A DNA stretch of 34,572 nt from a virus. The notes beneath the pieces are model-generated. The model made no database searches. It saw only the letters and a program-made list of their open reading frames with translations, and had not been told where the DNA came from. The stretch spans positions 1-34,572 of IMG/VR virus record IMGVR_UViG_3300025112_000077. The stretch is one strand, 5' to 3'. Positions 1 to 34,572 of the stretch are shown here, one piece after another (position 1 is the stretch's first letter; each line of letters begins with the position of its first letter). Both the position numbers and the translations under genes were made by a program.

Positions 1-70
1 GACAAAAAACGTCACAGACTTACATTCGAGAAAGCACACGGCGGCGAAGTGTTCGGCCGGTGTTCGAATC

Positions 71-2161
71 ATGGCAGCGGAAACGAAGAAACCACGCAAA
101 CGGAAAAAGCCAACGGCGGAACCGTCCGCGTACGAAAAGCACAAGGAACGGATTCGCAAACGCGAAGCGGAACGGTCCGCGTTGGGGCGTGACATCGGAC
201 CGTTGCCGGCGGTCGTCAAACCGTCCCGGCGGTCGGACGCGGAAATGTCGTTCCGCACGTTTTGCGAATCGTATTTCGGCGCGACGTTTTGTATTCCCTG
301 GTCCGACGACCACCTGACGACAATCGCCAGTATCGAACGCGCCGTGTTGGAAGGCGGGTTGTTTGCGGTGGCAATGCCACGCGGCACGGGAAAAACGACA
401 CTGGCCGAAACCGCGTGTTTGTGGGCGCTGGTTTACGGACATCGGGAATTCGTGGCGTTGATCGGCGCCGACGAATCGCACGCGGTGCAAATGTTGGAAA
501 GTCTCAAAACCGAATTGGCCGGCAACGACACGCTGTCGGAGGACTTCCCGGAAGTGTGCGAACCCGTCCGCCGGTTGGACGGGATCCACAACCGGACCGC
601 CGGCCAAACGTGCGACGGCGTCCGGACTCAATTGACGTGGACGCAAAAGGAAATCGTTTTGCCGACGATTGCCGGTTCGATTGCGTCGGGCGCCGTTGTC
701 CGGGTCGCCGGCATCACGGGACGTATACGCGGGATGAAATTCAAACGTCCGGACGGTCGACAGGTGCGGCCGTCGCTGGTCGTGATTGACGATCCGCAAA
801 CGGACGAATCCGCGCGGTCGTTTTCGCAATGTGCCACACGGGAACGCATATTGGCCGGCGCTATTTTGGGCTTGGCTGGTCCTGGTTCGAAAATCGCCGG
901 GGTTATGCCGTGTACGGTTATTTCGCCCGGGGATATGGCGGACCGAATCCTGGACCGTGAACGGCATCCGGAATGGAATGGCGAACGGTTCCGAATGTTG
1001 TACGAATTCCCTACCGACGAAAAGTTGTGGGACGAGTACCAGGAATTACGCGTGGCGGGTCTGCAATCTGGCGACGGCGGCAAGTCGGCGACCGCGTTTT
1101 ATGTTGAAAACCGCGAAGCAATGGACGACGGCGCGCGAGTTGCCTGGGCCGAACGGCACAACCCCGACGAAGTGTCCGCGATTCAACACGCAATGAACAA
1201 GTTTTTGACGGATCCGGCGTCGTTCTGGTCGGAATATCAAAACGATCCCAAGACGGACGACACGTCGGGCGACATCATGACGTCCGACGAAATCGCGACC
1301 AAATGCAACGGGCTAGGCCGTGGCGTGTTGCCTGTCGACGTGGACAACGTGACCGCGTTTGTGGACGTCCAACAACGGTGTTTGTTCTGGCTGGTCGCGG
1401 CGTGGGCCGACGATTTCACGGGATACGTTTTGGACTATGGCGGATTCCCGGACCAGGGCCGCGAATACTGGGCGTTGGCCGACGTGTCCAAGACGTTGGG
1501 CCGACGGTTCCGCGGCGCCGGGATCGAAGGCGCCATATTCGCCGGTCTCAACGCGTGCGCCGACGAATTGTGTTCGCGGGCGTGGAAACGGGAGGACGGC
1601 GCCGAATTGAAAATCGGTCGTTTGTTGGTGGACGCAAACTGGCAAACCGACGTTGTCTACCAATTCGCACGCGCCACGAACAACGCGGCGGTAATGCCGG
1701 CGCACGGTCGATACGTCGGGGCGTCGTCGAAACCGTTCAGCGAATACAAACGCAAACGCGGCGACCGTTTGGGCCACAACTGGCGGATCCCGTCGATCCA
1801 GGGGACCAGGACGGCGCGCCACGTGGCGTTTGACGCGAATTACTGGAAGTCTTTTGTCCACGGTCGACTAACGGTTCCGCTAGGGGACAAGGGGGCGTTG
1901 TCGCTGTTCGGCAAACGTCCCGCACAACATCGAATGTTGTCCGACCATTTGGTCGCAGAATACCGCGTGCGGACCGAAGGGCGCGGACGTGTCGTCGACG
2001 AATGGAAGTTGCGGCCGGAACGTCCCGACAACCACCTATTCGATTGTCTGGTCGGATCCGCGGTCGCTGCGAGTGTTACGGGTTGCGTGTTGCCGGGAAC
2101 GGCGCCGGCGGTCAAGGGATCCGGCAAACCGACACGGCGGAAAGCGGTTGTTAACTGGTGA
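71..2161 (+). CDS. Terminase large subunit (GpA-like packaging ATPase/nuclease)
   Basis: This is the motor that translocates DNA into proheads and cuts the concatemer. In the 696-residue product, a Walker A motif (PRGTGKTT, about residues 103-110) and a Walker B motif (LVVIDD, about 236-241) mark the N-terminal ATPase. The C-terminal half has acidic residues in an RNase H-like pattern (VDVQQ near 433, VDANWQ near 520) and ends in the NHLFDCLVG signature typical of lambda gpA/GpA-type terminases. The N-terminus is very Lys/Arg-rich. The ATG at 71 has only a weak SD and its frame stays open to the left edge, so a start beyond the window cannot be excluded. It is followed by gpW-like, portal and protease genes in lambda order. 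No small terminase subunit is recognisable upstream. Confidence 0.93.
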   Translation: MAAETKKPRKRKKPTAEPSAYEKHKERIRKREAERSALGRDIGPLPAVVKPSRRSDAEMSFRTFCESYFGATFCIPWSDDHLTTIASIERAVLEGGLFAVAMPRGTGKTTLAETACLWALVYGHREFVALIGADESHAVQMLESLKTELAGNDTLSEDFPEVCEPVRRLDGIHNRTAGQTCDGVRTQLTWTQKEIVLPTIAGSIASGAVVRVAGITGRIRGMKFKRPDGRQVRPSLVVIDDPQTDESARSFSQCATRERILAGAILGLAGPGSKIAGVMPCTVISPGDMADRILDRERHPEWNGERFRMLYEFPTDEKLWDEYQELRVAGLQSGDGGKSATAFYVENREAMDDGARVAWAERHNPDEVSAIQHAMNKFLTDPASFWSEYQNDPKTDDTSGDIMTSDEIATKCNGLGRGVLPVDVDNVTAFVDVQQRCLFWLVAAWADDFTGYVLDYGGFPDQGREYWALADVSKTLGRRFRGAGIEGAIFAGLNACADELCSRAWKREDGAELKIGRLLVDANWQTDVVYQFARATNNAAVMPAHGRYVGASSKPFSEYKRKRGDRLGHNWRIPSIQGTRTARHVAFDANYWKSFVHGRLTVPLGDKGALSLFGKRPAQHRMLSDHLVAEYRVRTEGRGRVVDEWKLRPERPDNHLFDCLVGSAVAASVTGCVLPGTAPAVKGSGKPTRRKAVVNW

Positions 2162-2175
2162 AAGGGGCGTCACGG

Positions 2176-2475
2176 ATGGCGAAAAAAAAGGCGACGAAGG
2201 CAAAACCGAAACGGACAACCACGCGGAAACGCGGGCGTCCGGCCGGCGCGAAAAACAAACAACGGGACGTCGTTCCTGGTGCGTTGACGCGTTGCAAAAT
2301 GTGCGGGTCCACGGATCGGACGAAATACGAAGGCGAACCGCGACTGATGCTATCCGGCGGCGTCGACCAGGACGGCAACCTCTACAACTGCGTGTCGTGG
2401 CGGCGGACGTCGTGCGCGACGTGTGGACAGCATAGGATTGACCAGTTTTTCGAAATGCGGCCCGAACTGGAATAA
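2176..2475 (+). CDS. Small basic protein with AT-hook-like segment and zinc-ribbon cysteines
   Basis: Function is not recognised. The 99-residue product begins with a Lys/Arg/Thr-rich tract containing KRGRPAGAKNK, which resembles an AT-hook (the GRP core). It continues with two CxxC pairs (CKMCG and CATCG, about 35 residues apart) that could bind one zinc ion. I chose ATG 2176 because AAAGGGG sits about 8 nt upstream. A GTG at 2158 overlapping the terminase stop would add six residues. Its place between terminase and gpW suggests a DNA-binding role in packaging, possibly an accessory or small-terminase-like protein, but that is inference. Confidence 0.7.
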   Translation: MAKKKATKAKPKRTTTRKRGRPAGAKNKQRDVVPGALTRCKMCGSTDRTKYEGEPRLMLSGGVDQDGNLYNCVSWRRTSCATCGQHRIDQFFEMRPELE

Positions 2476-2554
2476 AATCCTTATGCTAATTTCTTGGCCT
2501 GCTGGAATCCCTGCACAGCGCGTCCAATAGGTGGACCAGTTGTGCGGAGATTTC

Positions 2555-2752
2555 ATGGCCGACAATTCGACAGCTATCGCCGAGATTCGCGCAGTCTTAA
2601 GGCAAGGCGCGCGAACAGTGACAATCGACGGACAAACGATTGTCTATGATTTCGACGAATTGCGCCGCGAACTCCGCGAACTGATGGCCGACGACGATTC
2701 CGATAAGGGCCGTCGGCCGGTCGCCACGCGTATCACTCTTGCGGGGTTCTAG
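2555..2752 (+). CDS. gpW-like head-tail joining protein
   Basis: Proteins of the lambda gpW family join the filled head to the tail connector and are usually 60-70 residues long. This product is 65 residues, with an N-terminal helix, a TVTIDGQTIVYDFDEL strand pair and a charged C-terminal helix (RRELRELMADD), the pattern of that family. ATG 2555 is preferred over the GTG at 2531 because GCGGAGA lies 5-10 nt before it. Its position directly before a lambda-type portal gene matches the lambda order A-W-B. The first-hand evidence is size, pattern and neighbourhood, so the exact family remains a good guess. Confidence 0.68.
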   Translation: MADNSTAIAEIRAVLRQGARTVTIDGQTIVYDFDELRRELRELMADDDSDKGRRPVATRITLAGF

Positions 2753-2755
2753 CCA

Positions 2756-4138
2756 ATGCTAGATTCACTCCTGCGACGATTTAGTTACGACGGGGCGGCC
2801 ACGTCCAAAAATCAACGGAAAGCGGCGTCGTCGGCGCTGTCTTCCGAAGACGCGAAGTTGACCGCGTCGAAGCGGAAGGTTTTACAGGGCGCCGCGCGCG
2901 ACCTGTCGCGCAATTTCTCGATTGCGGCCTGGGCGATTCGAAAACATTTGGATTTCGTGTCGTCGTTCAAGTTTCAAAGCCGGACCGGGGACGCCGGGCT
3001 GGACCGCGAAATCGAACGGTTAATGTCCTGGTGGCAACGTCCGGAAAACTGCGACGTTGCCGGCCGTCACGGACTCCCGCGAATGCTGCGACTTGCCGAA
3101 GAACGGCGAACCGTCGACGGGGACGTGTTCCTGTTGAAATTGACCGGGCAACGCGTCCGCGGCAAGTTGCAAGCGATTGAGTCGGACCGCGTGATCGATC
3201 CGCGCGACGACACGGGGCGGTCCGGCGCAACGTGGGTCCACGGTGTCAACGTCAACGACGCCGGGCGGGCTTTGGGGTTCGCGGTACACAAACGCGTCCG
3301 CGGCGGCAAGGGTCTCGAAATGGACCGCGTTGTCGCCGCGCGAAATGTAATCCACCACGGTTTTTTCGACCGGTTCGATCAGGTCCGCGGTGTGTCACCG
3401 TTGGCGCCGGCTGTCAACGTGTTCCGCGACGTTTACGAAGCGGCGGACTACGCGCTGGCCAAGGCCAAAGTTTCGCAAATGTTCGGGCTGGTGTTTTACC
3501 GCGAAGCGTTGGACGCGGCCGGCACGCTGGACAATTCAACGGATCCGTACGAAGTCGACTTCGGGCGTGGTCCGGTCCTGTTGGACCTGGAACCCGGCGA
3601 CAAGGCCGAATTCCTGGAATCGAAAACGCCGGCGACCGAATTCCAGTCGTTCGCACAACTAATGATTTCCGTGGCGCTGAAGTCCCTGGACATTCCGTTT
3701 TCGTTTTTCGATGAATCGTTTACGAACTTCTACGGATCCCGCGGCGCGTTGCTGCACTATCAAAAGGCGTGCGAAGCGAAGCGGGCCGACGTGCGGGACG
3801 TGTTGCGGAAGTTGACCGCGTGGCGGATGTCTCTTTGGATCGACGACGGCGTGTTGTCGTTGCCGGCTGGCCGCGGCGTGTCGGACTTGAATTGGGAATG
3901 GATTCCCGCGGGGTTGGCGTGGTGGGATCCCGCGAAGGAAATTCGCGGCGACGTTGAAGCAATCAACGCGGGACTGCGCACACGATCCGAAATCCGCGCC
4001 GAAAAATACGGGGACGACTGGATCGACGTTGTCGACCAGTTGGCACGGGAACGGGAAGCGTTGGAGGAACGCGGTTTGTTGGCCGACGCGGACGCCGCGC
4101 CGGGAGTCGTGGACGAAGGGGCCGAAAATGACGAATAG
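2756..4138 (+). CDS. Portal protein, lambda (gpB) family
   Basis: Portal proteins form the twelve-subunit ring at the packaging vertex and serve as the DNA gate and assembly nucleator. The 460-residue length is slightly short for lambda-family portals. Family-like segments include the N-terminal ARDLSRNFSIAAWAIRKHLDFV, an HGFFDRFDQVRGVSPLAPA block, and an SLDIPFSFFDESFTNFYGSRGALL block near residue 315. The C-terminal tail is acidic and probably flexible. The start at 2756 lies four nt after the gpW stop with GGGG upstream. The stop overlaps the protease start by 11 nt, so the two genes are probably translationally coupled. Confidence 0.92.
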   Translation: MLDSLLRRFSYDGAATSKNQRKAASSALSSEDAKLTASKRKVLQGAARDLSRNFSIAAWAIRKHLDFVSSFKFQSRTGDAGLDREIERLMSWWQRPENCDVAGRHGLPRMLRLAEERRTVDGDVFLLKLTGQRVRGKLQAIESDRVIDPRDDTGRSGATWVHGVNVNDAGRALGFAVHKRVRGGKGLEMDRVVAARNVIHHGFFDRFDQVRGVSPLAPAVNVFRDVYEAADYALAKAKVSQMFGLVFYREALDAAGTLDNSTDPYEVDFGRGPVLLDLEPGDKAEFLESKTPATEFQSFAQLMISVALKSLDIPFSFFDESFTNFYGSRGALLHYQKACEAKRADVRDVLRKLTAWRMSLWIDDGVLSLPAGRGVSDLNWEWIPAGLAWWDPAKEIRGDVEAINAGLRTRSEIRAEKYGDDWIDVVDQLAREREALEERGLLADADAAPGVVDEGAENDE

Positions 4139-5390
4139 CAAATACAACCTGTCGAGTCCGTCCACGTTGTTCCGTTCGACGGTCGCCAAGACGTCCACCA
4201 CGCCGGCGGTTGACCGCGACGGCGGCGACCAGGGCGCCGGGTTGATTCGTGGCGTTGCGATCATCACGCGCGGCGAAGCGTTGGGACACGGCGTGTGGAT
4301 AGACCGCGAATTTTTGCACCAGTCCGCCGACGCAATCAACGCGGCCGACCGCGGGCTTAAGTCCCGTTTCACACATCCGGGATTGTCCGGCGACGGAATG
4401 GGCAAATATCTAGGGCGCGTCCGCGGCGCATCCGTCGACGGCGACGTCGTCCGCGGGGACTTGCATATTTCGAAGACCGCACACGAAACGCCGGACGGCA
4501 ATTTGGCCGAATACGTTATGGACTTGGCGCAAATCGAACCCGATATGTTCGGCCTATCGATCGTGTTTTCGTCGGATCCGGAAACCGAACGCGAACACGC
4601 CGCGAACAACGAAACGTCGCCGGATCCGGCGAACGCTGCCAATCTGCCACACGCGCGACTTGCAGACATTCGCGCCGTTGACGTCGTCGACGAACCGGCC
4701 GCGAACCCGTCGGGTTTGTTCCATCGTGGCGACGAAATCGCCGGCGAAGCGGACAGCCTGTTGTCGTTCGCGCTGGGACTGACAAGCGACGCGCCAAGAC
4801 TTTCGAATTTCGATATTGATCCGGGACGCGTCGCGGGATTTGTCGCGCGGTTCTTGTCCCGGCATGGCCTGGAAATCACAAAGAGGGAAACCGAAATGGA
4901 CGAACAAACAACGGTCGACGAAACCGTCGAAGAAACCGAAACGACAGTCGACGAAGTCGTCGCCGAAGAAACAACCACGGACGACGATTGCGGCGGTTGC
5001 GACGATTGCGATCCGACTGACGTGATTGACGCAATCGACGAAGACGCCGAAACCGTCGAAACCGAAACCGCCGAAACCGTCGAAGCGTCGACCGTTCCCG
5101 ACGGTCAACAGTTTCTTGACGCATTCGGGGACCAGGGCGGTGTCTGGTTCGCCGAAGGCAAGTCGTTCGACGACGCGCGCGAACTCTACGTGGCCGGCCT
5201 CGAATCCGAAGTCGCGAAGTTGCGGGCGGACAATGAACGAATGCGGGCGGACCTGTCCGCCGGCGAAGACACGCCGATTTCGTTTGGTGGCGAAGCGGAC
5301 GGGGAAGCCGACGAAATTTCGTCGGACGCGCGACGTATGGGGCGTGCCGCGGCTGTTCTGCGGCGGGCTGTTCGAATCAACAACAACTAA
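4128..5390 (+). CDS. Prohead serine protease fused to an acidic scaffold domain
   Basis: This 420-residue protein should mature the prohead by cleaving scaffold and capsid parts. Residues 1-170 carry the protease: a probable catalytic His83 in RFTHPGLSG and a probable Ser144 in FGLSIVF, spaced as in HK97-type prohead proteases. Residues 257-340 form a tract dominated by Glu, Thr, Val and Asp, with a CGGCDDC motif near 290, and the end contains a predicted helix (ESEVAKLRADNERMRADL). Such acidic helical tails act as scaffolds. ATG 4128 follows GAAGGGG and overlaps the portal stop. A second strong start lies inside the frame at 4896, as with lambda C and Nu3. Confidence 0.87.
   Translation: MTNSKYNLSSPSTLFRSTVAKTSTTPAVDRDGGDQGAGLIRGVAIITRGEALGHGVWIDREFLHQSADAINAADRGLKSRFTHPGLSGDGMGKYLGRVRGASVDGDVVRGDLHISKTAHETPDGNLAEYVMDLAQIEPDMFGLSIVFSSDPETEREHAANNETSPDPANAANLPHARLADIRAVDVVDEPAANPSGLFHRGDEIAGEADSLLSFALGLTSDAPRLSNFDIDPGRVAGFVARFLSRHGLEITKRETEMDEQTTVDETVEETETTVDEVVAEETTTDDDCGGCDDCDPTDVIDAIDEDAETVETETAETVEASTVPDGQQFLDAFGDQGGVWFAEGKSFDDARELYVAGLESEVAKLRADNERMRADLSAGEDTPISFGGEADGEADEISSDARRMGRAAAVLRRAVRINNN
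4896..5390 (+). CDS. Putative internal-start scaffold protein nested in the protease gene
   Basis: An in-frame ATG at 4896 (codon 257 of the protease gene) is preceded by AAGAGGG at 4881-4887, about 8 nt away. Its context, AAGAGGGAAAccgaaATG, closely resembles the one in front of the major capsid gene (AAGGGGAAAcacaATG). Starting here gives a 164-residue product made only of the acidic Glu/Thr/Val tract and the C-terminal helix. That is the expected content of a free scaffold. In lambda, Nu3 is made the same way from within gene C. The internal start is seen directly; its use and function are inferred. Confidence 0.6.
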   Translation: MDEQTTVDETVEETETTVDEVVAEETTTDDDCGGCDDCDPTDVIDAIDEDAETVETETAETVEASTVPDGQQFLDAFGDQGGVWFAEGKSFDDARELYVAGLESEVAKLRADNERMRADLSAGEDTPISFGGEADGEADEISSDARRMGRAAAVLRRAVRINNN

Positions 5391-5439
5391 AGACCGGCAA
5401 CGGGTCCGGTTTGTCTGAAAATTCCGAAGGGGAAACACA

Positions 5440-6378
5440 ATGGCCGACGCATTCTTGACACTGTCCGATCTGACCACGATCAACGACGCCAATCTCGCAG
5501 ACCGGGACATTTCCGATTTGCTGGACGACGCGCCGTTGTTGGCACGTTTGGCCGCGGACGTCGTTCCGGGGACCGATCATAAATACGTCAAGGAAACGTC
5601 GGCGCCTGTCGTCGGTTTCCGCGCCGTGAATGACGGACTCGAAAACACGAAGTCCGCCGACACGCTGGTCACCATCAACTTGAAAATTCTGGACGCAAGT
5701 TTCGCAATCGACAAAGCGCTGGCCGACGCCTACATCGGCGGGCCGGAAGCCTACATTGGTCGCGAGGCCGCGCGGCATCTCAAGTCCGCATTTTTCCACG
5801 CCGAAAAACAAATCCTTTCCGGCACTGGGAACGAAGCGGACGGGTTCAACGGTTTGCCGGACGACGGCAACCTGAACGCCGTGGCCGATGATATGGTCGT
5901 CAACGGCGGCGGAACCACGGACTCGACCGCGTCGTCCGTGTGGGCCATTCGGTCCGCCGGCGATATGAATGATTGTGTGGCGATTGCCGGCGACAACGGC
6001 AAAATTGACATTGGCGATTCCGTCGTCCAACGTCTCGCCGGTTCTTCGACTGGTTCCTACCCGGCGTACTACACGCCGATCCAGGGATGGTTGGGCCTGC
6101 AAATCGGCGGCAAGTATAGCGTCGGTCGTTTGGCCAACGTCACCGAAGACAGTGGGAAAACCCTGTCGGACTCGATGATCGCCGACCTGTTGTCGGTGTT
6201 CCCGGCCGGCCGCGGACCCAACTATCTGGTGATGTCGCGTCGTTCGCTGAAGCAACTTCAGCAGTCGCGAACCGCCACCAACGCGACCGGCGCGCCTGCG
6301 CCGTTCCCGTCGGAAGCGTTCGGCGTTCCGGTGATCGTGTCCGACGGCGTGTCGGATGTCGAGACGCTGGTTAGCTAA
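5440..6378 (+). CDS. Major capsid protein
   Basis: The 312-residue product follows the protease-scaffold gene and precedes head-tail connectors, the standard place for the capsid subunit. The N-terminal segment (LTTINDANLADRDI, then LLDDAPLLARLAA) and the ending with a surface loop and FGVPVIVSDGV look like HK97-fold capsid proteins that are not made as a long delta-domain precursor. The start has the strongest SD of the region (AAGGGGAAAcaca before ATG 5440), consistent with high expression. The same 20-nt start context recurs at the tail tube gene. A perfect hairpin follows the stop. Confidence 0.88.
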   Translation: MADAFLTLSDLTTINDANLADRDISDLLDDAPLLARLAADVVPGTDHKYVKETSAPVVGFRAVNDGLENTKSADTLVTINLKILDASFAIDKALADAYIGGPEAYIGREAARHLKSAFFHAEKQILSGTGNEADGFNGLPDDGNLNAVADDMVVNGGGTTDSTASSVWAIRSAGDMNDCVAIAGDNGKIDIGDSVVQRLAGSSTGSYPAYYTPIQGWLGLQIGGKYSVGRLANVTEDSGKTLSDSMIADLLSVFPAGRGPNYLVMSRRSLKQLQQSRTATNATGAPAPFPSEAFGVPVIVSDGVSDVETLVS

Positions 6379-6402
6379 TCGGGCGTTCCTGGTCGTCCGG
6401 GG

Positions 6403-6430
6403 CCGGGACGGGTTGCCACTCCCGTCCCGG
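6403..6430 (+). terminator. Perfect 10-bp hairpin after the capsid gene
   Basis: CCGGGACGGG (6403-6412) and CCCGTCCCGG (6421-6430) form a perfect stem with an 8-nt loop, about 25 nt after the capsid stop. No T-tract follows, so it is more likely an RNA-stabilising or partially terminating element than a full intrinsic terminator. It would give the capsid messenger a protected 3' end. Confidence 0.55.
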
Positions 6431-6464
6431 TTCCCGGATGTCCGTTTGGTTTCGGGGAATTGTT

Positions 6465-6839
6465 GTGTCGTTTTCTTCGGCGTATGCCCTGGCGTTCAAG
6501 ACCGCGCAAGCGGTCGCGGGCGTGTCGGTAAGTTACGCGCGGGGATCCGACACGGTAACCGTCACGGCGTTGGTGGGGGACACGCGGTTGGAAGTCGCGG
6601 ACGAATACGGCGGGACGACTGTCGTGTCCAGGGTCCGCGACTACATCGTAAAGGTGTCGGAACTCGTGTTGGATTCCGTCACAGTCGAACCGCAAGCCGG
6701 CGACCAAATCAGCGAAACGCGCGGGTCCACTACATACGTTTACGAAGTTATGTCCGCCGGCGCTGACCAACCCTACCGGCCGTCGGACCGGCACGGAAAC
6801 ACGTGGCGCATTCACACAAAATTGATTGACGAAACCTAA
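6465..6839 (+). CDS. Putative head-tail connector / stopper-like protein
   Basis: The gene lies immediately after the capsid, where head-completion proteins are encoded. The product of about 124 residues is rich in beta strands (VSYARGSDTVTVTALVG, then VVSRVRDYIVKVSEL) and ends with GNTWRIHTKLID, similar to small beta-barrel head-closure (stopper) proteins of siphoviruses. I prefer GTG 6465, which has CGGGGAA about 7 nt upstream, over the in-frame ATG 6438. The stop overlaps the next ATG in TAATG. Family assignment rests on position, size and strand pattern, with no diagnostic motif. Confidence 0.6.
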   Translation: MSFSSAYALAFKTAQAVAGVSVSYARGSDTVTVTALVGDTRLEVADEYGGTTVVSRVRDYIVKVSELVLDSVTVEPQAGDQISETRGSTTYVYEVMSAGADQPYRPSDRHGNTWRIHTKLIDET

Positions 6840-7267
6840 TGGCCGCTGTCAACAGTATCGCCGACGCCGTGGTAACGAAGCTAAACGCTGCGACGTTTAC
6901 GCAATCGTTCACGGCGGTTCGAAAATACGCGCCGATTTATCGTCTGAAAGATATGGACACGTTGCACGTCACGGTTGTCCCGTCGTCGGAAGACATTTCG
7001 CCGGTGAACCGTGCCGACACGGAACACGAATACACAATCGACGTCGGGATCCAGAAACGGTTTTCGTCGGACGCGAATACGACAATCGATCCGCTAATGG
7101 ATTTGGTCCAGGAAGTTTCGGACGAATTCACGGGCGCGGGTTTGGCGGGTTACACGTCGGCGCATTGGGTGCGGACGACTGTCGATCCGATTTTTGCGCC
7201 GGACCATATGTCGAAGTTTCGCCAATTTACTTCCGTTGTTCGTCTCGCCTATAGGGTGTTCCGATGA
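6839..7267 (+). CDS. Putative tail terminator / tail completion protein
   Basis: The 142-residue product has an N-terminal helix (NSIADAVVTKLNAATF), alternating strands (LHVTVVPSSEDIS, EYTIDVGIQKRF), a helix (IDPLMDLVQEVSDEF) and a final strand. That is the fold order of small tail terminator proteins (gpU-like). It sits between a connector gene and an HK97 gp10-like gene, the usual location. It begins in a TAATG overlap and ends in an ATGA overlap with the next gene, which suggests coupled translation. No catalytic motif is expected or seen. Confidence 0.58.
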   Translation: MAAVNSIADAVVTKLNAATFTQSFTAVRKYAPIYRLKDMDTLHVTVVPSSEDISPVNRADTEHEYTIDVGIQKRFSSDANTTIDPLMDLVQEVSDEFTGAGLAGYTSAHWVRTTVDPIFAPDHMSKFRQFTSVVRLAYRVFR

Positions 7268-7788
7268 TCGGAATGGATTTGAAAGCGGTCCAGGGTCAAT
7301 TTCTCGACCGCAAAAAAGTATTGCGGCGAGTTAGCAAGTCAAAAATAAAGCCGTTGATAAAACAGGGCGCCTATGTGCGCAGGACGGCAAAAAAATCCAT
7401 CGCAAAACCGCGAATGAAAACAGTGGGGGAAATGACCCCCGACGAACGCCGTTCGTACGAACGGCGGGTGGTGGCGAACAAGTTGGCGGGGCTGCCAAGG
7501 CCAAAACGTCCGCTAGCGTCCAGTCGGCCGGGGGATCCGCCACGGTCGCAAACCGGAACGCTGAAAAAATTCCTGTTCTTTTCTTTTGATTCACGAACGG
7601 AATCCGTCGTCGTTGGTCCTGCGCGCATCCGTTCCGACGATCCAAACGCGCCGTCAACGTTGGAATTCGGCGGTTCGGCAACCATTCGCGGCCAACGCCG
7701 CACAATCGCGCCGCGTCCGTATATGGGGCCGGCACTGGCAGAAGAACAACCAAACTTCGCCGCGCTTTGGCGGAACTCTATTCGATAA
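7264..7788 (+). CDS. Putative HK97 gp10-like / minor tail (neck) protein
   Basis: This basic 174-residue protein shows the pattern of gp10-like or lambda gpZ-like neck proteins: a basic N-terminal helix (RKKVLRRVSKSKIKPL), the segment RPGDPPRSQTGTLKKF, a strand VVVGPARI, and the ending TLEFGG followed by IAPRPYMGPAL. The GDPP...TGxL...EFGG...RPF/Y-M-x-PAL order is characteristic. It acts at the head-tail interface or tail end during assembly. Its start overlaps the previous stop (ATGA). Confidence 0.72.
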   Translation: MIGMDLKAVQGQFLDRKKVLRRVSKSKIKPLIKQGAYVRRTAKKSIAKPRMKTVGEMTPDERRSYERRVVANKLAGLPRPKRPLASSRPGDPPRSQTGTLKKFLFFSFDSRTESVVVGPARIRSDDPNAPSTLEFGGSATIRGQRRTIAPRPYMGPALAEEQPNFAALWRNSIR

Positions 7789-7799
7789 GGGGAAACACA

Positions 7800-8249
7800 A
7801 TGGCCGTCGTTCTTGGAATGAATGCGAAGATGTATCGAAACTCCGGAACCTATGCTTCGCCGACGTGGGTGGAAGTGGATAGCGTCCGGGACGTGACGCT
7901 GTCGATGGAAACCGGCGAGGCCGACGTTACGACCAGGGCCGCGGCCGGTTGGCGCGAATCAATCGCCACGCTGCGGGACGCGTCGCTGGAATTCGAGATG
8001 GTTTACGATTCGGCCGGAACGCATTTCGCCGCAATCAAGACCGCATTCACGGCGGGAACCAATATCGAATTTTTGGTGCTGGACGGCGACAACGCCACGT
8101 CCGGTTCGCAGGGTTTGCGCGCTGAAATGTCGATCATGTCGTTCTCGCGAAACGAAGGCTTGGAAGACGCGTTGACCGTTTCAGTGTCCGCCAAGCCGAC
8201 GAAGCCGTCGACCGGTGGCGCCGCGCCGGCGTGGTATACGGCAAGCTAA
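7800..8249 (+). CDS. Major tail tube protein
   Basis: The 149-residue product (start ATG 7800, SD AAGGGG) precedes the tail chaperone frameshift pair, where siphoviruses encode the tail tube. It contains the family-like VRDVTLSMETGEADVTTRAAAGWRESIATL segment, with the conserved 'threading' turn after the first strands, then EFEMVYDSAGTHFAAIKTAF and the C-terminal LTVSVSAKPT strand. The first eleven codons of the longer possible reading frame have no SD and were excluded. Its start context is identical over 20 nt to that of the capsid gene, consistent with both being highly expressed structural proteins. Confidence 0.85.
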   Translation: MAVVLGMNAKMYRNSGTYASPTWVEVDSVRDVTLSMETGEADVTTRAAAGWRESIATLRDASLEFEMVYDSAGTHFAAIKTAFTAGTNIEFLVLDGDNATSGSQGLRAEMSIMSFSRNEGLEDALTVSVSAKPTKPSTGGAAPAWYTAS

Positions 8250-8264
8250 CCAGGGAGGCGCGTC

Positions 8265-8705
8265 TTGAAATCGTTCGCAGACAACGCCGGCCGCACATGG
8301 GCGGTACAGGTCAACGTCGACACAATCAAACGCGTACAGGGGTTGCTAGACGTCAACCTTCTGGACGTGGTCGACGGCGATTTGATCGAACGTTTGGTGG
8401 CGGATCCGGTGTTGGTCTGTGACGTGGTTTATGTCGTTTGCAAACCCGAAGCGGACAAGCAAGGCGTGTCCGATGAGGAATTCGGGCGGGCAATGGCGGG
8501 GGACGCGATTCACAACGCCGCGGACGCGTTGTTGTCGGAAATCGTGGATTTTTTCCCGCCAGCGAAGAGGAAGATTCTAGCGGCAGCGTTGGAGAAAATG
8601 CGGGATCTGGAAGCGGTGGCAATGGGGGCGGCGCTGGAACGGATAAACGACACGGATTTCGAGACGAAGCTACGCGAACAACTGGCGGCGGAATTTGGAA
8701 AATAA
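8265..8705 (+). CDS. Tail assembly chaperone, upstream product (gpG-like)
   Basis: Chaperones of this kind bind the tape measure protein before tube polymerisation and are not in the finished virion. The product has 146 residues, begins at TTG 8265 behind a strong AGGGAGG SD, and is mostly helical. A slippery heptamer T_TTT_TTC lies at 8549-8555, with reading-frame phase matching the -1 frameshift rule (codons GAT TTT TTC). Frameshifted ribosomes would yield the longer gpGT-like product. Position between tail tube and tape measure is diagnostic. Confidence 0.85.
   Translation: MKSFADNAGRTWAVQVNVDTIKRVQGLLDVNLLDVVDGDLIERLVADPVLVCDVVYVVCKPEADKQGVSDEEFGRAMAGDAIHNAADALLSEIVDFFPPAKRKILAAALEKMRDLEAVAMGAALERINDTDFETKLREQLAAEFGK
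8549..8555 (+). promoter_or_regulatory. Programmed -1 ribosomal frameshift site T_TTT_TTC
   Basis: The heptamer TTTTTTC fits the X_XXY_YYZ rule in the reading phase of the upstream gene. After slippage both tRNAs can re-pair (UUU and UUU). The -1 frame is open for a further 145 codons. Conserved frameshifting between two tail chaperone genes is established in long-tailed phages. A GC-rich stretch follows that could fold as a stimulator, but no clear pseudoknot was worked out. Confidence 0.8.
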
Positions 8706-8992
8706 TCTTTGAACTGGCCGGCGTCGTTGGCGTCTATCCAGGTCCGTTTACGTTGCGGGAACTTGTCCACATGGTCGACGGACGACAACGCGAAATGTGG
8801 AACCACACGTCCCACGTTCTGTGGCTAATCGCAAGCGTCAACAGGGATCCGAAAAGATCAAAGGCAGTGAAGCCGGCGGACTTCAACCCGTTGACGAAAC
8901 GACGCCAGAAAGTCCGCGGGGCGCCGATTACGGTTCTGCGGGACGTGTTCATTGACCGCAAAAATCCGGACGTGGTCGGGGAGAGTGTGTAA
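8555..8992 (+). CDS. Tail assembly chaperone, -1 frameshift extension (gpT-like)
   Basis: In the -1 frame the sequence is open from the slippery site to the stop at 8990-8992, adding 145 residues to the first 97 for a fusion of about 242 residues. The extension starts with a Glu/Ser/Gly-rich linker (GSGSGGNGGGAG), then a conserved-looking block (IWKIIFELAGVVGVYPGPF) and a basic tail. A hydrophilic linker followed by a compact domain is the usual layout of gpGT-type products. No credible independent SD starts this frame; the TTG at 8753 is unsupported. The stop overlaps the tape measure ATG in TAATG. Confidence 0.82.
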   Translation, partial: PASEEEDSSGSVGENAGSGSGGNGGGAGTDKRHGFRDEATRTTGGGIWKIIFELAGVVGVYPGPFTLRELVHMVDGRQREMWNHTSHVLWLIASVNRDPKRSKAVKPADFNPLTKRRQKVRGAPITVLRDVFIDRKNPDVVGESV

Positions 8993-10977
8993 TGGCGGGC
9001 GCCGGTGGTATTCGCGCGGGTGCGGCGTTTGTAGAGATGTGGTTGAACGACCACAGATTGACGCGTGGTCTCAAGAAATTGTCGGCGAAGTTGAAAGCGT
9101 TTGGCGCGAGTGTGACCGCGCTGGGAATGCGAATGATGACGCTGGGCGCCGGGCTGGCCGCGCCGTTGATTCTTGCGGTTCGTCAATTCACGAAGATGGG
9201 CGACGCAATCCACAAGATGTCCGCGCGGACAGGGATGTCGGCGAAAGCGTTGTCGGAATTGGGGTTCGCCGCGGAACGTTCCGGAACGAATTTGGGGACT
9301 CTCGAAAAGGGAATCCGGCGGATGCAACGGAACCTTGTCGACGCCAAGCGCGGTCTATCGACCGCCGTCGACGGTTTCGCAATGTTGGGACTTTCCGCGC
9401 AACAACTGGAAGGAATGTCGCCAGAGGACCAGTTCACGTTGATGGCGGAACGAATCGCCGCGATAGAGGATCCGACGAAAAAGGCTGCAGTTGCACAAAT
9501 GATATTCGGCCGCGCCGGCGCGGAACTCATTCCGTTGCTGAACGAAGGCGCGGCGGGAATGGCGAAGCTACGCAAAAAGGCGCAGGAACTCGGAATCACA
9601 ATGTCCCAGGACGACGCGAACGCCGCGGCGAAACTGTCCGACGCATTGGGCGACGTGTGGTCCGCGGCGAAGGCGGGCGTGTTCCATATCGGTTCGGCAT
9701 TGGCGGGATCCCTAACGGAATTCGCGCAACGGGTTTCCGAAACCGTCGCGAACGTGTCCAAATGGGTTCGCGAAAATCAGGGGCTTGTCGTGTCCGTCGC
9801 GAAAATGGCGGGCGCGTTACTGGTCGGCGGCGCCGCGGTTGTTGCCGTTGGTGCGGTGTTTTCCGGGTTGGGCGCTGTTGTCGGCGGCGTTGTAAGTGTC
9901 ATCGGGCTTATCGGCGTCGCGTTCGTCAAAATCGCGGGATTGGTTGCGTTCCTGCTGTCGCCTATCGGACTGGTTATTGCCGGACTCACGGCGCTGGCCA
10001 CGTGGTTCCTCACGTCGACCGCGGCCGGCGGTGCGGCGTTGTCCTGGTTGGGCGACCGGTTCCGGGATTTGAAGGCGGACGCGTTAGCGTCGTTCGGTGG
10101 AATCGCGGACGCGCTGGCGGCGGGGGACATTGGGTTGGCCGCGAAAATCCTGTGGTTGACGTTGAAAATGGAGTGGCAAAAAGGCGTACATTTTCTGAAC
10201 GGGATATGGCAAGAGTGTGCCACGTTCTTTTCGAAAGTGTGGACCGGCGCGACTTTCAACGCGTCCAAAATCCTGGTCAATGCAACGTCGGCTATGTCGT
10301 CCGGATGGGTGGAAGCCGTCGGGTTCATGGAAGACGTGTGGGCGCTATTTCTCAACGCGCTACAAAGCGGGTGGCGGACTTCGATTGGGTTTATCGAAAA
10401 GGGCTGGCTAAAGCTAAAGAGTTTGGTAACCGGCGAAGACACGACCGCGCAACAAAAAGACATCGACAGGAAAGTCGCGGCCGGGAACAAAGCGGGCCGG
10501 GATTCAATGCTGTCCGGCGTAGGTGACCGCGACCGGGACCGCCGAAAAAATTTGGCGGGAATAGAAGACCAGCGAAAAGGGACGCTGTCGGAACTGGACG
10601 ACGAACAACGCCGTCGGAACGCGTCGCGGGACCGCAAACACGCCGATTCAATGGACGGGACACAACGCGACCTGGACGCCGCGAAATCGGACTGGCAGAA
10701 AGCGATAGACCGCGCGCGGGAGGGGCGACCAACCGACACGACGGAACCCGACGCATTGCCGACGCTGGCGGAATTGCAATCGAAGATCGGCGGCGGAATG
10801 GGCGTCGCCGGGCGCGCGGCCGAAACCCGCGGAACGTTTTCCGCGTTCGCGTTGCGAGGGATGCAATCCGGCGGGCCGGCTGAACGGACCGCAAAAGCGA
10901 CCGAATCGACCGCGGCTAACACGAAGGCGATCGACGAAAAGCTAGCCGAGTCGCGCGGCGTATTGTTCACAACCTAG
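8992..10977 (+). CDS. Tape measure protein
   Basis: The 661-residue product is the third largest gene in the window and directly follows the chaperone pair. N-terminal parts match tape measure proteins (AFVEMWLNDHRLTRGLKKL, then IHKMSARTGMSAKALSELGFAAERSG). The middle contains long hydrophobic, Gly/Val/Ala-rich segments (about residues 260-360) that could cross a membrane during DNA ejection. The C-terminal part is a charged coiled-coil-like stretch full of Asp, Arg and Lys. By the usual ratio of about 0.15 nm per residue the tail would be roughly 100 nm. It starts in a TAATG overlap with the frameshift product's stop. Confidence 0.92.
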   Translation: MAGAGGIRAGAAFVEMWLNDHRLTRGLKKLSAKLKAFGASVTALGMRMMTLGAGLAAPLILAVRQFTKMGDAIHKMSARTGMSAKALSELGFAAERSGTNLGTLEKGIRRMQRNLVDAKRGLSTAVDGFAMLGLSAQQLEGMSPEDQFTLMAERIAAIEDPTKKAAVAQMIFGRAGAELIPLLNEGAAGMAKLRKKAQELGITMSQDDANAAAKLSDALGDVWSAAKAGVFHIGSALAGSLTEFAQRVSETVANVSKWVRENQGLVVSVAKMAGALLVGGAAVVAVGAVFSGLGAVVGGVVSVIGLIGVAFVKIAGLVAFLLSPIGLVIAGLTALATWFLTSTAAGGAALSWLGDRFRDLKADALASFGGIADALAAGDIGLAAKILWLTLKMEWQKGVHFLNGIWQECATFFSKVWTGATFNASKILVNATSAMSSGWVEAVGFMEDVWALFLNALQSGWRTSIGFIEKGWLKLKSLVTGEDTTAQQKDIDRKVAAGNKAGRDSMLSGVGDRDRDRRKNLAGIEDQRKGTLSELDDEQRRRNASRDRKHADSMDGTQRDLDAAKSDWQKAIDRAREGRPTDTTEPDALPTLAELQSKIGGGMGVAGRAAETRGTFSAFALRGMQSGGPAERTAKATESTAANTKAIDEKLAESRGVLFTT

Positions 10978-10987
10978 GGGCGGAACG

Positions 10988-11800
10988 ATGACGGTAACGG
11001 TAACCGAAAAGTGGGACAGTCGAAAACGGTCCATTTCCGCGGACTCCGCAACCGTCACGCTGGAATACCTGGTCGACGGCACGGACGAAGACAACGACGC
11101 CTATAACGCCGTGGTGTCGACGTCGCCGGAATCCTACGTCTTCGACGCGCAAAGCCGGACGCTGTACCGCCAAACGATTACGCTGGAACGCGTCGGCGAA
11201 AACGAGTGGAACGCGGCGGTTAAATACGGGATCCGGAAAGGGCAAAACCCGACGGAGTCCGGCGCGTACGATTTCGACACGGGCGGCGGGACCACTCACA
11301 TAACTAACAGCATTGCCACGGTGAACAGTTACGCGGCAAGCGGTACGGCGCCGGACTTCGGAAACCTTATAGGCGTGACGAATGAGTCGGTCGAGGGCGT
11401 CGACGTCACTATCCCACAATACCGGTTCAGCGAAACGCACGACCTGTCCACGACGACCGTTACGGCCGCGTACAAGCTAACGCTGATGGGGCTTACAGGT
11501 TGCGTAAACAATGGAACCTTTAAGGGAATGGCGGCGGGCGAATGTCTGTTTTTGGGCGCGTCGGGATCCCAGCAGGGCGAAGACGATTGGTCGATAACCT
11601 ACAACTTCGCGGCGCAACCGAACGCGACGGGCCTGTCCGTCGGATCCATCACGGGAATCACGAAACGCGGTTGGGACTATCTGTGGGTCCGTTATGAGGA
11701 CGCCGAAGACACGACCGCGAAGCGGTTGGTTAAAAAGCCGATCGCGGCCTATGTGGAACAGGTCTACACCTATTCCGACCTGTCGGGGTTGGGGATCTAA
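10988..11800 (+). CDS. Putative distal tail / baseplate protein
   Basis: Function is assigned from position only: it follows the tape measure and precedes the large fibre, where siphoviruses encode distal tail or hub proteins. The 270-residue product is strand-rich and acidic, with repeated Thr/Val segments (MTVTVTEKW, SATVTLEYLVDG, TTVTAAYKLTLMGLTG) and an ending RLVKKPIAAYVEQVYTYSDL. No enzyme motif or membrane segment is seen. The start has GGGGCGGA about 4-10 nt upstream. The stop overlaps the next gene in TAATG, so tail tip and fibre are likely made together. Confidence 0.55.
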   Translation: MTVTVTEKWDSRKRSISADSATVTLEYLVDGTDEDNDAYNAVVSTSPESYVFDAQSRTLYRQTITLERVGENEWNAAVKYGIRKGQNPTESGAYDFDTGGGTTHITNSIATVNSYAASGTAPDFGNLIGVTNESVEGVDVTIPQYRFSETHDLSTTTVTAAYKLTLMGLTGCVNNGTFKGMAAGECLFLGASGSQQGEDDWSITYNFAAQPNATGLSVGSITGITKRGWDYLWVRYEDAEDTTAKRLVKKPIAAYVEQVYTYSDLSGLGI

Positions 11801-14800
11801 TGCGAAAAGTAAACGCCGGCGATCCTCTGAAAATTCCCGCGCGGACGTTCAACACGTTCGTCGATTCGGCGCAGCATTATTTAGACCGCCACCAATCGAC
11901 CGGACGTAACGCGGACGAAGTCACCAGGAACGCCGGCGTTGTATTGGTGCAAAACGGTTCCGCGGTGGACGTGAACCGGTTTGGCGTGTTGGCCGTAGAC
12001 GGGTCGATTATCGACCACGCGACGAACGCGGACGAATTCGCGCAACGTGTCGCGCTAACCGGACGCGTGCCGGTGGCGGGCGACCAGGGGACGCCGGTGG
12101 TGTTCCTGGAACCAGTGGCCGCGGGGAAAATCGGGCGCGCCGTCGTTTCCGGTGTGGTGCAGGTCCAGGTGGAAGTCCCGGACTTTGAAACGAAAACCTA
12201 CGCCGACGTAAAAACCGGCGAGTCTACGAAATTGACCGCGACGGACCGGGGATCCGCGAAAATTCTGGACATCACGGTCGACGCGTCCGGATCATTTCCG
12301 GCGACGGCGTGGGCGGTCGTGCGGTTGGGGAACACTACATCCGACGACGTGGCGGTATTTTTTCTGGACGAACACCTGGAACAAGGCGACACGTCGGGCG
12401 TTGACGCGTTCCGGGCGACTGCCTGGGACACAACAACAACTCCGGAAAGCTGGACGATTTCCGGTTCGACGGAAAAGGTATATGGGCAACTTTTCACGGG
12501 TGTCGCGTTCGACGATTCCGCGGTGTCGTGTGTTAGCCTGGACGGGAAGTGGTACGCGATCAGTGGCGGCGTTCAACACTTTACGGCAAAAGTTGCGACG
12601 GCGTCGTCGTCGGAAGAATGTGTAAACGTTACGCGGTTTCTCGGCACGGGTTCCGGGGTCACGCCGTCGAGTTTCGAAGCCTTCAACATATTCGGACTAA
12701 GTCTAAGCGTCGACGACTTGGTGTTCTGCGAATGGGCAGCGGCATCGTCGGCGCGTTGTGACGTCTTCAACGACGACGGTGGCGGACCTGCGCCGGATCG
12801 TGTCCCGCCGGGCCGGTTCGAAATCATCGCGAAATCGTCCGGCGAAGGAGACGAAAACCCGGAATGGGGTTGCGGCCTGGGGACGACGACGGCGGACGGA
12901 ACGACGACGCTACACGTGGACGCGGCTACGCTGGCCGGCGACGGTCTGGGTACGACCGGCGATTGCACGTTGGTGGTCAATCCTGGTTGTGGAATCGAAT
13001 TGGTGGCCGACGCGGTCGCCGTAAATGCGACGACGTTGGCCGGCGTCGGACTCGCGAAGTCCGGGACGTGTACGCTAGACGTGGACTACGGGTGCGGGTT
13101 GACGACGTCGGGAGATTCTATTGTCTTCGACGCCACGACGGTGGCCGGCGACGGGCTGTCCGTGTCGGGGACGTGTACGCTAAACGTCACGGCGGGTTGC
13201 GGTGTGGCAATCAACGCGGCCGGCGGCGTAGAGGTTACCGCGTCCGATTTGGCCGGGGACGGATTGACGCCGGGCGGCAGCGGGTGCGAACTCGACGTCG
13301 TTGCCGGTTGCGGCCTGGAAATAAACGCGTCCGGCGGCGTGGCGGTCAATGCGACCGAATTAGCCGGCGACGGGATCGGCGTGTCTGGGACTTGCACGCT
13401 GTACGTGATAGCCGGATGCGGTCTCCAAATAAACGGAAGTGGCGGCGTAGAAGTCGCCGCGGCCGATTTGGCGGGCAACGGCCTAACCGCGGCGGCGTCG
13501 GGTTGCGGACTCGACATCGATTGCACGTGGATCGAAAACAACTGCACGGTGTCCGGTGCGCAGGGTCCGCAAGGCGACACGGGCGCCGCGGGGCCGGCTG
13601 GTCCGCAAGGGAACCAGGGTTACCAGGGCGACACGGGCGCGGCGGGTCCGTGTCCAACGGTGGCCGTCGGGACGGTCAACACGACGTCGGGCGGTTCGGC
13701 GGCGGTGTCAGTCACGGCGGGCGGTTCGTGTTCGTACGATTTCGATTTTACGATCCCGCAAGGTCCGCAGGGGAACCAGGGCGACGCGGGGAGTGCCGGT
13801 CCGCAGGGTCCGCAGGGCGTGCCGGGGAGTACCGGGAGTGCCGGTCCTCAGGGGAACCAGGGCGTGCCGGGGAGTGCCGGTCCTCAGGGGGATCAGGGCG
13901 CGCCGGGGAGTGCCGGTCCTCAGGGGAACCAGGGCGTGCCGGGGAGTACCGGGAGTGCCGGTCCTCAGGGAAACCAGGGCGTGCCGGGGAGTACCGGTCC
14001 TCAGGGTGTGCCGGGGAGTACCGGGAGTGCCGGTCCTCAGGGGAACCAGGGTGTGCCGGGGAGTACCGGGAGTGCCGGTCCTCAGGGGAACCAGGGCGTG
14101 CCGGGGAGTACCGGGAGTGCCGGTCCTCAGGGAAACCAGGGCGTGCCGGGTAGTACGGGCGGGACAGGTGCAGCGGGTCCGCAAGGTGACGCGGGCGCGT
14201 CTGGTCCTCAGGGCGATTCCGGGTCTGGAATGACCGGAATTGACGAGGACACAACGCCGCAATTGGGCGGCAATCTTGACATGAATGGCCACCAAATGCT
14301 TTGGCCGATTGGTGTCGGGATAAACTCGAACAACGCCGACGGGTCGCTACACGTTCACACGGCGTCCGCCGGGACCGTGACCGCGTCGACGTCCGCCGAC
14401 GATATTGTCGTCGAGAATTCCGGATCCGTCGGAATGTCGTTCCTGACCCCGGACGGTTCGGCAAATCAAACGATCTACTTTGGAACGGAGTCGGCACCAA
14501 CGGCTGCGCGGTTGCGGTACAAGGCCGGGACCGGGGACTTTCAACTGGTCACCGGGACGTCGGGCGGGCTGGTCCTAACCGACGACGCGAACGTCCATAT
14601 TGGGTCGACCGGAATCGGGATCGGCACGTCGGCAACGCGAACCCTGGTCCTGCAAAATGGAACCGCGCCCGGTTCAAGTCCGTCGAACCGCGTCCAAATG
14701 TATTCCAAAGATTCGTCGATGATGGGTTCGCCGTCGGCGGAACTGTTCGTGCGAAACGAAATGGGGACCGAAACGCAATTGACGCGCCACGCGTTCGACT

Positions 14801-15180
14801 GTCCGGAATGGTTGATCGACCACGACGATCCCCTACCGCAAGTCGACCGGGAACTAAACGTATTCGCCGGAGTCATTCGTTTTACAAACCGTTCGCGCCA
14901 GTCGGCGTTGGTCGACCGAATGTTCGCCGGCGACGCCATGCCGGTGGATCCGTTGGAACGACAATGTGTCGTTTGCGAAACCTTCGACGAATACAACGCG
15001 CGGCGTGGATTGATTGGCGACGCGGCGTTGACCGCCGAAGATTGGGACGCGTCGGAGGCACGACGCGCCGAAGAAAGGTCCGCCGAACAAGCCGAGTGGC
15101 AAGCCGACCACGATATCGACCGGCCGGCCGACTATGTCGTTCGACCGATGCCGGAATGGATGTGCGCGCATGACGACTAG
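11800..15180 (+). CDS. Large tail fibre with cysteine repeats and collagen-like region
   Basis: This 1126-residue protein is the probable host-contact fibre. Residues 1-350 are a strand-rich N-terminal region that would attach to the tail tip. Residues about 357-570 contain six repeats of about 35 residues, each starting with GCG and carrying a second cysteine in a CTLxV or CxLxV strand. Residues about 587-810 are collagen-like (Gly-X-Y, mainly GPQGNQGVPGSTGSA), interrupted once near 625-655 by PCPTVAVGTVN...SCSYDFDF. Residues 810-1000 resemble phage fibre 'GGNLDMNGHQM' and data-rich beta modules. The last 120 residues are acidic. The collagen-like part should trimerise. It overlaps the downstream transferase gene by 11 nt. 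Confidence 0.85.
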   Translation: MRKVNAGDPLKIPARTFNTFVDSAQHYLDRHQSTGRNADEVTRNAGVVLVQNGSAVDVNRFGVLAVDGSIIDHATNADEFAQRVALTGRVPVAGDQGTPVVFLEPVAAGKIGRAVVSGVVQVQVEVPDFETKTYADVKTGESTKLTATDRGSAKILDITVDASGSFPATAWAVVRLGNTTSDDVAVFFLDEHLEQGDTSGVDAFRATAWDTTTTPESWTISGSTEKVYGQLFTGVAFDDSAVSCVSLDGKWYAISGGVQHFTAKVATASSSEECVNVTRFLGTGSGVTPSSFEAFNIFGLSLSVDDLVFCEWAAASSARCDVFNDDGGGPAPDRVPPGRFEIIAKSSGEGDENPEWGCGLGTTTADGTTTLHVDAATLAGDGLGTTGDCTLVVNPGCGIELVADAVAVNATTLAGVGLAKSGTCTLDVDYGCGLTTSGDSIVFDATTVAGDGLSVSGTCTLNVTAGCGVAINAAGGVEVTASDLAGDGLTPGGSGCELDVVAGCGLEINASGGVAVNATELAGDGIGVSGTCTLYVIAGCGLQINGSGGVEVAAADLAGNGLTAAASGCGLDIDCTWIENNCTVSGAQGPQGDTGAAGPAGPQGNQGYQGDTGAAGPCPTVAVGTVNTTSGGSAAVSVTAGGSCSYDFDFTIPQGPQGNQGDAGSAGPQGPQGVPGSTGSAGPQGNQGVPGSAGPQGDQGAPGSAGPQGNQGVPGSTGSAGPQGNQGVPGSTGPQGVPGSTGSAGPQGNQGVPGSTGSAGPQGNQGVPGSTGSAGPQGNQGVPGSTGGTGAAGPQGDAGASGPQGDSGSGMTGIDEDTTPQLGGNLDMNGHQMLWPIGVGINSNNADGSLHVHTASAGTVTASTSADDIVVENSGSVGMSFLTPDGSANQTIYFGTESAPTAARLRYKAGTGDFQLVTGTSGGLVLTDDANVHIGSTGIGIGTSATRTLVLQNGTAPGSSPSNRVQMYSKDSSMMGSPSAELFVRNEMGTETQLTRHAFDCPEWLIDHDDPLPQVDRELNVFAGVIRFTNRSRQSALVDRMFAGDAMPVDPLERQCVVCETFDEYNARRGLIGDAALTAEDWDASEARRAEERSAEQAEWQADHDIDRPADYVVRPMPEWMCAHDD
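12868..13530 (+). repeat. Six ~35-residue GCG/CTL cysteine repeats in the fibre
   Basis: Each unit reads roughly GCG-[LIV]-x-[IV]-(x)5-G-V-x-V-x-A-(x)2-L-A-G-D-G-(x)5-G-x-C-x-L-x-V. Codon-level similarity between units is high, so they arose by tandem duplication. The two cysteines per unit recur at fixed spacing, which suggests stacked beta-turns held by disulfides or metal. Confidence 0.75.
13558..14226 (+). repeat. Collagen-like repeat DNA in the fibre gene
   Basis: Near-identical 36- and 45-nt units encode GNQGVPGSTGSAGPQ and shorter variants between about 13786 and 14160. Copies differ by only one or two bases, so they are recent duplications and probably expand and contract. The block also creates long spurious reading frames in other frames. 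Confidence 0.85.
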
Positions 15181-16408
15181 ATTCTCCATATTCACACCGA
15201 CGCACAACGTGTCCCACTTGGACCGTTTGGCGCGTTCCATCGAACGCCAAACGTTCCGGGACTTCGAATGGGTGGTGGCGCCTAACAACGGCGCGACTGT
15301 CCAGGACGTCCGCGTGTGGGCCGGGGAGTCGGCGAAGCTGGCCGCGTATCGTTCCGACACGGATTCCGTCGGCGAACTGAAACGGTTTGCCACAATGTCG
15401 GCGACCGGCGACATCCTGGTCGAAGTCGATCACGACGACGAACTCACGCCGGATTGCCTGGAACACTTGTCGGCGGCGTTCGACGATCCGGCTGTCGATT
15501 TCGCGTATTCGAATTCCTGCGAAATCAAAGACGGGCAACCGTTCACCTATAACGAACGGTTCGGCTGGAAGTCGCGGCCGTTTTCGTGGGCTGGCCGGGA
15601 CGACCATATCGAAACAATCGCGTTCCCGCCGTCGCCGATGTCGTTCTCGAAAATATGGTACGCGCCAAACCACGTCCGCGCGTGGCGGGCGAGTTTTTAT
15701 CATAGAATCGGCGGACACGATCCCGCGCGGGACGTCCTGGACGACCAGGAATTGTTGTGTCGAACGTTCGTCCAGGGCAACGTCCGCCACGTCGACCGGT
15801 GTTTGTACGTGCAACACCACCACGGCGACAACACGTCGACCGGTTCCAAAAACGGCCGGATCCAAACCGAAACGCTGGAATTGCACGACCGCTACGTGTA
15901 CCCAATGGCGGAACGCTGGGCGCGGGGGTCGGGGTTGCGGTTGCTGGATTTGTGCGGGGCAATCAACGGAACGGACGGTTACGAAACCGTCGACTTGCAC
16001 GGCGCCGACGTCGTCGCGGACTTGAACGAACGGTGGCCGTTTGACGACGGGACCGTCGGCGTGATTCGCGCACACGACGCGTTAGAACACTTGCGGGATC
16101 CGCAGCACGTTATGCGGGAAGCGTGGCGCGTGTTGGGCGACAACGGTTGGTTTCTAACGCAAACGCCGTCCACGGACGGACGCGGCGCGTTCCAGGATCC
16201 GACGCACGTGTCGTTCTGGAACTCGAATTCGTTTTGGTATTACACGCGGCAATCGCAGAACCGGTTTATTGATTGTCCGGTGCGGTTCCAAGCGAACCGC
16301 GTGGTGGATTTCTTCCCAACGGAATTCCATCGACAACACAACATCGTGTACACGCGCGCGGATTTGGTGAAGATTGCCGGGCGGATGCCGGGCGGGGTAA
16401 CGATTTGA
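15170..16408 (+). CDS. Glycosyltransferase (GT2-like) fused to class I methyltransferase
   Basis: The 412-residue product starts at ATG 15170, overlapping the fibre stop. Residues 1-220 look like a family 2 glycosyltransferase: FSIFTPTHN at the start, a DHDD (DXD-like, about residues 88-91) in ILVEVDHDDELT for the metal and sugar nucleotide, and ending DDQELLCR. Residues about 255-400 look like a SAM-dependent methyltransferase: RLLDLCGAINGTDGYETVDLHGADVVADL, then DALEHLRDPQHVMREAWRVL and a final NGWFLTQTPSTDG strand. One chain that adds a sugar and methylates it would suit modification of the neighbouring collagen-like fibre or of a host glycan. Substrate is unknown. Confidence 0.82.
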   Translation: MTTRFSIFTPTHNVSHLDRLARSIERQTFRDFEWVVAPNNGATVQDVRVWAGESAKLAAYRSDTDSVGELKRFATMSATGDILVEVDHDDELTPDCLEHLSAAFDDPAVDFAYSNSCEIKDGQPFTYNERFGWKSRPFSWAGRDDHIETIAFPPSPMSFSKIWYAPNHVRAWRASFYHRIGGHDPARDVLDDQELLCRTFVQGNVRHVDRCLYVQHHHGDNTSTGSKNGRIQTETLELHDRYVYPMAERWARGSGLRLLDLCGAINGTDGYETVDLHGADVVADLNERWPFDDGTVGVIRAHDALEHLRDPQHVMREAWRVLGDNGWFLTQTPSTDGRGAFQDPTHVSFWNSNSFWYYTRQSQNRFIDCPVRFQANRVVDFFPTEFHRQHNIVYTRADLVKIAGRMPGGVTI

Positions 16409-16409
16409 G

Positions 16410-16676
16410 ATGGACGAATTGGAACGGCGAATCGTGGACATCGAGGCGAAGCTAAAGACCGATCTAGGCGACGACCACACTACCGGGCAAGTGTGGCGTG
16501 TGGTCGATTCGCACACGGAACGATTGTCCCATCTGGACGAAATGATTTGGCAAGGGTCCGATTCTATCAACGCGCAAATCCTCAAACTGCGAACGGAAAT
16601 CCGGACCATTGGGATAGTTGTGACTGTGGCAATTCCCGTTGTTATTAAAGGACTGGAATGGTTCGCCACAAAATAA
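16410..16676 (+). CDS. Small membrane protein, XhlA-like (lysis accessory)
   Basis: The 88-residue product has an N-terminal coiled-coil-like segment (MDELERRIVDIEAKLKTDL), a second helix with SHTERLSHLDEMIW, and one C-terminal membrane segment (IGIVVTVAIPVVIKGLEWF). That layout matches the XhlA family (hemolysin XhlA, associated with holins in PBSX-like phages). It is placed at the start of the lysis and envelope block. It starts 1 nt after the previous stop and overlaps the protease start. The family is inferred from layout only. Confidence 0.6.
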   Translation: MDELERRIVDIEAKLKTDLGDDHTTGQVWRVVDSHTERLSHLDEMIWQGSDSINAQILKLRTEIRTIGIVVTVAIPVVIKGLEWFATK

Positions 16677-17608
16677 CCGCGCTGGTTTTGCTGTTGTTGT
16701 TCACGCGGTGCGCCGCGGCCGACGACGTGCCGGCATACGTCGCCGCGTCGGTCCACGTCGACGGGTGTTCCGGAACCGTTGTGGCCGTCGACGGCGCGCG
16801 CGCGTGGATTGTTACCGCGGCGCATTGTTTCGAAGACGGGCAAGCGGTGTCATTCGTAACCGGCGACAAACGCAAACGCGGCGCGGGGCTGGTCGTTATG
16901 CAAGACACGGACGCGGACCTGTCCCTGGTGCGCGTGCGGTCGGTCGACGTCACGGGCGTGGCGACTGTTCCGCCGTCCCGTCCGCCGGGGGAATTTGTGT
17001 CGATTGGATACCCGCGCAACAAGGGACCGGAAACCGTCCGGCTAAAATTCCGCGGTCCGGAACGAATCACGAACCTACCGCGGGACCGTTGGGCGTTCGA
17101 CGTTTTGCGCGGGAAATTCCGGAACGGGTCCAGCGGGTCCGGCGTATTCGTCGGCGGTCGACTGGTTGCGGTGGCGACGCACGGAACCGACGACGTCGAA
17201 ATGTACGCGGCGCCGTTGGCGGAACTACGAACCTTCCTGCGGCGGGCGGAAACGGAATTCCGGGTGGCCATTCTGGCGCCACGGTCACGGACGACCGTTC
17301 CGCCGTTTACGCCGTTGGCGTTCGCGTGGCCATTCTCAAGCGGTCCGGCAAGTTGGGGCGACAAGGACCGCACGCGCGAAATCCTCGAATTAAAGAAACG
17401 AATTGCCGAACTCGAAAAGTCGAAACCGGGAACCGGGCAACCAGGGCCGGCGGGACCAGCGGGACCGCGTGGCGAACCTGGACCGGGTTTGGATCCGTCG
17501 GCGTTGGCGGCAATCGAAAAACGAATCGTGGAACTCGAAAACTGGCGCGGGCGTTTCCGCGCCACGTTGCGGGTTCGTGTTAGTCCTGTCTCGAAAAGGA
17601 ACAACTAA
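16658..17608 (+). CDS. Exported trypsin-like serine protease with collagen-like tail
   Basis: The 316-residue product begins with a signal peptide (MVRHKITALVLLLLFTRCAAA) and a trypsin-like domain with the triad His56 (in TAAHC), Asp87 (in DLSLVRV) and Ser159 (in GSSGSG). After the domain comes a Pro/Thr-rich linker, a heptad-like helix (REILELKKRIAELEKS), a short collagen-like run (GQPGPAGPAGPRGEPGPG) and a second helix. The helix-collagen-helix end suggests a trimer that displays several protease heads. Export across the inner membrane is implied. The start lies inside the preceding gene. Role in envelope degradation or tail penetration is inference. Confidence 0.85.
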   Translation: MVRHKITALVLLLLFTRCAAADDVPAYVAASVHVDGCSGTVVAVDGARAWIVTAAHCFEDGQAVSFVTGDKRKRGAGLVVMQDTDADLSLVRVRSVDVTGVATVPPSRPPGEFVSIGYPRNKGPETVRLKFRGPERITNLPRDRWAFDVLRGKFRNGSSGSGVFVGGRLVAVATHGTDDVEMYAAPLAELRTFLRRAETEFRVAILAPRSRTTVPPFTPLAFAWPFSSGPASWGDKDRTREILELKKRIAELEKSKPGTGQPGPAGPAGPRGEPGPGLDPSALAAIEKRIVELENWRGRFRATLRVRVSPVSKRNN

Positions 17609-17829
17609 TGGCAAGTGAAGACAACGCGTCGCGCGTGAACCTGCAATCAATCCTTGAAGCGGACGTGGCAATGGGGATACGTCGCCAAGCCGACTCGTCG
17701 CTGTTTTCGTTGGCGTTGATCGACCGCGTGTTCGGAAAAGTCTACGCGGAAACGGATCCAACGGAAGCATTTGCCACGCGGCAACTTGCCTACCGTGAAA
17801 GTCCTATCAACCCCGTGGCGCCGTCCTAG
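17608..17829 (+). CDS. Hypothetical 73-residue protein
   Basis: Not recognised. The short acidic product (MASEDNASRVNLQSILEADV, then DSSLFSLALIDRVFGKVY) is probably helical and soluble, without membrane segment or cysteine. It starts in a TAATG overlap with the protease stop and ends next to the following GTG, so it belongs to the same transcription unit. Function unknown. Confidence 0.6.
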   Translation: MASEDNASRVNLQSILEADVAMGIRRQADSSLFSLALIDRVFGKVYAETDPTEAFATRQLAYRESPINPVAPS

Positions 17830-18056
17830 TGTTCGCGAATGAAGACGACCGCAGGGAAGCGGAACGACTGGTCGACCTGGACGACCGCGGCCGGCAAATA
17901 GAAGCCGTCGCGGTGGTCCTGGCGGCGCGTCGTATGGCGAAGGAATCCGCGGACGAACTTGCGGAACTCGACAGGGTGGCAATACATGAAATCCAAAACC
18001 AGTATTTTCGAACGGGCGGCGACGGCGCATCTTCGGGGACGGAATACGTTTCTTGA
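17829..18056 (+). CDS. Hypothetical acidic helical 75-residue protein
   Basis: Not recognised. The product is a string of charged helices (DDRREAERLVDLDDRGRQIE, then ADELAELDRVAIHEIQ), likely to form coiled coils, with no membrane segment. The GTG start at 17829 shares a base with the preceding TAG stop and has little SD, so the real start is uncertain. It overlaps the next gene by 71 nt. Confidence 0.5.
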   Translation: MFANEDDRREAERLVDLDDRGRQIEAVAVVLAARRMAKESADELAELDRVAIHEIQNQYFRTGGDGASSGTEYVS

Positions 18057-18405
18057 TATGTGGTCTTTCGACGTGGCGGAACGAATGAGAATCCGACGAA
18101 AAGCAATCGCGCGGGACGCGGGCCTAGACGAATCGTACGACGTCGGGCCGGCGTATCCGTCGGAAGGACCGCAAATCGTCAACGTGTCGAATGGCGGCGG
18201 GTTGGTGAAGGGTGCGGCGTTGGCCGCGGGGTTGTTGTTGGGCGGCGGCGGCGCGGGGTTGGGCGTTGCGTCGTTGCTAGGGGCGTTTGTCGACAAGCCG
18301 GCCGCGGCTGTTGTTCCGGACACGCCGGCGCCGGCCGAATGGGAAATAACCGTCGAAAGCGTCGACGGCGAACCAGTGATAACGAAAGCCAAACCGGTCG
18401 AATAA
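17986..18405 (+). CDS. Membrane protein with glycine-rich segment
   Basis: Not recognised. The 139-residue product has a basic N-terminal half (AERMRIRRKAIARDAG), one Gly/Ala/Leu-rich membrane segment (GGGLVKGAALAAGLLLGGGG, residues about 67-95) and an acidic end. The basic N-terminus resembles a DNA or membrane-binding part. ATG 17986 is chosen because AGGGTGG sits about 7 nt before it. It could be a pinholin or virion membrane component; neither is demonstrated. Confidence 0.5.
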   Translation: MKSKTSIFERAATAHLRGRNTFLDMWSFDVAERMRIRRKAIARDAGLDESYDVGPAYPSEGPQIVNVSNGGGLVKGAALAAGLLLGGGGAGLGVASLLGAFVDKPAAAVVPDTPAPAEWEITVESVDGEPVITKAKPVE

Positions 18406-18422
18406 ACAGGGACGTTTGTTCA

Positions 18423-18971
18423 ATGGATTACAAAACACATCGACACGAAATCAGGGACGGCGACGTGTTGGCGTTTCGCGGGACCGCGGCGTTTTCCCGG
18501 TTGATTCAATGGCGGACGCGTGCGCGGGTCTCGCACGTAGGGTTTGCCGTGTGGTTGCCGAAGTGGGACCGGTTGGGGGTCCTGGAAGCAATGGAACCCG
18601 GCGGCGTGCGTTTGCATCCGTTGCGAAAACGTATCGCCGACGGCGAATGGGTCGACTGGTACAAAACCGACGACGCGGTCGACAGGTCCGCGTTGATTTC
18701 GGCGGCGTTCGAACATTGGGGGAAGCGGTACGCGTCTCCCTGGCAATTTCTCCGGTCTTGGGGTTGGGTTTCTCGGTTGGTTGTCGACAAGCTGAATAGA
18801 CCAGCGGACACAAATCCGGACCGGTTTTTCTGTTCTGAATTCGTTGCGCATTGTCTCAAGCGCGCGGGTTATGTGTGCAACGATCCCGTGTGGACCGAAC
18901 CGGCGAAAATGGCGCCGGCCGACGTCGTGGAACTCCCCGTATTGCGTCGAAAGGGGAAGTTGGAAATATGA
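18423..18971 (+). CDS. Permuted NlpC/P60-like (YiiX/YebB-type) hydrolase, possible endolysin
   Basis: The 182-residue product has the circularly permuted papain-like order: a His motif near the N-terminus (SHVGFAVW, residues about 37-44) and a Cys motif toward the C-terminus (FFCSEFVAHCL, residues about 138-148). Enzymes of this family hydrolyse amide or thioester bonds in peptides, lipids or cell-wall material. In the phage context it is the best endolysin candidate. There is no signal peptide, so export would need a holin. ATG 18423 has AGGGAC upstream. The stop overlaps the next start (ATGA). Confidence 0.75.
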   Translation: MDYKTHRHEIRDGDVLAFRGTAAFSRLIQWRTRARVSHVGFAVWLPKWDRLGVLEAMEPGGVRLHPLRKRIADGEWVDWYKTDDAVDRSALISAAFEHWGKRYASPWQFLRSWGWVSRLVVDKLNRPADTNPDRFFCSEFVAHCLKRAGYVCNDPVWTEPAKMAPADVVELPVLRRKGKLEI

Positions 18972-19354
18972 CCACGCCGGACCTCTACGTGTACGCCGCT
19001 ACCGTGCGGCGCGTAATTGACGGGGACACGTTGGACATTCGTTTGAGTTGCGGCCTGGACGTGTACCTGGACCCCGTGCGCCTGCGCCTATGTGCGTCCG
19101 ACGGCCGCGGAATCAACGCGCCGGAAACCCGCGGGCCGGAACGACCGGCGGGGCTGGAAGCGACGAACCATCTTCGCCGGTTGATCGCCGACTATGCGGG
19201 GCCGACCGGAAACCTTTTCGTCCGGACGTTCAAAGACAAGTCGGGCAAATTCGGAAGACTGTTGGCGGACGTGTTCGTCGCGACGTCGGCGGGTCCGATT
19301 TCAATTTGTGACAAAATGGTACAGGACGGTCACGCGGTTCTGAGGGATTATTGA
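18968..19354 (+). CDS. Staphylococcal-nuclease-like (SNase) protein
   Basis: The 128-residue product belongs to the thermonuclease family: VRRVIDGDTLDIRL at the N-terminus (the Asp that binds calcium), INAPETRGPE with the catalytic Glu, and KDKSGKFGRLL with the second catalytic Arg. It cleaves single- and double-stranded nucleic acids. There is no signal peptide. Start ATG overlaps the upstream stop by four nt. In a phage it could degrade host DNA or process ends. Function in infection is unknown. Confidence 0.82.
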   Translation: MTTPDLYVYAATVRRVIDGDTLDIRLSCGLDVYLDPVRLRLCASDGRGINAPETRGPERPAGLEATNHLRRLIADYAGPTGNLFVRTFKDKSGKFGRLLADVFVATSAGPISICDKMVQDGHAVLRDY

Positions 19355-19536
19355 TGGACACAACAGAACATCCGCGAACCAGGACGACGCCGACGCCGGA
19401 AGAAATCCGCGCCGCGTGTGCCGAAATCCGGGCCGGCTGGACCGAAGAAACCGAAGCAAACCGGCGCGCGATTCGAAACAACAAACCGGTTTTTGACCGG
19501 CCGCAAACGTTGCACTGGGACACGTTCAATGAGTAA
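19354..19536 (+). CDS. Hypothetical 60-residue protein
   Basis: Not recognised by name. The product has a Thr/Pro-rich start, a helix PEEIRAACAEIRAGWTEETEANRRA and an end with PVFDRPQTLHW. Similar AACAEI-type short proteins occur in phages and may bind other proteins, but I cannot assign a role. A good SD (TGAGGGA) lies 6-10 nt upstream. It begins in a TGATG overlap with the nuclease gene. Confidence 0.55.
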   Translation: MDTTEHPRTRTTPTPEEIRAACAEIRAGWTEETEANRRAIRNNKPVFDRPQTLHWDTFNE

Positions 19537-19828
19537 AGAAAACGACTTCCCTGCCGTCCTGGACGAAATGCGGGAATTGCACGACCGCAAACGACAGGAC
19601 TACGGAACCGAAGTCGACGGGTTCGCCAACGTGCGCGCGTCGGAAGATTTTGGGATCCCTGGTTGGTTGGGTTCGGTGATGCGGGCTAACGACAAAATGT
19701 CGCGCCTAAAGTCGTTCGCGCAAACCGGGACTCTGGCGAATGAAGGCGTGGAAGACTCGTTAATTGACTTGGCGAACTATGCGGTGATCGCGTTGGTGTT
19801 GTACCGCGAAGGCGCGGCCGATGATTAG
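19529..19828 (+). CDS. DUF1599-like protein (nucleotide-metabolism associated)
   Basis: The 99-residue product shows the pattern VLDEMRELHDRKRQDYG, FANVRASEDFG, WLGSVMRANDKMSRLKSFA and VEDSLIDLANYAVIALVLYRE. This all-helical layout matches DUF1599 proteins (also called a nucleotide modification associated domain) and resembles MazG-like enzymes. The conserved acidic residues in helix 4 could bind metal. It starts in an ATGAGTAA overlap. Function is probably in nucleotide hydrolysis or modification. Confidence 0.7.
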   Translation: MSKENDFPAVLDEMRELHDRKRQDYGTEVDGFANVRASEDFGIPGWLGSVMRANDKMSRLKSFAQTGTLANEGVEDSLIDLANYAVIALVLYREGAADD

Positions 19829-19873
19829 GCCGGCGGTGCAGGGGGTCGGAACGGAATCCGATTGGGGCAATCG

Positions 19874-21127
19874 ATGGAACGAAAAAAATGGGCGGACACG
19901 GACGTCGAAGAACTGCGACGGTTGCGGGCGTCGGGAATGTCGATGCAAGATTGCGCCGACGCTATCGGGCGGTCGTACGGGTCGGTTAAGAACAAGTTAC
20001 AAAACGACCAGATCTACGCCGCGAAGAAAAACACGGAAGAACGTTTCGAACACTCCGTGGCCGGGAACGGGGCGACAATCACGTCCGTGTCGGAACGGAT
20101 CCGCACGCCGGCGGACGCGTTGGCTTATGCCGAAATCGACGACGACGTGTGGTTGATCGACCGGCAAGTCGTCAATTCGTGGGAAGTCGCGGCGAAAGTC
20201 GGGGACGACCTGGAAACGCGGACGCTGTGGCAAGTTAAGTTGTGGCTGAAGCGCCGCGCCGCGAAGCACGTTACGGACGCGCTGGACGCAATGTTTGCGC
20301 GTATGTCTGAACACGTGCCGGCGGTTCCGAAGGCGCCACGGCCGGCGGGTCCGTATCTGGCGGAACTGTCGTTGTTCGACGTGCATTTCGGCAAACTGGC
20401 ATACGACGGAACGTCGTTCGATGTCTCGACCGCGGAACGTATTTTCGAGGACGCCGTCGGGGCGTTGCTGGACCGTGTAACTAATTGGGACGTGTCGCGG
20501 ATCCTGGTTCCCGTTGGCAATGATTTTTTCAACGTCGACAACTGGTCCGGGACCACGGCGAAAGGAACGCCGCAAGATTCGGACGGGCCGTTTTCGCGTG
20601 TGTTCGAATCGGGTTGCGCGGCAATGGTCGCCGCGGTCGAACGGTGTTTGGCCGTCGCGCCTGTTGACCTGTTGTGGGTTCCGGGAAACCACGATCCGTC
20701 GACGTCGTTCTATCTGGTGCGGTTTCTCGACGCGTGGTTCCGTTCGTCCGACGACGTCACGGTCGACCGCGACCATAGGCCGCGAAAATATGTCCGGCAC
20801 GGGTGCAACCTGTTGGGGTTCACGCACGGCGACCAGGAAGCGCATAGGGACTTGCCGGCAATCATGGCCGCGGAAGTCCCGGCGTTGTGGGCGGCGACGA
20901 CTTGGCGGGAAATCCACCTAGGCCATTTCCATAGGGCGCGCCAAACCGTCCACAGAACAACCGACGAAACCGGCGGCGTTCGCGTCCGGGTGTTGCCGTC
21001 ACTGTCGGGGACCGATTCCTGGCATTTCCAAAAAGGCTACGTTGCCAACAAACGCGCCGCGGAATGTTATCTGTGGCACGAATCCGAAGGGTACGCGGGA
21101 CACGTTTCGACAAATGTTCAAGAGTAA
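19874..21127 (+). CDS. HTH-metallophosphoesterase fusion protein
   Basis: The 417-residue product starts with an HTH-like domain (MQDCADAIGRSYGSVKNKLQ, residues about 23-42). After a helical linker comes a calcineurin-like phosphoesterase: DVHFG (Asp169, His171), GND (Asp217), GNHD (271-274), THGD near 325 and GHFH (350-353), the full set of metal-binding motifs of Mre11/SbcD-type enzymes. It likely cleaves phosphodiester bonds in DNA or nucleotides. The DNA-binding domain may target it. ATG 19874 has GGGG 6 nt upstream; a TTG at 19862 would add four residues. It overlaps the next gene by 14 nt. Confidence 0.82.
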   Translation: MERKKWADTDVEELRRLRASGMSMQDCADAIGRSYGSVKNKLQNDQIYAAKKNTEERFEHSVAGNGATITSVSERIRTPADALAYAEIDDDVWLIDRQVVNSWEVAAKVGDDLETRTLWQVKLWLKRRAAKHVTDALDAMFARMSEHVPAVPKAPRPAGPYLAELSLFDVHFGKLAYDGTSFDVSTAERIFEDAVGALLDRVTNWDVSRILVPVGNDFFNVDNWSGTTAKGTPQDSDGPFSRVFESGCAAMVAAVERCLAVAPVDLLWVPGNHDPSTSFYLVRFLDAWFRSSDDVTVDRDHRPRKYVRHGCNLLGFTHGDQEAHRDLPAIMAAEVPALWAATTWREIHLGHFHRARQTVHRTTDETGGVRVRVLPSLSGTDSWHFQKGYVANKRAAECYLWHESEGYAGHVSTNVQE

Positions 21128-21374
21128 AAAAAAACAACCGGAACCAACGCCGGTCCGGATCCGGGTTCGTTACGAAATCCCCGTCGGGGACGAACTCCGC
21201 GGATACGAAGCCGACGCGGAAATCGTCGTACACGGGACGACCGGGCAAGGAATCACGCAAGCGGTGCTGGCGTTGGGCAAGGGGTTGTTGGACCTGTCGG
21301 ACGCGGACCGGACGACCGATTGGCGCAACCGGCCGCGGTTTGGCGGCAATGGCAATGGCAAGGGCGGGAAATGA
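21114..21374 (+). CDS. Hypothetical 86-residue protein
   Basis: Not recognised. The product has a basic N-terminus (MFKSKKKQPEP), a strand-rich middle (VRIRVRYEIPVGDELRGY, then ADAEIVVHG) and the helix ITQAVLALGKGLLDL, ending in a Gly/Asn-rich tail. The start overlaps the preceding phosphoesterase stop and the stop overlaps the next ATG (ATGA), so it is translated with the block. No function can be given. Confidence 0.55.
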   Translation: MFKSKKKQPEPTPVRIRVRYEIPVGDELRGYEADAEIVVHGTTGQGITQAVLALGKGLLDLSDADRTTDWRNRPRFGGNGNGKGGK

Positions 21375-21676
21375 GTTGGCACGTTCTAGCGTGTTGGGTT
21401 GTCGTGGTCGCCGGGCTGGACTCGTGGGTTTCCCTGGTCGACGACGAAGTCCCGTTCGTGGAATTGAATCCGTTGGCGTTGGCATTGATCGAAACCGGCG
21501 GCGTGGAATTACTGGTGTCGTGCAAGGTGGCCGGAACCGGCGCGGTGTTGTGGATAGTCGCGACAATGCGGTCCACTTGGCCGCGTGCGGGTTGGTGTTG
21601 TTTGGTGACGGTGGCGGCTGTTCAGTCGGTCGTCGCCGGATCGTATTTGGCAAGGATGCTAATAGGGGGGTTCTGA
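21371..21676 (+). CDS. Small membrane protein with three segments (possible holin)
   Basis: The 101-residue product has about three hydrophobic segments: VLACWVVVVAGLDSWVSLV, LLVSCKVAGTGAVLWIVATM and GWCCLVTVAAVQSVVAGSYL. The first part with D-S-W and ELNPLALALIE resembles small DUF5658-like membrane proteins, though this is weak. Size and topology also suit a holin. It overlaps the previous gene by ATGA and lies 2 nt before the exported protease. I cannot decide between holin and unrelated membrane protein. Confidence 0.5.
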   Translation: MSWHVLACWVVVVAGLDSWVSLVDDEVPFVELNPLALALIETGGVELLVSCKVAGTGAVLWIVATMRSTWPRAGWCCLVTVAAVQSVVAGSYLARMLIGGF

Positions 21677-21677
21677 A

Positions 21678-22541
21678 ATGAAACGGAGAACATTTATCGC
21701 CGCGGCAATGGTCGCCGCTATGGGCGTGACGGCGGACGCCGCGAAAATCGAGGACGTGCCGAAATACCTGCAGGACATTTCGGTAACGGTGCGGGCAAAA
21801 GGCGCTGAAGGTTCCGGAATCGCGTTCGTCCGCGACGGCGTGACGTGGGTTTGGACCGCGGCGCACGTGGTCGACGGGTTGCGGAAAACGCGTACCGTGG
21901 TCGACGGCAAGGGCGGAAAGAAAACGCTGGTAGAATTCGACGACGCGCAAGTCGTGCGGATCCTGTTGGAAAACGGGCGGATTGTCGGGCGGTTGAGTAT
22001 CGACGCGCGTGTCGTTCGGTATAGCGACGCGACATACGGACACGACTTGGCGTTGTTGCGCGTCCGGAAAAAGGGTTTCATTCCGACAAGTTGTCGGTTC
22101 TTCCTGGTCGACCAGTTGCCGAAGGTCGGGTCCGATCTGTGGCATTGCGGAAGCCTGTTGGGAAGTCCCGGCGCCGGATCCGTAACGCGCGGCACAATGT
22201 CGCAGTTGGGCCGCATTATCGGCGGGTCCAAAGTGATTTACGACCAGTGTACGGTTACGGCGTTTCCGGGTTCGTCGGGTGGCGCTGTCACAATGGCCGA
22301 CGGTCGTATCGTGGGAATGTTGGTTCGCGGAACGTCGGTGCAAGGGTTCAATCTAATCGTGCCGGTCCGACGCTGGCGGAAGTGGGCGAAGTCGGCGGGC
22401 GTTTTGTGGGCAATGGATCCCGCGGCAAAAATGCCAACGGCCGCGGTCCTGGACGCCATGCCAATCGAGGACGCCGGCGGCAACAAGTCCGCCAGTCCGC
22501 CGGACGGGAAGCGGTTCCCGGTGTTGATTCGCCGAAAGTAG
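21678..22541 (+). CDS. Second exported trypsin-like serine protease
   Basis: The 287-residue product has a Sec signal (MKRRTFIAAAMVAAMGVTADAA) and a trypsin-like domain with His63 (TAAHVV), Asp123 (GHDLALLRV) and Ser200 (PGSSGGA), all triad residues present. The family is the DegP/HtrA-type or trypsin-2 fold without a PDZ domain. The C-terminal 60 residues are disordered and basic. It is only distantly similar to the protease at 16658 and so is not a simple duplicate. It ends the long rightward block; a large inverted repeat follows. Confidence 0.85.
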   Translation: MKRRTFIAAAMVAAMGVTADAAKIEDVPKYLQDISVTVRAKGAEGSGIAFVRDGVTWVWTAAHVVDGLRKTRTVVDGKGGKKTLVEFDDAQVVRILLENGRIVGRLSIDARVVRYSDATYGHDLALLRVRKKGFIPTSCRFFLVDQLPKVGSDLWHCGSLLGSPGAGSVTRGTMSQLGRIIGGSKVIYDQCTVTAFPGSSGGAVTMADGRIVGMLVRGTSVQGFNLIVPVRRWRKWAKSAGVLWAMDPAAKMPTAAVLDAMPIEDAGGNKSASPPDGKRFPVLIRRK

Positions 22542-22560
22542 GCGAACGCGTCACGGGGCG

Positions 22561-22626
22561 AATACGGACGCGGGCGGCGAAATCGGCCGATAGCGGGACA
22601 GGCCGGCCGGTTTCGGCGTCCGTATT
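22561..22626. repeat. Large inverted repeat after the late block
   Basis: AATACGGACGC (22561-22571) and GCGTCCGTATT (22616-22626) form a perfect 11-bp stem around a 44-nt interior that itself holds the palindromes ATCGGCCGAT (22582-22591) and GGCCGGCC. It could fold as a strong RNA structure ending the upstream operon. No T-tract follows, so Rho-independent termination is not certain. Confidence 0.5.
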
Positions 22627-22698
22627 TGCGTTGTAAGGCGTCCGGATGTGGTCCCGCGGGGTTTGGGTCGCGGAAAAAACAACGCCGCGCCACAGAAA

Positions 22699-22712
22699 AA
22701 CCGATATGGGTT
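22699..22712. promoter_or_regulatory. Upstream imperfect operator-like palindrome
   Basis: AACCGATATGGGTT matches the perfect palindrome at 22756-22769 in 13 of 14 positions. It starts 57 bp upstream of that copy in the same control region. Two spaced copies of one palindrome are typical of repressor binding. The cognate regulator is not identified. Confidence 0.55.
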
Positions 22713-22717
22713 TTTTG

Positions 22718-22746
22718 GACAAAATTCCAAAATAGACAATTTTGTC
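22718..22746. promoter_or_regulatory. Inverted repeat GACAAAATT...AATTTTGTC
   Basis: A perfect 9-bp inverted repeat (22718-22726 and 22738-22746) with an 11-bp spacer, lying between the two operator-like palindromes and just before the promoter. A second short inverted pair, TTTTGG/CCAAAA, is nested at 22713-22732. It is AT-rich in a GC-rich genome and may bind a further regulator. Confidence 0.5.
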
Positions 22747-22748
22747 GG

Positions 22749-22776
22749 TTGAATAAACCGATATCGGTTATATACT
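22749..22776 (+). promoter_or_regulatory. Sigma70-like promoter for the small-gene cassette
   Basis: TTGAAT (22749-22754) and TATACT (22771-22776) are separated by 16 bp. The region is AT-rich compared with its surroundings, and the cassette starts at 22819. The spacer contains the perfect palindrome AACCGATATCGGTT, so a bound repressor would block polymerase. Confidence 0.65.
22756..22769. promoter_or_regulatory. Perfect 14-bp operator-like palindrome in the promoter spacer
   Basis: AACCGATATCGGTT is a perfect palindrome lying exactly between the -35 and -10 hexamers. A near copy lies 57 bp upstream. This placement is classic for repression by steric block. Confidence 0.62.
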
Positions 22777-22818
22777 GCCCGTGCGGGCGACACAACAACA
22801 CAAACGAAAGCGGAAACA

Positions 22819-23187
22819 ATGGACTACCACGAAAAACGACGACGCGAACAACAAATCGAAGCGGCGAAAATCGCGGAAACGGAAGCGGTAAAGGCCGCGG
22901 GCGACCGGACGAAAATCTGGAAAGAAGCCGTCGGGTTGTGTGCGACGTGGAACGACGTGTGGGGTCTGTTCGACGAAATGCAAAAAGTCTACGGGTGGAC
23001 GCTGGACGAAAATTGCGAATCGGACGACATTTGCGAGTTGTTGACCGCCGGTTGGGTCAACGCAATGGACATGATCGACGAAGGAACAATCGAAGATGGC
23101 GACGACGACACGGCGTTCGAAATGGCAATGGCGCCGGTCTGGAATTACTACCCGGACTTGTCGAACTCTCCCCATCCTTCCCGATAA
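22819..23187 (+). CDS. Hypothetical acidic protein, first gene of the repressed cassette
   Basis: Not recognised. The 122-residue product begins with a charged helix (KRRREQQIEAAKIAETEAVK), has aromatic-rich middle parts (WNDVWGLFDEMQKVYGW) and is strongly acidic in the second half (DMIDEGTIEDGDDDTAFE), ending near WNYYPDLSNS. Acidic small proteins of this style can be DNA mimics or inhibitors, but there is no specific evidence. It is the first gene after the palindrome-bearing promoter. Confidence 0.6.
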   Translation: MDYHEKRRREQQIEAAKIAETEAVKAAGDRTKIWKEAVGLCATWNDVWGLFDEMQKVYGWTLDENCESDDICELLTAGWVNAMDMIDEGTIEDGDDDTAFEMAMAPVWNYYPDLSNSPHPSR

Positions 23188-23200
23188 CAGTTGACAACCC

Positions 23201-23225
23201 GCCCGCCGGGCCGAACCCGGCGGGC
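23201..23225 (+). terminator. GC-rich 10-bp hairpin between 22819 gene and next gene
   Basis: GCCCGCCGGG (23201-23210), loop CCGAA and CCCGGCGGGC (23216-23225) make a perfect stem. It is not followed by a T-tract and is 26 nt before the next start, so it may be an attenuator or RNA-processing element instead of a full terminator. Confidence 0.5.
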
Positions 23226-23227
23226 AT

Positions 23228-23256
23228 GACCAGGAAAACGAAGGGGACGAATGATG
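23228..23256 (+). repeat. Start-associated 29-nt repeat, copy A
   Basis: The 29 bases run from GACCAGGAAAAC through GAAGGGGACGAATGATG and include the SD and start of the gene at 23254. Here the repeat lies outside any gene. Confidence 0.8.
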
Positions 23257-23625
23257 GCGGAACGAACGACACACACGCCTGGACCGTGGGAAGTGTTCAG
23301 AACAGACGAACACATCGAAAAGCAATCAGGGGTTACTGTCTACATCGGCGACGACGACGCGGCGGGGCGGTTTGCGGCGGTGCGCGGGGTCGATCTGGAC
23401 GAAGACGCCGCGAACGCGCGATTGATCGCGGCCGCGCCGGCGATGCTGGCCGCATTGAAGGAACTGGCCGACGCATACCAGTTCGCGTGGAAAGTCGGCG
23501 GTCGCGTCGACGACGTCGACAACGCCGCGACGCGATACAAGATCATTGCGGACGCAATCACGAAGGCGACCGGGGCGGATCCGCGCGTCGTTGATTACGA
23601 CCAGGAAAACGAAGGGGACGAATGA
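23254..23625 (+). CDS. Hypothetical phage protein with HTPGPW start and ANARLIAAAP motif
   Basis: The 123-residue product begins MAERTTHTPGPWEVF and contains ANARLIAAAPAMLAALKELADAY, the signature of a phage protein family of unknown function that is widespread in temperate phages. The C-terminus ends DQENEGDE, encoded by the start-associated repeat of the next gene. I chose ATG 23254 over 23251 because AAGGGG is 7 nt away. It probably works with its neighbours in the lysogenic or early regime. Confidence 0.72.
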   Translation: MAERTTHTPGPWEVFRTDEHIEKQSGVTVYIGDDDAAGRFAAVRGVDLDEDAANARLIAAAPAMLAALKELADAYQFAWKVGGRVDDVDNAATRYKIIADAITKATGADPRVVDYDQENEGDE

Positions 23626-23627
23626 TG
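23599..23627 (+). repeat. Start-associated 29-nt repeat, copy B
   Basis: Identical over all 29 bases to the copy at 23228. Here it also encodes the C-terminal DQENEGDE of the upstream protein. Confidence 0.8.
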
Positions 23628-24314
23628 GCACGATACGAATGGGACATCGAGACAATCGAACACTTCCCGGCGGGCGTGATAAAGCACGCGCCGGAAGGCG
23701 CGGCCGACGTGGTCGACCACTGCCATTTCGACACGCTGCGTGAAGTTGTGGAGTGGTTTTCGGACTATGGTTTCTCGCCGGGGGTTGAAGACATGGATCC
23801 AAAGGCGACGCATAGAAGCTATGCCGTCGTTCTGGTGAAGGACAGCGCGAAGGGCAGGTGTTGGGCGTATGCGGACGCGGCCGGGATGGCCAACTGTTTC
23901 GCCGGCGACGAAGGGGACAACGTGCCGGTTCGGTTCCTACTTGAGTGGGAACAGCACGGGGCCGGGATTGTCGAAGGGTTGTTCGGTCGTCCCGGAGAAA
24001 CGGTATCCGTAACGGTTGCGGGCAAATCGTGGTATGCGTGGCAACGTGAAGATCCAGAAAACTACGAATTCGACAACCCGGAATGGCAGGAAATCAACAG
24101 GGGCGCAACGTGGCGAAAGCGCGGCAAGGGGCATCAGGTGGAAGTGTCCGGGCGACGGGCGACGCTGAAGGACATTGCCGACGCTATGCGGGACATGGGA
24201 GAAAGCTATGTCGACTTTATGGAAGCCGAAGGGCGGGCAGCGGGTCGCGCGTTGATTGCGGGAGCGCGTCGGATTGTCGAACAATTGGACCAGGACAACG
24301 AAGGGGACGAATGA
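23625..24314 (+). CDS. Hypothetical protein of about 229 residues
   Basis: Not recognised. The product is acidic and appears to have an N-terminal half with strands (YEWDIETIEHFPAGVI, SYAVVLVKD) and a C-terminal half with WYAWQREDPENYEF, HQVEVSGRRATLKDIADAM and a helix full of Ala/Arg (AEGRAAGRALIAGARRIVEQ). The end, DQDNEGDE, is coded by the next copy of the start-associated repeat. The product has no membrane segment. Function unknown. Confidence 0.6.
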   Translation: MARYEWDIETIEHFPAGVIKHAPEGAADVVDHCHFDTLREVVEWFSDYGFSPGVEDMDPKATHRSYAVVLVKDSAKGRCWAYADAAGMANCFAGDEGDNVPVRFLLEWEQHGAGIVEGLFGRPGETVSVTVAGKSWYAWQREDPENYEFDNPEWQEINRGATWRKRGKGHQVEVSGRRATLKDIADAMRDMGESYVDFMEAEGRAAGRALIAGARRIVEQLDQDNEGDE

Positions 24315-24316
24315 TG
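24288..24316 (+). repeat. Start-associated 29-nt repeat, copy C
   Basis: Differs from copy A by one base (GACAAC for GAAAAC). It encodes DQDNEGDE at the end of the upstream protein and contains the SD and start of the gene at 24314. Confidence 0.8.
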
Positions 24317-24694
24317 AAAACCCGAACCTACAAAACGGCCGACAAGCAATTGTTGCGGGACGTTATGGTCAACGACTGGCCGGAATGGTTTTTGGACGTC
24401 GCGAAACACGCCACGTTTCAAGGAATCCACGCGCAATACTTCAACGCCGGATTGTCGGGCGGGGCCGCGCTGTCCATGAAACGAAAAATGTGCCCGCGTG
24501 GATCGTTCAACGAACTGGCGTTGAATGCGGGTTGTGATGTCGGGGAAGCAATCGCGGCACTGGAACCGGACGCCGTCGCGCAGTTGGTGCGGCATCTGAA
24601 ACTGGTGGCGGCGGGCGAGACTGGCAAAAAGGCAACAAACCGCGGCGAACTGCGGGACGCCGCGGCGCGGATGAAATCATTTCGGAATCAGTAA
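24314..24694 (+). CDS. Hypothetical 126-residue protein
   Basis: Not recognised. The product has a basic N-terminus (MKTRTYKTADKQLLRD), a middle with WPEWFLDVAKHATFQGI and a C-terminal helix rich in Ala and Leu (VGEAIAALEPDAVAQLVRHL). Two Cys residues (CPRGSF, GCDVGE) may be structural. It may act as a small helical binding protein. Start is inside a repeat copy. Function unknown. Confidence 0.58.
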   Translation: MKTRTYKTADKQLLRDVMVNDWPEWFLDVAKHATFQGIHAQYFNAGLSGGAALSMKRKMCPRGSFNELALNAGCDVGEAIAALEPDAVAQLVRHLKLVAAGETGKKATNRGELRDAAARMKSFRNQ

Positions 24695-24707
24695 ACAACA
24701 AACCGAC

Positions 24708-24736
24708 GACCAGGAACACGAAGGGGACGAATGATG
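24708..24736 (+). repeat. Start-associated 29-nt repeat, copy D
   Basis: Differs from copy A by one base (GAACAC for GAAAAC). It is non-coding here because the upstream gene stops at 24694, so the sequence is conserved for its own sake. Confidence 0.8.
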
Positions 24737-24913
24737 GCGGAAGAACAAACGCCGTTTTATATGCGGATGCCGGCCGCGTGGCTGGACGAAATCGACAAGC
24801 GGCGCGGCAAGGCGTCGCGGGCGGAATATGTCCGGGAGTGTATCCGCGACCGAATAGGCCGGCGGAAATTCCCGGCCGCGCGTGGACAGGGCCGGCCGCG
24901 GTTGGACGACTAA
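24734..24913 (+). CDS. Ribbon-helix-helix-like small DNA-binding protein
   Basis: The 59-residue product looks like a CopG/Arc-type ribbon-helix-helix protein: strand TPFYMRMPAAWLDEI, a helix with RGKASRAEYVRECIRDRI, and a basic tail (GQGRPRLDD). Such proteins repress their own promoters or act as antitoxins. It ends the rightward cassette. Its stop overlaps by four nt (CTAA) with the stop of the leftward gene, so the two operons converge. It is a candidate for the regulator that binds the palindrome at 22756, but this is untested. Confidence 0.65.
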   Translation: MAEEQTPFYMRMPAAWLDEIDKRRGKASRAEYVRECIRDRIGRRKFPAARGQGRPRLDD

Positions 24914-26658
24914 TCGTCCGACGCCGGCAATTCGCGGACGACGCGGAACCCTGTCGAAGCGTGCGGGACGGTTTCGTGTATAGCCCTCAACGCCGCGGAA
25001 CGGCCTTTCCACGGCAACGACGTAAACGTCCCGGATCGCAGTATCGCGCGCGGCGTACCTTTACGGTCTACGATTGTTGTCGACGTCCATTCTTCGACGT
25101 TGCCAATCGTGTCGAACAACCCCCACGGATTCGCGGGACAACTGGCGACGGCGTCGGGGCGTTGTATCTTTCGCGGGCCAACAACGGCCGCGGCGGAAAC
25201 GGCGGCGGCACTGTCGCCAAGCCACCAGGACGTTTGACTACCCGCGCGGCACGCGTATTCCCATTCGATCGACGTCGGCAAACGGTAGGTTTCGCCGGAC
25301 TCGTCGGACAACCATTTACAAAACGCGTTCGCGTCAACGCGTGTAATGTTGCGGACCGGGTGGTTTATGGGCGGTCGACCGTGTTTCGAATTGTTCCAGT
25401 TGAATTCCCGCGAACGGAGCCAACGCGACACGCCGTCCGCGGCGGACCGGCGTCCAGTTCCGCCGCGGGTTCCGTATTGTTCCGCCGTCGACAAATACCC
25501 GGTGGCCTGTCGAAAACGCTGCCATTGGTCGACCGTTATTTCCGTCGTCCCAATGTAGAAACCGGCAACCGACGCAACGCGGCGCGGGGATTCCAGGGCC
25601 AACGAATCAAGGACGAATTGCGGTTGTGGTTTGGTGTCCGTAGTAATGTCGTCGAGCATTCGCGCGACGGTGTCCGCGGCGGTTCCCGCGACAAACGTTC
25701 CCGGCGGAATCAATGAAAGCGGCACGCCGACGGGTCCGGTGGCGCGTAACGCGTGGCCGGAATTGGCCGCGAAGTCCTGTTGATAAAACGTCGCGTCCGC
25801 GGCGGTGACGTGTGCGGGTTCGACGGTGCGCCACCTGGACGGTGGCGGGGTGGGTGTCTGCAACCAGAATCCCGCGGCGGCGGCAACGCCAACAGCGACC
25901 AGGGCGGACACGATGTAACGTTGTCGGCGCCAAATCGGCCGGCGTAGTCTGTTGGCAATCGCGACGCCAAGTTGTTCGGCGGTTCCCGACCACTCGCCAT
26001 TCCAAACCGAAACCGCAAGCGGTGCCAAGTCGTGTGGCCACGGCGCGGAAAGCGGATCACTTTTCGGCAAGTCCGTTCCGGTTCGAAGTCGGTACGTCAA
26101 AGCCAACAACGAAAACAGGTCTTGGCAACGCGGAAACAACAGGGACGGAAACGGCGGCGGTTGATCGTGCGACACGGAGTCCGACAATCCGGACAAATAC
26201 AACACGTTGTCCGTTCCCAGAATTACGGAACTCGCGACGATGTGGCCGTGTTGTTCGTCCAGTCCGTGACAGTAGCCAACCAGTCGCGACAATTCGCGAA
26301 CCAGGGCGGCGGTTCGTTCCGGGTTGAGTCGCTGCCCAGAAATGAGGGACTGGTCGATTGTTTGGCCGGCAACCAATCGGTGAACGACAAACAATTCGCC
26401 GTCGTGTATTCCCATTTCCAACGGCAACAAAAGTCCGACCGGCGCGGCCGGCGCCAACGATTGCCGAATCGTTGCCAGTTGATTCAACAATGACAATTCG
26501 TCTTCGACGGTATCGACCGGAACGAAGTCGACGACGACAGGTCCGACGTGCGGCCGTTTCAAAAACAACGGCGCCGGGTTCATTGTCTCGCGGCGTGTTC
26601 CGCCACGGGATTCGACACGGTGGAATTGTGTCGTTGTCTTTTCGTTACGAAGTTGCAT
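24910..26658 (-). CDS. Pseudokinase - transmembrane - formylglycine-generating-enzyme-like fusion (moron)
   Basis: Residues about 80-235 of the 582-residue product align with a Ser/Thr kinase C-lobe (LFVVHRLVAGQTIDQSL). The catalytic loop reads HGHIVASSVI where HRDLKPxNI is expected, and the DFG position reads LSGLS, so it should not be an active kinase. One membrane helix lies at about 248-266. Residues 313-575 match the FGE-sulfatase fold (IPPGTFVAG, DTIGNVEEW, FRVVREL), but the catalytic Cys pair of aerobic FGEs is missing (KGRSAALR instead), so it is probably a binding domain. Such fusions are common in planctomycetes. A perfect SD (GGAGGG) precedes the start. Adjacent to the integrase, it is likely expressed in the lysogen. 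Confidence 0.8.
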   Translation of the reverse strand: MQLRNEKTTTQFHRVESRGGTRRETMNPAPLFLKRPHVGPVVVDFVPVDTVEDELSLLNQLATIRQSLAPAAPVGLLLPLEMGIHDGELFVVHRLVAGQTIDQSLISGQRLNPERTAALVRELSRLVGYCHGLDEQHGHIVASSVILGTDNVLYLSGLSDSVSHDQPPPFPSLLFPRCQDLFSLLALTYRLRTGTDLPKSDPLSAPWPHDLAPLAVSVWNGEWSGTAEQLGVAIANRLRRPIWRRQRYIVSALVAVGVAAAAGFWLQTPTPPPSRWRTVEPAHVTAADATFYQQDFAANSGHALRATGPVGVPLSLIPPGTFVAGTAADTVARMLDDITTDTKPQPQFVLDSLALESPRRVASVAGFYIGTTEITVDQWQRFRQATGYLSTAEQYGTRGGTGRRSAADGVSRWLRSREFNWNNSKHGRPPINHPVRNITRVDANAFCKWLSDESGETYRLPTSIEWEYACRAGSQTSWWLGDSAAAVSAAAVVGPRKIQRPDAVASCPANPWGLFDTIGNVEEWTSTTIVDRKGTPRAILRSGTFTSLPWKGRSAALRAIHETVPHASTGFRVVRELPASDD

Positions 26659-26677
26659 CGTTATCCCTCCGGAAGCA

Positions 26678-26706
26678 ATTCAAAACCAACAAACTGGACG
26701 TGTCAA
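26678..26706 (-). promoter_or_regulatory. Promoter for the pseudokinase-FGE gene
   Basis: Read leftward: TTGACA (26706-26701), 17 bp, TTGAAT (26683-26678). The -35 is perfect and the -10 matches 4 of 6. It lies just upstream of the SD at 26670-26665 and of ATG 26658, and overlaps the end of the integrase gene. An own promoter fits a moron. Confidence 0.5.
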
Positions 26707-27842
26707 CCGTCGCACAAGATTTCGTTTATATGTCCTGCAATCGTCGCGAGTTCTTCCCGGACGACTTCCGCGTATATCGCGGTCGTGTCTAGGCTGTCGT
26801 GTCCTAGCCAACGTTGGGCGGCCTGTTGGCCAAGGCGGGCCGACACGTCCGTCCCGATTGCGTGACGTAGTCGGTTGGGCGTCCAGTGCGGGACGTCGAA
26901 CCCGGCGCGTCGGGCGCGGCCGATTCCGCGGGACACGGCGTGTCGGTAACTAGTCGTTGTGTAATGCGGGCCGACAACGCCGGACGTGTTGGACTTGTCC
27001 GGACGTGTGGGCCGGAACATATACGCCGACGGATCCGCCGTGAAAAATTCCCGGACGGTCGGTTGGACGATTGCCGGGATTGCCTTTTCGAGAACCCGCG
27101 AACCCTCTTGGCGTTTCGTTCCTTCGGTCGCCGTGTAAAACCAAACGGGTCCGGACGTGTCTATGTCGATTTCTCGCATCACAACAACTTCGCCCGGACG
27201 CATTCCGCACACGTATTGAATTCGAACCATTCCGCCAATATCGGCCGACACAAACGGCAACACCAATTCGGCAACCGTCCAGGGCACACGCGGAACCGCG
27301 CGCGACGCCGGCGGCGTGAGTCCCTGCAAATTCGACTTGCCGGGTTGCAGACCGTCCACGGTCTTCAAGTCGGCGCATTGCGTCCCTGTCACGCCGGCCG
27401 CGGGGACAACAGAAACCGCCCAGCGGAACCAGCGACGAAGGCGGTTCACGCGCTGATTTATAACGCGATGTCGCCAGTTCTTCCGGATCATTTCCGATTG
27501 TGTCGTTAGCAACCGGGCCGCGTCGAAATTGGACGCGGGCGTTTTGCCAAACAACTTGACGACCACGCGGACGGACTCGCGAATGTTGATAAATTCGGCG
27601 GGCGAATAATGTTCTTCGCAAAATGCGAGATACCGAACCGCCAACCGTCGAACCGACATTGTCCGTTTCGGGGCGGGCTGGTCTTCCTGGTCGAATTCGC
27701 CGGCGGCGTGCCGGGCCAACCATTTCCGGTAGTCCCTGTCCGCTTTCGCGGATCCCCATTCGCCGAAAAAATATCGGACGCCGCGGTAGTCGACGGCGGC
27801 GCGGTTTTGGGTTTTCTTACGTAGTTGCGGGATTCGGGCCAT
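26703..27842 (-). CDS. Tyrosine-type integrase
   Basis: The 379-residue product is a site-specific recombinase that joins attP to attB. The catalytic residues lie in the C-terminal half: Arg215 (GMRPGE), Lys243 (TKRQ), box II NRLRH (Asn323, Arg326, His327; the first position is Asn where His or Lys is more common), His348 (WLGHDS) and the nucleophile Tyr357 (TTAIYAE). The N-terminus is basic and likely has the arm-type DNA-binding domain (MARIPQLRKKTQNRAAVDYRG). The att-like core lies about 110 nt upstream of the start, a normal arrangement. Excisionase is not obvious, though the DUF1580-like gene is a candidate. Confidence 0.9.
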   Translation of the reverse strand: MARIPQLRKKTQNRAAVDYRGVRYFFGEWGSAKADRDYRKWLARHAAGEFDQEDQPAPKRTMSVRRLAVRYLAFCEEHYSPAEFINIRESVRVVVKLFGKTPASNFDAARLLTTQSEMIRKNWRHRVINQRVNRLRRWFRWAVSVVPAAGVTGTQCADLKTVDGLQPGKSNLQGLTPPASRAVPRVPWTVAELVLPFVSADIGGMVRIQYVCGMRPGEVVVMREIDIDTSGPVWFYTATEGTKRQEGSRVLEKAIPAIVQPTVREFFTADPSAYMFRPTRPDKSNTSGVVGPHYTTTSYRHAVSRGIGRARRAGFDVPHWTPNRLRHAIGTDVSARLGQQAAQRWLGHDSLDTTAIYAEVVREELATIAGHINEILCDG

Positions 27843-27950
27843 AGCGCAAGTTCTCCAATTCCGGACTATTTCCGGACTGCGAGGAAAACCGCGCCGGCCG
27901 TTTGTGGGCCGGGTTGCCGTAAGTCGGGCAATCGGTTCGAGTTAGTAAAG

Positions 27951-27992
27951 TCGGGACGACAGGATTTGAACCTGCGACCTCTTGACCCCCAG
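27951..27992 (-). other. attP core: 3' part of a tRNA-Pro(GGG) gene
   Basis: Read on the minus strand this 42-nt stretch is the anticodon loop (CTGGGGG, anticodon GGG), TCAAG half-stem, variable loop, T-arm (GCAGG TTCAAAT CCTGT), acceptor half (CGTCCCG) and discriminator A of tRNA-Pro. The 5' half is missing: the bases before it (GGTTC) cannot pair with TCAAG. Phages that integrate into tRNA genes carry exactly this part so that integration restores the gene. The integrase gene is adjacent. Confidence 0.8.
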
Positions 27993-28109
27993 GAACCGAA
28001 CCGGGTTTGTCGCAACCGAATACGTCGGAAAAAAAGGCGTTTTTGTGGTGACAAGTGGGAACAACAGAGGACAAAAAATCCGGACTATTCCGGACTATTC
28101 CCGCGCCGG

Positions 28110-28412
28110 TCAATCGTTGCCGGCTTGTCGTTTCAAGTGACGTGCGCGGGCCAACGCGGATTCGACGTTGGCTAGAAATTCGGACATCAGAGTCGACGCG
28201 CGATCACCTTTTGTGACTCCGTCGACCAGCATCGTGTCCAGGTCTAGCGATTTCATCGAATCCGCTATCGCGGACATCTCGTTAGCCATTCCCGCCCACT
28301 CGTCAGACAGGGCGACGAAGTCGGCCGGCGTTCTCGGGGCTTTGCGGCGCGAATTGGATTTGTCACCAAACCCGCCACGTCCGCCACCGTTTTTTTGTTG
28401 CGTGGGAACCAT
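28110..28412 (-). CDS. Hypothetical small helical protein next to the divergent control region
   Basis: Not recognised. The 100-residue product begins with a Gly/Lys/Arg-rich N-terminus (KNGGGRGGFGDKSNSRRK), then a helix with ADFVALSDEWAGMANEMSAIAD and another with LANVESALARARHLKRQAG. It may be a DNA-binding or coiled-coil protein. ATG 28412 has a perfect GGAGG 8 nt upstream. It is divergent from the DUF1580-like gene and lies between the att core and the early operon, the place where phages keep regulators. Confidence 0.65.
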   Translation of the reverse strand: MVPTQQKNGGGRGGFGDKSNSRRKAPRTPADFVALSDEWAGMANEMSAIADSMKSLDLDTMLVDGVTKGDRASTLMSEFLANVESALARARHLKRQAGND

Positions 28413-28443
28413 AGAAATTACCTCCGCTATGAGTATCGGCAAA

Positions 28444-28472
28444 GTTATATCAACAGAACAACAAAAGAACAA
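28444..28472 (-). promoter_or_regulatory. Probable leftward promoter
   Basis: Read leftward: TTGTTC (28472-28467), 17 bp, TATAAC (28449-28444). The -10 is good, the -35 poor. It sits about 32 nt before ATG 28412 in an AT-rich stretch between divergent genes. Confidence 0.4.
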
Positions 28473-28566
28473 CGGGCAAGATGCCGATTTACTATTCCGA
28501 CAACGTTACGAAATCAAAACAAACCCATTGCAATTCAATAAACAAATCTGTACGTTCGGTCGCGTC

Positions 28567-28863
28567 ATGGAAGGACAAGAATTACTGACACTGTCGAAGG
28601 CCGCAAAACTGTTCCCTGGTCGGAACGGAAAAACGGTCCATTTGAAAACGCTATGCCGGCGGATCCGCGTCGGTTCCCGCGGCGTTCGCTTGCGGGCAAT
28701 CAACGACGGCGGCCGTTGGTTTACTTGCGCCGATTGGGTCCGGGACTTCCTGGACGCGCAAACCAGCAACGCGACCGCCGGGCGTTTGCATCCGTCCGCC
28801 GTGGACGAAGACGACGACCGGGCCGCGGCTGAACTGTTAAACCGTTGGGGGTTGGAATCGTGA
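28567..28863 (+). CDS. DUF1580-like small helix-turn-helix protein
   Basis: The 98-residue product has TLSKAAKLFPGRNGKTVHLK, then TLCRRIRVGSRGVRLRAI and GGRWFTCADWVRDFLDA. This matches the small DUF1580 family of planctomycete genomes (HTH/excisionase-like fold). It could be an excisionase or transcription regulator and is the first gene of the early operon. I chose ATG 28567; upstream in-frame starts would add a poorly conserved segment over the likely control region. No good SD precedes it. Confidence 0.7.
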   Translation: MEGQELLTLSKAAKLFPGRNGKTVHLKTLCRRIRVGSRGVRLRAINDGGRWFTCADWVRDFLDAQTSNATAGRLHPSAVDEDDDRAAAELLNRWGLES

Positions 28864-29057
28864 AGTGTTTGACGTGCAAGAATCCCGCGAAACGCCGCGG
28901 CCTGTGTGACGCGTGTTACGCGCAAGCGGCGCGCCGGGTGCAAAAGGGCGACGCGGAGTGGGGCCAGTTGGAAAAGGCCGGGTTGTGTCTACCACGGCGC
29001 CGGCGTCGCGGCGGTTGGAACAAAAAAGCGGACGCGGCTTTGGAGGGCGGGAACTAA
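28860..29057 (+). CDS. Small zinc-finger protein
   Basis: The 65-residue product has CLTCKNPAKRRGLCDACY, two CxxC pairs with 11 residues between, which should bind one zinc ion, followed by a basic region (CLPRRRRRGGWNKK). It starts at GTG 28860, overlapping the preceding stop (GTGA). It probably binds nucleic acid. Function unknown. Confidence 0.65.
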   Translation: MKCLTCKNPAKRRGLCDACYAQAARRVQKGDAEWGQLEKAGLCLPRRRRRGGWNKKADAALEGGN

Positions 29058-29302
29058 TGTCGTTGGTTCTAACCAGGAAAACCGGCGAAGCGATTTTGAT
29101 TCGCGCGGACGGCGTCGAAATCGTGGTCCGGGTTTGCAAGGTCACAAAAACTACCGCACGGGTTGCGATTGACGCGCCGGCGGGTGTCGAAATTTTACGG
29201 ACGGAATTGGAGAACAAAGAAAGTGGCACGAACACCAACACAAACACGACCGAAACGACCGCCGAAACCGGCCGAACAAAACGAACGCCGGCCGGCGTTT
29301 GA
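29057..29302 (+). CDS. csrA: CsrA homologue (carbon storage regulator)
   Basis: The 81-residue product begins MSLVLTRKTGEAILIRADGV and continues with VRVCKVTKTTARVAIDAPAGVEILRTEL, the full CsrA fold including the conserved LTRK at the N-terminus and the RVAIDAP strand. CsrA dimers bind GGA motifs in messenger leaders and block or stabilise translation. The last 30 residues (Thr/Asn/Glu-rich) are not part of the fold and lie over the start of the next gene, which overlaps by 80 nt. It starts in a TAATG overlap. It could control phage or host genes; targets are unknown. Confidence 0.85.
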   Translation: MSLVLTRKTGEAILIRADGVEIVVRVCKVTKTTARVAIDAPAGVEILRTELENKESGTNTNTNTTETTAETGRTKRTPAGV

Positions 29303-30059
29303 AATTGTCGGCGGGATTCAACCGCGCGGAATGCGAACGGTCATTTACGGACCGGGCGGCGTCGGAAAAACGGAACTGGCGTCTCTACTCGAAGACGTAG
29401 ACGGGCCGGTGTTGTTCTTGGACCTCGAAGACGGAACCGACCACCTGGACGTGCAGCGGGTCCGCGTGACGGATTGGGACACGTTGCGGGCTGTCACGTC
29501 CGGTCCGGAAGCGTTGACGTCGTACGGCGCTGTCGTCGTTGACTCATTGACGAAGGCCGAAGAACACGCCGCGGCGTGGGTCGTCGAAAACGTCCCACAC
29601 GAAAACGGCGGGTCCGTGTCGTCCGTCGAAGGGTACGGGTTCGGCAAAGGCTACACGCACGTCTACCAGGAATTCGTCGCGCTACTGAACGACTTGGAAC
29701 AAATGGCGCGGTCCGGAACGAATGTCGTTCTGATTTGTCACGAGTGTGTCGCGAACGTTCCCAACCCGACGGGGGCGGACTGGATCCGCTACGAACCGCG
29801 TTTGCAATCGCCGGCGTCGGGGAAGTCGTCCATTCGACTACGCGTAAAGGAATGGGCGGACCACGTTTTGTTCGTCGCGTTTGACACGGTCGTGTCGTCG
29901 GACGGCAAGGCAAGCGGAAGCGGAACGCGAACAATTCATCCGCAGGAACGGCCGGGACATCTTGCGAAGTCGCGCCGGCTGGAACGTCCGATCGCGTATC
30001 GGCGCGGGGACGCGGAAGTGTGGCGACAACTCACCGACGAAGGGGGCGACGACGAATGA
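29223..30059 (+). CDS. Sak4-like RecA-core ATPase (single-strand annealing)
   Basis: The 278-residue product has a Walker A GPGGVGKT, a Walker B AVVVDSL and the RecA-fold pattern VLFLDLEDG and VVLICHE. Phage nucleotide-binding proteins of this type (Sak4 group) promote strand annealing with a partner SSB, encoded directly downstream here. The start is uncertain: GTG 29223 has GGAG 10 nt upstream and overlaps CsrA by 80 nt; ATG 29332 is an alternative. The stop overlaps the SSB start. Confidence 0.75.
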   Translation: MARTPTQTRPKRPPKPAEQNERRPAFEIVGGIQPRGMRTVIYGPGGVGKTELASLLEDVDGPVLFLDLEDGTDHLDVQRVRVTDWDTLRAVTSGPEALTSYGAVVVDSLTKAEEHAAAWVVENVPHENGGSVSSVEGYGFGKGYTHVYQEFVALLNDLEQMARSGTNVVLICHECVANVPNPTGADWIRYEPRLQSPASGKSSIRLRVKEWADHVLFVAFDTVVSSDGKASGSGTRTIHPQERPGHLAKSRRLERPIAYRRGDAEVWRQLTDEGGDDE

Positions 30060-30622
30060 CACAGCGAATCGACAGACAGGGAACGTTCCAGGGCCGCGTC
30101 ATTGACTACGGCGTGAAGAAAGCCAAGTCCGGCGCGGTCGCCGTGACGGTCCACGCCGAAATCGACGCGGCGTTGATAGGTGACGACTGGGAAGACTGGT
30201 CCGAATTCGAATTCGACGCGTTCGGGGACTTATGGGTCGTCGGCAAAACCGGCGAAGTCCTCGAATGGACCGCGCGCGACTTGTGCGAACACGCCGGATG
30301 GGACGGCGACCTGGAGTCCATTTCGTCCGGGACTTGGGAACCGCCGTCGGTTGTGTTCCACGTTCAACCCAACGAATACGAAGGGATTGTCCGGTATCGG
30401 TTGTCGCGGATCGTGGATCCCGAAAAACCTAACCGCGGAACCATTGCCGGACTCGACGGCGACGAGGTCAAGGCGTTGCAAGCGGAACACGGGGCCGCGT
30501 TGCGCGCGGTCGTCGGCGACCTGGTCGAAGAACCGGCCGCGCCGGCGAAACCGAAACGAAAACGACCAACGACGGTTCCGCCGGACGGTGGGCCAACAAA
30601 CGCGGACGAAGTCCCATTCTAA
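30056..30622 (+). CDS. SSB-like single-strand DNA-binding protein
   Basis: The 188-residue product ends NADEVPF, closely like the acidic C-terminal tip (DDDIPF) that SSB proteins use to recruit partners. The centre contains strands (VAVTVHAEIDAALIG, SVVFHVQPNEYEGIVRY), and the linker before the tip is rich in Pro, Lys and Thr. The neighbour is a Sak4-like protein, the typical partner. The fold is inferred because the OB-fold pattern is not strong in sequence. A strong terminator follows. Confidence 0.7.
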   Translation: MTQRIDRQGTFQGRVIDYGVKKAKSGAVAVTVHAEIDAALIGDDWEDWSEFEFDAFGDLWVVGKTGEVLEWTARDLCEHAGWDGDLESISSGTWEPPSVVFHVQPNEYEGIVRYRLSRIVDPEKPNRGTIAGLDGDEVKALQAEHGAALRAVVGDLVEEPAAPAKPKRKRPTTVPPDGGPTNADEVPF

Positions 30623-30642
30623 CGGGAACGGAGTCCCGGTTA

Positions 30643-30704
30643 CCCGCCGGTCCGGTGTTGCGGTTTCCTCACGGCCGCACGGGGGCCGGGCCGGCGGGGT
30701 TTTT
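30643..30704 (+). terminator. Rho-independent terminator after the recombination block
   Basis: The stem CCCGCCGGTCCGG (30643-30655) pairs with CCGGGCCGGCGGG (30686-30698) with one G-T wobble across a 30-nt loop, and is followed by GTTTTTG (30699-30705). It would stop transcripts from the 28567-30622 block or reduce expression of the replication block, leaving room for an internal promoter before 30719 that I could not find. Confidence 0.8.
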
Positions 30705-30718
30705 GTCACGGACGACTT

Positions 30719-31381
30719 ATGAACGAACAACACGAACAATTTGAAAACGACGTGTGTCGATGGTTGCGCGCGGCCGGTTGGGTCGTCCCGCCGTCGGTGA
30801 CGTATCACGACGTTTTCACGCCGCATATAGCGCGGGGATTCGGCGCACGGTTCGACGCGACATCGTTGTCGATCCGCGGGCAAGCCGACCGCGTGGCGTT
30901 CCTGGCCAAATCCGAACAGTCGGTACGGGTAGAAATCAAGACAGTCGGACCGCGCCACAAAAACCTAGCCGTTGAACTGGTCCCGTTCGTCGAACACCTG
31001 CAACGCGCGGCAATGGGCTGTGAATGCGTCTACGCGGTCCGGCACGTCGGGGACGGCAAAGAATACGGGATCCGTGTCCGCGGCGCTGTGGTGGCGCGTG
31101 CGGCGGCCGTAATGGTCCCGGCGCGGTGGTCGGACCGCGAGATGTCGCAATTGATAGAACACACGGGACCAGTATTGGAACCACACGCGCCGGACGGCGT
31201 GAAATTCGTCCGGGTTCCGGATCCACTCCGCGGGTCCGGGGATCCCTATTTGTTGTTTCCGGCCGATTGCCTGGACGACTTCGACGGCTGGCGGACTGCT
31301 TTTATGGACATTTCCCAAACTGCGAAGGGGCTAACAAATGCCACGAATTCGCACGATAAAACCGGACTTTTGGACCAGTGA
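30719..31381 (+). CDS. PD-(D/E)XK-like nuclease
   Basis: The 220-residue product contains RGQADRVAFLAKSEQSVRVEIKTVG (about residues 59-82), which places an Asp and a Glu-x-Lys pair as in PD-(D/E)XK nucleases. The surrounding order (helix, strand, EIK strand) also fits. It may act as a resolvase, exonuclease or VRR-like enzyme. It overlaps the initiator gene by 44 nt. The length beyond the core includes an ending with DCLDDFDGWRTAF. Assignment rests on the motif alone. Confidence 0.65.
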   Translation: MNEQHEQFENDVCRWLRAAGWVVPPSVTYHDVFTPHIARGFGARFDATSLSIRGQADRVAFLAKSEQSVRVEIKTVGPRHKNLAVELVPFVEHLQRAAMGCECVYAVRHVGDGKEYGIRVRGAVVARAAAVMVPARWSDREMSQLIEHTGPVLEPHAPDGVKFVRVPDPLRGSGDPYLLFPADCLDDFDGWRTAFMDISQTAKGLTNATNSHDKTGLLDQ

Positions 31382-32147
31382 ACAAATCGTCGAGTGTTCG
31401 ACGAATGCTCGACTGATGTTCGTCGGTCTGTGGAACTTCTGCGACGACGGTGGGACGCATCCCGCGTCCGCCGTACGTCTGAAAATGGAAGTGTTTCCAG
31501 GTGACAACTTCACCACGGAACAAATAGACGGGTGGATCGGAGAACTGGTTTCCGCCGGTTTACTCGTGGAATTCGAGGCCGACGGGCGTTCCTGGTGGAA
31601 CGTAACGGGCTGGAAACACCAGAAAATCGACCGTCCGTCGTACCGTTTCCCGCAACCGGAATTCGTCGAACGTTCGTCGAATGGTCGTCGAAGGGTCGTC
31701 GACGGCCACCCCCCGGAAACGGAAACGGAAACGGAAACGGAAACGGAAACGGACGTAAGGGGCGGAAAAAGAATTTCCGCCACCGAAACGCCGGCCGCGG
31801 AAAAGAAACCGAAGAAACGGGGACGACGTCCGGCCGTCACGGTTGGCGACGTCACGTTCCCGGATGAAATGGACACGCCGGACGTCCGGATCGACTTGGA
31901 ACGCTGGTTGACGCATCGCCGGCGGATTCACAAACCGTACAAGTCCGCCGAAGCTGTCGGCGCGTTGCTGTCGAAATGGAAATCCGCCGGTCCGGACGAA
32001 TTCCGGAAGGCCGTCGACCACTCAATCGCGAACGAATACCAAGGACTTTTCGGGGAAAAGAATAATGGGCGAACCGCAACAAATCGGGTCGGTGCTGGGC
32101 AACGCTACGAACCGGACGCCGTCGCAAGCGGACACGGGACGTTGTAG
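31338..32147 (+). CDS. Replication initiator (lambda O / DnaD-like)
   Basis: The 269-residue product starts MPRIRTIKPDFWTSEQI, then NARLMFVGLWNFCDDGG, RLKMEVFPGDN and ELVSAGLLVEFE, the N-terminal winged-helix domain of phage replisome organisers. After residue 120 comes a (Glu-Thr)n run encoded by GGAAAC repeats, and then a C-terminal domain (WLTHRRRIHKPYKSAEAVGA) like the part that binds the helicase loader. The start has AAGGGG upstream. The repeat in the middle is in the place of lambda's origin within gene O. Confidence 0.8.
   Translation: MPRIRTIKPDFWTSEQIVECSTNARLMFVGLWNFCDDGGTHPASAVRLKMEVFPGDNFTTEQIDGWIGELVSAGLLVEFEADGRSWWNVTGWKHQKIDRPSYRFPQPEFVERSSNGRRRVVDGHPPETETETETETETDVRGGKRISATETPAAEKKPKKRGRRPAVTVGDVTFPDEMDTPDVRIDLERWLTHRRRIHKPYKSAEAVGALLSKWKSAGPDEFRKAVDHSIANEYQGLFGEKNNGRTATNRVGAGQRYEPDAVASGHGTL
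31715..31750 (+). repeat. (GGAAAC)6 tandem hexanucleotide inside the initiator gene
   Basis: Six perfect copies of GGAAAC encode repeated Glu-Thr pairs. Each carries a GGA core. The position between the DNA-binding and loader-binding parts resembles the iteron site of lambda gene O. Repeat number could vary by slippage in steps of two residues. Confidence 0.7.
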
Positions 32148-32754
32148 AACTCGCGACGAAATTTGGGTCGACATCCTGCGCGGTGTCGGGCCGCGTTACG
32201 CGGATTGCCGAATTTCAACGTTCGACGTTGCCGACCAGGACGGCGAAATCAGGAAACGAAAAACCGACGTCCGCGAAGCCGTCACGGAATACGCGATCAA
32301 CCTGGACGACAACATTTCCGCCGGCCGCGGCGTGTTTCTGTTCGGTCCGCCGGGAACCGGAAAGGACCATTTGGCCGTCGGGTTGTTGTATCGCGTTGTA
32401 GCCAAAAACTACGCCGGCGCGTGGGTCGACGGTCCAACGCTGTTCGCTGAAATGCGGGACCGGATCGACAAGGGCGGGTCGGAACGGGCAATGGTGGCGG
32501 ACCTAGTGTCGCCGGCTGTCCTGGTCGTGTCCGACGTGGTCCCGCAAGTCGGCGCGTTGTCTCCCTACCAAGCGTCGATTTTGTTCCAGGTGGTCGACGG
32601 CCGCTATCGAAAACAACGTCCCACAATCGTGACGGCGAACGTGTCGGGCGGTAAAGAGGCGGAAGAACGATTGACCCCGGCAATCGTCGACCGATTGCGG
32701 GACGGCGCGTTGGCGTGTTTCTGTTCGTGGCCGAGTTACAGGGCGAAGCAATGA
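32065..32754 (+). CDS. DnaC-like helicase loader ATPase
   Basis: The 229-residue product has a Walker A GPPGTGKD (the last residue is Asp, where Thr or Ser is usual), a Walker B AVLVVSDV and a sensor-type TANVSG. Surrounding segments (RISTFDVAD, FLFGPPG) match DnaC/IstB-type loaders, which place the replicative helicase at the origin. It overlaps the initiator by 83 nt and has a GGGGAAAAG SD. No phage helicase is seen, so it should recruit the host one. Confidence 0.78.
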   Translation: MGEPQQIGSVLGNATNRTPSQADTGRCRTRDEIWVDILRGVGPRYADCRISTFDVADQDGEIRKRKTDVREAVTEYAINLDDNISAGRGVFLFGPPGTGKDHLAVGLLYRVVAKNYAGAWVDGPTLFAEMRDRIDKGGSERAMVADLVSPAVLVVSDVVPQVGALSPYQASILFQVVDGRYRKQRPTIVTANVSGGKEAEERLTPAIVDRLRDGALACFCSWPSYRAKQ

Positions 32755-33152
32755 CACGGTCGAAGAAATTGTGGCTGGAGTGGCAACAAAAGTCCGACGC
32801 GCGGCAACGTGCGGAAAGTCTCGAACACTGGACGAAACGTTTGGCCGAAATGACGGTCGACGACGTGCGGGAACTAACCGTGTTGCGGTATCTGGCGGAA
32901 TCCGCGGAACGGTATTTCGTGGCGTCCGACGTTGTCGACCACACGTCACAAGTCCAACAGGTAGCGCGAATGGAATTGCGTTCGTCGCTTGAACGCTGGC
33001 GCGTGGCCAGTGGAAAAACGACAAACCCCGACGAAATCAAAAGCTGGACAAAGGGTTGGTTACCGTTCGGAACCGGGACCGTGTGCGACAAGTGTGGCGC
33101 CGCGATTTCGCCGGCGTCGTTGACGTGTCGCGAATGCGGGGCGAAGCGATGA
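32751..33152 (+). CDS. Hypothetical protein with C-terminal zinc ribbon
   Basis: Not recognised. The 133-residue product is helical at first (MTRSKKLWLEWQQKSDARQR, then VDDVRELTVLRYLAESAERY) and ends with a zinc ribbon CDKCGAAISPASLTCRECG (two CxxC pairs). Overlap with the loader by ATGA and its location in the replication block suggest a DNA- or replisome-associated role, such as a primase-like helper. No catalytic motif is visible. Confidence 0.6.
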   Translation: MTRSKKLWLEWQQKSDARQRAESLEHWTKRLAEMTVDDVRELTVLRYLAESAERYFVASDVVDHTSQVQQVARMELRSSLERWRVASGKTTNPDEIKSWTKGWLPFGTGTVCDKCGAAISPASLTCRECGAKR

Positions 33153-33424
33153 ACAATCCGAAAGCGGACGAATTGGCCGACATCCTGGACGTGGAAGTTT
33201 TGGCCGCGGACGGATTGGACGACGCGCTAATCGGATACGTCGAACGCTGTGGCGAACCTATCCGGTTGGTTTACGACCGCGAACGTTGCATCGAAATTCT
33301 CGAATACGAATTCGGGGATTATGGGTCCGCGGTCGAGTGGTTCGAATTCAACACGGCGGGCGCGCACGTTGGCGAACTGACACCGTTCTGGTTCACAAGT
33401 CTGGCAACGGCGGGCGTCGAATGA
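33149..33424 (+). CDS. Conserved hypothetical phage protein
   Basis: The 91-residue product has GLDDALIGYVERCGEPIRLVY, IEILEYEFG, AVEWFEFNTAGAHVGELTPFW. This pattern belongs to a family of phage proteins of unknown function often found near replication genes. Acidic residues and conserved aromatic residues suggest an interaction domain. Starts in an ATGA overlap. Confidence 0.65.
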   Translation: MNNPKADELADILDVEVLAADGLDDALIGYVERCGEPIRLVYDRERCIEILEYEFGDYGSAVEWFEFNTAGAHVGELTPFWFTSLATAGVE

Positions 33425-33864
33425 AAATTCTTGGATTGGATCCCGGCAAGTCCGGCGGATTGGCGGTCGTCGGTGACGGATACGCGGACGCCGCGAAATT
33501 CGGCGACACGGAACGCGATATCTGGGACGCGATACGTATGGCGTCGACGTCGTGCGAATTCGCATACATCGAACGCGTCGGCGCGTTCCCTGGTCAAGGC
33601 GTGTCGTCCACTTTCAAATTCGGCCAGTCCTATGGGTTTCTTCGCGGCTGTCTGGTCGCGTGCGGGATCCCGTTCGAAGCGGTCACGCCGGCGAAGTGGC
33701 AGCGGTCGTTGTCGTGTTTGTCGAAAGGCGACAAAAACGTAACGAAAGCAAAAGCGCAGGAACTATTCCCGGATTTGAAAATCACACACGCAATCGCCGA
33801 CGCGCTGTTGATTGCGGAATTCGGCCGACGGCGGGTGTTGGGTGACAGGGTGCTAGGTGGTTGA
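33421..33864 (+). CDS. RuvC-like Holliday junction resolvase
   Basis: The 147-residue product has ILGLDPGKSGGLAVV (catalytic Asp7), FAYIERVGAFPG (Glu), TPAKWQRSL and an end with HAIADALLIAEF (Asp), the RNase H-like metal-binding set of RuvC-type phage resolvases. It cuts branched DNA to remove junctions before packaging. Starts in an ATGA overlap. It is a second resolving enzyme besides the PD-(D/E)XK-like protein. Confidence 0.82.
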   Translation: MKILGLDPGKSGGLAVVGDGYADAAKFGDTERDIWDAIRMASTSCEFAYIERVGAFPGQGVSSTFKFGQSYGFLRGCLVACGIPFEAVTPAKWQRSLSCLSKGDKNVTKAKAQELFPDLKITHAIADALLIAEFGRRRVLGDRVLGG

Positions 33865-33866
33865 CG

Positions 33867-34397
33867 ATGTCGGACATGGAACGGATGGCGCGTGTGGTTT
33901 TGAAACAAACAACCGGGCTAGATGTGCATTGGAAGGACTTCCCAAAGGTGGCGACTGACCGCATTTGGTCAACGTTCCAGGGGGACGAATGGGAAGCGTT
34001 GGCGGATGGTGACGAGACGGAACAAGAAATCCGCCAGTTGGTTAGGGGCGAATTGCGGAACCTCCACCCGGACGCGTTTACCGTTCACGAAAACGAATTG
34101 ATTTTGTTCGAGATAGAAAACACCAGTCTTTTGTCCGTTGAAAAGTTGCAACGATACGTGAACGCGTTTTGGTTACTGGACGCGCTGGAATGGTCGTTGG
34201 GGCTGGTCGTGACCTGTCGTTACGGAGTGAACACGACGCGGTTGCCGTTACTGACCATTACGGCGGGGCTGTTGTCTTTGGGTCCGACGGAACAAGCGGG
34301 CGGGGTTGGTGCGTCTAAACAAAACGAAATGGGCAACGTAGCACGCGGGCTGTTGCAGACTGTTGCAAAATCTGCAACAGAAAAAAAACGGGGGTAA
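33867..34397 (+). CDS. Hypothetical 176-residue protein
   Basis: Not recognised. The product has DRIWSTFQGDEWEALADGDE, then HENELILFEIENTSLLSVEKLQRY, NAFWLLDALEWSLGLVVTCRYG. The EIEN segment after a hydrophobic strand resembles the core of PD-(D/E)XK folds in which Lys has been lost, but the match is weak. The C-terminus (GGVGASKQNEMGNVARG) lies inside a 45-nt direct repeat whose second copy is at 34446. It starts at ATG 33867, 6 nt after AGGTGG. Confidence 0.55.
   Translation: MSDMERMARVVLKQTTGLDVHWKDFPKVATDRIWSTFQGDEWEALADGDETEQEIRQLVRGELRNLHPDAFTVHENELILFEIENTSLLSVEKLQRYVNAFWLLDALEWSLGLVVTCRYGVNTTRLPLLTITAGLLSLGPTEQAGGVGASKQNEMGNVARGLLQTVAKSATEKKRG
34300..34344 (+). repeat. 45-nt direct repeat, copy 1 (inside the 33867 gene)
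   Basis: The segment beginning GCGGGGTTGGTGCGTCTAAA and ending AACGTAGCAC recurs at 34446-34490 with one mismatch (position 34320). Copy 1 is coding, copy 2 is not, with a period of 146 nt. Confidence 0.8.
34350..34380. repeat. 10-bp inverted repeat near the end of the last gene
   Basis: CTGTTGCAGA (34350-34359) and TCTGCAACAG (34371-34380) are perfectly complementary across 11 nt (CTGTTGCAAAA). An A-run and CGGGGG follow. It may be a terminator for the rightward block, or a binding site. Confidence 0.55.
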
Positions 34398-34442
34398 TCC
34401 GTGCAAAATCGTGCAAAACCGTACACGGATTTCTGCACGGAT
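34397..34442. repeat. Inverted and direct short repeats (iteron-like)
   Basis: ATCCGTGCA (34397-34405) faces TGCACGGAT (34434-34442). Between them CGTGCAAAA occurs twice in tandem and a CCGTACACGG palindrome follows. Such a density of small repeats is unlike anything else in the window. Confidence 0.55.
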
Positions 34443-34445
34443 TGT

Positions 34446-34490
34446 GCGGGGTTGGTGCGTCTAAAAAAAACGAAATGGGCAACGTAGCAC
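34446..34490 (+). repeat. 45-nt direct repeat, copy 2 (non-coding)
   Basis: Second copy of the segment at 34300-34344, lying in a stretch with no gene. Confidence 0.8.
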
Positions 34491-34509
34491 AAAGCGAACC
34501 AGGATAAAT

Positions 34510-34572
34510 ATGGCCAAAGTTGGCCAAAGCCAAATGGACACAATTCCACACGAAGTCGACACGAAGTCGACG
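34510..34572 (+). CDS. Possible partial gene running off the right edge
   Basis: An ATG at 34510 with AGGATAA upstream opens a frame of 21 codons (MAKVGQSQMDTIPHEV...) to the window end. If the genome is circular it would continue into the first 190 nt of the window. It may be a small terminase subunit or nothing. Low confidence. Confidence 0.25.
   Translation, partial: MAKVGQSQMDTIPHEVDTKST
34548..34569. repeat. Tandem 11-nt repeat at the window end
   Basis: ACACGAAGTCG occurs twice in direct succession, followed by ACG, so the window ends in repeated sequence. It could be the edge of a longer array, or a contig end where an assembler stopped. Confidence 0.7.

Follow-up and report, generated by a model that had tools for sequence, protein, structure and literature searches.

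A 29-nt repeat, GACCAGGAAAACGAAGGGGACGAATGATG, occurs four times in a 34,572-base virus record (the window, that is, the whole stretch of DNA analysed here), each time at the start of a different gene. We regard it as probably a duplicated translation-initiation module, which would supply a standard strong start to each of four unrelated accessory genes. The four copies lie in one cassette that is absent as a whole from a close relative, and a different repeat with the same architecture precedes small genes in prophages of Pirellulaceae.

The window is high in GC, and its genes include those for a terminase, portal, major head, major tail, tape measure and tail fibre proteins and a tyrosine integrase, as well as a Sak4-like annealing protein, a Holliday junction resolvase, a replication initiator and a helicase loader. 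Nearly all relatives of the terminase that occur in sequenced genomes come from Planctomycetota, which points to planctomycete bacteria as the probable hosts of this phage. The tail fibre gene contains collagen-like Gly-X-Y repeats at 13546-14208 (periods of 9, 36 and 45 nt), an array that seems different in the close relative, and a 45-nt direct repeat (34300-34344 and 34446-34490, 98% identical) is found near the right end of the record.

The repeat and the genes that follow it

A pattern search of the window located the four copies at 23228, 23599, 24288 and 24708, with 0, 0, 1 and 1 mismatches, respectively; these are the positions, and the limit of one change per copy, given in the original prediction. 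The copies and the genes around them are as follows.

22819..23187, + strand, leader gene: 122 aa; no family match; no repeat in front
23228..23256, + strand, repeat copy A: exact; upstream part non-coding
23251..23625, + strand, gene A: 124 aa; phrog_1273 (function unknown), E = 4.2e-17, residues 2-110
23599..23627, + strand, repeat copy B: exact; encodes the C-terminal DQENEGDE of gene A and its stop
23622..24314, + strand, gene B: 230 aa; no family match
24288..24316, + strand, repeat copy C: one change; encodes the C-terminal DQDNEGDE of gene B and its stop
24311..24694, + strand, gene C: 126-127 aa; no family match
24708..24736, + strand, repeat copy D: one change; upstream part non-coding
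24731..24913, + strand, gene D: 60 aa; probable ribbon-helix-helix (CopG-like) regulator

The repeat was absent from all 100 dinucleotide-preserving shuffles of the window. Its last 19 nt (ACGAAGGGGACGAATGATG) are invariant in the four copies and have no other site in the window even when three mismatches are allowed. The differences between copies are limited to A9>C in copy C and A10>C in copy D, and leave the Shine-Dalgarno (SD) sequence and the start unaffected. In every copy GAAGGGGA (the SD) is present and an ORF opens with a tandem ATGATG (at 23251, 23622, 24311 and 24731), so that, as had been predicted, each carries the SD and start of the next gene; all four lie at ORF starts in a single orientation. 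Copies A and D have a longer stretch in common (35 nt, 97% identical), which extends through ATGATGGCGGAA. The ORF ends and translations also confirm that copies B and C are coding, with the TGA of the repeat serving as the stop codon of the preceding gene, and that copies A and D are non-coding, the ORFs upstream of them stopping at 23187 and 24694.

Recent duplication of a gene, which the original prediction had named as a finding that would speak against it, is ruled out as the source of the array. Proteins A to D show no mutual similarity outside the tails encoded by the repeat, and the array is therefore not a tandem duplication of one gene. In protein A, this tail lies beyond the phrog_1273 match, which stops at residue 110 of 124. 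No relatives of proteins A and B were found among viral contigs, phage records and 294 planctomycete genomes, and the proteins of the leader gene and of genes B and C gave no accepted family match. Protein D matched RHH_1 with an E-value of 0.009, below Pfam's cut-off, and its predicted structure (pLDDT 71) has two main helices, whereas that of protein B (pLDDT 43.5) was too poor for a structure search.

As a translation-initiation module, the repeat would consist of a purine/A-C-rich leader, the strong SD GAAGGGGA, a short spacer and the tandem ATGATG, whose internal TGA can act as the stop codon of the preceding gene. The four repeat-led genes would probably be transcribed together from one regulated promoter; at copies B and C, where stop and start overlap, translation would probably be coupled by termination-reinitiation, and at copies A and D the same module would direct fresh initiation. 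The most likely route of spread would be recombination in which the start region was transferred from one gene to another, and the copies may have been retained because the whole unit works. A stop-start overlap with an SD is an established route of coupling, and Planctomycetes are reported to be intermediate in SD use, with few strong SDs (PMC6728339).

With the anti-SD assumed to be planctomycete-like, the repeat starts have predicted anti-SD pairing energies of -8.9 to -9.4 kcal/mol, whereas 324 ATGs in the window average -4.6 kcal/mol. The reading as a module is favoured by the placement of every copy at an ORF start, by the unrelatedness of the four proteins, by the two changes between copies, both of which avoid the SD and the start, and by the genes for the major capsid and major tail proteins, which are expected to have a high output and use a related AAGGGGA signal. 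The predicted SD is stronger, however, at several other genes of the window that lack the repeat. Moreover, the first 12 nt (GACCAGGAMMAC), which lie upstream of the SD, are nearly as conserved as the rest, beyond what pairing with the SD needs, and this leaves room for a trans-acting factor.

Such a factor (a CsrA-like protein, a phage protein or a small RNA) might bind the repeat and regulate translation of the four genes, a reading that we consider quite unlikely. It would account for the conserved part upstream of the SD and for the two GGA motifs at repeat positions 6-8 and 18-20, which are unchanged in all four copies while the variable bases lie between them; the planctomycete genomes G019-G026, furthermore, carry 1 to 16 CsrA homologues each, as against the single copy usual in model bacteria. 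However, the second GGA lies within the SD and is expected there anyway, since any SD that contains GGA has it. CsrA sites usually display their GGA motifs, one of them at the SD, in hairpin loops; the four copies are predicted to fold differently, with no conserved hairpin presenting the GGAs. The locus matched no Rfam family of structured RNA, and antisense matches in the window reach no more than 11 nt.

An accessory cassette with a putative promoter of its own

The repeat-led genes belong to a self-contained cassette of about 2.2 kb that consists of a promoter-like site with a candidate palindromic operator, the leader gene and then genes A to D.

22674..24904, + strand, cassette: replaced by about 50 bp in IMGVR_UViG_3300020477_000945; borders good to a few bases
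22699..22712, + strand, operator-like palindrome, upstream copy AACCGATATGGGTT: one of only two sites in the window at 0-1 mismatch, the other being at 22756
22749..22776, + strand, sigma-70-like promoter TTGAAT-16-TATACT of the cassette: consensus match 9/12
22756..22769, + strand, perfect palindrome AACCGATATCGGTT, candidate operator in the promoter spacer: 0 mismatches, both strands
23201..23225, + strand, inverted repeat GCCCGCCGGG-CCGAA-CCCGGCGGGC: perfect, 10 bp; predicted hairpin without a T tail; before copy A only

Three promoter-like sites were found in the region where 1.6 are expected, and the match of TTGAAT-16-TATACT is weak when taken alone. The palindrome AACCGATATCGGTT within this promoter has a near copy 57 bp upstream, and it is plausible that the cassette would be regulated by its own ribbon-helix-helix protein D through the palindromic operator. 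No tRNA was found.

The record IMGVR_UViG_3300020477_000945 is about 92-93% identical to the window around the cassette; the alignment runs to position 22680 and resumes at 24909. Because this relative lacks the promoter, palindromes, leader gene and genes A to D as a block, the repeats are part of an accessory operon gained or lost whole. The borders of the cassette (22.67 and 24.90 kb) are away from any repeat, and all copies are missing together.

These borders bear on another reading, by which the repeat would chiefly be a homologous boundary: recombination between copies, within one phage or between phages, would add, remove or swap whole genes with their starts intact, and any role in expression would be secondary. 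The arrangement would suit this: repeat and ORF form units of 371, 689, 420 and about 206 bp, a crossover between two copies would delete whole genes cleanly, and the phage encodes the annealing protein and the resolvase mentioned above. On the other hand, 29 bp is short for ordinary homologous recombination, the sole indel seen at the locus has its borders off the repeats, and no record with a subset of the four genes was found. The suggestion in the original prediction that the repeat serves as a homologous site for gene swapping thus gained no direct support here, the cassette being present or absent whole; swapping at the repeats is plausible, and we regard a boundary site as the main role of the repeat as rather unlikely.

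The genes on either side of the cassette have features of their own. Immediately upstream is a gene for a trypsin-like serine protease (21678-22541), which is unusual for a phage. On the other side, a gene with an FGE-sulfatase domain (24910-26658, minus strand) is kept in the close relative, from which it differs densely near the C-terminus (over a dozen differences in about 36 bp, at about 24970-25005); the 3' side of this patch is identical in the relative, and the pattern is like that of a diversified ligand loop. An origin of this variable tail driven by reverse transcriptase (DGR) was rejected, since searches of the window and of four related records turned up no reverse transcriptase, and the window gave no template repeat.

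Start repeats elsewhere in the phage and in planctomycete prophages

The exact repeat is known from one genome only among the records searched. In IMG/VR, neither the exact 29-mer nor its core was found in any other record, and 18 records with a related terminase gave, with three mismatches allowed, a single distant look-alike. In GTDB genome contigs, a search with 23 specified bases found none, and 392 Planctomycetota genomes (one mismatch allowed) gave one isolated match, in which the ATG is changed to ATC. The only close relative spanning the site is without the cassette, and no other phage with this repeat was found, several of the related records being fragments.

The phage has a second, shorter repeat at the starts of two structural genes.

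5427..5445, + strand, 19-nt start repeat AAGGGGAAACACAATGGCC, copy 1 of 2: at the major capsid gene (start 5440)
7787..7805, + strand, 19-nt start repeat AAGGGGAAACACAATGGCC, copy 2 of 2: at the major tail protein gene (start 7800)

The 19 identical nucleotides span the SD, the spacer and the start of both genes. The capsid gene of a relative, 90% identical at the protein level, has another spacer (AAAAAGGGGCTGAATCATGGCC); simple conservation of each start therefore does not account for the match between the two. The sequence CGAAGGGGA is common to the start of the capsid gene and to copy D, in keeping with a preference of this phage for AAGGGGA as its strong SD.

In Pirellulaceae prophages whose terminase is related, another repeat, CAAACGGAGACACA-N3-ATG or a close form, precedes several unrelated small genes, 6-8 different ones in the two prophages scored below.

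L086 12633-16802 and L117 13777-18918, positions on the reverse strand, prophage start-associated repeat sites: also in L090, L116, L069 and L063

In three host genomes (22 Mb), all nine exact copies of CAAACGGAGASACA lie in prophage stretches, in one of the genomes as judged from matching coordinates. At two of the prophage starts, about 30 nt further upstream are also common (GGCTCATGTGTGTCACCGAAACGGTT). Like the repeat of the window, that of the prophages is an SD-containing leader before several unrelated small genes, with exact copies confined, in the host genomes searched, to prophages; it differs in sequence, in its more divergent copies, in the genes that follow and in its strand, which is opposite to that of the terminase gene. 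The same architecture in another sequence speaks for the reading as a translation-initiation module. The original prediction would have been weakened if the 29-mer stood next to no start in any relative; this is literally what was found in the records searched, but a different start-associated repeat is present in these prophages.

The tendency of starts within a locus to resemble one another was measured by comparing all pairs of SD-preceded starts, a pair counting as alike if at least 21 of 28 positions agreed, with column shuffles that keep the SD as the null, because a null across loci was inflated by related loci. Thirteen alike pairs were counted in the window, including pairs for both ATGs of the tandem, against 0.08 in shuffles; the cluster K phage Anaya, as positive control, gave 10 (0.15 in shuffles), two Pirellulaceae prophages gave four each (0.01 or less), and the lambda nin region gave none. 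The excess in the window also favours the reading as a module.

Between the conserved repeat-led genes F02 and F10 of the prophages, the small genes differ from genome to genome and many of them keep the repeat. The expectation that gene content varies while the repeat stays is thus borne out there, but not in the window itself, and the observation is the one from other genomes that favours a role of the repeat as a recombination boundary.

The identity of the four copies could also be explained by recent copying alone, without selection. The repeat would then be a neutral residue of duplicated start regions too young to have diverged, kept by nothing beyond the need for some SD, and this seems to us very improbable. 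The small number of differences between copies, the failure of the exact repeat to appear elsewhere in our searches, and the start pair of the capsid and tail genes, which also looks copied, are all in line with it, as is the TGA within ATGATG, which copies A and D keep where no ORF ends, as if derived from a junction. Blind copying, however, would not favour stretches that stop at the start codon or within two codons of it, with unrelated coding sequence after, and both cluster K phages and other planctomycete prophages have independent start-associated repeats of their own.

A broader proposal, which goes beyond the module and which we find improbable as it stands, is that Planctomycetota phages generally mark their exchangeable small accessory genes with a start sequence specific to the lineage, which would be read by a dedicated phage or host factor, such as a CsrA paralogue. 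If so, newly acquired genes would at once come under common translational control.

Comparison with known systems

Lambda has, in its nin region, chained small genes with conserved stop-start junctions. The window resembles it in joining small accessory genes by ATGA-type overlaps with a purine-rich SD, at copies B and C only. The nin starts, however, agree at no more than 14 of 28 nt and over 10 nt in a row, against 24-27 of 28 and 19-29 nt in the window, and a shared junction of this kind was found to be much weaker than the window repeat. The stoperators of cluster A mycobacteriophages are likewise short, asymmetric phage sequences repeated in many copies, but they act on transcription and have no tie to an SD and start (PMC3203893).

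The closest parallel is found in the start-associated sequences (SAS) and their extended form (ESAS) of cluster K mycobacteriophages (Pope et al. 2011, PMC3203893). The SAS is a 13-bp sequence a few bp upstream of the start, with 11-19 copies across half of the genome, and favours genes whose intergenic space exceeds 50 bp; the extended form, with 17-bp imperfect inverted repeats just upstream, makes up about half of the sites (PMC3203893). As in the window, its conservation goes beyond the need for SD pairing, an objection that was raised by Pope et al. 2011 (PMC3203893), and its function was still listed as needing experimental verification in a 2025 study (PMC12699233).

The likeness to SAS noted in the original prediction holds for position, orientation and the unrelatedness of the genes: both are short, asymmetric, SD-containing repeats just before the ATG, in one orientation and in front of different gene families, and both are situated in a non-structural accessory region of a temperate siphophage and absent from the host DNA searched. 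It does not extend to the sequence, since the cluster K consensus GGGATAGGAGCCC has no match in the window with up to two mismatches. The window repeat is also longer (29 nt, including the start codon, against 13 bp upstream of it), its four copies are in one operon, and two of the four overlap the preceding gene. In contrast to ESAS, there are no conserved 17-bp inverted repeats, the only inverted repeat being the 10-bp one at copy A, which is unrelated in sequence. SAS are also retained among related phages whose gene sets differ, whereas the window repeat was found in no second phage.

What appears to be new here is the presence of start-associated repeats in planctomycete phages and prophages, in at least two forms unrelated in sequence, although earlier reports of such repeats may exist. 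The two unrelated planctomycete versions suggest that the arrangement has arisen repeatedly and that small genes are added in this way more widely than has been recognised, and the window, with four starts within 1.5 kb, offers a compact case in which it can be tested. In short, by analogy, the window repeat is one that works like the SAS of cluster K while standing apart from them in sequence.
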